DNA of 64,000 nucleotides from Limnochordia bacterium (GTDB lineage: Bacteria; Bacillota; Limnochordia; Darwinibacteriales; DTU012): assembly GCA_007116145.1 (NCBI GenBank), contig SKJB01000004.1, positions 22,847 to 86,846 of the forward strand. The letters run 5' to 3'. Position numbers and translations under genes: made by a program. The number at the start of each line of letters is the position of its first letter. Within the stretch, counting starts at the first letter, position 1. Shown piece by piece: positions 1 through 64,000 of the stretch. The notes under the pieces are model-generated. The model was not told the DNA's origin, did not search any database, and saw only the letters and a list, made by a program, of their open reading frames with translations.

Positions 1-667
1 TCTCCAAGTCTAAGGGCTGAATATATTGCCCCTCCTTGTACGCACGCATATTTCCTCCAGATATTTCATCAATCAACACTATTTGCTGTTTTTGACCGAC
101 ACGCCCGAACTCAAACTTAATATCGTACAATTCTATGCCCTTGGCAGCTAGCTCTGTTTTAATAACCAGGCCAATCTGTTTTGTTAAAGATTTTAGAACT
201 TGGTATTCTTCAAGAGAAAGAATGCCTAGCATTGCTAAAGCATCATCGCTAATCGGCGGATCCTGACGGTTATCATCTTTTAGCGTAATCTCTACAAAGG
301 CATCTAATGATTGTCCCTCTGTCACATACAAGCCATAGCGGCGCAGAAAACTACCGACAGCTTTGTAACGACAGATTACTTCAAGTCCCTGTCCAAATAA
401 GGATGCTGGTTTTACGGTCATGGTAGAATTTTCAATGTCAGCATCAATATAATGAGTGGGAATTCCTTGAGACCGCAGAACCTCAAAAAAGTACTTTGTC
501 AGGCGTAAACCTGCTTGTCCTGCACCATCAAGTGTTAGGCCTACAGTATTGGACCCTGGATCAAACACTCCATTTTCACCAGTTACATCATCTTTAAACT
601 TCAATAAATAGTTACCATCTTCTAAAACGTAAACATTCTTAGTTTTACCCTTGTAAACTAACTTCAC
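1..667 (-). CDS. purC: Phosphoribosylaminoimidazole-succinocarboxamide (SAICAR) synthase, 3' end cut by the window edge; GTG start
   Basis: Reverse-strand translation VKLVYKGKTKNVYVLEDGNYLLKFKDDVTGENGVFDPGSNTVG...PTHYID...IKFEFG...LIDEISGGNMRAY is SAICAR synthetase-like; AAGGAG 7 nt before GTG. Missing from the ORF track because it is partial with a GTG start. Confidence 0.93.
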   Translation of the reverse strand, partial: MKLVYKGKTKNVYVLEDGNYLLKFKDDVTGENGVFDPGSNTVGLTLDGAGQAGLRLTKYFFEVLRSQGIPTHYIDADIENSTMTVKPASLFGQGLEVICRYKAVGSFLRRYGLYVTEGQSLDAFVEITLKDDNRQDPPISDDALAMLGILSLEEYQVLKSLTKQIGLVIKTELAAKGIELYDIKFEFGRVGQKQQIVLIDEISGGNMRAYKEGQYIQPLDLE

Positions 668-734
668 TCCATCACTCCTTATTGTAATGTTTTGCATCAC
701 GCTAATTCCATCAGATGATATTATCGGACATCCA

Positions 735-1280
735 CTACTGCCGATTGCGTAACTTGTTCATGTACTGCTGCCGGAACTTGCGCACCTTTGGCTCCACCAC
801 AAGCTGACAATAACTCTGATTTGGGTTTGTTGCATAGTAATTATGGTGATACGTTTCTGCTGCATAGAACTGTTCAAGTGGTTGTAAATCAGTCACGATA
901 GGATCATCCCAAAACTCGTCCAACGTTGCCATGACTTTTGTGGCCACACTTTTTTGCTCCTCACTCCGATAAAAAATAACCGACCGATATTGGGTGCCTA
1001 TATCCGCCCCCTGTTGATTGAGGGTTGTGGGATTATGAGTAGCAAAGAAAATCTCTACTATAGCCTGATAACTTATTCTCTTAGGATCAAAATCTATCTG
1101 CACAACTTCCGCATGACCTGTCGACCCACTACAAACTTGCTCGTAAGTAGGATGGGCTTTTTGCCCTCCAGTGTAGCCAGGAATTACACACAGTACACCT
1201 TGCAGCTCCTGAAATATGGCTTCTAAACACCAAAAACAACCTCCACCTAAAACTGCTTGATCCATACTCTCCATTCTCAA
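735..1280 (-). CDS. msrA: Peptide methionine-S-sulfoxide reductase MsrA
   Basis: GGGCFWCLEAIFQELQGV...GYTGG...HAEVVQIDFDP motifs of MsrA. Confidence 0.95.
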   Translation of the reverse strand: MRMESMDQAVLGGGCFWCLEAIFQELQGVLCVIPGYTGGQKAHPTYEQVCSGSTGHAEVVQIDFDPKRISYQAIVEIFFATHNPTTLNQQGADIGTQYRSVIFYRSEEQKSVATKVMATLDEFWDDPIVTDLQPLEQFYAAETYHHNYYATNPNQSYCQLVVEPKVRKFRQQYMNKLRNRQ

Positions 1281-1540
1281 ATCTCCTTACCTCAAATTAC
1301 TTTCTACATCCCACCTATGCAAACATCAACTAAGCGGAAGTGCTCCCTAAGAACCTTTCCTTTCCATTCGATGCTTTGTATCTATTCTATAACTAGAAGC
1401 AGCTAAGGTCAATCATCTCTAGAGATGATATTGCCAATTAGTAATAAACAGTAACACCTTGCAGGGAATATCATGTAGGAGGCGAATTAAATACAACAAA
1501 ATTGATACACGCATCTATGAGTTTGGGGGTGCAATATGAC

Positions 1541-2920
1541 ATGATCAAACACTGGACGTTTGTCTATATGTTAGGAACTCATTTTGCCTGGATTCTATCC
1601 TTACCTTTATGGGGTCCTATCCTGAGTTATACAGCAGAGAACAGCAATGGGTTCGACCCTTACCCATTTGGATTTTGGTTTATTACTGCCTCCACTATAT
1701 CGTTTGTAGTCATACCCTTCATCCAGAGAATCAGCACGATTGTAAAATGTACCCGTTTATGTGGATTGACTCTTGTCCTCACAAATATCCTGTATTTCTT
1801 CCTCCCCCTTAGCACTTGGGTCGTTGCACCGATTGTTGCAGGATATTGTTCAGCTGCTCTGATATCCTCGTGGTTTATTCGCTTATCTACTCATGTTAGA
1901 TCCGAAGAAAGAGGGTTCGTGGTTGCTGGATCGATAGTTTTGGCGAATGTAATCCTCTACATGCTTACCCTCTTGTTACCGTTTCTGAACTCGACTGTTT
2001 TATTTGCACTTCTCGTCCTACTTACTACTAGTACGTTGTTATTCTTGCCAAGCTGTGAAGACATTAGCTACCAAAATCAAACACAAAACAAGCATACAAA
2101 ACCCGCCTTTTACTCAGCACTTCTGTTTATACTCTTATTTTATTGGGCTAGTGGATCGATAGTAGATATCGTCTATGCTGCCTTAGCAGAATATACAACT
2201 TCATTCCAAAATTACAGCGTGTTGGTATATATATTGGTAGTAATTTTCTTGAGTAAAACCACAAATATTGCCAAGCCGCTACCATTTGTTGGCAGCACCG
2301 TACTAATGGGGATAAGCCTTATGAGTTATCTTATGGCAACAAACAATGGGATCAGTCTAGTCGTTTCCTCGATTATCGCCATGAGTGCATTTGGTATTAT
2401 GGATCTCTATCTCTGGTCGTATCTCGTCCAACAAGATCGTCCAGTGCGGCAAGCTCTAGGTCTATTCAACCTAGGATTAGCTACTAACCTCGCGGCGATA
2501 TTTGGATCTACGTACCTAGGCGGGTTGTTTTCACGCACAGGTTCTTTGGGAGTGGAAACAGGTAGCGCTTTACTTTTTTTCTCCCTAATTCCGCTATTTT
2601 ACTTTGTTCATCTATCATTAAAAGAACCCAACCTAAGCAGTCCTAATCCAATACAAGCTCAAGATCAATTATCCACTGATGCTAGCGAACACTTAAATAC
2701 ACTATTTGTGAACTTAACACCAAGAGAAACTGACGTTTTAAAGCTGGTCATAGCTGGTTATTCGAATCAACAAATTGTCGATGACCTACAAATAACTATG
2801 GCTACTACAAGAACCCACTTACGCAACATCTATCGTAAAACAGGATTTCCTAACCGCAGTAAACTCCTTGCATCGGTAGTCCAAAATACGCTAGACAGCT
2901 ATGAAACAACCAGACAATGA
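1541..2920 (+). CDS. Membrane-anchored LuxR-family regulator: about 12 TM (MFS-like) segments plus C-terminal LuxR HTH
   Basis: C-terminus LTPRETDVLKLVIAGYSNQQIVDDLQITMATTRTHLRNIYRKTGFPNRSKL is a LuxR HTH; the rest is hydrophobic. Start moved from 1502 to the ATG at 1541, which is preceded by GGGGGTG. Confidence 0.85.
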   Translation: MIKHWTFVYMLGTHFAWILSLPLWGPILSYTAENSNGFDPYPFGFWFITASTISFVVIPFIQRISTIVKCTRLCGLTLVLTNILYFFLPLSTWVVAPIVAGYCSAALISSWFIRLSTHVRSEERGFVVAGSIVLANVILYMLTLLLPFLNSTVLFALLVLLTTSTLLFLPSCEDISYQNQTQNKHTKPAFYSALLFILLFYWASGSIVDIVYAALAEYTTSFQNYSVLVYILVVIFLSKTTNIAKPLPFVGSTVLMGISLMSYLMATNNGISLVVSSIIAMSAFGIMDLYLWSYLVQQDRPVRQALGLFNLGLATNLAAIFGSTYLGGLFSRTGSLGVETGSALLFFSLIPLFYFVHLSLKEPNLSSPNPIQAQDQLSTDASEHLNTLFVNLTPRETDVLKLVIAGYSNQQIVDDLQITMATTRTHLRNIYRKTGFPNRSKLLASVVQNTLDSYETTRQ

Positions 2921-2942
2921 AACCCTGTCCGGTTGTTTCATA
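2900..2942 (+). terminator. Intrinsic terminator-like hairpin overlapping the stop codon of the LuxR gene
   Basis: tatgaaacaaccagaca / tgtccggttgtttcata arms (17 bp, one mismatch/wobble). Confidence 0.7.
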
Positions 2943-2955
2943 ATAATCTACTGGG

Positions 2956-5775
2956 TTAGAAGGCATTGCTTAAACCCATAGAGAGACGATTTGTATCGTG
3001 TCGTTTATTCCACGCATACTTAACTTCAACAGGTCCAAATGGGGATAAGTAGCGCAACCCAACACCCATACTCATTAAAGGATCGAAAAATTTCACTACT
3101 TGATCACTTTCCCACACCTCTCCTCCGTCTATAGAGACAAATAGCGATATATCTCCTTTGAGATAGTGGCGTAACTCAGCACCAGCAACTACATATTTTG
3201 TGCCAACAATACCTGGAGGATAAGCTGCGAATGTAGTGGGACCTCCTAACTTAAACTGATATTGAAACGGTGTCTCTTTCGCTTGAATGCCACCAGCCCC
3301 TCGAAGCGACATAGCGATAAAAGAACTTATACCCAAACTAAATTCGGTTTGACCCGCTAAGTATCCATGAGAGTTTAACATACCAACGACAATCTGACCA
3401 GACCACAATGAATTAGTCCGTAAAGGGTTATGGGGCGGTCTATACCCTTTAAATCGTAGGTAAAGATCACGATTGCTTTGACTCTCTAAACCTAATGATG
3501 TTGCTGAAAAAACATGATTTACCTCATCATTCCCATAGCGGATCCCTGCTTGCACCGTACTGTATGGTGTGAGATAGGTGGTGCTGTCAAAGCTAACAAA
3601 AGATTGATTGACTTGATACGTACTACCACTATGAGTCCCCCACGAGACTGCTGTTTTATCGACTTGAGTCCCTACAGATATTTGGTTTTTTACAGGAAAA
3701 CCCATATTTGCAGCACCGTCAAACGATAGGATCCGTTGTTTTGATGGGCCAAATCCAAACTTTCCATGAATATTTGCTAGAGCTCCTCCAATGTTATGAT
3801 AACTAATACTGATACAGCCTGCTAGCAAATGGCTAATGATCCTATTGGCAAACATCTGGTTATTCAGGATTATCGGGTGGCCTTCCTGCATCATAATCAC
3901 TAAACGCAAAGAATCATCATCCATCAATCTAGGCTCTACAACGATACTGCGATGTGATCCTAGAAGATTCAATCTCTTCTCTAGTAACCACAACTGGTCA
4001 GCCGAGAATGGTTGACCCGCTTTTACCCCAATAACAGCATCAACCACCTGCAAATCCGTTCGATATGCACCATAGATGTCTACACCTGCGATCTCGATCC
4101 CATCATACATCGCATACTGGTTAAAATCATGCTTGCCCCTGATTTGCTGCCAAGGAGGTGCCGACATATCTACAATGAAGTCCATAACCATGGCAGTAAG
4201 GGAGTACGCTTGCCGAGAACTAACAGACAAAGAAACCTCATTTTTTTCAATCAGTTCCAAAGTCGATCGCAAAATCCGATCATAAGGGAGATGTGGAGCT
4301 TTACTATCTAAAACCCCTTGGTCTAACGCCTTTAGATAGGCTACATACTCACTAGGATCTGGCTCCACGTAAAGATCGGGTTTAGTTTGATACTCTTCAT
4401 TAATCGTTCCATCAGGGTTTAAACCTAACATTTGCGGTATCCGAACGACTAATTTACTGTGGGGTAAGCAAAAATATATTGGATCAAGTCCAATCCCGTC
4501 TCCGCCAGTGCGTGTTCCCACTAAGGTAGCCCAATTTGTGGCTTTTGCGAAAGAAGCGAAGGCTTCAGCTGATGAATACACACGATCATCAACTAACAAA
4601 AACACCTTCCCTGTAAAACCTATACTATGAGTAGGACTTACTATCACTGGCAATTTGATCGGATTAATAAACATTTCACTCAACAATTCCGATGCAGCAC
4701 CCACTCGATTGTCCACTACATAGCGCTCAACTTGCAACAGATGATAACCTAATCCTAACCGTGCTTGTAAAAACCTCTGTCCATAATTACCAGATCGAAT
4801 CGTTGTATAGTAATTGTAAGCCATAGGCTCTAGAATTAAAGGTCCCATTAGTAACTGCGACCAATAGTCTATTGTCCCTCCACCATTGCCGCGAATATCC
4901 ATAATCACATATGGATAGTGATGCACGCTGCGCAAAAAATCTAGTACCGGCTCGGAATCAGCTACTAGATGGTCGTAACCAAAAGAGCGTACCCGTAAAT
5001 AGGCTACCCTATTATCCTCAAGTATAATACCCTTAAAATTTGGTTGATCAGTCGCCATGCTAGGTTTGCTCTCACTCACCCAAGATTGGATTTGACTTGT
5101 TCGCTCCACTCCATCATGCCTAAAGCGTACTATTATTTTCTCTTCATTAGGTAGCGGTAAATTGAATGTGTACAGTCGATCTCTTAACCTATCTAGTTGG
5201 ATAACCTGTGAATGTTGTCTGCGTTGCACATATTCGTGGACATCCATACCATCAATCGCTACTAGCTGAACTCCAAGTGGCAAATGCTCTTGAATACTTT
5301 CATCTACAGCCACTACCCAGTACTCTCCTGCAATGTAGCGAGCATAGAAGCTTGGATGCTGCTGATTGCTCGTAACAATTTCTTGCCAGCGGGCATTCAT
5401 GGCAACTACTTCCTGCGAAAAAATAGAAGCCCAGAGCGAATCCGTCACAATCCCCTGTTGCACTACAGCGCTTGGACGTACAATATTAGCATGTGAGTTT
5501 TCTAGTCGGCTGACTATATACTGCAAACTCTGGTAAAACGCGTAGTCTGTTTTACTCTCCTGCACTAACTGCATAAATTCATCCTTTTGCTTTAACCAGT
5601 TATCTCCAGTTATCCGTTCCTTAACTGCGAGGTAGGGATAGTTTTCAGCAACAGTTTGATACAACCATTGGAAATCTTCTAACTTCTGTTGTGGTGTTAC
5701 GATGGCACTCTCAACGACTCCTTCCGAAGCCATGAGCGCTAGTAACAACACGAGAGAAAGCACACATCTTTTCAT
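2956..5775 (-). CDS. Secreted S41-family peptidase fused to a POTRA-like segment and an Omp85/BamA-like outer-membrane beta-barrel
   Basis: N-terminal signal peptide; S41 core MDIRGNGGG...VYSSAEAFASFAKATNWATLVGTRTGGDG; POTRA-like VDAVIGVKAGQPFSADQLWLLEKRLNLLGSHRSIVVEP...LRLVIMMQEG; C-terminus FKLGGPTTFAAYPPGIVGTKYVVAGAELRHYL...MGVGLRYLSPFGPVEVKYAWNKRHDTNRLSMGLSNAF, Omp85-type with terminal Phe. Confidence 0.85.
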   Translation of the reverse strand: MKRCVLSLVLLLALMASEGVVESAIVTPQQKLEDFQWLYQTVAENYPYLAVKERITGDNWLKQKDEFMQLVQESKTDYAFYQSLQYIVSRLENSHANIVRPSAVVQQGIVTDSLWASIFSQEVVAMNARWQEIVTSNQQHPSFYARYIAGEYWVVAVDESIQEHLPLGVQLVAIDGMDVHEYVQRRQHSQVIQLDRLRDRLYTFNLPLPNEEKIIVRFRHDGVERTSQIQSWVSESKPSMATDQPNFKGIILEDNRVAYLRVRSFGYDHLVADSEPVLDFLRSVHHYPYVIMDIRGNGGGTIDYWSQLLMGPLILEPMAYNYYTTIRSGNYGQRFLQARLGLGYHLLQVERYVVDNRVGAASELLSEMFINPIKLPVIVSPTHSIGFTGKVFLLVDDRVYSSAEAFASFAKATNWATLVGTRTGGDGIGLDPIYFCLPHSKLVVRIPQMLGLNPDGTINEEYQTKPDLYVEPDPSEYVAYLKALDQGVLDSKAPHLPYDRILRSTLELIEKNEVSLSVSSRQAYSLTAMVMDFIVDMSAPPWQQIRGKHDFNQYAMYDGIEIAGVDIYGAYRTDLQVVDAVIGVKAGQPFSADQLWLLEKRLNLLGSHRSIVVEPRLMDDDSLRLVIMMQEGHPIILNNQMFANRIISHLLAGCISISYHNIGGALANIHGKFGFGPSKQRILSFDGAANMGFPVKNQISVGTQVDKTAVSWGTHSGSTYQVNQSFVSFDSTTYLTPYSTVQAGIRYGNDEVNHVFSATSLGLESQSNRDLYLRFKGYRPPHNPLRTNSLWSGQIVVGMLNSHGYLAGQTEFSLGISSFIAMSLRGAGGIQAKETPFQYQFKLGGPTTFAAYPPGIVGTKYVVAGAELRHYLKGDISLFVSIDGGEVWESDQVVKFFDPLMSMGVGLRYLSPFGPVEVKYAWNKRHDTNRLSMGLSNAF

Positions 5776-5926
5776 GGTACACCCCCGAGAATTTACCTAC
5801 TTATATGTTTATTACCCATTCGATTTTCAGAATACTATATCCTTCCTACTAAGGATAATAAATCAGGCTATACCTCGGTGTAGCTAGCATTAGGCTTCTT
5901 GGCAGAAGGGTGGCCAAGAATACTTA

Positions 5927-6460
5927 CTAACCTTGTAGCTGAGCCTTTTCAATCATTGTTTTATGTTCATCATCAGAGACAAAGTACTCTACCGTATAAG
6001 CAATGAAAAGAATAACTGGTAGATTGAGCAGCCAACGAAAAACAGCAAAGCGCAGTCCTAGCGCAGTTGACTCAAATAAAAACATTGGTATTTTTAGGGT
6101 AGCCCAAGAGGATAAAAATATTACTATATTCGCTAGACGCACACCTTTAATTAGCATTACGGCTGCAAAGGGAAACGCTCCATATAGCGGCCCCGCTGAG
6201 CTAGCACCAAGGATGATGCTGAGCAAAATCCCTTTAAACCCTGATTCTCGTCCCATATACTTGATAACTACATTGCGAGGAACCCATTGATCCAATAACC
6301 CCAATAAAATAAAGATAGGTGGCAAAACAGCTAGCATCTGTGAAAAGTTAAAGACGGTATTGCGCATAAGCGGTTCCTGTAATTCCGGTTTAAAAATTGC
6401 GACTCCCGCACTCAAGCCTAGAAAAATAAGAAACATGCGATAACGAACAACTAATTTCAT
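5927..6460 (-). CDS. Predicted permease half-protein (UPF0718/YraQ-like)
   Basis: Several TM segments; KYMGRESGFKGILLSIILGASSAGPLYGAFPFAAVMLIKG motif; ATGA overlap with the upstream ORF. Confidence 0.7.
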   Translation of the reverse strand: MKLVVRYRMFLIFLGLSAGVAIFKPELQEPLMRNTVFNFSQMLAVLPPIFILLGLLDQWVPRNVVIKYMGRESGFKGILLSIILGASSAGPLYGAFPFAAVMLIKGVRLANIVIFLSSWATLKIPMFLFESTALGLRFAVFRWLLNLPVILFIAYTVEYFVSDDEHKTMIEKAQLQG

Positions 6461-6933
6461 ACTAGCACCCCCAACAGATACGCGATGCCAAAAGCTAGAA
6501 TAAAGCTTAATCCATTACGTATCAACGTTTGCTTCACACCAAAGTAACGAATTTCTAACGGTGCAGTGATAACTCCAACCATCATGAGAGTTGACACGAA
6601 TACTGCGACTTGCTCTATCCCTGCACCAAGTTGTAGCAAAGAATCGGCTAATGGAAATGCTACAAACCCTGGAATTAGCGTCACTGCCCCGACGACTCCA
6701 GTAAAGAGCATACCAAAAAAACCAGTATCTTGACCAATGAACCGAGAAATTACCTGTGGAGATAACAGGGTAATCGCCAACCCTACCAATACCAGTACTG
6801 CAGTGAAATCTGGTAGCACTTTCTCTAACGACTTCCACGCCTTCACTAACGCTTGTTTGGTGCGTTCCTTGTCTTTTAAAAAGGAAAAGCTTAAAAAAAT
6901 AACTGCTAATCCATATAACGAATACGTAAACAT
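6457..6933 (-). CDS. Predicted permease half-protein (UPF0718/YraQ-like), partner of the 5927-6460 ORF
   Basis: TM segments; RFIGQDTGFFGMLFTGVVGAVTLIPGFVAFPLADSLLQLGA parallels the motif in the partner ORF. ATG at 6933 has the better SD (GAAAGGTGG). Confidence 0.7.
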   Translation of the reverse strand: MFTYSLYGLAVIFLSFSFLKDKERTKQALVKAWKSLEKVLPDFTAVLVLVGLAITLLSPQVISRFIGQDTGFFGMLFTGVVGAVTLIPGFVAFPLADSLLQLGAGIEQVAVFVSTLMMVGVITAPLEIRYFGVKQTLIRNGLSFILAFGIAYLLGVLV

Positions 6934-6950
6934 GATATCGCCCACCTTTC

Positions 6951-6967
6951 ATACCCCATACGGGTAT
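6951..6967. promoter_or_regulatory. Pseudo-palindrome ATACCC-CATAC-GGGTAT, CsoR/CstR-operator-like, in the permease leader
   Basis: Inverted repeat immediately upstream of the SD of the permease pair. Confidence 0.4.
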
Positions 6968-7099
6968 TCTAACACTGAACCTTTTAAAATGCAAGCACCA
7001 AAGAAAAGCTGAGGAAACGAGCCTGACATGCAATTGATTTTTCTTGATGGAGATGGTACAATACGGGCAATGACAAAATATCAGTAGAGGAGCAACAAA

Positions 7100-8284
7100 T
7101 TGCACACTTTATCCTTAGAACAAGAACCAGCAAATTATCTTCTATCCACAGTATCCGTCTGGGCCACCTTTACCTTAATCGGACTTACATTTACCGTATT
7201 CGGATCCACCATTCCTTTCTTGTTTAGTGATTTCCAAATTACCTTAGCCCAAGCTGGCTTACTCGTTACCTTTATGGCAACAGGTCGTATGGTATCTGTT
7301 GTTGGTAGTGGAGTATTAGCCGATTCATTTGGTCGAAAACCCTTGCTAATACTAGGAGCTAGTCTGCTAACTCTCGGTTTAATGGGCATAGGGACGATTA
7401 CAATCTTTCCCTTAGCCCTCCTGTTTGCAGCTTTTGCTGGAGTAGGTCATGGTATGGTTGACACATCAGGTAGTGCAGTCATTTCCGATCTCAACAATGA
7501 TAATCTTAGTAAAGCATTAAATATGACGCATATGTTTTTTGGCGTGGGTTGCCTTTTAGGACCTCTCTTAGCTGGAACCGTTCTATCCTTAGGGTATCAT
7601 TGGCGAATAATTTACTACATTAAAGCTGCCATTGGTCTTAGTATTATTTGTTTTATCAGCTTTCAGACCTTCCCAGCAAAAACGGTAAACCATCAAAGTT
7701 TACAGCGGTTTTCTGGACTTCTTTCCATTGGACTATTGGCCTTGGGTATCGTCATTTTCATTTACTCGGGTGTGGGACACAGTTTGAATACATGGATTAG
7801 TTCCTATATGCGAGACATTGCTCATGTCCCTGTTTTTTTAGCTACTGGCACTCTAGCAATCTATAATCTTGGAATTACCTTAGGACGTCTAGTAACGAGC
7901 TTTGCTTCAAAAAAGCTAGATGACACGATACTTATTCTTATCATGTCTATCCTCTCTCTGGCTTCTATTTCCTTAGCCCTCTTTAGTACATCGGGTGCAG
8001 TAATCATTCTCTGCTTAGGATTTACGGGCTTCTTCTTTGGCGGACTATTTCCTACAGTTATTGCAATTGCTGGCCGTTTATACCCAGAACGACGCGGAAC
8101 GATTACTGGGCTACTGGTCATGGCTGCATCCTTAGGGAGTATGACAATTCCTGCATCCACAGGATTTCTAGCACATTCGTGGGGTTTAACCGTAAGCCTA
8201 CGGCTATCCATAATCCTGATATTCGTGCTAGTATTAACAGCCCTGGTTCTCCAAAACCAGGTACAAGCAAACACCAAGGCTTAA
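7100..8284 (+). CDS. MFS transporter
   Basis: 12-TM pattern; GSGVLADSFGRKPLLILGASLLTLG MFS motif; TTG start after GAGGAG. Confidence 0.88.
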   Translation: MHTLSLEQEPANYLLSTVSVWATFTLIGLTFTVFGSTIPFLFSDFQITLAQAGLLVTFMATGRMVSVVGSGVLADSFGRKPLLILGASLLTLGLMGIGTITIFPLALLFAAFAGVGHGMVDTSGSAVISDLNNDNLSKALNMTHMFFGVGCLLGPLLAGTVLSLGYHWRIIYYIKAAIGLSIICFISFQTFPAKTVNHQSLQRFSGLLSIGLLALGIVIFIYSGVGHSLNTWISSYMRDIAHVPVFLATGTLAIYNLGITLGRLVTSFASKKLDDTILILIMSILSLASISLALFSTSGAVIILCLGFTGFFFGGLFPTVIAIAGRLYPERRGTITGLLVMAASLGSMTIPASTGFLAHSWGLTVSLRLSIILIFVLVLTALVLQNQVQANTKA

Positions 8285-8308
8285 CATCCCGTTAGGTCTT
8301 GGTGCTTT
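8270..8308 (+). terminator. Terminator-like hairpin at the end of the MFS gene
   Basis: caccaaggcttaac / gttaggtcttggtg arms. Confidence 0.6.
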
Positions 8309-8335
8309 CTATACACTCCATGCCATGGTTTTTCA

Positions 8336-9001
8336 TCATCTATTCGGAAATTTATGTTCATCAAATCGCAAGCGAATGTTTTCCATACTCTTTTGAATAT
8401 GCTCCATAGCCAACAATTGAGCTTTCAATGGGTCTCGTTCAACAATAGCATGAATAATCGATTGATGTTCGGCAAGTGTTTCTATGGGAGGGCGCATTAA
8501 GCCCTTTTGATAACTAAATTGATTGATACTAAAGGAATCATTAATTTCCTGTAGCAACTTATTTCCTGATAATTTGGTGAGACGTGAATGAAACTGTTGA
8601 TCAACAATCACATACTCTTGTTCTAAATCAGAACTCCACTTACCCTGAAATTTAGCAAAAAATTGGCGAATCTCTTCGATATCTTCATCGCTAGCGTGTA
8701 ACGCACACGCTTTAGCTGCTGCACCATCGAGTACCTCTCGCAATGCAAAAATATTCAACATTTCGTCTAAGCTCAACCGCTTTACAAAAAAACCTCGCCG
8801 CGGAACATATTCTAGGATGTTTTCAGCTGTCAACCGCTCGAGCACACGAAGAATTGGAGTACGACTCACACCATATTCTTTTGCTAAATGTTCTTGCCGT
8901 AACTTCGTCCCATGCTGATAGACCTGATTCCAAATTTCTTGCTTTAAACGATTATACAAGTACGAATTGAGATCTTCGAATGTATCGTCAAATTGAGACA
9001 T
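8336..9001 (-). CDS. GntR-family transcriptional regulator (FadR/FCD type)
   Basis: N-terminal wHTH LRQEHLAKEYGVSRTPILRVLERLTAENILEYVPRRGFFV plus an FCD-like helical domain. Confidence 0.9.
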   Translation of the reverse strand: MSQFDDTFEDLNSYLYNRLKQEIWNQVYQHGTKLRQEHLAKEYGVSRTPILRVLERLTAENILEYVPRRGFFVKRLSLDEMLNIFALREVLDGAAAKACALHASDEDIEEIRQFFAKFQGKWSSDLEQEYVIVDQQFHSRLTKLSGNKLLQEINDSFSINQFSYQKGLMRPPIETLAEHQSIIHAIVERDPLKAQLLAMEHIQKSMENIRLRFDEHKFPNR

Positions 9002-9100
9002 TGATCTGCTCCTTTACCTTCTATTATCCATATTCCGTTGCTTTTTGAATGCAAAAATCACTATTATGTTTCGCCATATATGCTTAATACCCTTCTTTCA

Positions 9101-9157
9101 AAAAAAAATATGACCTAGCAAAAGGATTAGCCTAAGTACTAGTCTTTTTGCTAGGTC
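9101..9157 (-). terminator. Rho-independent terminator
   Basis: gacctagcaaaa...ttttgctaggtc stem followed on the minus strand by a long T-run. Confidence 0.8.
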
Positions 9158-9164
9158 TTGTTTC

Positions 9165-10286
9165 TTAACGAATCCGCAGACTCACATTACCATATTCTGC
9201 ATCTAGACGAACAAGGTGTACACCTTGATTGTGTGTGGCCAAATAGCGATCCCGTGAATTTGAAATTGTTTCCTTAACCATGGTTACATTTGAGTTTACA
9301 CTTGCTCTCTCTGCATCCACCATTAGGTTGTAGCCATCCGTTGAATCCTGCAACTCAATATCAACTGTAGTGTGACGGCTGCGTATCGTTAGCTCATTAC
9401 TCACGTTTGCTAACCGAAGTGATCCAAACCGAGCATTAAGATCCATATTGCCCGCTACTCTATTCGTGTGCAAATTACTATGGGAGAAGTCACCTTGAAT
9501 CGTTCCACCAATATCCCGTAGATCTATGTGATCATGACTAGCCTGCAAATTAACTTCACCGCTGATATCATCTAAATGGACTCGCGAGTGACGAGAGTTT
9601 AATCGAAGATCACCAGCCACTTCCTCCACAGTTAACTGAGAATGCGCTGTGTCAAGTTGAAGAGTTCCATTAACTCCACGAATATCACCAGAGCTGTGGT
9701 TGATGCTTAGACGCACATTGTTGTTAATCGCTTTAATCGTAAGACCCGTAAGATGATTTAACGTTCCTTCTAAACCAGAAGCAAGATTTTCTATGTGAAC
9801 GAATCCATGGCTAGCAGTAAGCGACACGAATAAATCCTGGGGTAGGTGAATAACAAAATCTGTCTGCACACCACGTATCATTGACGTTGATCGGGGTATA
9901 TTTTCCATGCTAAGAGACAGGTGCTCCTGGTTTATCTGGTGATCCAATTCTAACTTAGCTAAGTGCTCTAAAGCTAATTGTTCCGTATTTGCATAGACCG
10001 TAACTACTGTGGCAATTTCAATATCCAGATTATCGTACCCGACTATTTTTACGTCCCCATAGTGGTTGAGCAGAATTAACCCCTTCAAGTTTTCCGATGA
10101 TACACTAACCCGTTCTTCCAGCGAAGCACTGGGGTATTCAGCCAGTACAGATTGGTTCATGGAAGGGTTAAACGATGAACTCGTATTGCTGAAACGAACA
10201 TTGCCCCCTCTATTATAAATCACATTACTAAAGGCAATAGCTGATAGGATTAGCAAAATACCAATAAATATTTGCTGTCGATTCAT
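9165..10286 (-). CDS. DUF4097-like beta-solenoid putative adhesin, exported or anchored
   Basis: N-terminal TM/signal; repeating beta pattern (HSSGDIRGVNGTLQLDTAHSQLTVEEVAGDLRLNSRHSRVHLDDISGEVNLQASHDHIDLRDIGGTIQGDFSHSNL). Confidence 0.8.
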   Translation of the reverse strand: MNRQQIFIGILLILSAIAFSNVIYNRGGNVRFSNTSSSFNPSMNQSVLAEYPSASLEERVSVSSENLKGLILLNHYGDVKIVGYDNLDIEIATVVTVYANTEQLALEHLAKLELDHQINQEHLSLSMENIPRSTSMIRGVQTDFVIHLPQDLFVSLTASHGFVHIENLASGLEGTLNHLTGLTIKAINNNVRLSINHSSGDIRGVNGTLQLDTAHSQLTVEEVAGDLRLNSRHSRVHLDDISGEVNLQASHDHIDLRDIGGTIQGDFSHSNLHTNRVAGNMDLNARFGSLRLANVSNELTIRSRHTTVDIELQDSTDGYNLMVDAERASVNSNVTMVKETISNSRDRYLATHNQGVHLVRLDAEYGNVSLRIR

Positions 10287-10309
10287 GATTGTTTATCCTC
10301 CTTCTGCTG

Positions 10310-11074
10310 CTAGACAATCTCAATTTGTGTTTCCCATAGCCAAGTCCCCAAGGCGAACAAGGCAACAACGATTAGCCATGGAGCAAGAATGGGAGCGAGG
10401 CTCATCTGAAATTCGCCCATGTGCACCATCCCTTGACTATAATTACCAATTTCAAATGTCATCCAGGGTACCCAGCGAAGTAAGGGTTCGATTACGTATC
10501 CTAACCGTTCCATTAGCCAGACAGACAGCACAAGAATCCAAACCATGACCAGTCCCTGAAAGCGTTTGACCATACGCGCAGAAATGTAAGAAAAGTGTGT
10601 TAGCATGGTGGCTGACGACACTAGTAATACGCTAAGCACAAAAGCATTGAGTCCAGTTCGCAGATACCAAATTGTGGGAAACAGAGTTAAACAATCACCT
10701 ACGATCTGCATAATACTACCACCTAGTGCAAGAAAAAAACTAGCTGCAAACAGCACTACGCTGAAGACATAGGCTATCATTACAACAAGGAACTTCGATG
10801 TAGTAATCTGCCACCCTGGTATGGGTAGAGACAAGAGCAGGTAGGCTGTATCTTGATTCCATTCCGAGCGATACATCTGCACACTGATCCATAGTAACCA
10901 GATTGGAATAAACGAAATTGGGATCCACCCCAGACCAAAAACTAACTCAGCAGGCCAGCGCTGAACTCTAGTTGCTAGGAATAGATGCCAACCTAACGTG
11001 AGAAACATTAAGACACCTAAATACCATCTGAGAGCTCGTAATTCTTTTTTTATTAGTTGCAGATAGGATTTCAT
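10310..11074 (-). CDS. ABC transporter permease
   Basis: Six-TM-like hydrophobic protein directly downstream of an ABC ATPase. Confidence 0.75.
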   Translation of the reverse strand: MKSYLQLIKKELRALRWYLGVLMFLTLGWHLFLATRVQRWPAELVFGLGWIPISFIPIWLLWISVQMYRSEWNQDTAYLLLSLPIPGWQITTSKFLVVMIAYVFSVVLFAASFFLALGGSIMQIVGDCLTLFPTIWYLRTGLNAFVLSVLLVSSATMLTHFSYISARMVKRFQGLVMVWILVLSVWLMERLGYVIEPLLRWVPWMTFEIGNYSQGMVHMGEFQMSLAPILAPWLIVVALFALGTWLWETQIEIV

Positions 11075-11793
11075 TACTGGTATACCTCCCTAAACAGATC
11101 ATTAATGGACAGATTGTGTTGTTGCCGTAATGTATCTGCTGTATCTATGAGTTTAACTTTACCTTTTTCTAGAAAGATCACAGAGTCAAACAAAGATTCG
11201 GTTTCACCCACTTCATGCGTGGAGAGAATCATGGTTTGGTGTTCCGCTTTAAATTCTTTTAAAATCACATCAATAATTCTCCCGCGCGAGGAAGGATCCA
11301 ACCCTGACAATGGTTCGTCAAGTAGAACTAGCTCAGCATCTCGAGCCATAGCAATCACCAGCTTCAACCGCGCCCGCATCCCTTTAGACAGACTAGAAAT
11401 CGCTTGATCGTGTGTTAAGTTCATAAATTTCAGTAGTTCCTCTGCTCGATCCCATTGCCAATCATGATACATTGCACTCACAAATTGCAGGATGTCACCA
11501 ATTTTCATCCAACGATAGAGATAATCAATTTCCGGTAAAAAGGCCACCTTGCCCTTGGTCGTGCGATTTGGGGCTTGACCAAGTACATGAATTTGCCCTC
11601 GATCCGGTTTTAACAAACCCGCTATACACTTTAGCAGTGTTGATTTCCCACTGCCATTAGGACCAAGTAAGCCCCAAATCTCGCCGTGTCCAATCATAAG
11701 GTCAATGCCTCTTATGGCATCAGCTCCAGGATAACGTTTTGTCAAGCCCTTGCTATATACTGCGTAATTCGTTGATTCCATTATGCTCACCAT
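11074..11793 (-). CDS. ABC transporter ATP-binding protein
   Basis: Walker A GPNGSGKST; LSKGMRARLKL signature; Walker B LVLLDEP. Confidence 0.95.
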   Translation of the reverse strand: MVSIMESTNYAVYSKGLTKRYPGADAIRGIDLMIGHGEIWGLLGPNGSGKSTLLKCIAGLLKPDRGQIHVLGQAPNRTTKGKVAFLPEIDYLYRWMKIGDILQFVSAMYHDWQWDRAEELLKFMNLTHDQAISSLSKGMRARLKLVIAMARDAELVLLDEPLSGLDPSSRGRIIDVILKEFKAEHQTMILSTHEVGETESLFDSVIFLEKGKVKLIDTADTLRQQHNLSINDLFREVYQ

Positions 11794-11804
11794 CCTTATT
11801 CAGT

Positions 11805-12203
11805 CTACTTCAACTTACTTGATTGTTTCGGTGCGTGCACTTCGGTTACTTTCGTACTTACGACTGACACAATTCCCTCATCATCACAGCCTAATGATTT
11901 CATCTGCAAAATAAACTCTTCAACTAAACAGCTAACCATTTCATTTCGCATCGTTTCCACTACATTATCTCCCTGCTTCAGAAAAGTACCTTGGCCTCGC
12001 AAGGTCTCCACTATTCCTATGAGTTCCATGTCACGATACGCACGTTGTATCGTGTTCGGATTGATTTTTAACAAAGTAGCCAAATCTCTCTGGGATGGTA
12101 GTTTATCGCCTGGGCTTAGGTCTCCCCGCACCAATGCCTTCTTTATTTCATTGATTACTTGAAGATAAATTGGTTGAGAATTGTCAAATTGAGTATTAAA
12201 CAC
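11805..12203 (-). CDS. GntR-family regulator, YtrA subfamily
   Basis: DNSQPIYLQVINEIKKALVRGDLSPGDKLPSQRDLATLLKINPNTIQRAYRDMELIGIVETLRGQGTFL; heads an ABC operon. Confidence 0.9.
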   Translation of the reverse strand: MFNTQFDNSQPIYLQVINEIKKALVRGDLSPGDKLPSQRDLATLLKINPNTIQRAYRDMELIGIVETLRGQGTFLKQGDNVVETMRNEMVSCLVEEFILQMKSLGCDDEGIVSVVSTKVTEVHAPKQSSKLK

Positions 12204-12238
12204 ATTATCACCCCCGCCACATTAGACAACTAAATAAC

Positions 12239-12264
12239 TAGTGCATTAGCTTGCTAGTACACTA
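12239..12264. promoter_or_regulatory. Candidate YtrA-type operator (TAGTGCA-N12-TACACTA)
   Basis: Inverted repeat just upstream of the YtrA-like gene. Confidence 0.5.
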
Positions 12265-12351
12265 TCAATATACCTTACTTTTTTCCATGTGTCAATAGGA
12301 TAGTTACAACTTTTTCTACGTTTTTTCTGCCGCATTGTGCTATAATTTTAG

Positions 12352-14301
12352 ATGATAGAAAGAAGGTGGCTTATGTCATACAAAACACAAGAGATTTTTG
12401 CACCACTTGGACTACTCGAGCAAGCACTTCCTCAATATGAGTATCGCGTAGAGCAAGCCACCATGGCTGACAAAGTATACCACTGCTTAACCAAGGATGA
12501 GCATGGGATTATTGAAGCAGGTACGGGCGTTGGCAAAAGCTTAGCCTATCTTATCCCAGCCATTTACTATGCCCATGATCAGAAGAAACGAATAATCATA
12601 GCCACACATACCCTTAATTTGCAGGAACAACTCTTTCGCAAAGACATCCCGTTTCTAAACAAAGCTTTACCGATTTCCTTTCATACAGAGATATTTAAAG
12701 GACGGAGTAACTACCTATGCCTCCGACGCTTTGAAGAGGTTTCTCTTGGCGTCTCAGCTCAGCAAGGCTTGGTCCGTTATGCCGAGAAAATTAGTCTCTG
12801 GAAAGAAAAAACCACTACCGGTGATCGGAGTGATTCATCCCAGCCTATTCCTGACCAAGTGTGGCAAGGCATCTGCTGTCAAAAGGAAAGTTGTCCAGAA
12901 GAAGACTGTTCTTTTTTTAAGCAGTGTTATTACTGGCAACTACGCCATCGCTTATCACAGGCACAAATAATTGTGACAAACCACGCCCTCATGCTTGCTG
13001 ACATCGTCACGGAGAACAGCATTTTCCCTCACTATGATGGCGTTATTATTGATGAAGCACATAATCTAGAGGATGGAGCAACTAATGCCTTTAGCCATCA
13101 ATTATCACCGCAGATTCTGTTAGCGTATTACCGGACAGGTCTGCAACTATATTATAGCTTACGGTCAACCATACCCATACATGAAGCAGAAGACTTCCGC
13201 CAATGCTTAGAGCAATTAATCAGTGAAAGTACAACCTATTTCCAACGGGTAAAACCATTTGTCACAGGGTACACCACTTTAATTGACGCAAATAATCACA
13301 GCCATTTCTTCGTCACTCGCTTTAGCGAGTTATTTCAAGAGATTGCTAGTACAATAAAAGGTTTCTCCCTTCCCGAGAACGAACTCTCTGGATTAGCTGC
13401 TCAATTTATGGAATATACCTCCACAGTACTCCAAAATACAGAACTAATTATTAAGGCTAGCGATCAAGATTATATATATTGGGCAGAACTAAGTAATGGT
13501 GATGTCCGGCTACTAGCAGCTCCGCTCAGTGTCGCCAAACTGTTACACAAGACATTATTCTCTACGGTGAAGTCTGTGATACTAACATCGGCTACATTAT
13601 CAACCAATTCTACCTTTGACTATTTTCAGAAACGGATTGGAGTTAAACATGCAGCTAACTTGACACTTGGTTCACCTTTTGATTATAAAAAACAAGCCAT
13701 TTTGTGCATTCCAAGCACGGCCCAAAACCCTAAGCATGCAAAGTATGACTGGTATACGGCCTATTTCCTTCTCCATGTACTAGCTCGTACAAAGGGGGGT
13801 GTTTTAGCTCTGTTCACCAGCTACCAGGGGATGGAAACGGTAGCGGATTTCATGGATGAGAAACTCGCAGAAGTAGGATACAACTTATTTGTCCAAGGTG
13901 AAGATTCCCGCGAAAATTTGGTGCAGAGCTTCTTAACGACTCCAAAATCTATACTCTTAGGAACGAATAGTTTTTGGGAAGGAGTAGATATTCCGGGAGA
14001 CGCTTTGCGAGCTGTAGTAATTACCCGCTTACCTTTTGCTGTACCCGATCGTCCCGTTGTGGCAGCACGCTTAAAAGCCATCGACGACGCAGGTGGAAAT
14101 TCGTTCCAAGAATACAGTATTCCCCAAGCGATCCTGCGGTTAAAACAAGGATTTGGCCGACTGATACGCAGTAGCACTGATCGAGGCGCGGTCATTATCC
14201 TTGATCAACGGATCCTTACTACAGACTACGGAAGCCAATTCCTTAAATCACTTCCTCCAGCCCAATTTACCCGCGATTTAGATGATTTACGCTTCAATTA
14301 A
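12352..14301 (+). CDS. dinG: DinG-family (XPD-like, Fe-S) ATP-dependent helicase
   Basis: GTGVGKSLAYLIPA; four-Cys region CLRR...CCQKESCPEEDCSFFKQCYY; DEAHNLEDGA; LGTNSFWEGVDIPGD; QGFGRLIRS. Confidence 0.9.
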   Translation: MIERRWLMSYKTQEIFAPLGLLEQALPQYEYRVEQATMADKVYHCLTKDEHGIIEAGTGVGKSLAYLIPAIYYAHDQKKRIIIATHTLNLQEQLFRKDIPFLNKALPISFHTEIFKGRSNYLCLRRFEEVSLGVSAQQGLVRYAEKISLWKEKTTTGDRSDSSQPIPDQVWQGICCQKESCPEEDCSFFKQCYYWQLRHRLSQAQIIVTNHALMLADIVTENSIFPHYDGVIIDEAHNLEDGATNAFSHQLSPQILLAYYRTGLQLYYSLRSTIPIHEAEDFRQCLEQLISESTTYFQRVKPFVTGYTTLIDANNHSHFFVTRFSELFQEIASTIKGFSLPENELSGLAAQFMEYTSTVLQNTELIIKASDQDYIYWAELSNGDVRLLAAPLSVAKLLHKTLFSTVKSVILTSATLSTNSTFDYFQKRIGVKHAANLTLGSPFDYKKQAILCIPSTAQNPKHAKYDWYTAYFLLHVLARTKGGVLALFTSYQGMETVADFMDEKLAEVGYNLFVQGEDSRENLVQSFLTTPKSILLGTNSFWEGVDIPGDALRAVVITRLPFAVPDRPVVAARLKAIDDAGGNSFQEYSIPQAILRLKQGFGRLIRSSTDRGAVIILDQRILTTDYGSQFLKSLPPAQFTRDLDDLRFN

Positions 14302-15177
14302 TAAGTCAATAAATTTTTTGGCTGAAGTCGCTAACGGCACATTTCGTAAGGTGACTATACCAATCGTACGCGAGGGAATAGGCTGTAATAAGGGCACTTC
14401 ACGCAGCTGACCGTTTTGTAACTCATCACCAATAAAATCCTTAACAACATAAGCAATGCCTAGACCGATCATTGCAAACTGCACGAGTAAGTCAATACTA
14501 CCCAACTCAATTTCGGGCTGTAATACAATTCCGTGTGTTGCCATGTAGTTATCGATAAAGTGACGGGTGTTACTCCCTTTTTCTAATAATAGTAAAGGAT
14601 AATGGGCTAGCTGCTCAAGAGAGAGCGGTGTATCACATATATGCCAATCATTTACCCCAGCCACGAAACAGTCCTGCACCTCTAACGCTTCACAGATATT
14701 GTATTGAGTATCTGTGCTTATGGGAAGGTTTACCACCGCTAGATCCACGTCACCTTTTCGCAACAACATTAACGTCTCTGGCGTGGTGCGATTAGTCACT
14801 TGGATCCGTAATTCTGGATATGCACTATGGAACTGCTCTAATTTAGGGAGCAAGTAATATTTACTGATGGTATCGCTTGCTCCGATTCTAATCTCACCGC
14901 TCATGAGGTTTAGCATTTCCCAAAATTTATTCTCTGCGGTGCGCATCAAAGTGTACGCTTGTTCAAAGTGTTTAAATAACACTTCTCCTTCACGCGTTAA
15001 GGTTACCCCCTTAGGACTACGCACAAAAACATGACCTCCAAGTCTCTCTTCAAGCTGCTTAATCGACTGGCTCACTGCTGGTTGAGAGATATACAACTCC
15101 TTAGCAGCCTTAGAAATACTTCCTGCCTTCGCCACCTGGTAGAAAATTTTATACAACTCCATATTCGCTATCATCAT
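14287..15177 (-). CDS. LysR-family transcriptional regulator
   Basis: N-terminal MELYKIFYQVAKAGSISKAAKELYISQPAVSQSIKQLEERLGGHVFVRSPKGVTLTREGEVL. Confidence 0.95.
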   Translation of the reverse strand: MMIANMELYKIFYQVAKAGSISKAAKELYISQPAVSQSIKQLEERLGGHVFVRSPKGVTLTREGEVLFKHFEQAYTLMRTAENKFWEMLNLMSGEIRIGASDTISKYYLLPKLEQFHSAYPELRIQVTNRTTPETLMLLRKGDVDLAVVNLPISTDTQYNICEALEVQDCFVAGVNDWHICDTPLSLEQLAHYPLLLLEKGSNTRHFIDNYMATHGIVLQPEIELGSIDLLVQFAMIGLGIAYVVKDFIGDELQNGQLREVPLLQPIPSRTIGIVTLRNVPLATSAKKFIDLLIEA

Positions 15178-15290
15178 AATCCCACCTTATACCCCGTAGT
15201 AGAGATATTGATTTTACTTATAACTAGATTTTCAGTATAATCTAAATGTGAGAAAGTGTAAACTAGCAACACGCGAAAGGGGAAACTAGT

Positions 15291-16568
15291 ATGGGTGTAA
15301 CTGCAATTGTTGGTGCGAATTGGGGAGACGAGGGAAAGGGTAAGATGATTGATAGCTTAGCCTCCCACTCCGACTTAGTCATTCGATTTCAAGGAGGAAA
15401 TAATGCCGGTCACACTGTGATTAATGATCAGGGGCGATTTGCTCTCCATCTCCTCCCTTCGGGTGTTTTTTATCCTAATGTCCTAAACCTCCTAGGTCCA
15501 GGGGTTGCTGTTAATATTAAGGCCTTTTTAGAAGAATACCAAACACTGATTCGCCAGGGGATCACCAAACCTCAACTCGGAATCTCCAATCGTGCTCAGG
15601 TAGTATTGCCGTATCACAAGCTTTTTGATGAACTCGAGGAACAACGCTTAGCGGATCGGCAGTTTGGATCGACCAAATCCGGTATTGCCCCTTTTTATTC
15701 TGATAAGTACTTAAAAATTGGGATTCAAGTGGCCGACTTGTTTGATCGCGAGAGTCTAACAGAAAAGATAGGCCGTGCCCTAGAACAAAAAAACATTCTA
15801 CTTGCAAACCTATACCAGCACGCAACACTTACAGCAAAAGATATTATTGCCGAATTAGATCCCTACATCGCCCAAATAGAACCTTTTGTCTGTGATACCA
15901 ACCAATTAGTGCAACAGGCTTTAAGAGCCAAAAAAGATATAATTCTCGAAGGACAACTAGGAGCCTTACGCGATCCTGATCATGGGATCTATCCTTTTAC
16001 CACATCATCATCCACTCTTGCTGGATTTGCCACAGTAGGAGCTGGAATTCCACCCCATGCAATTACTCGCATTATAGCTGTCGTTAAAGCGTACTCGAGT
16101 TGCGTAGGTGCAGGCCCTTTCGTAACAGAACTCTTCGACAAAGCTGGAGACGAATTGCGTAGTCGTGGAGGTGACAAAGGAGAATACGGAGCAACGACAG
16201 GTCGTCCGCGGCGAATGGGCTGGTTTGATCTGGTTGCTACACGCTATGGTTGCCATGTCCAAGGGGCCACCGAAATTGCCCTCACTTTATTAGATGTCTT
16301 AAGCTACCTTGATGAGATACCTGTTTGTGTTCAATATGAGCTAGACGGCAATCAGACCGATTACTTTCCTAGTACCACCCGACTAAACAAGAGCAAGCCC
16401 AGATATAAAATACTTAAGGGCTGGAAACAAGACATCACACAAGTACGAGAGTTTAGCCAACTCCCCCAAGCTGCGCAAGACTATGTGAAATTTATTGAAC
16501 AAGAGATAGAAATACCAATTCGCTGGATCTCAGTAGGACCTCATCGCGATAGTTTAATACGTCGTTAG
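15291..16568 (+). CDS. purA: Adenylosuccinate synthetase
   Basis: GANWGDEGKGKMIDSLA; GGNNAGHTV; GPGVAVN; CVGAGPFVTEL; ATTGRPRRMGWFD. Confidence 0.96.
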   Translation: MGVTAIVGANWGDEGKGKMIDSLASHSDLVIRFQGGNNAGHTVINDQGRFALHLLPSGVFYPNVLNLLGPGVAVNIKAFLEEYQTLIRQGITKPQLGISNRAQVVLPYHKLFDELEEQRLADRQFGSTKSGIAPFYSDKYLKIGIQVADLFDRESLTEKIGRALEQKNILLANLYQHATLTAKDIIAELDPYIAQIEPFVCDTNQLVQQALRAKKDIILEGQLGALRDPDHGIYPFTTSSSTLAGFATVGAGIPPHAITRIIAVVKAYSSCVGAGPFVTELFDKAGDELRSRGGDKGEYGATTGRPRRMGWFDLVATRYGCHVQGATEIALTLLDVLSYLDEIPVCVQYELDGNQTDYFPSTTRLNKSKPRYKILKGWKQDITQVREFSQLPQAAQDYVKFIEQEIEIPIRWISVGPHRDSLIRR

Positions 16569-16585
16569 CGCACGCTAACAAAAAA

Positions 16586-16612
16586 AAGGCTGGGGTTTAA
16601 CCCTAGCCTTTT
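16586..16612. terminator. Bidirectional terminator between convergent purA and Fe-ADH
   Basis: aaaaaggctgggg TTTAA ccctagcctttt. Confidence 0.8.
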
Positions 16613-17721
16613 AGAAAACTACTACTTAGCACTTGATCACAAACCTCTGCAGTTACATTTCCTAAGGAATATCCAGCATTTTTCGTTTGACTAGCTGTAA
16701 GTGCGTATGCTTTCACCTGATCTGCAGTGAGTTGTAGTTTGTTGCGAAAAAAACCTTGCATCAAGTGTAAAAAACTATCCACATCCGGCAGTTCTATCCA
16801 CTGTAAAACATTGTTTACTCGGTTCGGAGCTACGGTGTGCGTGTAACGGAGAAACTCACCCATAATTAGACCATTAGCTTGACCGTGTGGTATACCGTGA
16901 TAATACGTAAGCGGATAGCCCAAAGCATGCACAAATGTCGTCCCGGTATGGGAGATGGCTATACCTCCAAGGGTAGAAGCGATAAGCAGAGCATCTCGTA
17001 CGTCTGCGCTTAATTCTCCCGCTTGCAGCGGAGCAATACAATTCTTCCATAGCTGAATACCTTGCCCTGCAAAGAGATCGCTCGCATCACTAGCGCGTCG
17101 CGATAAATACGCTTCAACGAGATGGGATAGAGCATCAACAGCTGTATCGACAGTCACTGCTAGCGGCAAGGATGCAGTGTACTGATTATCGAGGAAAGCA
17201 ACTTTTGGAAAGAGGGCAGCACCTCCAAACCCCTTTTTTGTTTCCGCCTCTGGAATCGTTAAAACAGAGTACGGTGTAGCCTCACTACCTGTTCCTGCGG
17301 TTGTAGGAATGGCCAATATCGGCAAGGGCTGATTGGCATACGTATTCTTAAATAGGTCAATCGCTGGTATCGCGTTTGTTGCTAATACGGCAATCGCTTT
17401 GGCAGCATCTAACGGTGATCCACCACCAATGCCCAGAATAAAATCTGGGTTCCATCTCCTTGCTATCTCACCACCAAGCGTCACATTTTCCAGCGAGGGG
17501 TTATTTTCCACCTGATCAAAGAGCAAATATTCCATCTCTATTTGCTCAAAGGCTGTTAAAACATTTGATAAGGCTCCACTTTGCTTTGCTGAATTTTTTC
17601 CTGTGACGATCAATGCTTTTTTCCCATAACGAGCAAATTCCTGGGAATTTTGCAGTACAATCCCTTCGCCATGCAAGATTTTTGTCGGCAAATAGTAGTT
17701 AAAATTCTGCACCCAATACAA
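16603..17721 (-). CDS. Iron-containing alcohol dehydrogenase
   Basis: GGGSPLDAAKAIAV; PTTAGTGSEATPYSVLT; HGIPHGQANGL. Confidence 0.93.
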   Translation of the reverse strand: MYWVQNFNYYLPTKILHGEGIVLQNSQEFARYGKKALIVTGKNSAKQSGALSNVLTAFEQIEMEYLLFDQVENNPSLENVTLGGEIARRWNPDFILGIGGGSPLDAAKAIAVLATNAIPAIDLFKNTYANQPLPILAIPTTAGTGSEATPYSVLTIPEAETKKGFGGAALFPKVAFLDNQYTASLPLAVTVDTAVDALSHLVEAYLSRRASDASDLFAGQGIQLWKNCIAPLQAGELSADVRDALLIASTLGGIAISHTGTTFVHALGYPLTYYHGIPHGQANGLIMGEFLRYTHTVAPNRVNNVLQWIELPDVDSFLHLMQGFFRNKLQLTADQVKAYALTASQTKNAGYSLGNVTAEVCDQVLSSSFLKG

Positions 17722-17743
17722 CTCCTTTGTTCTCCACCTAAAA

Positions 17744-18481
17744 TTATGAGACTCGCTTCACTTGGAATTTTCCCAGCCACGAACTAGACGTTAGTAATAA
17801 CCGTGGACGATCCTCGCCAATCACTAGCTCTTCTACTGTTTGTCGTCCGATTATGCTTTTGTTTCTTTGCCCTAATACATCAAAAAAACCTAATCGAGTT
17901 TTAGATTCGGCAACAATCGTCACTCCATCAGGCACTAAAATTGTAACCTTCCCCAAAAGGGTTAGTGCATCCAAGCGTATCGTGCGAAACTGAATATCTG
18001 CTGGTGAGATTTTCAGAGTGATTCCACTTAATATACTAACAAAGGTAGCATCTTCTCTTGGCCAATCACTACCTGTAAGTACACGCGGCATGAAGAAACT
18101 AGAGTACACCGTTTCACCTTTACTAATAACACTAAAAATGATATGAAAAAATAGCATCACAAGTAGTATGGGGAAAAAGAGTACAAGAGCTAAACCAGCA
18201 ATAACCACCACAAATTCCTGATTCTCCGTAAACAAAATGGCGATATTTAAAATAAACCAAAATCCGCCAAAGAGTACAAAGACTAACGCTGTTTTCTCAC
18301 TCCGTCTTTCTTTGCGCTGGGTATACACATATCCAAGCCAAAGAAAGATGAGGGGCCAGAGTCTAGCAATCACCTCGCCTAGTCCAAAACCAATCTTCTC
18401 CATGCGCTCAAGCAAGAAGATCGCCATAAGAACTGCACCAATAATACCAATAACTCCCTTTTTCACTTTTGCACCCTCCAT
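17744..18481 (-). CDS. LiaF-like membrane protein (cell-wall-stress type C-terminal domain)
   Basis: N-terminal TM segments; C-terminal LTLLGKVTILVPDGVTIVAESKTRLGFFDVLGQ. Confidence 0.65.
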   Translation of the reverse strand: MEGAKVKKGVIGIIGAVLMAIFLLERMEKIGFGLGEVIARLWPLIFLWLGYVYTQRKERRSEKTALVFVLFGGFWFILNIAILFTENQEFVVVIAGLALVLFFPILLVMLFFHIIFSVISKGETVYSSFFMPRVLTGSDWPREDATFVSILSGITLKISPADIQFRTIRLDALTLLGKVTILVPDGVTIVAESKTRLGFFDVLGQRNKSIIGRQTVEELVIGEDRPRLLLTSSSWLGKFQVKRVS

Positions 18482-18546
18482 TCTACGTCCTACGATCCTT
18501 TTCCCTTTATTCTATGGGAATTCCTGCCTTATTAGGACAAAAATCA

Positions 18547-20010
18547 CTACGAGTGTTTACGCAGAATGAAATGGAGGAAAGCAGAACCTAATTGTTTTGC
18601 CCTAGGTTTTCGACCGAAGAGCCCCCGCGATAGCTGATAAAACCCTTCGTACTTACCAGCATAGGGATACCAGGCCAACTCCTTTGTCTTGCGTCCACGA
18701 TCTACAACGACCGCTGTTTGATGACAAAAGGATTGTAGTCCTACATCTCCGTGATAGCGTCCTAACCCGCTCTCTTTTACTCCTCCAAAGGGAAGATTAG
18801 GATTTGCTACACTAATCATTACATCATTTATTACTACGCTTCCAGTAATCAACCTGGACGCGATTCGTTGAGCCTGCTTCATATCTTGACTCCACACACT
18901 AGCGTTTAACCCATAATTCGAGTCGTTCGCTAATGCTACTGCTGTTTTTTCATCGTCATAGACCATTACTGGTAGAACTGGACCGAAGGTCTCTTCGTGC
19001 CAAATCCTCATAGAAGGAGTAATATTCACAAGTACCATTGGAGCTATGGCTAGACTATCTTCGAGATTCCACTTATCGGGTTCTAAACCCGTTAACAGTC
19101 TGGCCCCTTGCTTTAAGGCATCATGGATCTGTGCACCCACAAGTTCAGCTTGCCCGCGATGAGTCATAGCTCCTAGATCCGCATCGCAGCCCACACCTTG
19201 CGTTAACTCCCCTACTTGCTGTACTAATTGGTCAACAAAGGTAGTATAAATATCGTTGTGCACTAACAACCGTTCCACCGACATGCACACTTGCCCACAA
19301 TTATTAAAGCCTCCCCACAACGCTCCAGCCACAGCGCGAGCAATATTGGCATCTGCACAAACAATCATCGGATCCTTACCACCTAGCTCAAGGGTCGTGG
19401 GAATCAAATTCTCTGCTGCCTTTGCCTGAATCAATTTCCCTGTCTGTACTGAGCCTGTGAAAAAAATGTAATCCGGTCTTCCCTCCACCAAGGCTGCTCC
19501 CACTTCTTTACCTCCCTGCACAACTTGGACAACGCAACGAGGAAAACCTGCTTTTTCCATCAAATCAATAATCAGATCTCCAACTCTGGGGGTGATCTCT
19601 GATGGCTTTAAAATCACAGTGTTTCCAGCCGCAATGGCAGTTAAAGTAGGAAGAAGCGATAATTGAAACGGAAAGTTCCACGGAGCAATAATGAGAACCA
19701 CACCGCGAGGTCGATATTCTATGTAGGAGCGTTTACCCATTAACACTACAGGTGTGGGTACCTTTTGCGTTTTAAGGGCTCTTGCTGTATGTTTTTCTAA
19801 GTGATAAATACCATCAAGCACTGTAAAGATATCAGCGGTAAGCGCTTCCACGGGCGTCTTACCTGTCGAACTCTGAATCTCATCAACGATTCTATCTAAG
19901 TTGTCCACAATAACGTGGCGTAAACGTCGCAAATATCCAAGGCGCTTGGATAGTTCTAACGCACTCCATTCCACGTAGGCTTGTCTTGCCTTGTTATAAA
20001 ATGCTTCCAC
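18547..20010 (-). CDS. Aldehyde dehydrogenase family protein
   Basis: IIAPWNFPFQLSLLPTLTAIAAGNTVILKPSE; FTGSVQTGK; TLELGGKDPMIV; NNCGQVCMS; HEETFGPVLPV. Confidence 0.95.
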   Translation of the reverse strand: MEAFYNKARQAYVEWSALELSKRLGYLRRLRHVIVDNLDRIVDEIQSSTGKTPVEALTADIFTVLDGIYHLEKHTARALKTQKVPTPVVLMGKRSYIEYRPRGVVLIIAPWNFPFQLSLLPTLTAIAAGNTVILKPSEITPRVGDLIIDLMEKAGFPRCVVQVVQGGKEVGAALVEGRPDYIFFTGSVQTGKLIQAKAAENLIPTTLELGGKDPMIVCADANIARAVAGALWGGFNNCGQVCMSVERLLVHNDIYTTFVDQLVQQVGELTQGVGCDADLGAMTHRGQAELVGAQIHDALKQGARLLTGLEPDKWNLEDSLAIAPMVLVNITPSMRIWHEETFGPVLPVMVYDDEKTAVALANDSNYGLNASVWSQDMKQAQRIASRLITGSVVINDVMISVANPNLPFGGVKESGLGRYHGDVGLQSFCHQTAVVVDRGRKTKELAWYPYAGKYEGFYQLSRGLFGRKPRAKQLGSAFLHFILRKHS

Positions 20011-20176
20011 CTGATCAAACCCCTTTAGCTTAGACCAAACATTTTGCTGCAGATCTAAGTAGTATAAGTTACCTTTGTCATTAAAACAGTAATAATCTAG
20101 CAGGGAATATCAATACTAAGAAAGAATAGGAGTGAAGAGGAAAATCCCAGACATTCTATGATAGGAGGGATATACG

Positions 20177-20827
20177 ATAGAAAACCCGACATTACCAATA
20201 AAGAGCATTGCTCAACATATATCGGAGCTACTGCAAAATAGCAATCCAACTCCACTTACTCTAGGTTTCTTATTACATTCCATCCGACACCAAGGGTATG
20301 GCTTATTGCTTGTGATCTTTGCCCTACCAGTCCTAGTCCCACTTCCACCAGGCTTAGGAGCAATTCCTGGGGTGTTTATTATGTTTTGGGCTCTGCAACG
20401 ACTTATGGGAAGAGCTACTCCATGGATTCCTCTTCAACTTGCTGCAAAACCGTTAAGCCAATCACTGATCAATATCGTAACCACGAGAGGTTTGCCAGCC
20501 TTAGAACGACTAGAAAAAATATTCGGCAAGCCTCGATCGGGTACGCAACCCAGTGAGTGCGAACAAAAGATATCTTGTCTCGTCGCCATCGGCATGGGCT
20601 TTCTAATCCTACTGCCCACCCCTTTTCTTAATACGTTACCCGCCATCGTTGTCATGTTAATCGGATTTTCATTGATTAATCAAAACCGTCGATTACTCTG
20701 GGCGAGTAACCTACTTGGGATTGTGCTCTTTGCTCTCATCTATTCAGGCATTAGCTTCGGACGTGACTTTATCATTGATGAGTTCGAAGATTTTTACCTA
20801 GACCTAACCCAAACCACTAATGGCTAA
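20177..20827 (+). CDS. Exopolysaccharide synthesis ExoD family protein, extended N-terminally to an apparent ATA start
   Basis: In-frame upstream peptide (M/I)ENPTLPIKSIAQHISELLQNSNPTPLTLGFLLHSIRHQGYGLLLVIFALPVLVPLPPGLGAIPG fits the ExoD family; GGAGGG precedes ATA by 7 nt; an in-frame TAG at 20162 limits extension. Confidence 0.75.
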   Translation: MENPTLPIKSIAQHISELLQNSNPTPLTLGFLLHSIRHQGYGLLLVIFALPVLVPLPPGLGAIPGVFIMFWALQRLMGRATPWIPLQLAAKPLSQSLINIVTTRGLPALERLEKIFGKPRSGTQPSECEQKISCLVAIGMGFLILLPTPFLNTLPAIVVMLIGFSLINQNRRLLWASNLLGIVLFALIYSGISFGRDFIIDEFEDFYLDLTQTTNG

Positions 20828-20854
20828 TAATCGTCTTTTTTAGCATATTCTCCT

Positions 20855-20894
20855 AAAGTACGCCCTATTTCCTGCAGGAAATAGGGCGTACTTT
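20855..20894. terminator. Perfect 40-bp palindrome, probable bidirectional terminator
   Basis: aaagtacgccctatttcctg|caggaaatagggcgtacttt between convergent genes. Confidence 0.6.
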
Positions 20895-20898
20895 CGAT

Positions 20899-21345
20899 CT
20901 ATCCGTTTAATTTAAGATTTCTTCTTGTTTGACATAAATCCTCAACTTGCTCAACGTCATATGTAGGCCCTTTTTTTAACACATAAATACTCAGGGTAGT
21001 ATCTTCGATTAAGATATGTGTCGGTTTTTGTTTCCGACTAACTTGATATAATGTCGATCGAATGGTGGACTCATTAACGTCATTACGAAGTTTATAAAAT
21101 TCTTGCACGACTGCTTTAGCTGTTACCCCTTGGTTCTGATTTTTCGCTAATCGGTAAACAATCTCCACAATATTTTGGGTTAACGTTCCACTCGATTCAC
21201 CCTTTTTTAGGGGTTCCTTTAAAAACAATTCTAATTTCCTTAAGCTTGATTCCTTCTTTGATAACTGCTCCTTGAGACCATTAATTTCGGCCATCAGCAA
21301 TTCTTTGGCCTGGCGTAATGATTCCTCGTATCCCATATTTTCCAT
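20899..21345 (-). CDS. Hypothetical protein: coiled coil plus winged-helix-like C-terminus
   Basis: Heptad-rich ESLRQAKELLMAEINGLKEQLSKKESSLRKLELFL followed by IVEIVYRLAKNQNQGVTAKAVVQEFYKLRNDVNESTIRSTLYQVSRK. Confidence 0.55.
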   Translation of the reverse strand: MENMGYEESLRQAKELLMAEINGLKEQLSKKESSLRKLELFLKEPLKKGESSGTLTQNIVEIVYRLAKNQNQGVTAKAVVQEFYKLRNDVNESTIRSTLYQVSRKQKPTHILIEDTTLSIYVLKKGPTYDVEQVEDLCQTRRNLKLNG

Positions 21346-21533
21346 TCCTTTCGCTATGAATGTATATTCTTCTAGTACTAGTATTGTCCAATTGATACTC
21401 TATTATTACACAAATAATTGTTTTCAGGTAAAAAAGCTAGTGCCATTTTACATTATATTCTATCTATAAAATATCATATTTAGTATTATATGTCAAATAC
21501 TTCAGATATTTTATCGCAAAAAAAGGCAGTGAT

Positions 21534-23006
21534 TTACTGCCTTTCCTTAAACACCTTATTCACATCAACAAATTCAATACCGCGATAAAATCGTTCGAGA
21601 ATTTGGAGGTGATTATATCCATCTAGTGCCATGCCTCTTGCTCCCCATTGGCTCATTCCTACCCCATGCCCGTTACCGCCACCGAAAAACTGCACAGTCT
21701 CCAATTCATGTTCACTATTATGTTCTTTCTCCATTACCACAGTAGCACTTGGTAGAATCGAGTGATTCACCACCGGGGAATCACTCCGAGTAATAACAAT
21801 ATCCTCGCCCCCACTAAATATCTTCGATGGTCGAATCAGAAGGCGAATGTTTAACTCTTTCCCAATTCGATAGATACCCGTTGTGCCAGAGATTTGCAGC
21901 ATAATAATATTACCACCTGCACCCCGGTGTATTACCTCAATATCTACCAATGTACCAATGCCAGAAAAAGGAATTGGTTTAGAATAAAACGTTCCATCCT
22001 TACCGAGTGTTGAAACAAACTCAGGCTGTAATTGGTAACGCATGGCAAGATTAGCATTTATAATATTCTCTAACTCTTGACGACTCAGGGTAATCTGCCA
22101 ACGATACCAAGGCGAATCCTGATCATAGGCAACAACCGCTGAATCCTTCAGAAATAACTTCACCCCATCTTCACAGGTGAGATCATATACTAGAGGAGTT
22201 TTGAGTATGGATTGAGATTGTAAATAGGGTATGTGATCCGAAGGGAAAAACTCGCCACTACTACCCCACACTTCACAGGCCATTACTGTCACTCCGCTTG
22301 AAGTTGAATGGAAAAATGCTTGAATGATCTGTCTAGTACTTGCGTCAAGCATTACCAAACCCTGGGTCTGATCCACAGCAGCTATCGCTAATGGATCTTC
22401 TATGCGGTTATTATACATTTGCCACGAGAGGCTATCGTCAAGATGGTAACCTTGTAGCGTGTTAGTCTTTTCAAGCATTGCTCGCAACACATACGTCCTG
22501 GAAGCGATGGCTTGAGCCTTTAATGCTTCCATAGGCCAACTAACCGGCATTTCACTAGGCAGCACTCCATACAAATATTCCTCGATATCTACTTGATTAA
22601 TCAGTTGTAATTTGGAGCTGTCGATTAACGCAATTTCTAATATACCACGGTAGGCAGGGTTGAAGGAAGCTGCTCCACCCCGAGTCAAACTAGTGAGCTG
22701 CAGTTTAAGATCCTGAGATGGTGATACCGCGAGCTGCGGTCCGAGTAGTACATTATGAGAATCTGTCATTATGTGAATTCCCTGGTCAGAAGGATGAAAA
22801 GCTACAACCTGGTCGAAGGTATGGGTTTGACCATTTTGGACATCATGCACAAGAACCTGTCCCTGCGCTCTCACTTGTACATAGGGATGATATAAACTTG
22901 CGAAGTTGTTATCCATTATTCCGACTCGAATAGGAATAGCCCAAATATCTGGGCAATAGACCAAAATAACGATTAGCACAAGCAGTACTATCTTGCCCAC
23001 TCGCAT
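21534..23006 (-). CDS. SpoIID/LytB-domain protein
   Basis: Signal peptide; EEYLYGVLPSEMPVSWPMEALKAQAIASRTYVLR; GGGNGHGVGMSQWGARGMALDGYNHLQILERFYRG. Confidence 0.92.
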   Translation of the reverse strand: MRVGKIVLLVLIVILVYCPDIWAIPIRVGIMDNNFASLYHPYVQVRAQGQVLVHDVQNGQTHTFDQVVAFHPSDQGIHIMTDSHNVLLGPQLAVSPSQDLKLQLTSLTRGGAASFNPAYRGILEIALIDSSKLQLINQVDIEEYLYGVLPSEMPVSWPMEALKAQAIASRTYVLRAMLEKTNTLQGYHLDDSLSWQMYNNRIEDPLAIAAVDQTQGLVMLDASTRQIIQAFFHSTSSGVTVMACEVWGSSGEFFPSDHIPYLQSQSILKTPLVYDLTCEDGVKLFLKDSAVVAYDQDSPWYRWQITLSRQELENIINANLAMRYQLQPEFVSTLGKDGTFYSKPIPFSGIGTLVDIEVIHRGAGGNIIMLQISGTTGIYRIGKELNIRLLIRPSKIFSGGEDIVITRSDSPVVNHSILPSATVVMEKEHNSEHELETVQFFGGGNGHGVGMSQWGARGMALDGYNHLQILERFYRGIEFVDVNKVFKERQ

Positions 23007-23024
23007 TCTTCTACCTCCAAAGAC

Positions 23025-23582
23025 TCAATGTCCGTTTATCTTAGCGCGTAACCGATCTTTTACTCGCACAAACTCTAGAAACTTCTCCACATATGCCCAG
23101 GCTTGATCTTTATCCATTTCTTGCTCCCGCGGGACCTCGTCATACCCTTCGGAACGGTAATAATCCTCTATGAGCTTGAAGTCCCGCTGGTTCAGCAATT
23201 CTGGTTGTAAGGCGCCACCAAGTAATCGGGCGTAAATGGGTTTTGCAGGTAAATACTTGAAGAAACGATTAAAATACACCAATCCACCATCTTCTTCTCC
23301 ATATATACCACGACCTAAATGGCTTAGAGCTACACCATAGACACCTAAATTGGTGTTGGCTAGATCCTCGCCAAACGTATTGATAAACCGCTTTACTTCT
23401 GGCAGCAAATCATTGTCATAGAGCGGGCTACCCAAAATTACATGGGTGTAGTCCGTAACCGACACAACGTCTAAAACGGAGATGAAGCTAATCGCAGCAT
23501 CTGCAGGCAAGCACTCGCACATCCATTCCCCGATTTTTTTTGTTGCTCCATAGCGTGTTCCGTACGTAATTAGTACATTCAT
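23025..23582 (-). CDS. Flavodoxin domain protein (HemG-like)
   Basis: MNVLITYGTRYGATKKIGEWM; HVILGSPLYDNDLLPEVKRFI. Confidence 0.85.
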   Translation of the reverse strand: MNVLITYGTRYGATKKIGEWMCECLPADAAISFISVLDVVSVTDYTHVILGSPLYDNDLLPEVKRFINTFGEDLANTNLGVYGVALSHLGRGIYGEEDGGLVYFNRFFKYLPAKPIYARLLGGALQPELLNQRDFKLIEDYYRSEGYDEVPREQEMDKDQAWAYVEKFLEFVRVKDRLRAKINGH

Positions 23583-23612
23583 GGAAGAAACCCTCCTTAT
23601 TCATGGACAGTG

Positions 23613-25169
23613 CTACACGCAAAGCGTGGGTGCAATTTTGGCTAATTGCTCAAAACTAGTCTTTAGTGCCGGATAGAGTCCTTGATAAATTGGATATAAG
23701 TCCTGATAGATCGTCTGCCACTCAGGGTTAGGATCTACCGTACTTGTTACTTGGAGAATCGCACCAGATGCTTCCGTTGGATCGGAAAACATCCCTGTTC
23801 CCACACCTGCCAAAAGCGCAGCTCCTAACCCTGGTCCTTCGTCAGAATTAAGAGTTTGCACCTGTAAATCAAGCATACTAGCAATAATCTCGCGCCACAA
23901 TATAGCCTTTGAACCCCCACCTATACAGCGAACAGCACTACCTTCCCATCCCGCTTGACGCAGCAATTGCAAACTATCTTGAAAACCAAAACCAACTCCT
24001 TCTAAAATCGAACGAATCATATCCTTTCTTGTATGGTTTGCACCTAAACCAAAGAAACTAGCCCTTGCGTTTCCGTCAGCATGTGGTGTACGTTCTCCTG
24101 TTAAGTAGGGCAAGAATAGTAACCCATTGCTCCCAGGGCTACTAAGACTAGCCTGTTTTGTAAGGAGGGTATAGGCATCCTCATCGAGTTGGTTACCGAC
24201 GACTTGTTCCATCTGGCCCAACTCATCTCGAAACCAGCGATAGGATAGACCTGCAGAGAGTAGCACTCCCATCATATAGAATTTATCTGTCACAGCATGA
24301 TTGAACATATGTATGGTTCCACCTGTGGGAAGAGTAGGAGTATCTAGATGGGCGAGCATTACACCACTTGTTCCTAAGCTAATCATTGCCCGCCCTGCTT
24401 TAACAATTCCTGATCCTACTGCGCCGCACGCATTGTCAGCCCCACCACCCACAACCGGCGTACCTTCAACTAAACCAGTCAACTTTGCGACTTCTGCTGT
24501 GATCTCTCCAGCGATCTGCGCTGAATTTACTAAAGAGGGTAGAATCTCCATGGGCAGATTTAGCTTATCCATGATCCGTTGTGACCACGTCCGTTGTTTT
24601 ACATTAAGTAAGAGGGTTCCAGCTGCATCACTAATCTCCATATTAATTTGCCCAGTCAAACGGTAACGAATATAGTCCTTAGGCAAGACGAGCCAACGTA
24701 CCTTCGCAAAGTTTTCAGGTTCATTCTCCCGTAGCCATAATACCTTCGGTGCAGTAAAACCCTGAAGAGCAGGATTACAAGCTTCCGCTAACAACAAGTC
24801 CTTACCAACCAAAGCTTCAATGTCACGGCATTGCTTGGTGGTACGACCATCATTCCAAAGAATTGCGGGACGAATAACCTGTCCGTTATTGTCGAGAAAA
24901 ACCGAGCTATGCATCTGCCCAGAGAGACCCACACCCTTAATCTCTTTAGGATCTACATTAAATTTTGCTAAAACTTTCGCTAATGCTGCGATCGTTCCTT
25001 GCCACATATCTTGCGGGTCCTGCTCTGTCCAACCTGGATGGGGAGAATAAAATGGGTACTCTTGCAGTGCTGAACCAACAATCACTCCACTATCTTCTAC
25101 GAGTAGGGCTTTAACACCCGATGTTCCTATGTCTAATCCTAACATGTATGCCATGCTTTTTTCCTCCAT
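23613..25169 (-). CDS. xylB: Xylulokinase (FGGY family)
   Basis: GLDIGTSGVKALLVE; VGLSGQMHSSVFLD; PAILWNDGRT; LPYLTGERTPHADGNARASFFGL; GGGSKAILWREIIASML. Confidence 0.93.
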   Translation of the reverse strand: MEEKSMAYMLGLDIGTSGVKALLVEDSGVIVGSALQEYPFYSPHPGWTEQDPQDMWQGTIAALAKVLAKFNVDPKEIKGVGLSGQMHSSVFLDNNGQVIRPAILWNDGRTTKQCRDIEALVGKDLLLAEACNPALQGFTAPKVLWLRENEPENFAKVRWLVLPKDYIRYRLTGQINMEISDAAGTLLLNVKQRTWSQRIMDKLNLPMEILPSLVNSAQIAGEITAEVAKLTGLVEGTPVVGGGADNACGAVGSGIVKAGRAMISLGTSGVMLAHLDTPTLPTGGTIHMFNHAVTDKFYMMGVLLSAGLSYRWFRDELGQMEQVVGNQLDEDAYTLLTKQASLSSPGSNGLLFLPYLTGERTPHADGNARASFFGLGANHTRKDMIRSILEGVGFGFQDSLQLLRQAGWEGSAVRCIGGGSKAILWREIIASMLDLQVQTLNSDEGPGLGAALLAGVGTGMFSDPTEASGAILQVTSTVDPNPEWQTIYQDLYPIYQGLYPALKTSFEQLAKIAPTLCV

Positions 25170-25240
25170 TCCCTATTTACGGAACTATTACAGCCACTGT
25201 TTTACGTTGATAACTTCGCTTTAAACGTGGTTTTCCCTGC

Positions 25241-25270
25241 AAAAAGACTACCCTTTGCTGTTAGTCTTTT
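25241..25270 (-). terminator. Terminator-like hairpin after the ASKHA/RACo-like gene
   Basis: aaaagacta / tagtctttt arms. Confidence 0.6.
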
Positions 25271-25275
25271 GCTAG

Positions 25276-27060
25276 TCACTCAAACATCATTGCGTCCACA
25301 AACTGAGTTTGGAAATCAAGCCTCGAGGATAACTCAACATATTGGATTTTTTTCTGCAACTCCGCACCAGTGGTAACTGCTGCCTGATCCAGTAAATATC
25401 GCTTACTCCCAGCACCCGCCCCGTTGCCAATCCGGATTACCCGATCCTCTAACTCCCTAGGTATGATTCCTGTTACACAAGCATTACGTGGATTTACATA
25501 GTTACCAAATCCACCCGCTAAATACAAGGCTGAAACTTCCGACTTGGAAATCTCCATTTCTTGTAATAAAATCGTAATACCAGCAGCAACTGCACCTTTT
25601 GCAAGTTGGAATTCGCGCACATCCTTTTGCGTTAGAAATATATCATCCTCAGTTCCACTATTGCTTGCAGCAACGATTCGCAAAGCCTTTAGACCCTTAA
25701 AATCGGTCACAAGTGGTGAATACTCAACAAAAGTACCAAATTCATCGATTAAACCATGTCTTAAGAGTTCAGCGACACCATCGACAAGCCCTGATCCACA
25801 AATCCCCTTTGGTGGGATGTTACCAATTACTGCATACTCAACATTACCGTCATCTGCAAGCTTCATACTGGATATGGCTCCCTGAACACCAGCCATTCCA
25901 AATGTGATATTTGTACCTTCAAAAGCAGGTCCCGCAGCGGTGGAACATGCTAGAATCTTACCCTTGCCACCGAGAACGATTTCACCATTTGTCCCTAAAT
26001 CAATTAATAACCCATAGTTATTCAACTCGAGATTGACCATTAACAGATCAGCAATGATATCAGAACCTACATATCCAACTACGGCTGGAGGGATGCTAAT
26101 GATTGCCTGCGAGTACACATCCAATCCTAACTCAAGAGCTGTTAGCTGTAATCCATCTGAAAAGATTGGTACATAGGGAGCATTAGCAATGGTTATGGCA
26201 TTTACCCCTAATAGTAAATGGGTTATCACTGTATTGGCAACTAAAGAAACCGCTACGATGTCTTGAGGATCCACTTTGTGTTTTGCTGCTAAACTCTTTA
26301 TACCGCCATTAATTCCCGCTAGCAATACTTTTTGCAGCTGTAAACGACCTTGCGCTTCTTGAAGCGTATAATTAATACGCGAAACCACATCAGCCCCATA
26401 TTTCTGTTGGGGATTATGCATAGACCAGACTCCAACCTCTCTCCCAGTTTGTAAATTCACTAAATAGATGGCAATCGTAGTGGTCCCAATATCCATGGCA
26501 ATCCCATAGAATTTTTGCGTAGTGTTTCCTGGTTCCGCCTTTAGTATTTTGTTCTGGTAAACTACAACTGTAAATCCTTCTTCCTTCGAAATTGATCCTA
26601 ATTGAATTAGAGCTGATGTAACAATGGAGTTGGTACCGATCTGGGTATGAATTCGGTTAGCATAATCCATTTGATCAGCGAGAGTCGGTGGAGATAGTGT
26701 AATAAACTCCTTTTTTAACCTTGGCTTCATTATCCCTTGCGATACTAGTCCTGATGTCAAAACTACGAGTTCATTTGGGGGTTCCACTTTAACCCTGAGG
26801 TTATCCTTAACAACCACACTACAGGCTAAACGAGTTTCTTGGACTTTATCATGCGAGCCAAAACGTTTTTCCGAATTCTGACCCACCAAGCAGTCCTCTG
26901 CTTCAACTTGCACCTTACACTTACCACAAACACCACTTCCTCCGCAATAAGCGGGCACCTCATAGCCGTGTTCCACTAAAATTTGCCATAAGTTGGCCCC
27001 TTCATCAACACTGATTTCTTTACTATTCCCTAATGCTTCTACGACCACTTGATACTTCAA
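25276..27060 (-). CDS. RACo-like corrinoid activation protein: N-terminal [2Fe-2S] ferredoxin plus ASKHA (DUF4445-type) domain
   Basis: CGGSGVCGKCKVQV...CSVVV [2Fe-2S] motif; AMDIGTTTIAIYLVNL; LIDLGTNGEIVLG; LYLAGGFGNYV. Confidence 0.9.
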   Translation of the reverse strand: MKYQVVVEALGNSKEISVDEGANLWQILVEHGYEVPAYCGGSGVCGKCKVQVEAEDCLVGQNSEKRFGSHDKVQETRLACSVVVKDNLRVKVEPPNELVVLTSGLVSQGIMKPRLKKEFITLSPPTLADQMDYANRIHTQIGTNSIVTSALIQLGSISKEEGFTVVVYQNKILKAEPGNTTQKFYGIAMDIGTTTIAIYLVNLQTGREVGVWSMHNPQQKYGADVVSRINYTLQEAQGRLQLQKVLLAGINGGIKSLAAKHKVDPQDIVAVSLVANTVITHLLLGVNAITIANAPYVPIFSDGLQLTALELGLDVYSQAIISIPPAVVGYVGSDIIADLLMVNLELNNYGLLIDLGTNGEIVLGGKGKILACSTAAGPAFEGTNITFGMAGVQGAISSMKLADDGNVEYAVIGNIPPKGICGSGLVDGVAELLRHGLIDEFGTFVEYSPLVTDFKGLKALRIVAASNSGTEDDIFLTQKDVREFQLAKGAVAAGITILLQEMEISKSEVSALYLAGGFGNYVNPRNACVTGIIPRELEDRVIRIGNGAGAGSKRYLLDQAAVTTGAELQKKIQYVELSSRLDFQTQFVDAMMFE

Positions 27061-27740
27061 CAGCTAGAAGCCTCCCTTAAAAAACATTGTTCGCGATCGC
27101 ATTCTGCACAATCATGCCCTAGATTTACAGGTATTACCTTCTCACCAATTCCAATGATCCCTGATAGTGACTTCATTGGCACCATTAAGTAGCTTTCATT
27201 TAGATAAATTCCAATCTGCTCTGGCTTGAGAACATCAAATACTACCTGTTGATTTTCTAATCCGAAGTCATGTACACCCGGTGCATAATAAATGCTAATA
27301 TTCTTTCCTCGCTTTAGATACGCTGCTTTTCGATCCTGCCAGACAAGATCAGACAGCGTCTCTACCATATAAGCACTGATACCATCGATCACATATCCAC
27401 AGAACGGATCCTTAGCAGAAAGCTCACTAACCTGCTCATGAAGCTCTCCCCCTAGAGACATAGCCAATACTAGGATGCTTTCACACTCGGTCATCTTTTT
27501 TACAACATAGCGACTGGTAAACATCTGGCCATCTGCTAACAGTAAATTTTGTTCGTCTACTACTGTAAATTCAACTTCTTCATAGATTACTTGGGGTTTG
27601 GCAAGCGTAGTCGCAAGCACAATCATTTCTCGTACCTTAGATACTATTGCCTCATTCGCCCGTAGCGGATCGTTTATACCGATGACGTTAAAAAGTATCT
27701 CTTCCTGAATTTCGACAGAATACGTTTTGATAACTGCAAT
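27057..27740 (-). CDS. MetH-activation-domain-like protein; ORF opens at 27770 but an ATT start at 27740 is possible
   Basis: Resembles stand-alone vitamin B12-dependent methionine synthase activation domain proteins (YYAPGVHDFGLENQQVVFDVL...IGIYLNESYLMVPMKSLSGIIGIG...C-terminal CAECDREQCFLR). ATGA overlap with the RACo-like gene. Confidence 0.65.
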   Translation of the reverse strand: MAVIKTYSVEIQEEILFNVIGINDPLRANEAIVSKVREMIVLATTLAKPQVIYEEVEFTVVDEQNLLLADGQMFTSRYVVKKMTECESILVLAMSLGGELHEQVSELSAKDPFCGYVIDGISAYMVETLSDLVWQDRKAAYLKRGKNISIYYAPGVHDFGLENQQVVFDVLKPEQIGIYLNESYLMVPMKSLSGIIGIGEKVIPVNLGHDCAECDREQCFLREASSC

Positions 27741-27919
27741 AACAATCCACCCCTTTTTTTGCTCCCACATACGCTTCGTCTATAGTACTCTATATGCTTA
27801 ATTAGACATTGACTCTCTAAAAGTCCTGCCATTTTGCTACTCTGTTCCTAGTAAAAATAATCAATGTCAAGCCAGTCCTTCTATGGTATAATGGTTGATA
27901 TGTGAAAGGAGCTTACATT

Positions 27920-28768
27920 GTGAAAGATTGTTGTCTAATTCTTGATGGATTTGCCTTGACATACCGAGCTTACTTTGGAGTGCCGAATACGATTCGTACA
28001 ACTCAAGGGAGGGCAATAAACGCAGTCCTAGGCTTTTATAATACGCTATCTTCTCTCATTAATCAGATCCACCCTAAATACTTAGTGGTGGCCTTTGATA
28101 ACCCGCAACCCACATTTCGCCATATCATGTATAAGGACTATAAAGCCAATCGACCACCCATGCCGGACGATTTACGGCACCAAATACCACTGATTCGTGA
28201 TGTATTAGCAGCATGCAATATTCCAATCCTAGAACTACCTGGCTACGAAGCAGATGATGTGGTAGGCACCCTAACACGCCTGTTACCCCCTAATACTGAT
28301 GCGTATGTTATTACAATGGATCGTGATGCTCTCCAGTTAGTAAATGATCACGTAAGTGTACTAGTTCCAAACAGTCGCGAAAATAAGATTTATACTCCCA
28401 AAATAGTCTTCTATGAATGGAACGTCACGCCCGTTCGAATTCCTGACCTAAAGGCTCTTATGGGAGACAGTAGCGATAATATTCCCGGAGTACCAAAAGT
28501 TGGAAAAAAAACAGCCGTTAAGTGGTTACACCAATACGGAACCTTAGAAAACATTCTCGCGGCAGCTGATGAATTAACTGGACGAGTCGGCGAGAGTTTG
28601 CGCGAGCACAAAAATCAAGCATTACTCTGCAAAGACTTAGCCACCATCCGACTAGATACTCCAATCATGTGGTGCTGGCAATCATTACATTTGACCAAAG
28701 ATTTTAGTCCCTTAAGAAAAACGTTAGCAGATATTGGTATTCGCGCACGTCTGCCCCGCACGAGTTAA
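27920..28768 (+). CDS. Stand-alone 5'-3' exonuclease (DNA polymerase I N-terminal domain type)
   Basis: LILDGFALTYRAYF; VVAFDNPQPTFRHIMYKDYKANRPPMPDDL; PGYEADDVVGTLTR; LMGDSSDNIPGVPKVGKKTA. GTG at 27920 has AAAGGAG upstream. Confidence 0.93.
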   Translation: MKDCCLILDGFALTYRAYFGVPNTIRTTQGRAINAVLGFYNTLSSLINQIHPKYLVVAFDNPQPTFRHIMYKDYKANRPPMPDDLRHQIPLIRDVLAACNIPILELPGYEADDVVGTLTRLLPPNTDAYVITMDRDALQLVNDHVSVLVPNSRENKIYTPKIVFYEWNVTPVRIPDLKALMGDSSDNIPGVPKVGKKTAVKWLHQYGTLENILAAADELTGRVGESLREHKNQALLCKDLATIRLDTPIMWCWQSLHLTKDFSPLRKTLADIGIRARLPRTS

Positions 28769-28782
28769 GGTAGGAGCTGTCT

Positions 28783-29700
28783 ATGGATAAACAACGAATT
28801 CTCTCGATCACTGCAATCATGACAACCACCCTCTTTTGGGGTCTGTCCTATAGTAGCACAAAAACAGTCCTTGCTGTATTAAGCCCAGCCCAAATTGGGT
28901 TTTTCCGTTTTCTCATAGCAGCCTTAATCTGGAATGTGATCTGTTACAAACCTACACCAATTCAACCCAAGCTTCGCAAACGAGTTATTATCGCTGGACT
29001 GGTTGGGATCCCCGTTTATTTCTTATTTGAGAATACTGGGTTAACTCTAACATCCGCGATTAATGGTTCACTGATCATCTCAACAATACCTGCCTTAAAT
29101 GGCTTGATTGGGTTTTGCTTGTTGAGAGAACGATTACCGAAACAACAGTTAGCCGGTGTTCTTTGCTCCATTCTTGGGGTCTTTGCGATCATACTTAGCC
29201 AAACCTCTGGTCTGAACGGTAATTTACTGGGAAACATATTAATGATCGGCGCTGCCTGTTCATGGGTTGTCTTTACACGTATCAACCAACCATTAGTACA
29301 GGAACTTTCCACGCCAATATTAATGAAGTGGCATAGCACTATTGGGGCACTCGCCTTTGCCCTAATTACCTTTCCTGAAGGTCGGTGGCAGGATATCTCA
29401 CCTGCTGATCTTACACTCAATGTTTGGATGCATCTATTGTTTCTTGGTATTTTTTGTTCAGCCATCGCTTATGTATTCTACTTGTTCGCCCAGCGAAATC
29501 TCGGAATTACAGCAACAACTACATTTCTAAACACAGTACCCGTATTTGGTGTACTAGGAGGTTATTTTTTACTTAACGAAAAGTTAACATTGCTTCAATT
29601 TCTCGGTGGACTTGTCGTAATTTTTGGAGTTTGGCTCGTTACAAAAGAAGCAAAAAAAAGAGAAATAGAAGTGCAAATAGCACCCTCTATTTCTCATTAG
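28783..29700 (+). CDS. EamA/DMT-family transporter
   Basis: Ten-TM pattern; two EamA repeats; PVFGVLGGYFLLNEKLTLLQFLGGLVVIFGVWL. Confidence 0.9.
   Translation: MDKQRILSITAIMTTTLFWGLSYSSTKTVLAVLSPAQIGFFRFLIAALIWNVICYKPTPIQPKLRKRVIIAGLVGIPVYFLFENTGLTLTSAINGSLIISTIPALNGLIGFCLLRERLPKQQLAGVLCSILGVFAIILSQTSGLNGNLLGNILMIGAACSWVVFTRINQPLVQELSTPILMKWHSTIGALAFALITFPEGRWQDISPADLTLNVWMHLLFLGIFCSAIAYVFYLFAQRNLGITATTTFLNTVPVFGVLGGYFLLNEKLTLLQFLGGLVVIFGVWLVTKEAKKREIEVQIAPSISH
29660..29695 (+). terminator. Terminator-like hairpin after the EamA gene
   Basis: gagaaatagaagtgc / gcaccctctatttctc. Confidence 0.6.
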
Positions 29701-29744
29701 CTTCTCATTTACAGCGTATTTCTGCGTCGAGTTAATTCACGAAT

Positions 29745-31649
29745 TTACGAATTTACAAAACTTTCCATTTCACTAAGCTGTTGTTCAAACACTTGCATTG
29801 CTGCTACAATGGGCTGAGAAGATGTCATATCCACACCTGCACGTTTGAGCAAGTTCAGTGGATAATCAGATCCACCACTAGAGAGGAAATCTAAATACCG
29901 TTTAACCGCTGGTTCTCCTTCTGTTAGGATCTGCTGAGCAAGAGCAACGGCTGCCGAGAAACCAGTAGCATACTTATAGACATAGAATGGACGATAAAAA
30001 TGTGGGATTCTTGCCCACTCCATCGCAATTTCCTCATCTACGACTACATCCGGTCCATAGTATTTCTGATTTAACTCGTAATAGGCCTTAGACAGACTCT
30101 CCGCTGTCATCGGAATACCTTGTCCTATTTTGTCATGGACAATCATTTCATATTCAGCAAACATGGTCTGACGAAAAACTGTACCACGAAACTGTTCGAG
30201 ATAGTGATTTAGTAAATACATTTTTTGTTTAGGATCCGTCGTCTTTTTCAGTAAGTCAGCCATTACCAATGCTTCATTCAGTGTAGACGCTACCTCTGCT
30301 ACAAAAATAGTGTATTGAGCATTCACAAATTCCTGATGCGTATCCGAGTAAAACGAATGCATAGCGTGACCCATTTCATGAGCTAGCGTAAACATGTTAT
30401 CAATATTGTCCTGATAATTCATTAGTACAAAAGGATGGACACCATACGCTCCCCAAGAATAAGCACCACTCGTCTTGCCTTTACTTTCAAACCAGTCAAT
30501 CCACCCCTCTTGAAATCCTACGGATAAGTCGTTTATGTAGTGCTCTCCTAACGGACGTAACCCTTCTTTGACCATTTCAACCGCTTGTGTGTACGGAATC
30601 TTCATATCTACATCCTTGACCATGGGCACATATATGTCATACATATGTAATTCATCAACCGCTAGCAACTGTTTGCGTAACTTCGTATAACGGTAAAATA
30701 GGGGTAGATGATCATGGACTGTCTGAATAAGATTATGATATACCTCTGGTTGCACATTATCTCCATCTAGGGCAGCCTCTAGTGACGAGTTATATTTGCG
30801 CGTTTTGGAGAAAAAGAGTGTCTTTTTAACGGATGCTGTGAAGGTCGTCGCCAAAGTGTTTTTCCATTGCCCATATGTTGAATACATACTATAAAATGCT
30901 GCTTGTCGCACTTTACGATTGGGGTTTTCCATAAAGTGGATATACCGACCATGCGTTAATTCTACCTCGTTTCCACTCTCATCCTGGATAGAAGGAAATC
31001 TTAAATCGGCATTATTAAACATCCGGAATATATTACCAGGTGCCTGCGCCAGTTCACTAGCACTTGCTAACAACTCCTCCTGCTCTGTGGGTAAGGTATG
31101 TGGTTTTGTGCGAATTATGTTCTCTAGATAGTGCTGATATAGATTTAAGCTTGGAGTATTCTTAACCCAATCCATGACCTCCGTTTCATCCAAACTAAGG
31201 ATTTCTGGTTCGACAAAGGCCGAAGCACTAGAGGCTGTAACACCAAGATTCATCGCACGATCAGCAAACCCCTGAAACTTATCGTCTGCATTATCCTGGT
31301 CTTTACCCATCAAGGCATAGGCAATGATTTGATCAAGTAAACCCCCGATTTGATCCTGCAACCGTAAGCACTCTAAAAGCTGCTTCGCTGTTTTTAGTGT
31401 ACCTCTGAAGTTTTGAAGGCAAGCTAATCGATCCTTTGTCTGCGCGACATCATCTTCCCACGCTTGATCACTACTATAAATATCTTGTAATTTCCACTTA
31501 TGTTCTTCCTGAATTTCACTGCGTGCTTGTAATTTACGGGTTTCCAACTTTATCCGTCCTCTCATATAATCTGCTACTATCGTATATAGCCCTTTGTTTA
31601 TCTGTCTACTCTCTTCTGCGATCAGAGCTCTTACTGACAGATGCAACAA
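29745..31649 (-). CDS. pepF: Oligoendopeptidase F (M3 family)
   Basis: FTLAHEMGHAMHSF zinc motif; M3B-type architecture. True start probably inside the ORF (MRGRIKLE...). Confidence 0.93.
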   Translation of the reverse strand: MLHLSVRALIAEESRQINKGLYTIVADYMRGRIKLETRKLQARSEIQEEHKWKLQDIYSSDQAWEDDVAQTKDRLACLQNFRGTLKTAKQLLECLRLQDQIGGLLDQIIAYALMGKDQDNADDKFQGFADRAMNLGVTASSASAFVEPEILSLDETEVMDWVKNTPSLNLYQHYLENIIRTKPHTLPTEQEELLASASELAQAPGNIFRMFNNADLRFPSIQDESGNEVELTHGRYIHFMENPNRKVRQAAFYSMYSTYGQWKNTLATTFTASVKKTLFFSKTRKYNSSLEAALDGDNVQPEVYHNLIQTVHDHLPLFYRYTKLRKQLLAVDELHMYDIYVPMVKDVDMKIPYTQAVEMVKEGLRPLGEHYINDLSVGFQEGWIDWFESKGKTSGAYSWGAYGVHPFVLMNYQDNIDNMFTLAHEMGHAMHSFYSDTHQEFVNAQYTIFVAEVASTLNEALVMADLLKKTTDPKQKMYLLNHYLEQFRGTVFRQTMFAEYEMIVHDKIGQGIPMTAESLSKAYYELNQKYYGPDVVVDEEIAMEWARIPHFYRPFYVYKYATGFSAAVALAQQILTEGEPAVKRYLDFLSSGGSDYPLNLLKRAGVDMTSSQPIVAAMQVFEQQLSEMESFVNS

Positions 31650-32103
31650 TCACGATGATCATCGCAGGCCAAAAAAGAATAAACAAGATAGAAGCAGCCG
31701 AATACACAAATTGACCGCTGCTCTCACCGCTGCTCATAAATAGTTCTAGATAAGGGAGCGAGAAGAACATTCCAAAGAAGATCAGCATCTTGCCAAATTG
31801 CACATCATTTTTATCGATGTTCGCCCGTGTTTTCCGTAAACCATAGCCAATGATCAATAGTGGCCAGATATTAAAGAGCACATCGAAAGCACTCATATCG
31901 ATGATCGTAAGCTGGTTCAACAACCAGATAACAGCAGTATAGACCACAATCCCTACCAGCCACTTTGCTGCACGGATTAGCGATGCCTTCCAATTGAAGG
32001 TAATGGATTCTCGTGCTAAGATGTGGATAAAAAGATAGTGAAACACAAACAGTATACCAAGAAACAAACAGATAAAAAAGAGATAGATCATACTTGGATG
32101 CAT
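31606..32103 (-). CDS. Small multi-TM hypothetical membrane protein
   Basis: Five or so hydrophobic segments; GGAGGG before ATG. Confidence 0.6.
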   Translation of the reverse strand: MHPSMIYLFFICLFLGILFVFHYLFIHILARESITFNWKASLIRAAKWLVGIVVYTAVIWLLNQLTIIDMSAFDVLFNIWPLLIIGYGLRKTRANIDKNDVQFGKMLIFFGMFFSLPYLELFMSSGESSGQFVYSAASILFILFWPAMIIVIVASVSKSSDRRRE

Positions 32104-32233
32104 TAAAACCCTCCTATGGTTGGTTTAACACCTCTATTATACACCATTAATCGCAAATTAGCACCATTCGTTTCACTTAAATCAAGCCAGTAACGCAGAC
32201 AAAGTTAAATCATTATTAACTTGAAAAAAAAGA

Positions 32234-32263
32234 TTGACACGGAGCCCTGTTATCCTGTATCTT
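32234..32263 (+). promoter_or_regulatory. Sigma-A-like promoter for the speH transcript
   Basis: TTGACA, 18 bp spacer, TATCTT. Confidence 0.5.
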
Positions 32264-32341
32264 AGTATTTGAGACTAGTTTATTCTAACAGAGATTTACA
32301 ACTTCAAGGAATAGAAATTCCAAACGTAGGAGGTGACGGGA

Positions 32342-32449
32342 ATGGATAGTGGCTCAGAACGAACGCCGCTGGGTAATCAAAGATTCACAGACAAAAAACA
32401 AAAACAAGCGGAGAGACCATTCTCATCATCGTATTTGAGGTGGTTTTAA
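32342..32449 (+). CDS. Candidate 35-codon leader ORF upstream of speH
   Basis: MDSGSERTPLGNQRFTDKKQKQAERPFSSSYLRWF; strong SD GGAGGTGACGGGA before ATG; ends 21 nt before speH. Confidence 0.5.
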   Translation: MDSGSERTPLGNQRFTDKKQKQAERPFSSSYLRWF

Positions 32450-32470
32450 CCCCTATGGGAGGAATTATAA

Positions 32471-32911
32471 TTGGCAAACAATATCAAAGAAAGTTTTTTC
32501 GTCGATACCACAGAAACAAATTCGGCTTACTCTACTTTTGGTAGACACATGGTCGTAGATTTTTGGGGTGTTGATTATGCACGTTTAAACAATAAGTTGT
32601 GGTTACAACAACAACTTATGGAAGCAGCCACGCGCTGTGGTGCTTCGGTTTTATCTGTACAATCCCAGCAATTCCAACCGCAAGGAGTTACAGTCTTAGT
32701 TATGTTGTCTGAAAGTCACATTTCTATCCATACCTATCCCGAAAAGGAATTTGCAGCTGTTGATTGTTTTACATGTGGCGAATCTGTCGATCCTCAAGTA
32801 GCCCTTGCTTATTTAGTCGAGGTTATGAAGCCAAAAAGCGTTATGGGACGAAAACTTATCCGCGGACTCGGAGACTTCGGCGTAGAGGATGTTAGTGAGT
32901 ATGAAAACTAA
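32471..32911 (+). CDS. speH: S-adenosylmethionine decarboxylase proenzyme
   Basis: SESHISIHTYPEKEFAAVDCFTCG processing/active-site region; TTG start after GGGAGG. Confidence 0.93.
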   Translation: MANNIKESFFVDTTETNSAYSTFGRHMVVDFWGVDYARLNNKLWLQQQLMEAATRCGASVLSVQSQQFQPQGVTVLVMLSESHISIHTYPEKEFAAVDCFTCGESVDPQVALAYLVEVMKPKSVMGRKLIRGLGDFGVEDVSEYEN

Positions 32912-33021
32912 CACGTTGGTCTAATGCTTCTAAGGTACCTATTACCTTCGAAGCTTTTTTTATACACAGGAAACACCTATCTTTTGTAGAAGTAAGTGTT
33001 AAAGTTGCTAGGCAAAGGTGG

Positions 33022-35163
33022 ATGGTTATGAGTACTCCAAGCGTTTTTGCACTGGATATTGGCACACGTAAGATTGCAGGGTTAATCCTGGAAAAACAGC
33101 AGGACAGTTTTTTTATTCAAGAAGCAGTAATTAGAGAACAATTACCTGGGGCTATGCACGATGGACAAATTCATGATATTGGCCGCGTAGCGCAGACTAT
33201 TATTCAAGTAAAAGATGAGCTATCAGAAAAGATTGGCCTACCGTTACACAGTGCAGCCGTTGCTGCAGCGGGTCGATCTCTTCTCACGTGTCATGGGCAA
33301 GCTCGGCAGGCACTGTCCATGAATCAAGAAATAACCCCAGTCCAAGAAAAAACATTAGAACTATCTAGCGTTCAGAATGCATTACATAAAGTACCAACGA
33401 ACAACACTAAAAAGAATTCTGTTAATAGCTACTTATGTGTTGGATACACAGTGATTAAGAGTTTGTTAGATGATCAACCCATTGCCAAGCTCGCGGGACA
33501 TCGGGGACAATGGGCGTCGGTTGAGGTTATTGCTACCTTCCTGCCTAAGGTGGTAGTGAATTCACTAGCCACGGCACTAAAACAGGCAAAACTAGAAATG
33601 CAATCACTAACCTTAGAGCCGATAGCTGCCATTCACACTGTGGTACCGGATACCATGCGGATGCTAAACCTAGCCTTAGTAGACATTGGTGCTGGGACTT
33701 CAGATATAGCAATTACTCGCGATGGCACGATTAAGGCCTATGGCATGGTGCCAGAAGCAGGGGATGAGATAACAACTGCCATTGCAGACCATTATCTTCT
33801 AGATTTTATGACTGCAGAGAAAATGAAGCGTGCATTAACAACAGGTTTACCACTTGTCTGTCAAGATGCATTAACCAACCCGTTAGAACTCACCCAAGAT
33901 GAACTCTCTACCATCATTGAACCCTTTGTTTCCGACTTAGCATTAAAAATTTGTAGCGAGATTCTAACTCTAAACGAAGACATCCCAAAGGGAGTCATCC
34001 TAATTGGGGGTGGTAGCTTAACACCAGGTATCGCCCAAGAAATAGCCAATCACTTAGAGCTACCAAAACACTTAGTGCGCATCCGTGAACGGCAAGCATT
34101 GACAAATGTTCTTGGAAATATGGAATTAGTCGGACCTGGCGTGATTACACCGATAGGTATTGGTTGTAATCACTTAGATGGACTCTCTATGGAAATGCAA
34201 AAAATTACTATTAATGATACGAGTTACCCCTTTCTCAAGCTTCCGCAGGCCAAAATCGGCGATGCATTATTTCATTCGGGTTACACGATTAGAGACTTAT
34301 TCAGCAAGCCAGGAGAAGCTCTCATCGTAACCTACAATAATCAGAAAATAACCATTCCCGGTAGTCTCGGCGACACAGCAAAGATCCTCAAGAATCAAAA
34401 ACCAGCTTCTTTAGATACACCAGTAGATAATGGCGATGATATTCGACTTGACTCACCCAGAGCCGGAAAAAACGGGTCGGCCTTTCTGAGAGAAATTCTA
34501 CCCAAAACGCAATCAGGGATGAATGTGCGAATCAACGGAAACAACTATGCATTATCAAGCAAAGTATTGGTTAACGGACACAAAAAAAACCTAGACTATG
34601 CCTTATGCGATGGTGATCATGTTACAACGCAGATTTTAGAGACCATTCAAGATGCTCTAGAAGCTACCAATACTTACACGCCATATACTCTTGATTACTA
34701 TCTAAACAATCAAAAACGCTCTGTTATGCTAGAATACACACTGAAAGCCAACAATGCCATTGCTTCCTTCGATGATAGACTAGTGGATAATATGGATATT
34801 GAATATAAAGTATATCCGACAACGATTAGTGATGTAACCAATTACCAAACGGAGCAAACAATTAGAGTGTATATTAATGATCAGGAGGTTATCTTGACTC
34901 CAACGCATGATCAAACGAAACCAATATGTAATGGCGAACACGTCTCCATGCATCATGAGATTAACTCTAACGATCGCATTGAATACCATTATGAACCCCA
35001 CAGCGGCTTTATTCTAAGTGATATTTTCCGAGTATATGAGCCATCAATTTCAGAAAAACATCGAAATATCCAGATAACGATCAACGATAAACCAGTAGGT
35101 TATACAGATTGTCTGGTAGATGGAGATAAAATCCAGTTTATAACAAGAGACAAAGCACGTTAA
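33022..35163 (+). CDS. FtsA/PilM-like ASKHA ATPase with a long C-terminal extension of beta-grasp-like repeats
   Basis: ALDIGTRKIAGLILE; SHS2-type insertion; LALVDIGAGTSDIAITRDGTIKAYGMVPEAGDEITTAI; VILIGGGSLTPGI. About 320 residue C-terminal region with repeated ...(D/N)G(D/E)xV/I motifs. Confidence 0.8.
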   Translation: MVMSTPSVFALDIGTRKIAGLILEKQQDSFFIQEAVIREQLPGAMHDGQIHDIGRVAQTIIQVKDELSEKIGLPLHSAAVAAAGRSLLTCHGQARQALSMNQEITPVQEKTLELSSVQNALHKVPTNNTKKNSVNSYLCVGYTVIKSLLDDQPIAKLAGHRGQWASVEVIATFLPKVVVNSLATALKQAKLEMQSLTLEPIAAIHTVVPDTMRMLNLALVDIGAGTSDIAITRDGTIKAYGMVPEAGDEITTAIADHYLLDFMTAEKMKRALTTGLPLVCQDALTNPLELTQDELSTIIEPFVSDLALKICSEILTLNEDIPKGVILIGGGSLTPGIAQEIANHLELPKHLVRIRERQALTNVLGNMELVGPGVITPIGIGCNHLDGLSMEMQKITINDTSYPFLKLPQAKIGDALFHSGYTIRDLFSKPGEALIVTYNNQKITIPGSLGDTAKILKNQKPASLDTPVDNGDDIRLDSPRAGKNGSAFLREILPKTQSGMNVRINGNNYALSSKVLVNGHKKNLDYALCDGDHVTTQILETIQDALEATNTYTPYTLDYYLNNQKRSVMLEYTLKANNAIASFDDRLVDNMDIEYKVYPTTISDVTNYQTEQTIRVYINDQEVILTPTHDQTKPICNGEHVSMHHEINSNDRIEYHYEPHSGFILSDIFRVYEPSISEKHRNIQITINDKPVGYTDCLVDGDKIQFITRDKAR

Positions 35164-35203
35164 TAAACAAGAGGAGGCCTGAGCCTCCTCTTGTTTATTA
35201 ACG
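35158..35203. terminator. Bidirectional terminator with 21-bp perfect arms containing both convergent stop codons
   Basis: cgttaataaacaagaggaggc CTGA gcctcctcttgtttattaacg. Confidence 0.9.
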
Positions 35204-35806
35204 TAACCAGCGTTTTTTACTTAAATTCAACCCAAAACGCAATAACCCATTGTATTTGTCTTTGCTAATTAGTTTTAAACTGTGAAGAAAGGTCAAATCT
35301 CGTAGTAACCCCGAAACACGTGGTTCTCCTTCAGGCACTAGTAGATCCATATCGATTAATCGCTTCATGATAGAATGATAACGTTCTGGTAAAGACTCCA
35401 TCAAATAGAGCTCGTTGAAATCTGCAATAGCAGCTAGCTCTTCAGCTATCTCCGTACGCCGCTCACTCTCATATAGGGCTGCTATTTCCTTAAATTGCCA
35501 AACGTTTGCCCCAATTGCCGAAGCTAGATCAACCATGGCTACCTCGCTTCGAATAAACTTACAACAATCGCGCAGAGCCATAGCGGGGTGAGCTAAGTAA
35601 TAACTGACTAAACTATCTACTTTCACTTCATTATCTGCAGAACACTCTGCTTCACTCATAATTTCAAACCAATTTAGTTTTCTAAATCTCTTTAATTGGG
35701 CTACTCCTTCAATCTCTGTTGCATCCTTATTATGGCATACTTCCTTATTCACTTTTGACTTGTTGTTGTTCTTCGCATTTTCCCTATTAGAATCTGATAA
35801 ATTCAA
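35198..35806 (-). CDS. Hypothetical protein
   Basis: ORF with TTG start after AAGGGAGG (MNLSDSNRENAKNNN...); no family recognised. Confidence 0.5.
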   Translation of the reverse strand: MNLSDSNRENAKNNNKSKVNKEVCHNKDATEIEGVAQLKRFRKLNWFEIMSEAECSADNEVKVDSLVSYYLAHPAMALRDCCKFIRSEVAMVDLASAIGANVWQFKEIAALYESERRTEIAEELAAIADFNELYLMESLPERYHSIMKRLIDMDLLVPEGEPRVSGLLRDLTFLHSLKLISKDKYNGLLRFGLNLSKKRWLR

Positions 35807-35927
35807 TATTTTGGCCTCCCTTACTACCAACCCCTGGACATGAAGGACAAGGACCCAAAATAGATTCACTAAGATATTCTACACGTTGCCACAAATTCCT
35901 GCAAATTTATTAAAAAAAACAATAAAT

Positions 35928-37190
35928 TTAGCGAAGAGTAGAATAACGAAAATCACCAATAACCAACTGTAAGTCCGTTTTCAATTGCTTATATCGGCTA
36001 TCAAGACTGCTAATTGAAACACCATACTTTTGCTGCAAAGCTCCTTTAACAATTGGATGTGCATTGATTTCTTGCATCGCATAATCAACAGCTGCCGCCC
36101 AAACTCCTGGTTTGCGGTAATTCGGCCGATGCGCAGAGCAAAAGTCGTACCAAAGTTGAATAGATTTATACATTTGTTCCCGGCGCTCTGCCTCAAAGTT
36201 AATCACTAACAAGAGCGCAACTTCATAATCGATAACCCGAGGCCATTGGAATGTTTCAACATAATCCAAATAAGTCTGGTAATCATCCTGCCTTTCAGGA
36301 TCATCTGAGCTCTCTTCAAGAAAGTCCAGACAATCGGCAAATGAATATAAAAATTGCTGTCTTCCTTTATCCATAACCTCGATTTCTTCTGTTGAAAGAA
36401 GCAACTCATCTTCGTCTACGATAATATCACCAGTTCCAGATGAGGTCTGGTAACGAAAAGTAATCGGGCCACGCAAATTTACAACCTGATCATCTACAAG
36501 GGCGAACTCACGTCCACGAAGAAGACGACGGAGAACCTTACGGTAACTAAGAACCTCAAAGATAAGCACGTTTTTACTGATTAAATCGACAACCTCATCC
36601 ATCCACGATACGAATAGATAGCCATATTCGCGACAAAAATTACTAAAATGTCCTTGATAATGACTAAAAGCATACTCAATTCGTTTCTGCAAATAGCTAT
36701 ACGCTTCCTGTGATACGGCTACTATCGATGGGGTAGGTATGCGTCTAACACTATCAAACATTACAAAGCGCCCCAAGAAAATATCACCTACCTGCAAGGA
36801 GTCACTCCAACAAATAGAGCGAAACCGCTCGCCAGTGATAAGATTCATTACCTCCGCATGGTCTGGGTTCACCTGAACAACTTGGTAGGGACTTAGATGA
36901 CTTTGCCTCCAATTTCGTAATATCGCTTGATCGTTCTTCGTTAGAGTCTGTGGAATCTGATCAAGAAAATAATCATAGACTCGCATATCAGCTGAGTGTT
37001 GACCCTGAATGTGATAATCCCAGATAAACCATTCGTAGAACATCTGTAACTCCATTTGATCAAGAGCGTTAGATTCGGATATAGGATGGCCTAGATATTG
37101 TTCTAAGGCATCAGTCGATAACTCCATCCAACGCTCTTGTGTAAAGAAGGCCGTAACTTCTGCCCACAAACGATAATATTCTTTCCACAT
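35928..37190 (-). CDS. Hypothetical protein, 420 aa
   Basis: Long ORF with SD; no family recognised. Confidence 0.6.
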   Translation of the reverse strand: MWKEYYRLWAEVTAFFTQERWMELSTDALEQYLGHPISESNALDQMELQMFYEWFIWDYHIQGQHSADMRVYDYFLDQIPQTLTKNDQAILRNWRQSHLSPYQVVQVNPDHAEVMNLITGERFRSICWSDSLQVGDIFLGRFVMFDSVRRIPTPSIVAVSQEAYSYLQKRIEYAFSHYQGHFSNFCREYGYLFVSWMDEVVDLISKNVLIFEVLSYRKVLRRLLRGREFALVDDQVVNLRGPITFRYQTSSGTGDIIVDEDELLLSTEEIEVMDKGRQQFLYSFADCLDFLEESSDDPERQDDYQTYLDYVETFQWPRVIDYEVALLLVINFEAERREQMYKSIQLWYDFCSAHRPNYRKPGVWAAAVDYAMQEINAHPIVKGALQQKYGVSISSLDSRYKQLKTDLQLVIGDFRYSTLR

Positions 37191-37258
37191 AAAATTGACC
37201 TCCTTTGCAAGAATGCTTGATCTTAATTCGCACTCTCACTAGGAAATACCTGCTAAAT

Positions 37259-37720
37259 TTAGTCTAAAATTCTACCATCGTGATCAATTATGGTAAAACT
37301 CTCTTTCACAGATTGACGTGGCACACGAATGAAATCATACGGATACGTCATAACCATAATAACAAAATCATCATCACCCGGGCTTTGCTGCCTAACAGTA
37401 ATGAGTAAACCCGATTCATCCTGGATAACCTGATCAATAATAATCTGATATCCACCCGTCGGTTGCCACCCAAGAGTAACGAAAATTGGAATCTCTTGGG
37501 AGAAATCCACTTCTGATAGATTTTCGTCTATTCCATGCGCTAACTCATCAATAGAGGCAAGCCACTCTTCTTGGGTAAAGCCGACAATACCAGTAACATC
37601 ACTCGTTTCCTTCGTCCACTGCCAATCCTCCGTAGATCCTGCGCTTTGATACAACACAGTTGACGACTTATTACCAAATAGCAACATGAGTATCACTCCA
37701 AGGACAACTACGCGTTGCAT
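37259..37720 (-). CDS. Exported PrcB-like domain protein
   Basis: N-terminal signal-like MQRVVVLGVILMLLFG; PTGGYQIIIDQVIQDESGLLITVRQQSPGDDDFVIMVMTYPYDFIRVPR resembles the PrcB C-terminal domain. Confidence 0.6.
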   Translation of the reverse strand: MQRVVVLGVILMLLFGNKSSTVLYQSAGSTEDWQWTKETSDVTGIVGFTQEEWLASIDELAHGIDENLSEVDFSQEIPIFVTLGWQPTGGYQIIIDQVIQDESGLLITVRQQSPGDDDFVIMVMTYPYDFIRVPRQSVKESFTIIDHDGRILD

Positions 37721-37781
37721 AAACAACCTCCTATCTATTACTAGTATATCAGAGTAATTACGATAACACAAAGATCGGCAG

Positions 37782-38372
37782 CTACGGCCTGCCGATCTCG
37801 ATCATTTCCTTAATAAGACCTAGAACGTTATCTCTACCTTCTTTGGTATGAGAAGAAAAGATTACCCCAGGTAAATGTAATAAATTCATGATTCTCTCAA
37901 GACTAGGTTTATACTGACCCCGACTGATCTTATCTGCCTTCGTGGCTACAACCCAGGCTGGAATACCCATTTCCAGTAACCATCGGGACATTATCTCATC
38001 CTCGGCTGATGGTTTATGTCTGATATCAACAATTTGAATAATACCCACGAGATTTTTCCGCTTTGTTAGGTAATCTTCAATCATCGGCTTCCACTGTTGT
38101 CTCACAGATTCTGGAACTTTAGCAAAACCATATCCTGGTAGATCAACAAATCCAATTGTATCAATTCTATAAAAATTAATGGTTTGAGTTCGGCCTGGTT
38201 GACCAGAGACACGAGCAAAGTTTCTTCGGTTTAGCAGAACATTAATCAATGATGATTTTCCGACATTCGATCGACCGACAAAAGCAATCTCTGGAAAATT
38301 GTGCTCAGCATACTGTCCGTATTTCACCGCACTTAACAAGAACTCACTGTCATGCAAATTAAGAGCAGCCAT
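37782..38372 (-). CDS. ysxC: Ribosome biogenesis GTP-binding protein YsxC/EngB
   Basis: EIAFVGRSNVGKSSLINVLLNR; GRTQTINFY; FVDLPGYGFAKV; TKADKISR. Confidence 0.95.
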   Translation of the reverse strand: MAALNLHDSEFLLSAVKYGQYAEHNFPEIAFVGRSNVGKSSLINVLLNRRNFARVSGQPGRTQTINFYRIDTIGFVDLPGYGFAKVPESVRQQWKPMIEDYLTKRKNLVGIIQIVDIRHKPSAEDEIMSRWLLEMGIPAWVVATKADKISRGQYKPSLERIMNLLHLPGVIFSSHTKEGRDNVLGLIKEMIEIGRP

Positions 38373-40787
38373 TTATTGTTCCTCCATCCACGGAGAATGT
38401 GTTTGATTTGATACATCTTCAGTGGGTATGAAGTACAACTCCTCTTGATCGGACTTCGCTGCCTTTGGAATTAAGGCCCATGCCAACACAGCATCCATAT
38501 GATCAACGAAGTCTATTCGCAATTTGCGTCGTACATTCTCCGGAATTTCTTCTAGATCCTTCTCATTTTGACTAGGTATCAGAATGTGAGTAATTCCTGC
38601 TCGATGTGCAGCTAGTAATTTTTCTTTAAGTCCCCCAATGGGTAAAACTCGACCACGTAAGGTGATCTCTCCGGTCATTGCTATTTCTTTACGAACAGCC
38701 CTACCCGACAATGCACTCGTTAAGGCAGTAGCAATAGTGATGCCCGCAGATGGTCCATCCTTAGGAACTGCTCCTTCTGGAACATGAATATGAATATCGT
38801 ACTTCTCATGAAAATCTGGATCAATACTTAGTTGATTCGCACGTGATCGGATATAACTCATGGCTGCTTGTGCTGACTCCTGCATAACATCTCCTAATTT
38901 ACCTGTCAGAGTTAGTTTACCTTTACCTTTAATAATCGTAACCTCTATTGTGAGAATTTCACCACCAAAAGATGTGTATGCCAAACCAGTAGCTACCCCG
39001 ATTCGATCTTCCGGTTCAACAACCTGATGCTGATAGCGCACAGCACCTAGATACTTGCTCAGGGATAAAACACTCAAGCGTATGGGAAGTTGAGCACCAC
39101 GAACTATCTCTGTGGCTACCTTACGACATATTCCAGCAAGTTGCCGCTCTAAACTACGCACCCCTGCCTCACGTGTATAATCATTGATAATCTTTAAAAA
39201 CGTATTATCAGATATATTGATCTGATCCAGGTGCAATCCATGAGCCTTAATTTGTTTCTCCCACAGATGTCTCTTAGCAATTTCGAGCTTTTCAAGTTCA
39301 GTATAACCAGGTATTTCAATTATTTCCATGCGATCACGTAATGGTCCAGGTATAGAATGTAACACATTCGCTGTTGTCAGAAACATTACCTGCGACAAAT
39401 CAAAGGGCACTTCCAGAAAATGATCACTAAACGTATTGTTTTGCTCTGGGTCTAATACCTCTAACAAAGCAGATGTTGGGTCCCCCCGGAAATCGGATGT
39501 CAATTTATCCACTTCATCCAATAATATCACTGGATTCTTCGATCCTGCCGTTTTGAGAGCTTGAATAATGCGTCCAGGTAATGCACCAACATAGGTTCGT
39601 CGGTGACCACGAATTTCTGCTTCATCCCGTACTCCCCCTAAGGATAACCGGGCGAACTTGCGATCCAAGGTGTTAGCAATTGAGCGTGCAAGCGAGGTCT
39701 TACCCACTCCAGGTGGTCCCACTAAACAAAGAATTGGACCTTTAAGCTCCTTAGATAGTTGACGCACAGCCAAATACTCTAGAATCCGCTGCTTAACTTT
39801 TTCTAGCCCATAGTGATCTGCCTCTAACACCTCTTCTGCTTGATCAATATCAAGGCGATCCTTGGTTGTTTTCGACCAAGGCAAGACTAACATCCAGTCT
39901 AAGTAGTTACGAACCACCACCGCCTCAGCCGCCATAGGAGGCATACGCTCAAAACGGTGCAACTCATGCACCACCTTTGCTTTCGCCTCTTTAGGTAGTT
40001 TAGCGTTTTTCAATTTTTTCTTATAGTCCTCAACTTCACTAACTCGATCATCACGGTCACCCAGCTCTGTTTGGATAGCTTTCATCTGTTCCCGCAGATA
40101 AAATTCTCGTTGAGTACGTTCCATCTGCTTCCGAACTCTTTGTTGGATTTTCTTCTCCAACTCTAATAAATCTAATTCTTTGATGATCAGATGCAAGATG
40201 CGCTCAAATCGGAGTTTGATAGACACTGCTTCTAGTAAGGGTTGCCGCTCTTCAACCGTCAGTTGTAGTTGGCCCGCTACAGTATCTGCAAAGCGATGCG
40301 GATCATCAATGCTATTTATTGAACTCAAAACCTCAGCCGGTATTTTCTTGCTAATTCTTACATAATCCTCAAATCGCTGCAACACACTACGTCGGAGGGC
40401 TTGCACTTCCAAGCCATCATCATAGTCCTCTTCGATAATGAGCACCGACGCTTTCAGGTAACCTTCGTTTTCAACATAGCTTTGAACTTTAATTCGTGCT
40501 AATCCTTCAACAAGTACGCGAATCTGCCCTTCAGGCAACTTAAGTAATTGCTTGACTTCGCACAATGTGCCATACTCATAGATATCCTCAGGCTGCGGAT
40601 CGACCACGCTAGCCTCAATTTGGGCCGCTAGCACTATTTGCTTGTTCTGCGACATTGCTTCTTCTAATGCCTTTATTGACCGTTCTCTCCCTACTTCAAG
40701 CGGGGTTACCATATGTGGGAAAATTAGCATCCCCCTAAGAGCTAGTAATGGATACGTTCTTTGTTTTAATTCTTGGTTATCTGCCAT
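38373..40787 (-). CDS. lon: ATP-dependent protease Lon
   Basis: [47 protein letters not shown] catalytic Ser; [13 protein letters not shown] catalytic Lys. Confidence 0.97.
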
Positions 40788-40861
40788 CTTATTCCACTCC
40801 TGTATGTCCTATTATCTTTCTATTATACCATAGCTTGGCAATAGCCCATACACGTAATTAA

Positions 40862-42580
40862 TCATACACTAGCTCCAGATGGTAGAGTTTGGGGAGTTGC
40901 AGATAGTAAATCAGGTTCATCGCTGGGTTGACTCGCTGTTTGTTCGGCGGTAAAAAGTAGCGCAGCTTGGATTATTTCCTCAATTCGCCGAACTCCAACG
41001 ATCTCCATTCCCTCTTGGTTTTTAAAAACCTCTTGCCAGTTATCAATAGGAATGTAGATTTTTTTGACACCCGCCAACCGTGCAGCCTCTACTTTTGCCA
41101 CCACGCCACCGACGGGTTTAACCTGACCATGAATCGTTATCTCACCTGTCATGGCAACATCATGCCGCACTCGAGTTTTGCTAATAGCCGAGTATATCGC
41201 TGTTACCATCGTCACTCCTGCCGAAGGTCCATCAATCGGAATCCCACCAGGAAAGTTTACATGTACATCGTAATCTTGCGGCCGTATGCCAAGATTACTC
41301 TTCAAGACAGTAACAACATTTTCCACCGATGAGCGAGCCATAGACTTGCGTCGCATCGTTTTTCCTGCGCCACCGGTCTCCTCCTCATCCATTATCCCAG
41401 TAATATTCATGATACCTTTGCCACGCTCAGTAGGTATTGCCGTTGCTTCCACTTCAATAAGCATTCCCATATTCGGTCCGTAAACCGCCAGACCATTTAC
41501 CGCACCCACATCAGGTTCACTAGGAATTGTCCGTTCTGGACGAGGTGAATACTGACCACTATTTACAACCCACTCGACATCTTGTTTACGAATCGTTGAT
41601 CGTTTTTCGGACTGAGCAATACCTGAGGAGATTTGAACAATGTTAACGGCATCTCTCCCATTACTTGCGTAACGGATCAATTCTTCGATAGATCCTGCTT
41701 CCGTTTGAAACTGAATTTTTTCCGTTGCATTAGTAGCAATAACGCTGATTTCATCTGGTGTGAGAGCACGAAAAAATATTTCTAAACAACGAGAACGAAT
41801 GGCTGGAGGCAGTTCATGGGGCATCCGAGTTGTTGCGCCTACCATACGAAAATCAGCAGGTAAGCCCTTTAGAAAAATCTCATGGATATGTTGAGGAATC
41901 GCTGGGTCTTCCGATGAGTAATAAGCACTCTCCAAAAATACCTTGCGATCCTCTAAGACTTTAAGCAATTTATTCATCTGTATTGGATGCAACTCACCAA
42001 TTTCATCAATAAATAGCACACCACCGTGAGCCTTGGTCACAGCTCCAGGCTTGGGTTGGGGTATTCCAGCAATTCCCAAAGGACCTGCACCTTGATAAAT
42101 TGGGTCATGAACCGATCCTAATAAAGGATCGGCGATTCCTCGCTCATCAAAGCGAGCCGTTGTAGCATCGACCTCAACAAACTTAGCGTCAGCTTGAAAC
42201 GGAGATAGTGGATTTTTCTTTGCCTCTTCCAAAACCACTCGCGCTGCAGCTGTTTTGCCGACACCAGGCGGTCCATAAATCACTACATGCTGTGGATTTG
42301 GACCACATAACGCAGCTCTTAGAGCCTTTAGACCATCATCCTGTCCAATGATTTCCGAAAGGACACTCGGTCGAGTCCTCTCCGACAGTGGTTCTGTAAG
42401 TGCTATGGATTTCAATTTGTGTAGTTTCTCTAACTCCTTACGTGATTCGCGATCGACAGCTGACTTGTTCCCCTGTTGCTGGCGTAACAAGTTCCAAAAA
42501 TATAATCCAATTACAATCGCAAAAAACAGGTTAATTAATCCAAAAATTCCCATCAATTGTTGACTCACCTTCCTCCCCAT
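40862..42580 (-). CDS. lonB: LonB-type (sporulation) membrane Lon protease
   Basis: N-terminal [58 protein letters not shown]. Confidence 0.93.
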
Positions 42581-42614
42581 ATGCCTTACAGCTTTTAGTA
42601 TGCCCGAACTGAAA

Positions 42615-42652
42615 CAAAAAATGAGGCAGGGTTCAACCCCACCTCATTTTTT
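42615..42652 (-). terminator. Terminator between clpX and lonB
   Basis: aaaaaatgaggcaggg TTCAA ccccacctcatttttt. Confidence 0.8.
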
Positions 42653-43910
42653 ATGCTGTTTCATCCTGCGGCTTTGCATCGACACGAATTAACCGAGGAG
42701 GCTCCATATTATCTACCACTTCACGGGTAATTACACACTTCTTTATATCATTTTCAGAAGGAACACTATACATAATCTCCTTCATGACTTTCTCAAGAAT
42801 GGATCGAAGACCCCGTGCACCCGTCTTTTGGTCTAAGGCTTGTTTCGCAATTAACTGCAATGCTTCATCTTGGAATTCTAGTTCCACACCGTCCATTTGC
42901 AACAGTTTTTGGAATTGCTTCACCAACGCATTCTTCGGCAGCGTGAGAATTTGCACAAGTGCCTCTTTGTCGAGAGCTTCTAAACTCACAACTACAGGAA
43001 CACGCCCAATAAATTCTGGAATTAAACCAAATCGCAAGAGATCCTCTGGCATAATCTGCTGCAAAATCTCACCAATCTTCTTTTCCTCTTTGGTTTTAAC
43101 TTCAGCGCCGAACCCAATGGTCTTCTTGCCGACTCGTCGCTCAATTAATTTTTCCAATCCATCAAATGCTCCACCACAGATAAACAGTACATTTGTGGTG
43201 TCAATCTGAATAAACTCTTGGTGGGGATGTTTGCGTCCACCTTGTGGGGGTACGCTAGCAACTGTACCTTCCAATATTTTCAGTAGAGCTTGTTGCACTC
43301 CTTCGCCTGATACATCCCTAGTTATAGATGGATTCTCAGATTTTCGGGCAATCTTATCAATTTCATCAATGTAAATAATCCCACGTTCAGCTTTATCTAC
43401 ATCATAATCGGCGGCTTGAATTAATTTTAGAAGAATGTTCTCGACATCCTCACCGACATAACCAGCCTCCGTCAAGCTCGTAGCATCAGCAATCGCAAAG
43501 GGAACATTAAGTATTCTTGCTAATGTTTGAGCCAAAAGAGTTTTACCACTCCCAGTTGGTCCTAATAGGAGAATATTACTCTTTTGGAGTTCAACGTCAT
43601 CTGCCTTAACTTCGTGATTCACTCGTTTATAGTGATTATATACTGCCACAGCTAATGACTTTTTAGCCTCATCTTGTCCAATCACATATTCGTCTAAGAT
43701 ATCTCGTATTTCAACAGGCTTCGGGATAGTACCTAACTCAACATCATGTTCGTCTGTGAATTCTTCCTCAATAATCTCATTACATAGTTCGATACATTCA
43801 TCACAGATATATACCCCTGGACCGGCGATGAGCTTTTTCACTTGTTCTTGCACTTTACCACAAAAGGAACACTTTAATTGCCCTTTTTCATCGCCAAACT
43901 TAAACATCAT
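42651..43910 (-). CDS. clpX: ATP-dependent Clp protease ATP-binding subunit ClpX
   Basis: Zinc-binding CSFCGKVQ...[42 protein letters not shown]. Confidence 0.97.
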
Positions 43911-43919
43911 ATCACCTCT

Positions 43920-44522
43920 CTAGGACTTCTTAAGTTCTCCTGCGTGAGACATAACTGCGTCAATCAATCCATATTCGACGGCAGCCTGCGCATCCAGGTA
44001 ATAATCTCGATCTGTATCTCGCTCAATCTTGTCGATGGGTTGTCCCGTATGCTTGTGCAATATCTCATTACCGACAGCCTTTAAGCGCAAAATTTCCCGA
44101 GCTTCTATCTCAATTTGGCTAGCCTGCCCACGCGTTCCGCCAAGAGGCTGATGAATCATAATGCGTGAGTTAGGTAGTGCGAAACGTTTTCCCTTGGTTC
44201 CGCAAGTCATTAGTAAAGCCCCCATACTTGCTGCCATTCCCACACAAATGGTAGATACATCTGGCTTAATATACTGAATGGTATCATAAATGGCTAAACC
44301 AGAATAAACGACTCCACCTGGACTGTTAATGTAGAGATAGATATCCTTTTCTGGATCCTCTGATTCTAAAAAAAGCATCTGCGCAACAATAAGATTTGCA
44401 ATATTATCATCAATCGGACCGCTTAAGAAGATTATTCGTTCTTTAAGGAGTCGGGAAAAAATATCAAAAGCTCTTTCTCCTCGATTTGTTTGCTCTACAA
44501 CCATTGGCACTAGATTACTCAT
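43920..44522 (-). CDS. clpP: ATP-dependent Clp protease proteolytic subunit ClpP
   Basis: [35 protein letters not shown]. Confidence 0.97.
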
Positions 44523-44572
44523 AGTTTACAGTTTCCCTACCTTTCTCTGTATCTATACATCCATCTTTATTC

Positions 44573-45895
44573 TTACTCGTCTTCTGTAACCTCGGCTGTA
44601 ACCTCAGCTGCAACCTCGGTTATGACTGCATTTTCCACCAATAATGCTGTTACTTTCGCCATTTTTAGTGAAGTAGCTATCCAATCCTTCCGTTCTTCCA
44701 ATTGGGCACGGTCTTTAGGCGTGGCATCTTCGCCTAGTAATTCATCTATTCTCCTAATAATTTCTTCGTCAGATGCAGAAATTCCTTCCTTCTTAGCTAT
44801 TTCCTCTAATAGTAGATCCCGTTGAATCTGAAAAATAGCATCTGGCTGCATTTCTGTTTCCATTTCAGCCATAGTCTTGCCTGTATACTCCAAATAACCT
44901 TCTAACTGCATACCTTGATACATCAATCGATTACGAAAATCATTGACCAACTGATCAGTCTGCCTACTGATCATGATCTTAGGTATTTCCATTGAGCTAT
45001 TGGCAATCACTTTCTCAATTAGTTTATTCTCTAAATCCGCTTTGGTTCTCCCAGCGGCTGCATTTTTTAAGTTTTCCCGAATATCGATTCTTAATTCAGC
45101 TAAGGTGTCTTTCTCACTAGTATCTTTTGCAAAATCGTCATCTAATTCAGGAACTACTCGTTCTTTTAAAGATTTAACCTTAACTTTAAAGACAGCTTCT
45201 TTACCAGCTAAATCTGAATTGCCGTAATCTTGCGGGAAACTAACGATTACATCCTTATCCTCACCGATATTTATGCCGACTAATTGTTCTTCAAACCCAG
45301 GAATAAATTGGCCTGAACCAATCTCCAACATATGATCGTCAGCAGCACCACCAGAGAAAGGCTGACCATCAATAAATCCTTTAAAATCGATAACTGCGTG
45401 ATCGCCTGCTTGGACTTGCAAACGCGAATCAACCGTTACTAGTTCGGCATGACGTTCCTGTAGATTCACTAAAGCTTGATCTACACTCTCTTCCGTTACA
45501 GTTTCAATTACTTTATCGACAGCTAACTCCTTGTATTCACCTAAACATACCGTTGGAAATACATCGACCTCTGCCCGAAATTTAAAGCCAACTCCTGGTT
45601 CGATTCTATCTAGATCAATCTCCGGTTGATCAATGGGATTAATCGCAGTCTCCTCCACGGCCTCGGTATAAGCTTGGGGCAACACATGATCTATGGCATC
45701 CTCATATAATACTTCTTCTCCATATGTACGCACCAAAATAGGGCGGGGCACTTTCCCTTTGCGAAAGCCTGGTATTGTAACCTTCTTTACTACTTTGCGA
45801 TATGCATGCTGTAAGCCTTCCTCTAACATTTCTGCGTCTACTTCCACACTTAATCGAACTCGACTGTTCTCAAGGTTTTCTAATGCTACTTTCAT
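44573..45895 (-). CDS. tig: Trigger factor
   Basis: KVTIPGFRKGKVPRPILVRTYG; FKGFIDGQPFSGG; directly upstream of clpP. Confidence 0.96.
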   Translation of the reverse strand: MKVALENLENSRVRLSVEVDAEMLEEGLQHAYRKVVKKVTIPGFRKGKVPRPILVRTYGEEVLYEDAIDHVLPQAYTEAVEETAINPIDQPEIDLDRIEPGVGFKFRAEVDVFPTVCLGEYKELAVDKVIETVTEESVDQALVNLQERHAELVTVDSRLQVQAGDHAVIDFKGFIDGQPFSGGAADDHMLEIGSGQFIPGFEEQLVGINIGEDKDVIVSFPQDYGNSDLAGKEAVFKVKVKSLKERVVPELDDDFAKDTSEKDTLAELRIDIRENLKNAAAGRTKADLENKLIEKVIANSSMEIPKIMISRQTDQLVNDFRNRLMYQGMQLEGYLEYTGKTMAEMETEMQPDAIFQIQRDLLLEEIAKKEGISASDEEIIRRIDELLGEDATPKDRAQLEERKDWIATSLKMAKVTALLVENAVITEVAAEVTAEVTEDE

Positions 45896-46084
45896 TATTC
45901 TTCCTCCCTTTTAGGTAAACCAATCAGCGCGAGAAAAGGAATACACCTCATGACCGTGTATCCACTTGGCATATTATCCATCGTCTCGCTATTCATACAA
46001 ATGTAATATATTATGTAATCTCTCGAATACAAAAATGGAGCGGAAATGAATTTCTTCTTCGCCGCTTCCAAGAAATTTAAAAAA

Positions 46085-46170
46085 TGGTGCAGGCGGAGAG
46101 AGTCGAACTCTCACGGGGGTTGCCCTCTAGATCCTAAGTCTAGCGCGTCTGCCAGTTCCGCCACGCCTGC
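46085..46170 (-). tRNA. tRNA-Leu (TAG anticodon), CCA encoded
   Basis: gcaggcgtggcggaactggcagacgcgctagactTAGgatctagagggcaacccccgtgagagttcgactctctccgcctgcacca; long variable arm. Confidence 0.96.
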
Positions 46171-46191
46171 ATGCAAAAAATAAAATTTACT

Positions 46192-46267
46192 TGGTGAGCC
46201 ATCCGCGGCTCGAACGCGGGACACCCGGATTAAAAGTCCGGTGCTCTACCAGCTGAGCTAATGGCTC
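46192..46267 (-). tRNA. tRNA-Lys (TTT anticodon), CCA encoded
   Basis: gagccattagctcagctggtagagcaccggactTTTaatccgggtgtcccgcgttcgagccgcggatggctcacca. Confidence 0.97.
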
Positions 46268-46398
46268 ATTAACCTCACCACAGTAACCAATTATACCAGA
46301 CAGACTCCTTTTGGTCAACACTTTTTTATTTACCTATTTTATCTTTGCCATATTACGTGTATAATAGACCTAGTTAGCAATTAAGGGAGGGTTTGCAG

Positions 46399-47529
46399 TT
46401 GGAATTTCCGAAACGGTATTGGCGCAATTTGGACATACCCTTAGTATTATCAGTACTTGCACTCATGGTATTAGGAGCTATCGTGGTATATTCTGCTTCC
46501 TATACTCGATTGCTAACCACTGGAGATCCCTTCCATTACGTGAAACGTCAAGTCTTATTTGGATTTGTTGGAACTATAGGCCTAATCTTTACTTTATTCA
46601 TTGATTACCGCGTCTGGCGTCGGTGGTACAAACTTATCTATGGGGCTAATTTGATCATGCTGTCCACAGTATTGCTGCTAGGTACCACCGTCTCGGGATC
46701 ACAACGTTGGTTTCGAATCGGTTCACAAAACATCCAACCATCAGAATTAGCAAAACTAGCCATTATTCTCGTTCTGGCTCGTTTTCTCGAGAAACCAGAA
46801 AATTTCAAAGGCTGGAAAATCCTCTACCCCTTATTACTTGTAGCGCCACCAATGGGTTTGATCATTTTGCAGCCCGATATGGGCACCTCAATGGTGTTTG
46901 TTGGCATTCTATTTTCTATGCTCTATCTCGCTGATGCTAAGACTGCCCACGTGTTGGGCCTCGGAATAACAGGGATAGGACTTATGTTAACCACCATTTA
47001 CTTATCATTTCATAATATTGTCTCGATTATTAAACCTTACCAAGTAACAAGACTCTTAGTGTTTCTCAACCCCTACAGTGATCCCACTGGATCTGGATGG
47101 AACGTAATCCAATCTATGATCGCAATTGGTTCTGGGGGCTTCTTTGGGAAGGGACTACTACAAGGTAGTCAAAACCAGTTAAGTTTCCTCCCCGCGAATC
47201 ACACAGACTTTGTCTTCTCTGTACTTGCCGAAGAGTTTGGATTCATTGGTGCCATCACTCTCCTCACCTTATACCTTGTAGTCATTTGGCGTGGGTTGCG
47301 CATTGCTGGAATGGCTAAGGACCGATTTGGCATGCTACTTGCTGCAGGAAGTGTAAGTATGTTTGTTTTCCAGCTCATTATAAATGTCGGGATGACGCTT
47401 GGGATCATGCCTGTTACAGGTTTGCCCTTACCATTTATTACCTCTGGTGGAAGCACAATGCTTACGAGCCTTCTAGGTATTGGCATCATTCTCAACGTCG
47501 GACTTCGAAGAGCGAAAATCATGTTTTAG
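46399..47529 (+). CDS. rodA: FtsW/RodA/SpoVE-family protein, RodA type
   Basis: VYSASYTRL; GSQRWF...QPSELAKLAIILVLA; QPDMGTSMVF; ANHTDFVFSVLAEEFG; GLPLPFITSGGS. TTG at 46399 has the best SD spacing. Confidence 0.9.
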   Translation: MEFPKRYWRNLDIPLVLSVLALMVLGAIVVYSASYTRLLTTGDPFHYVKRQVLFGFVGTIGLIFTLFIDYRVWRRWYKLIYGANLIMLSTVLLLGTTVSGSQRWFRIGSQNIQPSELAKLAIILVLARFLEKPENFKGWKILYPLLLVAPPMGLIILQPDMGTSMVFVGILFSMLYLADAKTAHVLGLGITGIGLMLTTIYLSFHNIVSIIKPYQVTRLLVFLNPYSDPTGSGWNVIQSMIAIGSGGFFGKGLLQGSQNQLSFLPANHTDFVFSVLAEEFGFIGAITLLTLYLVVIWRGLRIAGMAKDRFGMLLAAGSVSMFVFQLIINVGMTLGIMPVTGLPLPFITSGGSTMLTSLLGIGIILNVGLRRAKIMF

Positions 47530-49626
47530 TGACAAAGCAAGCATTAACATGGTAGTAGCCGCAAAAAAGCTACAAGTTGCTGCAGCTACCACACCAGAGT
47601 CATTGAGAAAAAATGCACTGATAGTGGCAGCAAGAGTTCCAACTATCCCAGCAATTACTTTTGGATGACTTTTTACCAACCACTGTAGGTACGAACTCGG
47701 CCAGATTAAACTTGCGCCCATTGCAAGTATCGCAGCAAGAAGTCCACGACTCCAAAAGCTATAGCGCAGCAAGCGAAGGTTCATACTTATTTTACGTTGA
47801 ATGATCATAAGAACAGCGACTAGGCCTTGCTCACGGATTACTCGCACTGTTTGGCCGATATGGGACTGCATTCCTTCTGGACGAATACCATCAAATATCA
47901 TTAGCGCACCTAGACCTAGTAGAGCCAAGAGAAGCAACCCAATTAGAGGCTTTAATTGCAAACGAGTTTTTTGTAGACCTAACCATGCTACACCAAACCC
48001 AATCACAGCAGTTAGCCCTCCCCCCACATTAGTGCCCCACTGGGGAGCAGCTATCACCACCGTTACTAGAACAAAAACTAGTAGATCTAAAAATTTGCCT
48101 CCCCAATGAACCCGTTCTCGCAGAATTGTCCATCCCATGATTGTCGATCCGATTAAGATGCCCATGAATTCGTTACCAATTCCATAGAACCTAGCACCAC
48201 CTAAAGGATCATAACCAAAGAATGAAAAACGAATCCACGTAGAACCTCCCACTACATCAATGATGACTAGTAGTGCTGTAAACAAAGCCATACCCGCAAC
48301 TAAATACAATTGGTGATCGGTACGGTAATACATCACACAGAGCAAAACTGTTGCCATTAGCGGCCATATCCACCCTGCAGAAAGCAACAGTAGTATTAGG
48401 GGGAGAATCAAGCTTATGAGCAGTGATAATTGCAGCAGCTGCACAAAAAAAGCTGAGACTCGCCAGGGAACAATGAGCATGATTAGCGAAATAAGGTAAA
48501 GAAAAATTTGAAAACCTACTAACGCTCGTAACACTTGACCGCGATATTTCGCAACCTGAAATGTTCGTTCTTCGATAGCCATCAGTTGAGCGACAAGTTG
48601 CTCTCCATGTAGGCCAGGGATAATTTTAATCGTTCGTCCAACCATGGCATGGTCCTTGATAGCTACAGAAGAAAGAATTGTCGGTGCCACATCCAGATTA
48701 GTCACAATCCCCGACCAACGAGTTGTTGCAGAGCGTAACAGTCCTACATCTTGACCAATTATGAGTAACGGTGCAAACCACTGGCCCGCTCTAGCCCGAA
48801 TCTCACCAGGGTAGGGAGATGCCACCATAATTTTCGTGTCGGGGAGATTTACTGTTAACTGATCAATAAATTGCCAAGCGTCGCTCCAAATACGCGCCCG
48901 GAGTACTTGTTGTTGCTTAGGAAGCATAAACTGCTGGTATGAGTTATAACGATGTGGATCACCAAGATCAACGACCGCCACATCCACATCACTCTTTAGG
49001 ATGGTCGTCAGCAATAATGCATAATTGGTCCGTATACCAAAGGGATAGTCCGTGTCAGCAAAAAGTAAGTCGGGGTATAATGTACCCCTAGGTATAACTC
49101 CTCTAGCATCAATCGCTACCAATCCAGCCCACCTTGCCTTATCCTCACGGGTATCACTGTTACCAAAAGCACCGATTGTGACATCGGCATCCGCTAGTGC
49201 TTGACCAAACGCACCTACTTGGAGTGGATAGCGAGCTTGTTTAGCTGCCTCTAATAACTGGGCCAAATCGATTAAAACAGGCTGATTTGAGGTACTCGTT
49301 TCGCCCGTGCGCAACAGATAGAGAGCTTGTGCTGTAGTTCCTCTCACCGATTCATCACCATGATAAACCCGCTCAGCATTCCGTATACCATACGCCCGCG
49401 ACCCACTACCAATAGTAAGATAGGATCCTTGTGGTTGTGTACCGCCACCAATTCGCGTGTTCATGATCCCCATTGCCACATCATGGTTTTCCCAAATGTG
49501 GCTTTCCCGCACATCTTCCCACTGCAATTCAGGCCATAGCACAAGAATTACTCTCGGTGTTGCAGTCTGCGCTGTCGCCCCCCATAGCGCAAGTGATACT
49601 AAAAATATCGCTAACAGTTTCACCAT
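47473..49626 (-). CDS. Large membrane protein: extracytoplasmic alkaline-phosphatase-superfamily-like domain plus multi-TM domain
   Basis: Signal peptide; VILVLWPELQWEDV...GIVTNLDVAPTILSSVAI; about 10 TM segments with ARFYGIGNEFMGILIGSTIMG. Confidence 0.6.
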   Translation of the reverse strand: MVKLLAIFLVSLALWGATAQTATPRVILVLWPELQWEDVRESHIWENHDVAMGIMNTRIGGGTQPQGSYLTIGSGSRAYGIRNAERVYHGDESVRGTTAQALYLLRTGETSTSNQPVLIDLAQLLEAAKQARYPLQVGAFGQALADADVTIGAFGNSDTREDKARWAGLVAIDARGVIPRGTLYPDLLFADTDYPFGIRTNYALLLTTILKSDVDVAVVDLGDPHRYNSYQQFMLPKQQQVLRARIWSDAWQFIDQLTVNLPDTKIMVASPYPGEIRARAGQWFAPLLIIGQDVGLLRSATTRWSGIVTNLDVAPTILSSVAIKDHAMVGRTIKIIPGLHGEQLVAQLMAIEERTFQVAKYRGQVLRALVGFQIFLYLISLIMLIVPWRVSAFFVQLLQLSLLISLILPLILLLLSAGWIWPLMATVLLCVMYYRTDHQLYLVAGMALFTALLVIIDVVGGSTWIRFSFFGYDPLGGARFYGIGNEFMGILIGSTIMGWTILRERVHWGGKFLDLLVFVLVTVVIAAPQWGTNVGGGLTAVIGFGVAWLGLQKTRLQLKPLIGLLLLALLGLGALMIFDGIRPEGMQSHIGQTVRVIREQGLVAVLMIIQRKISMNLRLLRYSFWSRGLLAAILAMGASLIWPSSYLQWLVKSHPKVIAGIVGTLAATISAFFLNDSGVVAAATCSFFAATTMLMLALSLKHDFRSSKSDVENDANT

Positions 49627-50735
49627 AGATCCTCCCTTGTCGTTAAGTCTTTGTACAGATGACGAGTGGACTCCACCATTTTATTCGTCCCAAATGTGTT
49701 TTTTACGCGCTGATAATTATACTCTCCCATTGCTCTAGCTTTAGGAAGATCCTTAATGATATGTAAGATCGCTGCAGCAAGTCCAGGTGCATCTTTTGGC
49801 TTTACTAAATATCCGCTTTTTCCATGGGTGACCATTTCTCGCATACAAGCTAAGTCAGAGACAATCACAGGCAAACGAGAGGCCATAGCTTCTAACACAC
49901 TAACACTAAGTCCTTCACTGAGACTTGGCAAAACAAAGAGATCCCAACCAGCCATCAAAAACGGTACATCAGACCTATGTCCTAGGAATCGCACATATGG
50001 ATTGAGGTCAAGAGCTTTACAATAGTGCTCGAATTGATCTCTAGCAGGCCCATCGCCAACAACGACTAAAGTTATCTGCTTATTCACATTTCTAACTAAG
50101 GACACCGCTTCTAAGAGTGTAGTAACCCCTTTCTCTGGAATTAAACGAGCCACCACTCCCATAGCAATATTCGGGGCGGGTATGTTAGCAGTAGCACGGG
50201 CATCCGCTCGTGAATAACCAGAAAATTTTTCGCATATCACCCCATTCCGGATTGTCGTCACTCGATGTGCAGGTACAAATTGCACAAGTTCGTCTCGCAG
50301 GGCATCTGACACGCTGATAATCCTGGGTAAAGTCTGTAACATCCGCTGTTGTACAAACTGTTGGGATAATTGGTGCCAGCAAATTCCGTACTTTGGGAGA
50401 CTGTTGTGCGCTGTAAATAGTAGTCGTTTGCATCCACTCAAACGAGCTGCAGGCACACCTACCACGACCGACTTTAGACCGTGCATGTGTATTAGTTTGG
50501 GTTTTTCCTTCCTTAGACTACGACTAAGCTGCCAGATGGCACCGATGTCCTCTTTACCATGAAGCCCGTCCAAAATGTTAATGGGATAGAATGGGTGGTC
50601 TTTCACCCAGTCTCGTATTTCTTCTGGACCAAATATTAGAATATTAAAATCGGTACTTAAGCCCTGCAATAAATGGTCCAAGTGGACTAAAATGCCTCCC
50701 TCAGCTGGACGTACTACCCATGCTACTTTCACCAT
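49620..50735 (-). CDS. Glycosyltransferase family 4-like
   Basis: VARLIPEKGVTTLLEAVSLV; VVGDGPARDQFE; VLPSLSEGLSVSVLEAMASRLPVIVSDL. Confidence 0.92.
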   Translation of the reverse strand: MVKVAWVVRPAEGGILVHLDHLLQGLSTDFNILIFGPEEIRDWVKDHPFYPINILDGLHGKEDIGAIWQLSRSLRKEKPKLIHMHGLKSVVVGVPAARLSGCKRLLFTAHNSLPKYGICWHQLSQQFVQQRMLQTLPRIISVSDALRDELVQFVPAHRVTTIRNGVICEKFSGYSRADARATANIPAPNIAMGVVARLIPEKGVTTLLEAVSLVRNVNKQITLVVVGDGPARDQFEHYCKALDLNPYVRFLGHRSDVPFLMAGWDLFVLPSLSEGLSVSVLEAMASRLPVIVSDLACMREMVTHGKSGYLVKPKDAPGLAAAILHIIKDLPKARAMGEYNYQRVKNTFGTNKMVESTRHLYKDLTTREDLW

Positions 50736-50815
50736 AGTATCCTCCTTTTTAAGTAGTTTTAGCTAATTTCCTGAATCAATACGGGGTAAACTAACCACAA
50801 AAGGAGGTTACCCAC

Positions 50816-51232
50816 TTGTATAAACACTTTGCTCTAATCATCCTACTACTGGTTTTGTTAGCGGCAGTTAGCATAAACCAGAGAGGACAAGAGTTAAACG
50901 CTAACAACCACCCTGACCTCGCGAATTTCACACCACTTAATCAACGAGGATTGCCGAACCAAATGCAACATCTACTAGATAGCATTTCTCAAGCTGCCTT
51001 AAACAACCAATGGGCAACTGCGGCTCATGATATCGAACGTTTAGAGAGAACTTGGAACGATTTAAAACCTGAGCATGCAGATAAGCTTAACTTCATAAAA
51101 GAAACCGATAAATTAATACAAGTCCTACATTACAATGTTTGGGGTCGCGACCCCTCGGGAGTTTTAAATACCTGTCGCAAATTGACAACAATCACTGGGG
51201 AGTTGGCAAATACTATACAGAAAAGGGAGTAG
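50816..51232 (+). CDS. Small DUF4363-like exported protein
   Basis: N-terminal TM; helical remainder; AAAGGAGG before the TTG start. Confidence 0.55.
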   Translation: MYKHFALIILLLVLLAAVSINQRGQELNANNHPDLANFTPLNQRGLPNQMQHLLDSISQAALNNQWATAAHDIERLERTWNDLKPEHADKLNFIKETDKLIQVLHYNVWGRDPSGVLNTCRKLTTITGELANTIQKRE

Positions 51233-51256
51233 CATAGTGCTACCCCCCCTTTTTTA
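51225..51256 (+). terminator. Intrinsic terminator
   Basis: gggagtagca TAG tgctacccc followed by TTTTTT. Confidence 0.75.
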
Positions 51257-51261
51257 TTCAG

Positions 51262-51474
51262 CTACACATCTTCTTCAGGGTTCTGATTTTGCTTGTTAGC
51301 CCTGTGCTCTTTTTTACCTTTTTGTGTGAGTTCCTCCGCGGTTTCATAGAAATTATTAGCGCCTTGTAAATTCTGGTTCTGTTGGTTCTGTTGGTTCTGT
51401 TGGTTCTGTTGGTTCTGTTGGTTATTCATTTGTTGCTTGTTCATTTGTTGTTTGTTCTGTTTTTGGTTAGCCAT
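51262..51474 (-). CDS. 70-aa Asn/Gln-rich small protein
   Basis: MANQKQNKQQMNKQQMNNQQNQQNQQNQQNQQNQNLQGANNFYETAEELTQKGKKEHRANKQNQNPEEDV; GAAGGAGGTG before the ATG at 51474. Confidence 0.75.
   Translation of the reverse strand: MANQKQNKQQMNKQQMNNQQNQQNQQNQQNQQNQNLQGANNFYETAEELTQKGKKEHRANKQNQNPEEDV
51372..51423. repeat. 9-bp tandem repeat (ggttctgtt) encoding NQQ
   Basis: At least five consecutive identical units. Confidence 0.95.
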
Positions 51475-51591
51475 GATTAACAGCACCTCCTTCACCTCGT
51501 TAGCATTCACTCTTTTTAATCATTTTAAACCTCTAAGTGAGTGGAGGAAGATGATATTTATTTGGCCGAACAAGTATAATTGGCAACTGAG

Positions 51592-52509
51592 TTAGAATAA
51601 ATCGTCCACACTGATTTTCGTTCGAATAATTCCTTCTTCATAAAGAAAATCAATTGTATCAGCTAATGCAATTCTTATTTCATCCGTTATTTCTATATTG
51701 AAGGTATATTTTGGTGCTATCTGCTGAACTAAAGGCAGAGGTAAACTCGTAGCTCTTGCTGCTATCTCTAGCGCTTGATCACGATGATTAAGAATAAACT
51801 GATTGGCTATTTCTTGCGCTTGGAGAAATTGCTCAATCAAACTTGGATTAAGTCCCCTTCTTGCCACCGATACTGTCAAACCAGCCATTAAACCCTCACC
51901 GTCGCGCACAACCGCGATTTGATTATTGTGCACTAACCGCGTTAATACTGGTTCAACTACCATCGCACCATCGACATGCTTTCCCTGAAGGGCAGCTACC
52001 CCATCAGGCACAAGTAAATTAACCACAGTAATATCTTTAAAGGTCAAACCCTGCTCGGCCAGAATTTTACCTAACAGATAGTGGGCCTCCGTTCCTAAAG
52101 GAACAGAAATTCTCTTACCTTCTAGGTTACTGAGATCTAATTGCCCAGGTAAACCAACAAGTGCAAAGCCCTGGGGAGCTTGGCTATACGCAGCCACAAT
52201 CTGGATGTCTCGTCCGCCTGCTCGCGATGTAATCGCTGAGGTGCCTCCCATAACAACGGCAATATCGAGCTCCTTGGCTTCCATAGCCTCGGTCATGGCA
52301 TACCCTACTGCGAATGCATTATATGTTACATCTAAACCTAGTTCCCTAAATAACCCTTGGTCTTGCTCCACCATACTTGGCAAATTGAACGGCATTGGAT
52401 TATAAGTAACCGTCAGTTTTCGCGGTTCTGCTGCCGTTCCACCTGTTCCAATAATTATCAGAGCGATAATAACTATCATGACTATATTTATTGCTTGTCT
52501 TCTTACCAT
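51592..52509 (-). CDS. ABC transporter substrate-binding protein (SsuA/NrtA/ThiY-like)
   Basis: Signal sequence; GLDVTYNAFAVGYAMTEAMEAKELDIAVVMGGTSA. Confidence 0.85.
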   Translation of the reverse strand: MVRRQAINIVMIVIIALIIIGTGGTAAEPRKLTVTYNPMPFNLPSMVEQDQGLFRELGLDVTYNAFAVGYAMTEAMEAKELDIAVVMGGTSAITSRAGGRDIQIVAAYSQAPQGFALVGLPGQLDLSNLEGKRISVPLGTEAHYLLGKILAEQGLTFKDITVVNLLVPDGVAALQGKHVDGAMVVEPVLTRLVHNNQIAVVRDGEGLMAGLTVSVARRGLNPSLIEQFLQAQEIANQFILNHRDQALEIAARATSLPLPLVQQIAPKYTFNIEITDEIRIALADTIDFLYEEGIIRTKISVDDLF

Positions 52510-52512
52510 TCT

Positions 52513-53241
52513 TTATTCCTCCCGAATCCACTTCATTAGTTTTTGCTTCCAATCAATATACATACTACTTAAATCGTTACGCGGATAAGCAAGTTTAATT
52601 TTGGCATCTTGAATAATTTTCCCTGGCCGTGGTGAAAACAGTAAAATGCGTGTCGCTAAAGCTAGAGCCTCATCTACATCGTGAGTCACTAACACGCAGG
52701 TAATCCCCGTCTGCCATATACGCAGCAACTCCTGTTGCAACGCGTATTTGGTAGCACCATCTAAATTCGCTAGGGGCTCGTCCAACAACAGGGTCTTAGG
52801 ATTGGGCAACAATGCCCGAGCCAGCGAAGCACGCTTAGCCATACCTCCTGAAAGCTGATGAGGATAAGCTTTGAGGAACTTCTCTAATCCCATTTTTGCT
52901 ACCAGCGGCGCTATATCCTTTTGCGCCCCTGTCAAACGGATATTCTGCTCCACGGTTAACCATGGGAACAGTCGAGGTTCTTGAAACAAATACGACCGTT
53001 GTAATCCTGGGCCTTTAATTTCTCCAGAGTCGAAAAAACACCGACCTTCACTAGGAAATTCAAGACCAGCTAACATCCGCAATAAGGTGGTCTTACCACA
53101 GCCACTTGGACCAAGAATTACCACGAACTCTCCTGTAGAGATCGAAAATTCTACTCCTTGTAGAGCGGTAACAGCTTCTTGTTGGTCACCAAAAACTTTA
53201 GATACTTGTTTGACTTGGAGAAGTTCGTTTGCCATATGCAT
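52513..53241 (-). CDS. ABC transporter ATP-binding protein (SsuB/TauB-like)
   Basis: GPSGCGKTTLLRMLAGLEFPSEG; LSGGMAKRASLARALL; LLLDEPLANLD. Confidence 0.94.
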   Translation of the reverse strand: MHMANELLQVKQVSKVFGDQQEAVTALQGVEFSISTGEFVVILGPSGCGKTTLLRMLAGLEFPSEGRCFFDSGEIKGPGLQRSYLFQEPRLFPWLTVEQNIRLTGAQKDIAPLVAKMGLEKFLKAYPHQLSGGMAKRASLARALLPNPKTLLLDEPLANLDGATKYALQQELLRIWQTGITCVLVTHDVDEALALATRILLFSPRPGKIIQDAKIKLAYPRNDLSSMYIDWKQKLMKWIREE

Positions 53242-54019
53242 TCCTTCCCGTTATAATGCTTACTCCAGAGACACCTTGGGTCCAGGGTAGAACTCTGTGT
53301 TCTAACACCGCAAATAGCTGGTCGATAAGAATTCCAATACCACCCACTAAAAAAATTCCCACAACCATTTCATCGATGCGCACTAAAGATCGTGCAGACA
53401 TTATGAGATATCCTAACCCACTACTTGCCGCTAACATTTCAGCTGCAACCAACGCTCGCCAACTCATTCCCATACCCAAACGCAGCCCTGTAAATACAGC
53501 AGGTGCACTGCCCGGCAACACTAAGCGAGTTAACGATGTAATAAACGGCAACCGATATAGCAGTGAAACCTCCCAATACGACTTCGGTATTTGCTCCACA
53601 CCTAACTGGGTATTTAACAATATCGGAAAAAAGGCCGCATAAAAAATAACTGCACTTTTTGAAGCCTCGCCAATACCAAACCACATAATAAATAGTGGTA
53701 TCCAAGCAACTGGCGGGATCTGCCGCAAGAAATTTAGCGTTGGTCCCACCCATATCCGAAGAGCAGGAACCCATCCAAGGAGTATACCCACTGGTATTGC
53801 TGTAATTGATGCTATCATAAAACCAGTTGCAACTCGTTGTAAACTAATAGCTAGGTGCTGGGCTAGCATTCCTCGCTCCCATAAAAATAAAACCGCTTCC
53901 CCTACCTCTATAAGCGTTGGAAAAAGTGCAGTGTTTGTTAACCCCATACTTCCCACATAATACCATACCAATCCCAAGACGAGTGGTAAAACCCATCCTT
54001 TCCAAGCCTGTATTCTAAT
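53198..54019 (-). CDS. ABC transporter permease (SsuC/TauC-like), extended to an apparent ATT start
   Basis: EAA-loop region; upstream in-frame extension (M/I)RIQAWKGWVLPLVLGLVWYYVGSMG restores a typical first TM; AAAGGGG 8 nt upstream of ATT. Confidence 0.8.
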   Translation of the reverse strand: MRIQAWKGWVLPLVLGLVWYYVGSMGLTNTALFPTLIEVGEAVLFLWERGMLAQHLAISLQRVATGFMIASITAIPVGILLGWVPALRIWVGPTLNFLRQIPPVAWIPLFIMWFGIGEASKSAVIFYAAFFPILLNTQLGVEQIPKSYWEVSLLYRLPFITSLTRLVLPGSAPAVFTGLRLGMGMSWRALVAAEMLAASSGLGYLIMSARSLVRIDEMVVGIFLVGGIGILIDQLFAVLEHRVLPWTQGVSGVSIITGRNAYGKRTSPSQTSI

Positions 54020-54106
54020 GGCACTAACCCCTTTCGCTAATAGTTCTCACTTGAAACAAGAGCATAACATTAGTATAGCGGATATTTAGAAAATCATCAA
54101 GTAAAA

Positions 54107-54142
54107 AAGCTCTCGTCCACGGATAATCCGGGCTGAGAGCTT
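54107..54142 (-). terminator. Intrinsic terminator of the hydrogenase operon
   Basis: aagctctc...gagagctt stem with T-run on the minus strand. Confidence 0.75.
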
Positions 54143-54150
54143 GTGAAGAT

Positions 54151-55911
54151 CTAATACACCTTACGTTTTGTGTAATGGGTGTGCAATAGTTTATGAGACA
54201 CACTTCCTAAGGGTGATCCTAGAAAATCCGCATATAGGCTGGCAACAGCTGGATTTTCATGGGATTTGCGAATGGGCATCCCCGCATCCTCACGGTAAAT
54301 CGCATTCATACGTGCAGTACGCGTTTGGTTGGTTGTGGGACGAGGTTGACCGCCGCCGCCAATACAGCCACCAGGGCAACACATGATTTCGATAAAGTGA
54401 ATCTCTTCTTGACCAGTCTTGACTAATTCGATTAGTTTTTTCGCCTCACTTAAACTACTAGCCACTGCAACATTGACCTGTAGACTCGTACCAACTTCCC
54501 CATCAGCAGCTGCTTCCGGAATGATAAGTTCTACTGACGCTCGCTTCGTACCCTCTAGACCACGAACTACTTCAAAATCAAGTGACGGTAGTTCATCACC
54601 TGTCACAATTTCGTAAACTGTGCGTAGTGCAGCTTCCATTACACCACCAGTGCTCCCAAAAATCACACCAGCACCAGTTGAAAGCCCTAGCGGATCATCA
54701 AATTCTTCATCTGGCAAAGCAGTAATATTCAAACCTGCTTGTTTAATCATATGCACTAATTCGCGTGTGGTTAGCACTACGTCTACATCCTGGTACCCAC
54801 TTGCACGCATCTCTGGACGATTTGCCTCATATTTCTTCGCTGTACACGGCATAACCGAGACCACAAATATCTTGCTTGGGTCCATACCTTGCGTTTGCGG
54901 ATAAAAGGTTTTTGCCAACGCACCAAACATTTGCTGTGGTGATTTACAGGTCGAGAGATGATCGAGCATATCAGGGTAGTAGTGCTCCATGTATTTAATC
55001 CAACCGGGACTACACGAAGTGATCATGGGTAAGGTTCCGCCATTTTTAATACGGTCTAGTAATTCACTGCCTTCTTCCATGATCGTCAAATCAGCGGTAA
55101 AATCAGTGTCAAACACTTTATCAAACCCGAGCCTGCGTAGGGCAGCTGTCATTTTCTTGGTAACACCTGAGCCCACAGGATAACCGAGTTCTTCACCAAG
55201 TGCCACACGTACAGCTGGAGCAGTTTGCACCACTACATGAACGTCTGGATCATTTAAAGCATCCCAAACTTGTTGTGTATGATCTACTTCTCGCAGAGCC
55301 CCAACGGGACACGCTTGAATACATTGACCACATAACACGCAAGCCAAATCCGCTAGGGACTTGTTCAGACCTGTACCAACCACAGTATCATAACCGCGGT
55401 TTATGCTAGCAAGTATATCGACTCCTTGTAACTCACCACAGGCCTCAATACATCTCCGACAATTAATACACTTATTAGGATCTCTTGCAACTGCTCCTGA
55501 ACTTTCATCAACGGGTAGATTTCGCAGCTCCTGCGGAAATTCTACTTGCCGAATACCAGCTTCTTGCGTTAGGGTTTGTAGTTCGCAATGCAAATTTCGT
55601 TCACATTGTAGACAATCTTGTGGATGATGGGTTAACAATAGCTCTAGTACAGTTCGGCGTACTTCTCGCACAGCCATTGTGTTGGTGTGCACCACCATAC
55701 CGTTATACACTGGGTAGGCGCAAGCCGGTTGCATCACTCGAGATCCCTCAACTTCAACGACACAGACCCGACAAGCAGCTTTAACTTGCTGATCTGGATG
55801 ATGGCATAAAGTAGGAATCTTCACTCCGGCATCTTCTGCAGCTTGTAGGATTGTAGTACCTGGTGCAACATTTACAATTTGACCATCAATCGTTACTTGA
55901 AATAAGTCCAT
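54151..55911 (-). CDS. hydA: NAD(P)-linked [FeFe] hydrogenase catalytic subunit (HydA of HydABC)
   Basis: N-terminal [2Fe-2S] and [4Fe-4S] motifs; H-cluster motifs TSCSPGW, MPCTAKKYE, MCCPGGCIGGGGQP. Confidence 0.95.
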   Translation of the reverse strand: MDLFQVTIDGQIVNVAPGTTILQAAEDAGVKIPTLCHHPDQQVKAACRVCVVEVEGSRVMQPACAYPVYNGMVVHTNTMAVREVRRTVLELLLTHHPQDCLQCERNLHCELQTLTQEAGIRQVEFPQELRNLPVDESSGAVARDPNKCINCRRCIEACGELQGVDILASINRGYDTVVGTGLNKSLADLACVLCGQCIQACPVGALREVDHTQQVWDALNDPDVHVVVQTAPAVRVALGEELGYPVGSGVTKKMTAALRRLGFDKVFDTDFTADLTIMEEGSELLDRIKNGGTLPMITSCSPGWIKYMEHYYPDMLDHLSTCKSPQQMFGALAKTFYPQTQGMDPSKIFVVSVMPCTAKKYEANRPEMRASGYQDVDVVLTTRELVHMIKQAGLNITALPDEEFDDPLGLSTGAGVIFGSTGGVMEAALRTVYEIVTGDELPSLDFEVVRGLEGTKRASVELIIPEAAADGEVGTSLQVNVAVASSLSEAKKLIELVKTGQEEIHFIEIMCCPGGCIGGGGQPRPTTNQTRTARMNAIYREDAGMPIRKSHENPAVASLYADFLGSPLGSVSHKLLHTHYTKRKVY

Positions 55912-55927
55912 TCACCAATCCCCCTTA

Positions 55928-57538
55928 TTAGCCACACACTCCAGCAGGACAACCCTGTCCCTCAAGATGTGCATGAAATTCATCAGCAAAAAAAGTAAGG
56001 GCACTCAGAATAGGTAGCGGTGCCGTTTGACCTAAACCACACAACGATGCTTGCTGCATAGTGGTCGAAAGACGCTGTAAATTAGTAATATCTTGAGCAT
56101 CTCCTTTACCACTAGCAAGTTTATTCATTAACCGTAGTAAAACTGTCGTTCCCTCACGGCACGGGGTACACTGTCCGCAAGATTCGTGGGCAAAAAAGCG
56201 CAAAAAGGTCTTTGCTAAATCCACAACACAATGCCGGTCATCAACTACTAGTAAAGCCCCAGATCCGAGGGCTGTGCCTGCTTTGGCAAGACTCGGTATA
56301 TCCATTGGAACGTCGAGCAAATCAGCGGAAATACAACCTCCCGACGTTCCTCCTGTTTGGGCCATTTTAAACTGATGACCATCAGGAATTCCACCACCTA
56401 TGTCATAAATAATCTCTCGCAAGGTCATACCCATCGGCACTTCGATAAGTCCGCTATTACAGATGTTTCCACTTAGGGTAAAGACTTTGGTTCCTGGACA
56501 CTCCGGTGTACCAATTTGACGAAACCAGTCGGAACCATTTTGGATAATAGGACCAATATTCGCTAAGGTCTCGACGTTATTTATTAGAGTCGGTTTCTGC
56601 CAAAGACCCCGAACTGCGGGATAGGGCGGTTTAAAGCGCGGTTCTCCGCGTTTTCCTTCAATGGAGTTTAATAACGCCGTTTCCTCACCGCAAACATAGG
56701 CCCCAGCCCCAGAACGAATCTCAAGATCAAATTCGAAATCACTACCGAGGATACCTTTACCTAACAGACCAAATTCTCTAGCCTGATTGATTGCTTTTTG
56801 TAACCGTTCGATAGATAATAAATACTCCCCACGAATATATACAAAGCCTTGCGTTGCACCGATGGCATAACCAGCAATCAGCATTCCTTCAATTATGGTG
56901 TGAGGGTCACCTTCTAAAATAAGTCTGTCTTTACTCGTGCCAGGCTCTCCCTCATCTGCGTTACAAACAACATACTTTTTATCTCCGGCAGCTTCTTGCG
57001 TAAACTGCCATTTCCGACCAGTAGGAAAGCCTGCTCCCCCTCGTCCCTGTAAGCCTGAATCGGTGATTTCCTGAATGACTTGGCTAGGGGTCATTTCTGA
57101 CAAAGCTTTACCAAAAGCTGCGTAACCTCCGCGTACTAAGGATTCCTCAATGTTTTCCGGATCAATCACACCCGCATTACGAAGCACAACACGCTCTTGT
57201 TTACGGTAAAAATCAAAATCATCTTTTGTCATCCAATTTTTATCAGAAGTTCCTTTAAATAAAAGACGATTAACAATTCGCCCTTTTAGTAGATGCTCTT
57301 GAACTATCTCTCCGATGTCCTCTAACCCGACTTTGCAATAGTGTATGCCCTCTGGATACACTACCATAATCGGACCCTGTGCACATAGACCAAAACAACC
57401 TGTTTCTAAAACTCTGATTTCATCTCCTAACCCTGCTTGCGAGATCTCCAGAGTTAACCGGTCCTTTACAAAACTTGATGAATGTAATGCACAATTTGAT
57501 CCTGAGCATACCAATACATGTGAACGATGTAATGTCAT
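55928..57538 (-). CDS. hydB: HydB, NuoF-like NADH:flavin subunit
   Basis: N-terminal thioredoxin-like [2Fe-2S]; GRGGAGFPTGRKW; NADEGEPGTSKDR; GAGAYVCGEETALLNSIEG; ESCGQCTPCREG. Confidence 0.95.
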   Translation of the reverse strand: MTLHRSHVLVCSGSNCALHSSSFVKDRLTLEISQAGLGDEIRVLETGCFGLCAQGPIMVVYPEGIHYCKVGLEDIGEIVQEHLLKGRIVNRLLFKGTSDKNWMTKDDFDFYRKQERVVLRNAGVIDPENIEESLVRGGYAAFGKALSEMTPSQVIQEITDSGLQGRGGAGFPTGRKWQFTQEAAGDKKYVVCNADEGEPGTSKDRLILEGDPHTIIEGMLIAGYAIGATQGFVYIRGEYLLSIERLQKAINQAREFGLLGKGILGSDFEFDLEIRSGAGAYVCGEETALLNSIEGKRGEPRFKPPYPAVRGLWQKPTLINNVETLANIGPIIQNGSDWFRQIGTPECPGTKVFTLSGNICNSGLIEVPMGMTLREIIYDIGGGIPDGHQFKMAQTGGTSGGCISADLLDVPMDIPSLAKAGTALGSGALLVVDDRHCVVDLAKTFLRFFAHESCGQCTPCREGTTVLLRLMNKLASGKGDAQDITNLQRLSTTMQQASLCGLGQTAPLPILSALTFFADEFHAHLEGQGCPAGVCG

Positions 57539-57550
57539 TTACCTGTCCTC

Positions 57551-58006
57551 CTACTCAGTAGCAGCTAGTATTTTCTTCGCCTTTTCAGGAGTTAAATTAC
57601 CATAAACAGTGGAATTAACCATCATAGCTGGCGCTACACCACACACCCCTAAGCAACTTGTCAACTCTAAACTAAACTTACCATCTGTTGTAGTCTCATT
57701 TACAGCTATCTGTAACTGATCTTGCACTGCTTCTAGAACCTCTGCTGCCCCTTCAATGTGACAAGGAGCACTTTCACAAAAACGGATGATGTATTTACCT
57801 CGTGGTTTTGTCGAATACATCGAATAAAACGATGCTACTCCGTAGACATGACTAATGGGTACATTTAACTCCTTCGCAACACCAACAATAGCCTCTTCTG
57901 ACAAGTAGTTTGTTGGCGATTGTAAACACCGCAGCATCTCCAACAAGCGGCTAGATTCATGGCCATGTTCGGCTACAATCTCCTTAACTGTGTTCACCAA
58001 CGTCAC
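57551..58006 (-). CDS. hydC: HydC, NuoE-like [2Fe-2S] subunit
   Basis: GVASFYSMYSTKPRGKYIIRFCESAPCHIEGA; LELTSCLGVCGVAPAMMVN. Confidence 0.94.
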   Translation of the reverse strand: MTLVNTVKEIVAEHGHESSRLLEMLRCLQSPTNYLSEEAIVGVAKELNVPISHVYGVASFYSMYSTKPRGKYIIRFCESAPCHIEGAAEVLEAVQDQLQIAVNETTTDGKFSLELTSCLGVCGVAPAMMVNSTVYGNLTPEKAKKILAATE

Positions 58007-58371
58007 GCCTCCTTAATATTCAGCACGTAATCACTAACTATTTGCCCGTTAATAATATGACTGCCCACAATATCTCGCGCTTTTTGGTCTGTAACACCGC
58101 CATAAACCACATCGCTCTTACCAGGTACTTTAACCGTTACAATTGGTTCCTTTTCACATAAACCAGCACACCCAGTTTGGGTCACAAACACATCGCTCCG
58201 CTTACGTAATACCAGTTCATCTAAGAGAGCCATCATCACACCTCTCGCTCCAGCGGCAATTCCACAAGTTCCCATTGCAACCTGAACAACTACGCCGTCA
58301 CCACTTTCTCGCATCTTTAAGGCTTGCTGCGCCCTCTCACGTATGGCTTTTAATTCGTCTAATGATTTCAT
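58003..58371 (-). CDS. Thioredoxin-like [2Fe-2S] ferredoxin
   Basis: VQVAMGTCGIAAGA...VTQTGCAGLCEKEPIVTV. Confidence 0.88.
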   Translation of the reverse strand: MKSLDELKAIRERAQQALKMRESGDGVVVQVAMGTCGIAAGARGVMMALLDELVLRKRSDVFVTQTGCAGLCEKEPIVTVKVPGKSDVVYGGVTDQKARDIVGSHIINGQIVSDYVLNIKEA

Positions 58372-58931
58372 TATCTTTCTCTCCCTTCCATTTCTTCATA
58401 CTCTTGCTCTAGCATCCTTCGCACAAACAATAAAACTTCAGGATGATTCATCGGTATTCCCTCTAAATGTGCCTTAATATCGTCAGTATCTAACGAGACC
58501 ACTCCAACTACGCTCCCAGTCGAATCCAGGCATTTGTGCATAAAGACTAAATGCGTTTGCTCATTTAGACATGAGGTAATTGTATCGATCACATTTCCTA
58601 AAGGTGGGCAATCCCAATGGCTTTGTTGAATCTTTAAGGTAACTTCCGTCCCTTCGCCAACTTTGCTAGCGAGTACAAGACTACCATTGCACAGCTGAGC
58701 AGTTTGTGCAAGCAGAGGTAATCCTAACCCGGTTTTTTTATTACGAGTAGTGACAAAAGGGTCTAACACTTTCGCTAACAGTTGCTCATCCATACCACAG
58801 CCATTATCTTTAATCTCCATGGTCAACTGATCTGTCGCTACATCCTCTACCAAGTTAATCGTTACCCGAGATGCTCCTGCAAATAAGCAGTTTTGCAGAA
58901 TGTCCAGTAGATGTTCGGCTAGCTCCTTCAA
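58371..58931 (-). CDS. Histidine-kinase-like ATPase (HATPase) domain protein without an evident DHp domain
   Basis: QNCLFAGASRVTI; IKDNGCGMDEQ; TTRNKKTGLGLPLLAQTAQLCNGSL; GEGTEVTL. Confidence 0.87.
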   Translation of the reverse strand: MKELAEHLLDILQNCLFAGASRVTINLVEDVATDQLTMEIKDNGCGMDEQLLAKVLDPFVTTRNKKTGLGLPLLAQTAQLCNGSLVLASKVGEGTEVTLKIQQSHWDCPPLGNVIDTITSCLNEQTHLVFMHKCLDSTGSVVGVVSLDTDDIKAHLEGIPMNHPEVLLFVRRMLEQEYEEMEGRER

Positions 58932-59662
58932 TCTTTACCAATCACCACCCTTCGATTACACCGATTGGCTAAACCTAATACGAGTTCAGAAAAACTTGGT
59001 GTCTGCCCATACAACCAAGTTTGATACTTATGAGGACGAATTAAGTCCGTTAAATCATGAGCGTCAGAATTACAGATTAGAGTACCAGGCACAGTAGCAA
59101 TATCTAAACCGCTACTACTGATTTCCCATCCTGCACATGCTAAGTTAGGCGGAATGAACCCTAACTGACCAATTAGACCAAACGATGGCCGATCAATATG
59201 AGCAGGAATCACCAAACCGCCAAGAGCGGTACAGTCCCTTGTTAATTCTTCAAGAGAATAATCGAGACCCTGCTGGAGTACCCATGGATAATCAAGTACA
59301 ATATTACCTAGCGGATCAAAAACTAACTGTTGACCAAAAGCGCGAAAATTATTAGGTATTCTTTTCAAGCGAGAACTCACTATCTCTTGCCAACTATGAA
59401 TATGTTTTGCATCTTCAAAAAGAGTTAAGACATGAACTTCCTCTTTTGTTTGGACTTCCATTCCAAACAATACGGTAACGCCAACTTGTTCACCCGCTTT
59501 AACCGCAGAAACGCAATTAAAACTTGCATTATGATCTGTAATCGCAATTAGCGATAACCCTTCTAACTTTGCCATCTTGACAATATTAACGGGGGACATT
59601 TCATCAGAAGTACATGGAGAAAGCGCTGTGTGAATGTGAAGATCAATGCGATACCAGTTCAT
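58928..59662 (-). CDS. PHP-domain metal-dependent phosphoesterase
   Basis: DLHIHTALSPCTSDEMSPVNIVKMAKLEGLSLIAITDHN; VIPAHIDRPSFG; LICNSDAHDLTDL. Confidence 0.9.
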   Translation of the reverse strand: MNWYRIDLHIHTALSPCTSDEMSPVNIVKMAKLEGLSLIAITDHNASFNCVSAVKAGEQVGVTVLFGMEVQTKEEVHVLTLFEDAKHIHSWQEIVSSRLKRIPNNFRAFGQQLVFDPLGNIVLDYPWVLQQGLDYSLEELTRDCTALGGLVIPAHIDRPSFGLIGQLGFIPPNLACAGWEISSSGLDIATVPGTLICNSDAHDLTDLIRPHKYQTWLYGQTPSFSELVLGLANRCNRRVVIGKD

Positions 59663-60057
59663 GTTTGTTTTTTTGTGCTAGGAACACCTGCCTGAAATAG
59701 CTCACCTGCAAGTGTAAAGGTAGACTTAGGAGAACTATAAATCGGAATCCCTTTGTCCTCTGCCTTTTGAATGGTGTGCGTATCGGGCATAACTCCATTA
59801 GAAAGAATAATTGCTGCTAACTCAGCTAAAACTGCAACAGCCACTGTGTTTTGGTGTGCTTGAATCGTTATCCAAACAGACCCTGCGCACGCATTCCCCA
59901 TAACATCACTTAACAAATCAGAAACGTATCCACCTGTAACCTCATTCCCTTGATCAACTGGCTTAACAATGGGTGAGAGTTCTAACAGTCTTTCCATTTC
60001 ACTTAACTGCATCTCATTCCTCCTCATCAATAGTTTCAAAATCTGGTTGGCTTGCAA
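59659..60057 (-). CDS. DRTGG-domain-like protein
   Basis: VTGGYVSDLLSDVMGNACAGSVWITIQAHQNTVAVAVLAELAAIILSNGVMPDTHTIQKAEDKGIPIYSS. Confidence 0.8.
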   Translation of the reverse strand: MQANQILKLLMRRNEMQLSEMERLLELSPIVKPVDQGNEVTGGYVSDLLSDVMGNACAGSVWITIQAHQNTVAVAVLAELAAIILSNGVMPDTHTIQKAEDKGIPIYSSPKSTFTLAGELFQAGVPSTKKQT

Positions 60058-61363
60058 GCGTAGGTGGTACCTGTTTAGATAAACGCCATAAGTTTGCTGC
60101 TACACTCTGCACAGATTCTCGCAAGCGGAAAATACAATCATTCTCCGATGCCATTCCTCGAGCAATATCCTCTGCTAAGCATTGACAGGTGGGTGAACCA
60201 CAGGCTCCACAATCAAGTCCAGGTAACCCTAGTTCAATGGTTTCACGTTGACGAATCATGGTCAATGCCTTAGAGATATCTCCATCCATAGAGAGCGATG
60301 ACTGCGGTTGTATCGGCAACTTCCAGTAATAGTCTCCTTGGCGATATCGTTGTAAGATATCTGCTTTCTCTAGCAAAGGGCCCTGCGGTAATTGGGCACA
60401 CAGTGTCTCTAAGCGCGTCTTAGCAATAAACGGATTCTGTACGGCTAATGGACCGCCTACACAACCTCCAGGACAAGCCTGCAATTCAAGATAATCGACT
60501 TCGGGCAATTTACCCATTGCCATATCTTCTAGCATGTTAATCACGTTATATACCCCATCAACACTAACCCGTGTTCCTTTAAGAGCCACTCCTTCTCCAT
60601 CTCGTTTCCCCCATAGCATTCCTAGGGAACTTGCGACTAAATCCTGTTTGCTAATACTAATATCAGCAGGTATGGATGAAAGCTTGCCAAGAATGACCCC
60701 ATAGACCTCACGCATAGATATGGCTCCTGTAATACCAGATGAATTCTTTGTAATTGGTTGTTTTATCGCTGATACTTTCGCAGCACAAGGAGAGATAAAG
60801 AAAACACCCACCTCTGATGAAGTGAATCCCTTTTCCTTCGTTACTTGCTCTCGAACTAAGCTCGCAGTAATTTCAATAGGCGCTTCAAGAGGGATGACAT
60901 GATCAATTAGCTCATCGAAGCGAACTTGCACTAAGCGCACAATGGTTGGACATGCTGAAGATATTAACGGTCGTAAAGGATTTTCTTGCATCCATTGATT
61001 AATCGCAATGTTCAAATGTTCGGCCCCAAGCCCCACTTGCGCCACCATATCAAATCCTAACTCCTTAACAGCTTGATGGACTTGATTAACCGTTGCGTTT
61101 GGGAACTGAGAAAAAAACGACGGCGCTAACAACGCCACTTTATATGGATACTCACTAATAATCGCTAATTCATCGATCACAGTTTGCTTGGCATAATTCG
61201 GGCAGACACGAATACATTCACCACAATCGATACAAAGGTGATTGATAATCCGCGCTTTCCCTTGATAAACACGAATCGCTTGGGTGGGACAATGCTTGAT
61301 GCAGTTCGTGCATCCTTTGCATTCATCCTCAAGCAAGCGTACCGAATGAAAGGAATTTTGCAT
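60014..61363 (-). CDS. Sensory-type [FeFe]-hydrogenase-like (H-cluster) protein with 2x[4Fe-4S] and a C-terminal Cys-rich Fe-S domain
   Basis: CKGCTNCIKHCPTQAI, CIDCGECIRVCPN; H-domain motifs SSACPTI, SPCAAK, ACPGGCVGGP; C-terminal LPGLDCGACGSPTCQCLAEDIARGMASENDCIF. Confidence 0.87.
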   Translation of the reverse strand: MQNSFHSVRLLEDECKGCTNCIKHCPTQAIRVYQGKARIINHLCIDCGECIRVCPNYAKQTVIDELAIISEYPYKVALLAPSFFSQFPNATVNQVHQAVKELGFDMVAQVGLGAEHLNIAINQWMQENPLRPLISSACPTIVRLVQVRFDELIDHVIPLEAPIEITASLVREQVTKEKGFTSSEVGVFFISPCAAKVSAIKQPITKNSSGITGAISMREVYGVILGKLSSIPADISISKQDLVASSLGMLWGKRDGEGVALKGTRVSVDGVYNVINMLEDMAMGKLPEVDYLELQACPGGCVGGPLAVQNPFIAKTRLETLCAQLPQGPLLEKADILQRYRQGDYYWKLPIQPQSSLSMDGDISKALTMIRQRETIELGLPGLDCGACGSPTCQCLAEDIARGMASENDCIFRLRESVQSVAANLWRLSKQVPPTLASQPDFETIDEEE

Positions 61364-61393
61364 GTTGCACCTGCTTTCTTGTCATAGATCATG

Positions 61394-61825
61394 CTAACTT
61401 ACATTCACATCTATATAAACCTCTAGTGTAGTACCCACTCCGACTTGCGACTCAATGGCAAAATGATCAGCGTTGTGCCGAATATTCGGCAATCCCATGC
61501 CAGCTCCAAACCCGAGCGCTCGAATTTCATCAGATGCAGTGGAATATCCCTCCTGCATCGCTAAGCTAACATCAGTTATACCGGGTCCACTATCTTTGGC
61601 TATCAACTCGACTCGTTCTGGGTTAAGATTTAAGCGAAGTGCACCACCTACCGAATGAATCACAATATTCATTTCCGCTTCATAAGCAATAATAGCCGCC
61701 CTCCGAATAACCGTTGAGGGTAAACCAGCGAGTTTTAATATCTTTTTGATCTTACCTGCTGCATCGCCGCCCTTGTTAAAATCTCCTGCTTCCACAGCAA
61801 AGGAATAGGTTAAACTATTCGGCAC
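61394..61825 (-). CDS. RsbW/SpoIIAB-like ATP-binding protein; GTG start favoured
   Basis: AYEAEMNIVIHSVGG; AKDSGPGITDVSLAMQEGYSTASDEIRALGFGAGMGLPNIRHNADHFAIESQVGVGTTLEVYI. AAGGAG 9 nt before the GTG at 61825. Confidence 0.83.
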   Translation of the reverse strand: MPNSLTYSFAVEAGDFNKGGDAAGKIKKILKLAGLPSTVIRRAAIIAYEAEMNIVIHSVGGALRLNLNPERVELIAKDSGPGITDVSLAMQEGYSTASDEIRALGFGAGMGLPNIRHNADHFAIESQVGVGTTLEVYIDVNVS

Positions 61826-62198
61826 GATGCTCATCTCCTTGCGCGGTGTATTCGGAGCACCCTTGGAGCCCTTTAGCATATAAACGACCGCACGCTTCAA
61901 ATAAAGGAAGTTTTGTGCATAAGACAGGAATCTTATTGTTTTTGGCGATCTCAATCACGTCCTTAGTCGGTTGCTTACCTCGGACAACCACAATAGCATT
62001 TAAATCTAATAGCTGCGCTGCTTTGATCATTTGGAGTGTTGGTAAACCTGTTAATAGCACTGTTTCACTTTTAATAAAACGCAATATATCACTGATTAAA
62101 TCCGATCCACAAGCGGTAATAGCCTCAGCATCAGGATCAAACCGCACAATTACATCTGCGCATAAAATGTCACATATTTCTTGTAATTTCATAACCAA
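61815..62198 (-). CDS. DRTGG-domain-like protein (second copy)
   Basis: MKLQEICDILCADVIVRFDPDAEAITACGSDLISDILRFIKSETVLLTGLPTLQMIKAAQLLDLNAIVVVRGKQPTKDVIEIAKNNKIPVLCT. Confidence 0.75.
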   Translation of the reverse strand: MVMKLQEICDILCADVIVRFDPDAEAITACGSDLISDILRFIKSETVLLTGLPTLQMIKAAQLLDLNAIVVVRGKQPTKDVIEIAKNNKIPVLCTKLPLFEACGRLYAKGLQGCSEYTAQGDEHRAE

Positions 62199-62425
62199 AC
62201 CTCCAGACTAAACAATTATGTTTACATATTTACTTTATTCCATGTTCCTTTACATCTTTCCTGCTTCAAACTATAAATGACGCGAAATAAATAATTAATT
62301 AGAACTTCGCACACACATACATCAATTCAGTGAATTGTGCTTGGATATGCCATCTGGTTACTTTGGTCACCCGTAATTTTTGCTCACTTGGTTATACTAG
62401 AACAAGAGGACAAGGAGGAAACTTT

Positions 62426-63724
62426 ATGATTGAACAGTTCGGCCATAAAATCCTGTACCATGTCGCTAAACAAATTAAGGATGGTACGGATCTAAAAAAA
62501 GACAAATTGATTACTGCTGTAATGCAAGATTGTTTCCCACAAGAAACCCCTAATCCAGAGCAATGGTACCGAGTTATTGACAAAAGACTTGAGCAGCTAC
62601 TGACACCAACAGATGATACAGAACCACTTATTCAGTTCTTAGATCAACCCTGCGAACACTGTCATGATACCATTGCCCACTGTCTCCATGTGTGCCCAAC
62701 AGATGCTATCAGTGAAGATAGCACCGGATACAAATCCATTAATTACGACCTATGTATTGAGTGCGGCCAATGTGTGAATCACTGCATCAGTGGGGTTATT
62801 GCAGAAAGGTCAGAGTTTGTGCAGATCGCCCAGATGTTGTTAAGCACTGACGAAAAACCAGTTTTTGCCATCCTCGCACCCTCGTTTGTGGGACAATTTG
62901 GTGCTCGGGTCCAACCTGAGCAGATTAAGGGCGCGTTAAAACTTCTTGGTTTTCACGCTGTACACGAAGTGGCTTTAGCTGCTGACATCATTACAACGCT
63001 CGAAGCACAAGAGTTTTACCGGCGCAATCATACAACTGACAAATTTATGATTACATCCTGTTGTTGCCCAGCCTTTATTAAGCTAGTAGAAAAACGCAAA
63101 CCCAAGTTAAACGGAGTTGTTTCCGAATCCGTTTCCCCGATGGTAGCTTTAGGTCGTTTACTAAAGGCGAACTCGCCGGATTGCAAAGTAATCTTCATTG
63201 GACCTTGTATTGCTAAAAAGGGAGAGGCAAAACAACCAGACTTATGCGATGCGATCGACTGCGTCTTAACCTACAAGGAGACACAAATCCTATTCGAAGC
63301 CGCTGGCGTACCGAGGTTAGATACCATGCCTGCCCTGGTTTTGGACCAGGCATCCCATGATGGGCGCTCGTTTGCCTACACAGGAGGTGTGAGTACTGCC
63401 ATTATTAATGCAATACATGATATCGACAAGACCATGGAGGTCACTGCCGTTAAAGGAAATGGCATAAAAGAATGTGTTCAGCTGTTAGAACAAGCTGAGC
63501 AACATAACTTACAAGCTAATTTTATGGAAGGCATGGCCTGCCTAAATGGTTGTGTCGGTGGACCAGGCACAATTATCCCTAGTGAGCTGGGAATAGATTT
63601 TGTCAAGAAACATGCACAGCTTGCCAAATGGGTACGTTCCATGGAGAACCACTCTGCTCTTGGTTGGTTAGAGGGATACCCCTCCAAACGGCTACTCTCG
63701 TCAAAGTTGACGGAAAACGTCTAG
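62426..63724 (+). CDS. Group-B-like [FeFe] hydrogenase
   Basis: Ferredoxin motifs CEHCHDTIAHCLHVCP, CIECGQCVNHC; H-cluster motifs TSCCCPAF, GPCIAKKGE, EGMACLNGCVGGPG. ATG at 62426 after AAGGAGG; in the ORF that opens at 62330. Confidence 0.88.
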   Translation: MIEQFGHKILYHVAKQIKDGTDLKKDKLITAVMQDCFPQETPNPEQWYRVIDKRLEQLLTPTDDTEPLIQFLDQPCEHCHDTIAHCLHVCPTDAISEDSTGYKSINYDLCIECGQCVNHCISGVIAERSEFVQIAQMLLSTDEKPVFAILAPSFVGQFGARVQPEQIKGALKLLGFHAVHEVALAADIITTLEAQEFYRRNHTTDKFMITSCCCPAFIKLVEKRKPKLNGVVSESVSPMVALGRLLKANSPDCKVIFIGPCIAKKGEAKQPDLCDAIDCVLTYKETQILFEAAGVPRLDTMPALVLDQASHDGRSFAYTGGVSTAIINAIHDIDKTMEVTAVKGNGIKECVQLLEQAEQHNLQANFMEGMACLNGCVGGPGTIIPSELGIDFVKKHAQLAKWVRSMENHSALGWLEGYPSKRLLSSKLTENV

Positions 63725-63750
63725 CATCTACAGAATCATTGAACTTAAAA

Positions 63751-63784
63751 TAGAGAGACCCTTGTAGGATCTCTCTAAAAAGTT
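63751..63784 (+). terminator. Terminator after the group-B-like hydrogenase gene
   Basis: agagagaccc TTGTA ggatctctct. Confidence 0.65.
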
Positions 63785-63806
63785 TTAGTTTATGTATTGA
63801 TAAAAA

Positions 63807-63884
63807 TGGGGTGAGTAACCGGAATTGAACCGGCGACCTCCAGGGCCACAACCTGGCGCTCTAACCGACTGAGCTATACCCACC
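63807..63884 (-). tRNA. tRNA-His (GTG anticodon), 8-bp acceptor with G-1, CCA encoded
   Basis: ggtgggtatagctcagtcggttagagcgccaggttGTGgccctggaggtcgccggttcaattccggttactcacccca. Confidence 0.95.
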
Positions 63885-63897
63885 ACGTTAAACCTTG

Positions 63898-63973
63898 TGG
63901 CGCGCCTGGCAGGAATCGAACCTGCGGCACTCGGATTAGAAGTCCGATGCTCTATCCGCTGAGCTACAGGCGC
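63898..63973 (-). tRNA. tRNA-Arg (TCT anticodon), CCA encoded
   Basis: gcgcctgtagctcagcggatagagcatcggacttCTaatccgagtgccgcaggttcgattcctgccaggcgcgcca (anticodon TCT). Confidence 0.95.
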
Positions 63974-63984
63974 ATGTTGATAAG

Positions 63985-64000
63985 TGGAGCGGGTGAAGGG
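63985..64000 (-). tRNA. 3' end of a further tRNA (probably tRNA-Gly), cut by the window edge
   Basis: Reverse complement cccttcacccgctcca matches a tRNA 3' acceptor arm plus CCA. Confidence 0.65.

Follow-up and report, generated by a model that had tools for sequence, protein, structure and literature searches.

A predicted S41 protease joined to a POTRA domain and an Omp85-type barrel in one open reading frame of a Limnochordia bacterium

The roles known for Omp85 proteins are mostly those of insertase and translocase, and PlpD raised the idea that an Omp85 barrel can be the scaffold of a periplasmic enzyme. The window (the whole stretch of 64,000 nucleotides analysed here, from a Limnochordia bacterium) contains, at 2956-5775 on the minus strand, an intact open reading frame with an ATG start, which a preliminary description read as an S41 protease passenger, a POTRA-like segment and an Omp85 barrel arranged as in PlpD. 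The question that this locus raises is what such a barrel does for the protease: whether it secretes it, holds it, or keeps an Omp85 activity of its own. Sequence and models cover the domains, their order, the conservation of residues and the outer-membrane gene set of the host, and from these we consider it fairly probable that the protein is a Sec-exported S41 serine protease which its Omp85-type barrel and POTRA domain tether to the outer membrane, facing the periplasm.

The AlphaFold2 model of the full protein, made from a 27-sequence alignment (mean pLDDT 83.3, pTM 0.79), shows the S41 module, the helical linker, a beta-alpha-alpha-beta-beta order at 561-630 and long strands at 654-935. 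Together with the Pfam matches it bears out the order of passenger, POTRA and Omp85 barrel that had been read from the sequence, and the signal peptide is likewise supported (Table 1). The motifs quoted in that reading fall at 292-300 (MDIRGNGGG), 399-404 (VYSSAE), 423-427 (TGGDG) and 914-922 (GPVEVKYAW).

Table 1. Parts of the S41-Omp85 gene, with positions in the window
Feature	Residues	Position	Strand	Basis
Whole gene, S41 peptidase - POTRA - Omp85 barrel protein	939 aa	2956..5775	-	ORF, Pfam, AlphaFold
Likely ribosome-binding site, Shine-Dalgarno-like GGGGG run (5782-5786) upstream of ATG		5781..5787	-	Read directly
Predicted Sec signal peptide, MKRCVLSLVLLLALMASEGVVESA	1-24	5704..5775	-	Sequence; hydrophobic N-terminus in fused relatives
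S41 peptidase module	28-470	4366..5694	-	Pfam E=2.2e-20; Foldseek 4ghn
Pfam S41 core, inside S41 module	256-470	4366-5010	-	PF03572
Beta-rich PDZ-like segment within S41 module	143-230	5086..5349	-	Predicted secondary structure
His95, putative catalytic His	95	5491..5493	-	Invariant in 27-sequence alignment
Ser401, putative nucleophile (VYS401SAE)	401	4573..4575	-	Invariant in 27-sequence alignment and all 51 rows
Glu460, putative third triad member	460	4396..4398	-	Invariant in 27-sequence alignment
Helical linker between protease and POTRA	474-557	4105..4356	-	AlphaFold secondary structure, partly low confidence
Single POTRA domain	561-632	3880..4095	-	Model fold order; Pfam POTRA in relatives
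Omp85-type transmembrane barrel, Phe last	654-939	2959..3816	-	Pfam, Foldseek, hhalign
Degenerate loop-6 lid-lock site LGGPTTFAAY	843-852	3220..3249	-	Motif comparison; canonical LGG..(V/L)RGY

The protease half is the best defined part of the protein. Its Peptidase_S41 match (73.3 bits) runs over the whole profile, positions 1-165, and a Foldseek search of the PDB with the full model returned 4ghn (E=1.5e-18, target TM 0.74), with CPAF and CtpA among the S41 matches. An S41 core had been placed at residues 245-475; the S41 domain is there, while its extent was drawn too small, as the conserved module spans about 28-470 and His95 lies outside the Pfam match. The PDZ-like segment may be a PDZ domain, judging from its modelled structure; a search of the window protein for the PDZ profile gave no Pfam match. 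In a wider set of 51 rows Ser401 is present in all and His95 in every row covering that position; at Glu460 a few distant rows show another residue or are misaligned. The position of the Lys of the CtpA dyad coincides with the TGGDG motif in the window protein, and a putative Ser-His-Glu triad was therefore assigned by analogy with CPAF- and tricorn-type enzymes. The window protease is thus predicted to use a Ser401/His95/Glu460 triad of the CPAF/tricorn-like branch and not to belong to the Ser-Lys branch of CtpA. The NCBIfam CPAF profile gives a sub-cutoff match to the window protein, and CPAF, tricorn and IRBP-like S41 peptidases (4ghn, 3dor) share with it the fold and an apparent Ser-His-Glu arrangement but carry no barrel. 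A separate CtpA-like S41 protein (406-aa frame) is also encoded in the host genome.

The C-terminal half was identified as POTRA and barrel by several routes. When S41, POTRA and Omp85 profiles were compared with the window protein, S41 and Omp85 passed the Pfam cutoffs (PF01103: E=2.8e-13, 50.5 bits against a cutoff of 24, residues 690-939, profile 67-325) while the POTRA match stayed below threshold in the window protein itself (PF07244, E=0.056, residues 561-621). Relatives pass the POTRA cutoff at the same place of the alignment (L048, 4e-6; L049, 4e-5; L189, 4.5e-4), and with the fold order of the model this upholds the POTRA-like segment first noticed by eye. Alignment of the barrel to BamA barrels with hhalign gave 2.2e-7. 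A separate model of the POTRA-barrel half (pLDDT 72.5) matched TamA 8us1 in Foldseek (E=1.7e-16, query TM 0.69), and the full model also recovers TamA and BamA, with TamA as the best barrel match. The Omp85 features claimed for the C-terminus were confirmed by the Pfam match and by a barrel predicted after residue 640. DSSP counts 15 barrel strands in both models where 16 would be expected, and places loop 6 behind strand ten and not strand eleven. BamA and TamA resemble the window protein in barrel fold and POTRA, from which it differs in its single POTRA, the loss of lid-lock motifs and its large enzymatic N-terminus.

Whole-length relatives, for which a BLASTP-type comparison had been proposed, were found as fused single-ORF proteins across several families. 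The same architecture occurs at eight loci (L044-L050 and L060): four are in MAGs labelled Clostridiales or Limnochordia (L044, L046, L050, L060), and the others are in UBA4881 (L048), Bacillota SL1-B34.1 (L049), Thermotogae (L045) and Petrotoga sp. (L047, broken off by a contig end). Beyond these eight there are a full copy, L145/L189, and a partial one, L149, in further genomes. The fused loci in genome contigs were found by an alignment-based scan; a single-sequence scan of these contigs with the window protein gave no matches. Among 61 related genomes, four besides the host encode a full-length S41 fusion in a single ORF of 902-943 aa, and these correspond to L044, L046, L050 and L060; G152 carries a copy of 825 aa and G084 a partial copy. 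The fusion model matched at E<=1e-20 in 16 of the 73 genomes of the window's class, five of which have S41 fusions; in the others it is the POTRA-barrel half that gives the match. In the unrooted protease tree ten fused rows lie on one side of a branch with 86/95 support (one change), and this grouping was found in 82% of bootstrap trees, which is consistent with one fusion event. The L045 and L047 copies are on near-identical, syntenic MAG contigs and are present in only 2 of the 21 genomes of their family; recent transfer or misbinning is therefore possible for these Thermotogae/Petrotoga-like copies. Two matches were obtained in viral contigs, neither with a POTRA-barrel gene beside it; the stronger, L122, is an S41 protein that is not fused. 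A PHROGs search gave no match.

The distribution of fused and unfused copies bears directly on the role of the barrel. Stand-alone orthologs occur in Clostridia (Caloramator, Clostridium and Thermoanaerobacter among them), Bathyarchaeota and Asgard archaea; they are about 30% identical to the window protein over residues 26-510, and the putative triad is kept in fused and unfused copies alike. Unlike the window protein, they are mostly about 500-570 aa long, begin with a hydrophobic segment and end after the S41 module, before the POTRA. The surroundings of the unfused S41 loci contained no POTRA-barrel gene, and a split S41 and barrel gene pair was rejected on this ground. Of 8 genomes with a fused copy, 7 have a separate Omp85 gene elsewhere, and the exception, with no such match, is that of L045; among 31 genomes whose copy is unfused just 1 has such a gene, a member of Halanaerobiales (Fisher p=4e-6, counting genomes regardless of relatedness and with a p that is affected by MAG incompleteness). 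The fusion thus appears to track the outer membrane, and as it is found in outer-membrane relatives and the enzyme alone elsewhere, the barrel looks like an anchor. Limnochordia are counted among the diderm or Gram-negative Bacillota (PMC11448272), and in the host genome a single cluster contains the genes for BamA, TamB, LptA/LptD-N and LptF/G, similar to the BamA-TamB gene arrangement reported for diderm Firmicutes (PMC5007114). Adjoining TamB in the host cluster is a gene with a SpoIVB-type S55 peptidase match (L190:13473-15275, G000:C49).

The lid-lock motifs of Omp85 proteins are conserved and are not used in defining the superfamily. The loop-6 motif is (V/I)RG(Y/F) and that of strand 13 is (F/G)xDxG; both have been described as essential (PMC7644211). 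In the window barrel the loop-6 site has no RG(Y/F) and strand 13 keeps DxG alone (SIDGGEVW, 881-888), a loss of the loop-6 motif that was scored against local BamAs and not against PlpD. RG(Y/F) is missing in all 11 S41 fusions examined, those of Thermotogae reading FKGY, a conservative change, at this site, whereas all 13 intact BamAs of the window's class carry both motifs. Loss of RG(Y/F) does not alone prove loss of translocation.

The same POTRA-barrel half is also found with a second enzyme. Along its length it aligns (hhalign 6e-46, 385 columns) with the C-terminal half of proteins, each about 1000 aa long, that have an AAT-type Ntn-hydrolase and TPRs at their N-termini. One AAT-TPR-POTRA-Omp85 fusion of 1011 aa is encoded in the host genome (L037:1918-4950, G000:C55), as is a second copy broken by a contig end (L038:1-1608, G000:C153), and more are present in G079, G051 and G184. 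One family has five genomes in which the AAT-TPR and POTRA-barrel parts are separate adjacent genes (L188:109-1881 and 1895-3127; also L164-L168, with just the end of the AAT gene contained in the L168 stretch), and the AAT enzyme and barrel are therefore functionally linked independent of fusion. Judged by these alignments, different enzymes can be mounted on the POTRA-barrel half, which serves as a reusable chassis. Of the split barrels beside an AAT gene, four of five keep RGF; among the AAT fusions, L021 and L022, the most Omp85-like, keep LRGY and the others examined do not (AAT_L020 was broken off by a contig end in this comparison). It looks like the lid-lock was lost stepwise after fusion, an order of events that we infer. 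In BLAST, AAT barrels match the window protein to its C-terminus and S41 siblings only to residue 685, a pattern which raised the possibility that AAT fusions were the source of the window barrel; the POTRA-barrel tree does not decide for or against this, the AU test giving no rejection (p=0.39) of a topology in which the S41 barrels form one group.

Several other explanations of this protein have to be weighed. It is very improbable that neighbouring genes were joined by chance or in assembly or that the gene is decayed: one relative, in G197, is interrupted by stops, but independent assemblies of several families carry the same uninterrupted architecture with the catalytic residues conserved, and such independent single-ORF copies speak against both chance and an assembly artefact, the alternative that the preliminary description had kept in reserve. 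Autosecretion of the type Vd kind, in which the POTRA-barrel would pass the S41 domain to the surface to be retained or clipped off, seems unlikely to us. Its appeal lies in the domain order, which is that of PlpD, in the adjacent AAT and barrel genes of the five genomes, which resemble two-partner secretion pairs, and in the RGF motif of four of the five split barrels. However, PlpD, for which secretion of the passenger was first proposed, has been shown to retain the patatin domain in the periplasm and apparently has no lateral gate, and type Vb passengers are beta-helices secreted unfolded (PMC11116518), whereas S41 is a globular alpha/beta enzyme; the loop-6 motif is also mostly lost in the fused barrels. 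Of the PlpD-type secretion reading, the order of passenger, POTRA and barrel therefore stands and secretion is not supported, and release of the protease is the less likely alternative because the PlpD passenger is periplasmic and the loop-6 motif is lost.

That the barrel retains an Omp85 activity in outer-membrane protein assembly or lipid handling, with the S41 domain as a quality-control protease acting on its clients, is in our estimate distinctly unlikely. The POTRA is kept in relatives and DxG in the window barrel, and an analogous idea, periplasmic quality control, is suggested for protease-annotated 'Metallo' Omp85s by Heinz and Lithgow (2014, PMC4104836). Against it, the loop-6 motif is gone, a canonical BamA is encoded in the genome, and the barrels of fused orthologs diverge strongly (17-23% identity) while the protease is conserved. 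With the lid-lock gone and the PlpD passenger periplasmic, an anchored protease facing the periplasm is therefore favoured. For such a protein, the BamA of the cell would insert the barrel into the outer membrane, where its main role would be that of an anchor rather than of an insertase or secretion pore. The protease would remain in the periplasm beneath the outer membrane and, as a natural guess, cleave periplasmic or outer-membrane-associated proteins. The unfused orthologs of one-membrane Clostridia and archaea seem, from their sequences, to carry an N-terminal membrane anchor, which the barrel would replace in two-membrane cells.

Among known systems the closest in layout are PlpD and other patatin-like Omp85 proteins (type Vd, including FplA of Fusobacterium), which likewise have a signal peptide, an N-terminal serine hydrolase, a linker, one POTRA and an Omp85 barrel in one chain; the passenger of PlpD is a patatin lipase and that of the window protein an S41 protease. 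PF00149, a calcineurin-like phosphoesterase family, has no Pfam match in the window protein. This is the domain of the 'Metallo' Omp85 subfamily, which in the available part of the survey by Heinz and Lithgow (2014, PMC4104836) combines an Omp85 barrel with an enzyme domain annotated as protease and is listed among non-POTRA architectures, unlike the window protein with its S41 domain and POTRA. That part of the survey gives ten Omp85 subfamilies, including those with patatin, WD40 and 'Metallo' N-termini, and does not name S41 or AAT N-termini among them. In the literature searched, which was of partial coverage, no description of an S41-Omp85 fusion was found, in agreement with the preliminary description, which was aware of none, and an S41 passenger on a PlpD-like architecture is apparently undescribed; one paper that mentions both S41 and Omp85 is, judging by title and abstract, a proteomics study. 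The S41- and AAT-Omp85 family adds to PlpD independent cases with a different enzyme, in which a motif described as essential is lost by degrees. The chances seem to us about even that a diderm Bacillota branch of Omp85 had a BamA-like POTRA-barrel partner, once a separate gene beside that of an enzyme, that became a fused anchor with interchangeable AAT and S41 enzymes and lost the lid-lock and classical Omp85 activity, the protease anchor switching between a helix in monoderms and Omp85 in diderms. The mode of anchoring the enzyme would then be linked to the one- or two-membrane divide in Bacillota, and since nature provides the protein in split, fused and barrel-less form, scaffold and secretion can be tested by comparison.

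No conserved neighbour gene was noticed among the loci inspected. In the window, the S41-Omp85 gene is preceded on its own strand by two overlapping half-size ArsP_1-like permease genes (5927-6945, minus strand), 151 bp away, with no terminator-like site found in between. On its other side the gene adjoins one for a 472-aa protein (1502-2920, plus strand) with a LuxR-type HTH at its C-terminus and an MFS-like membrane region that Pfam matches weakly. Further along, at 9165-10286 on the minus strand, is a gene for a 373-aa protein whose sole match is to NCBIfam LiaX, below the cutoff (E=2.7e-5).
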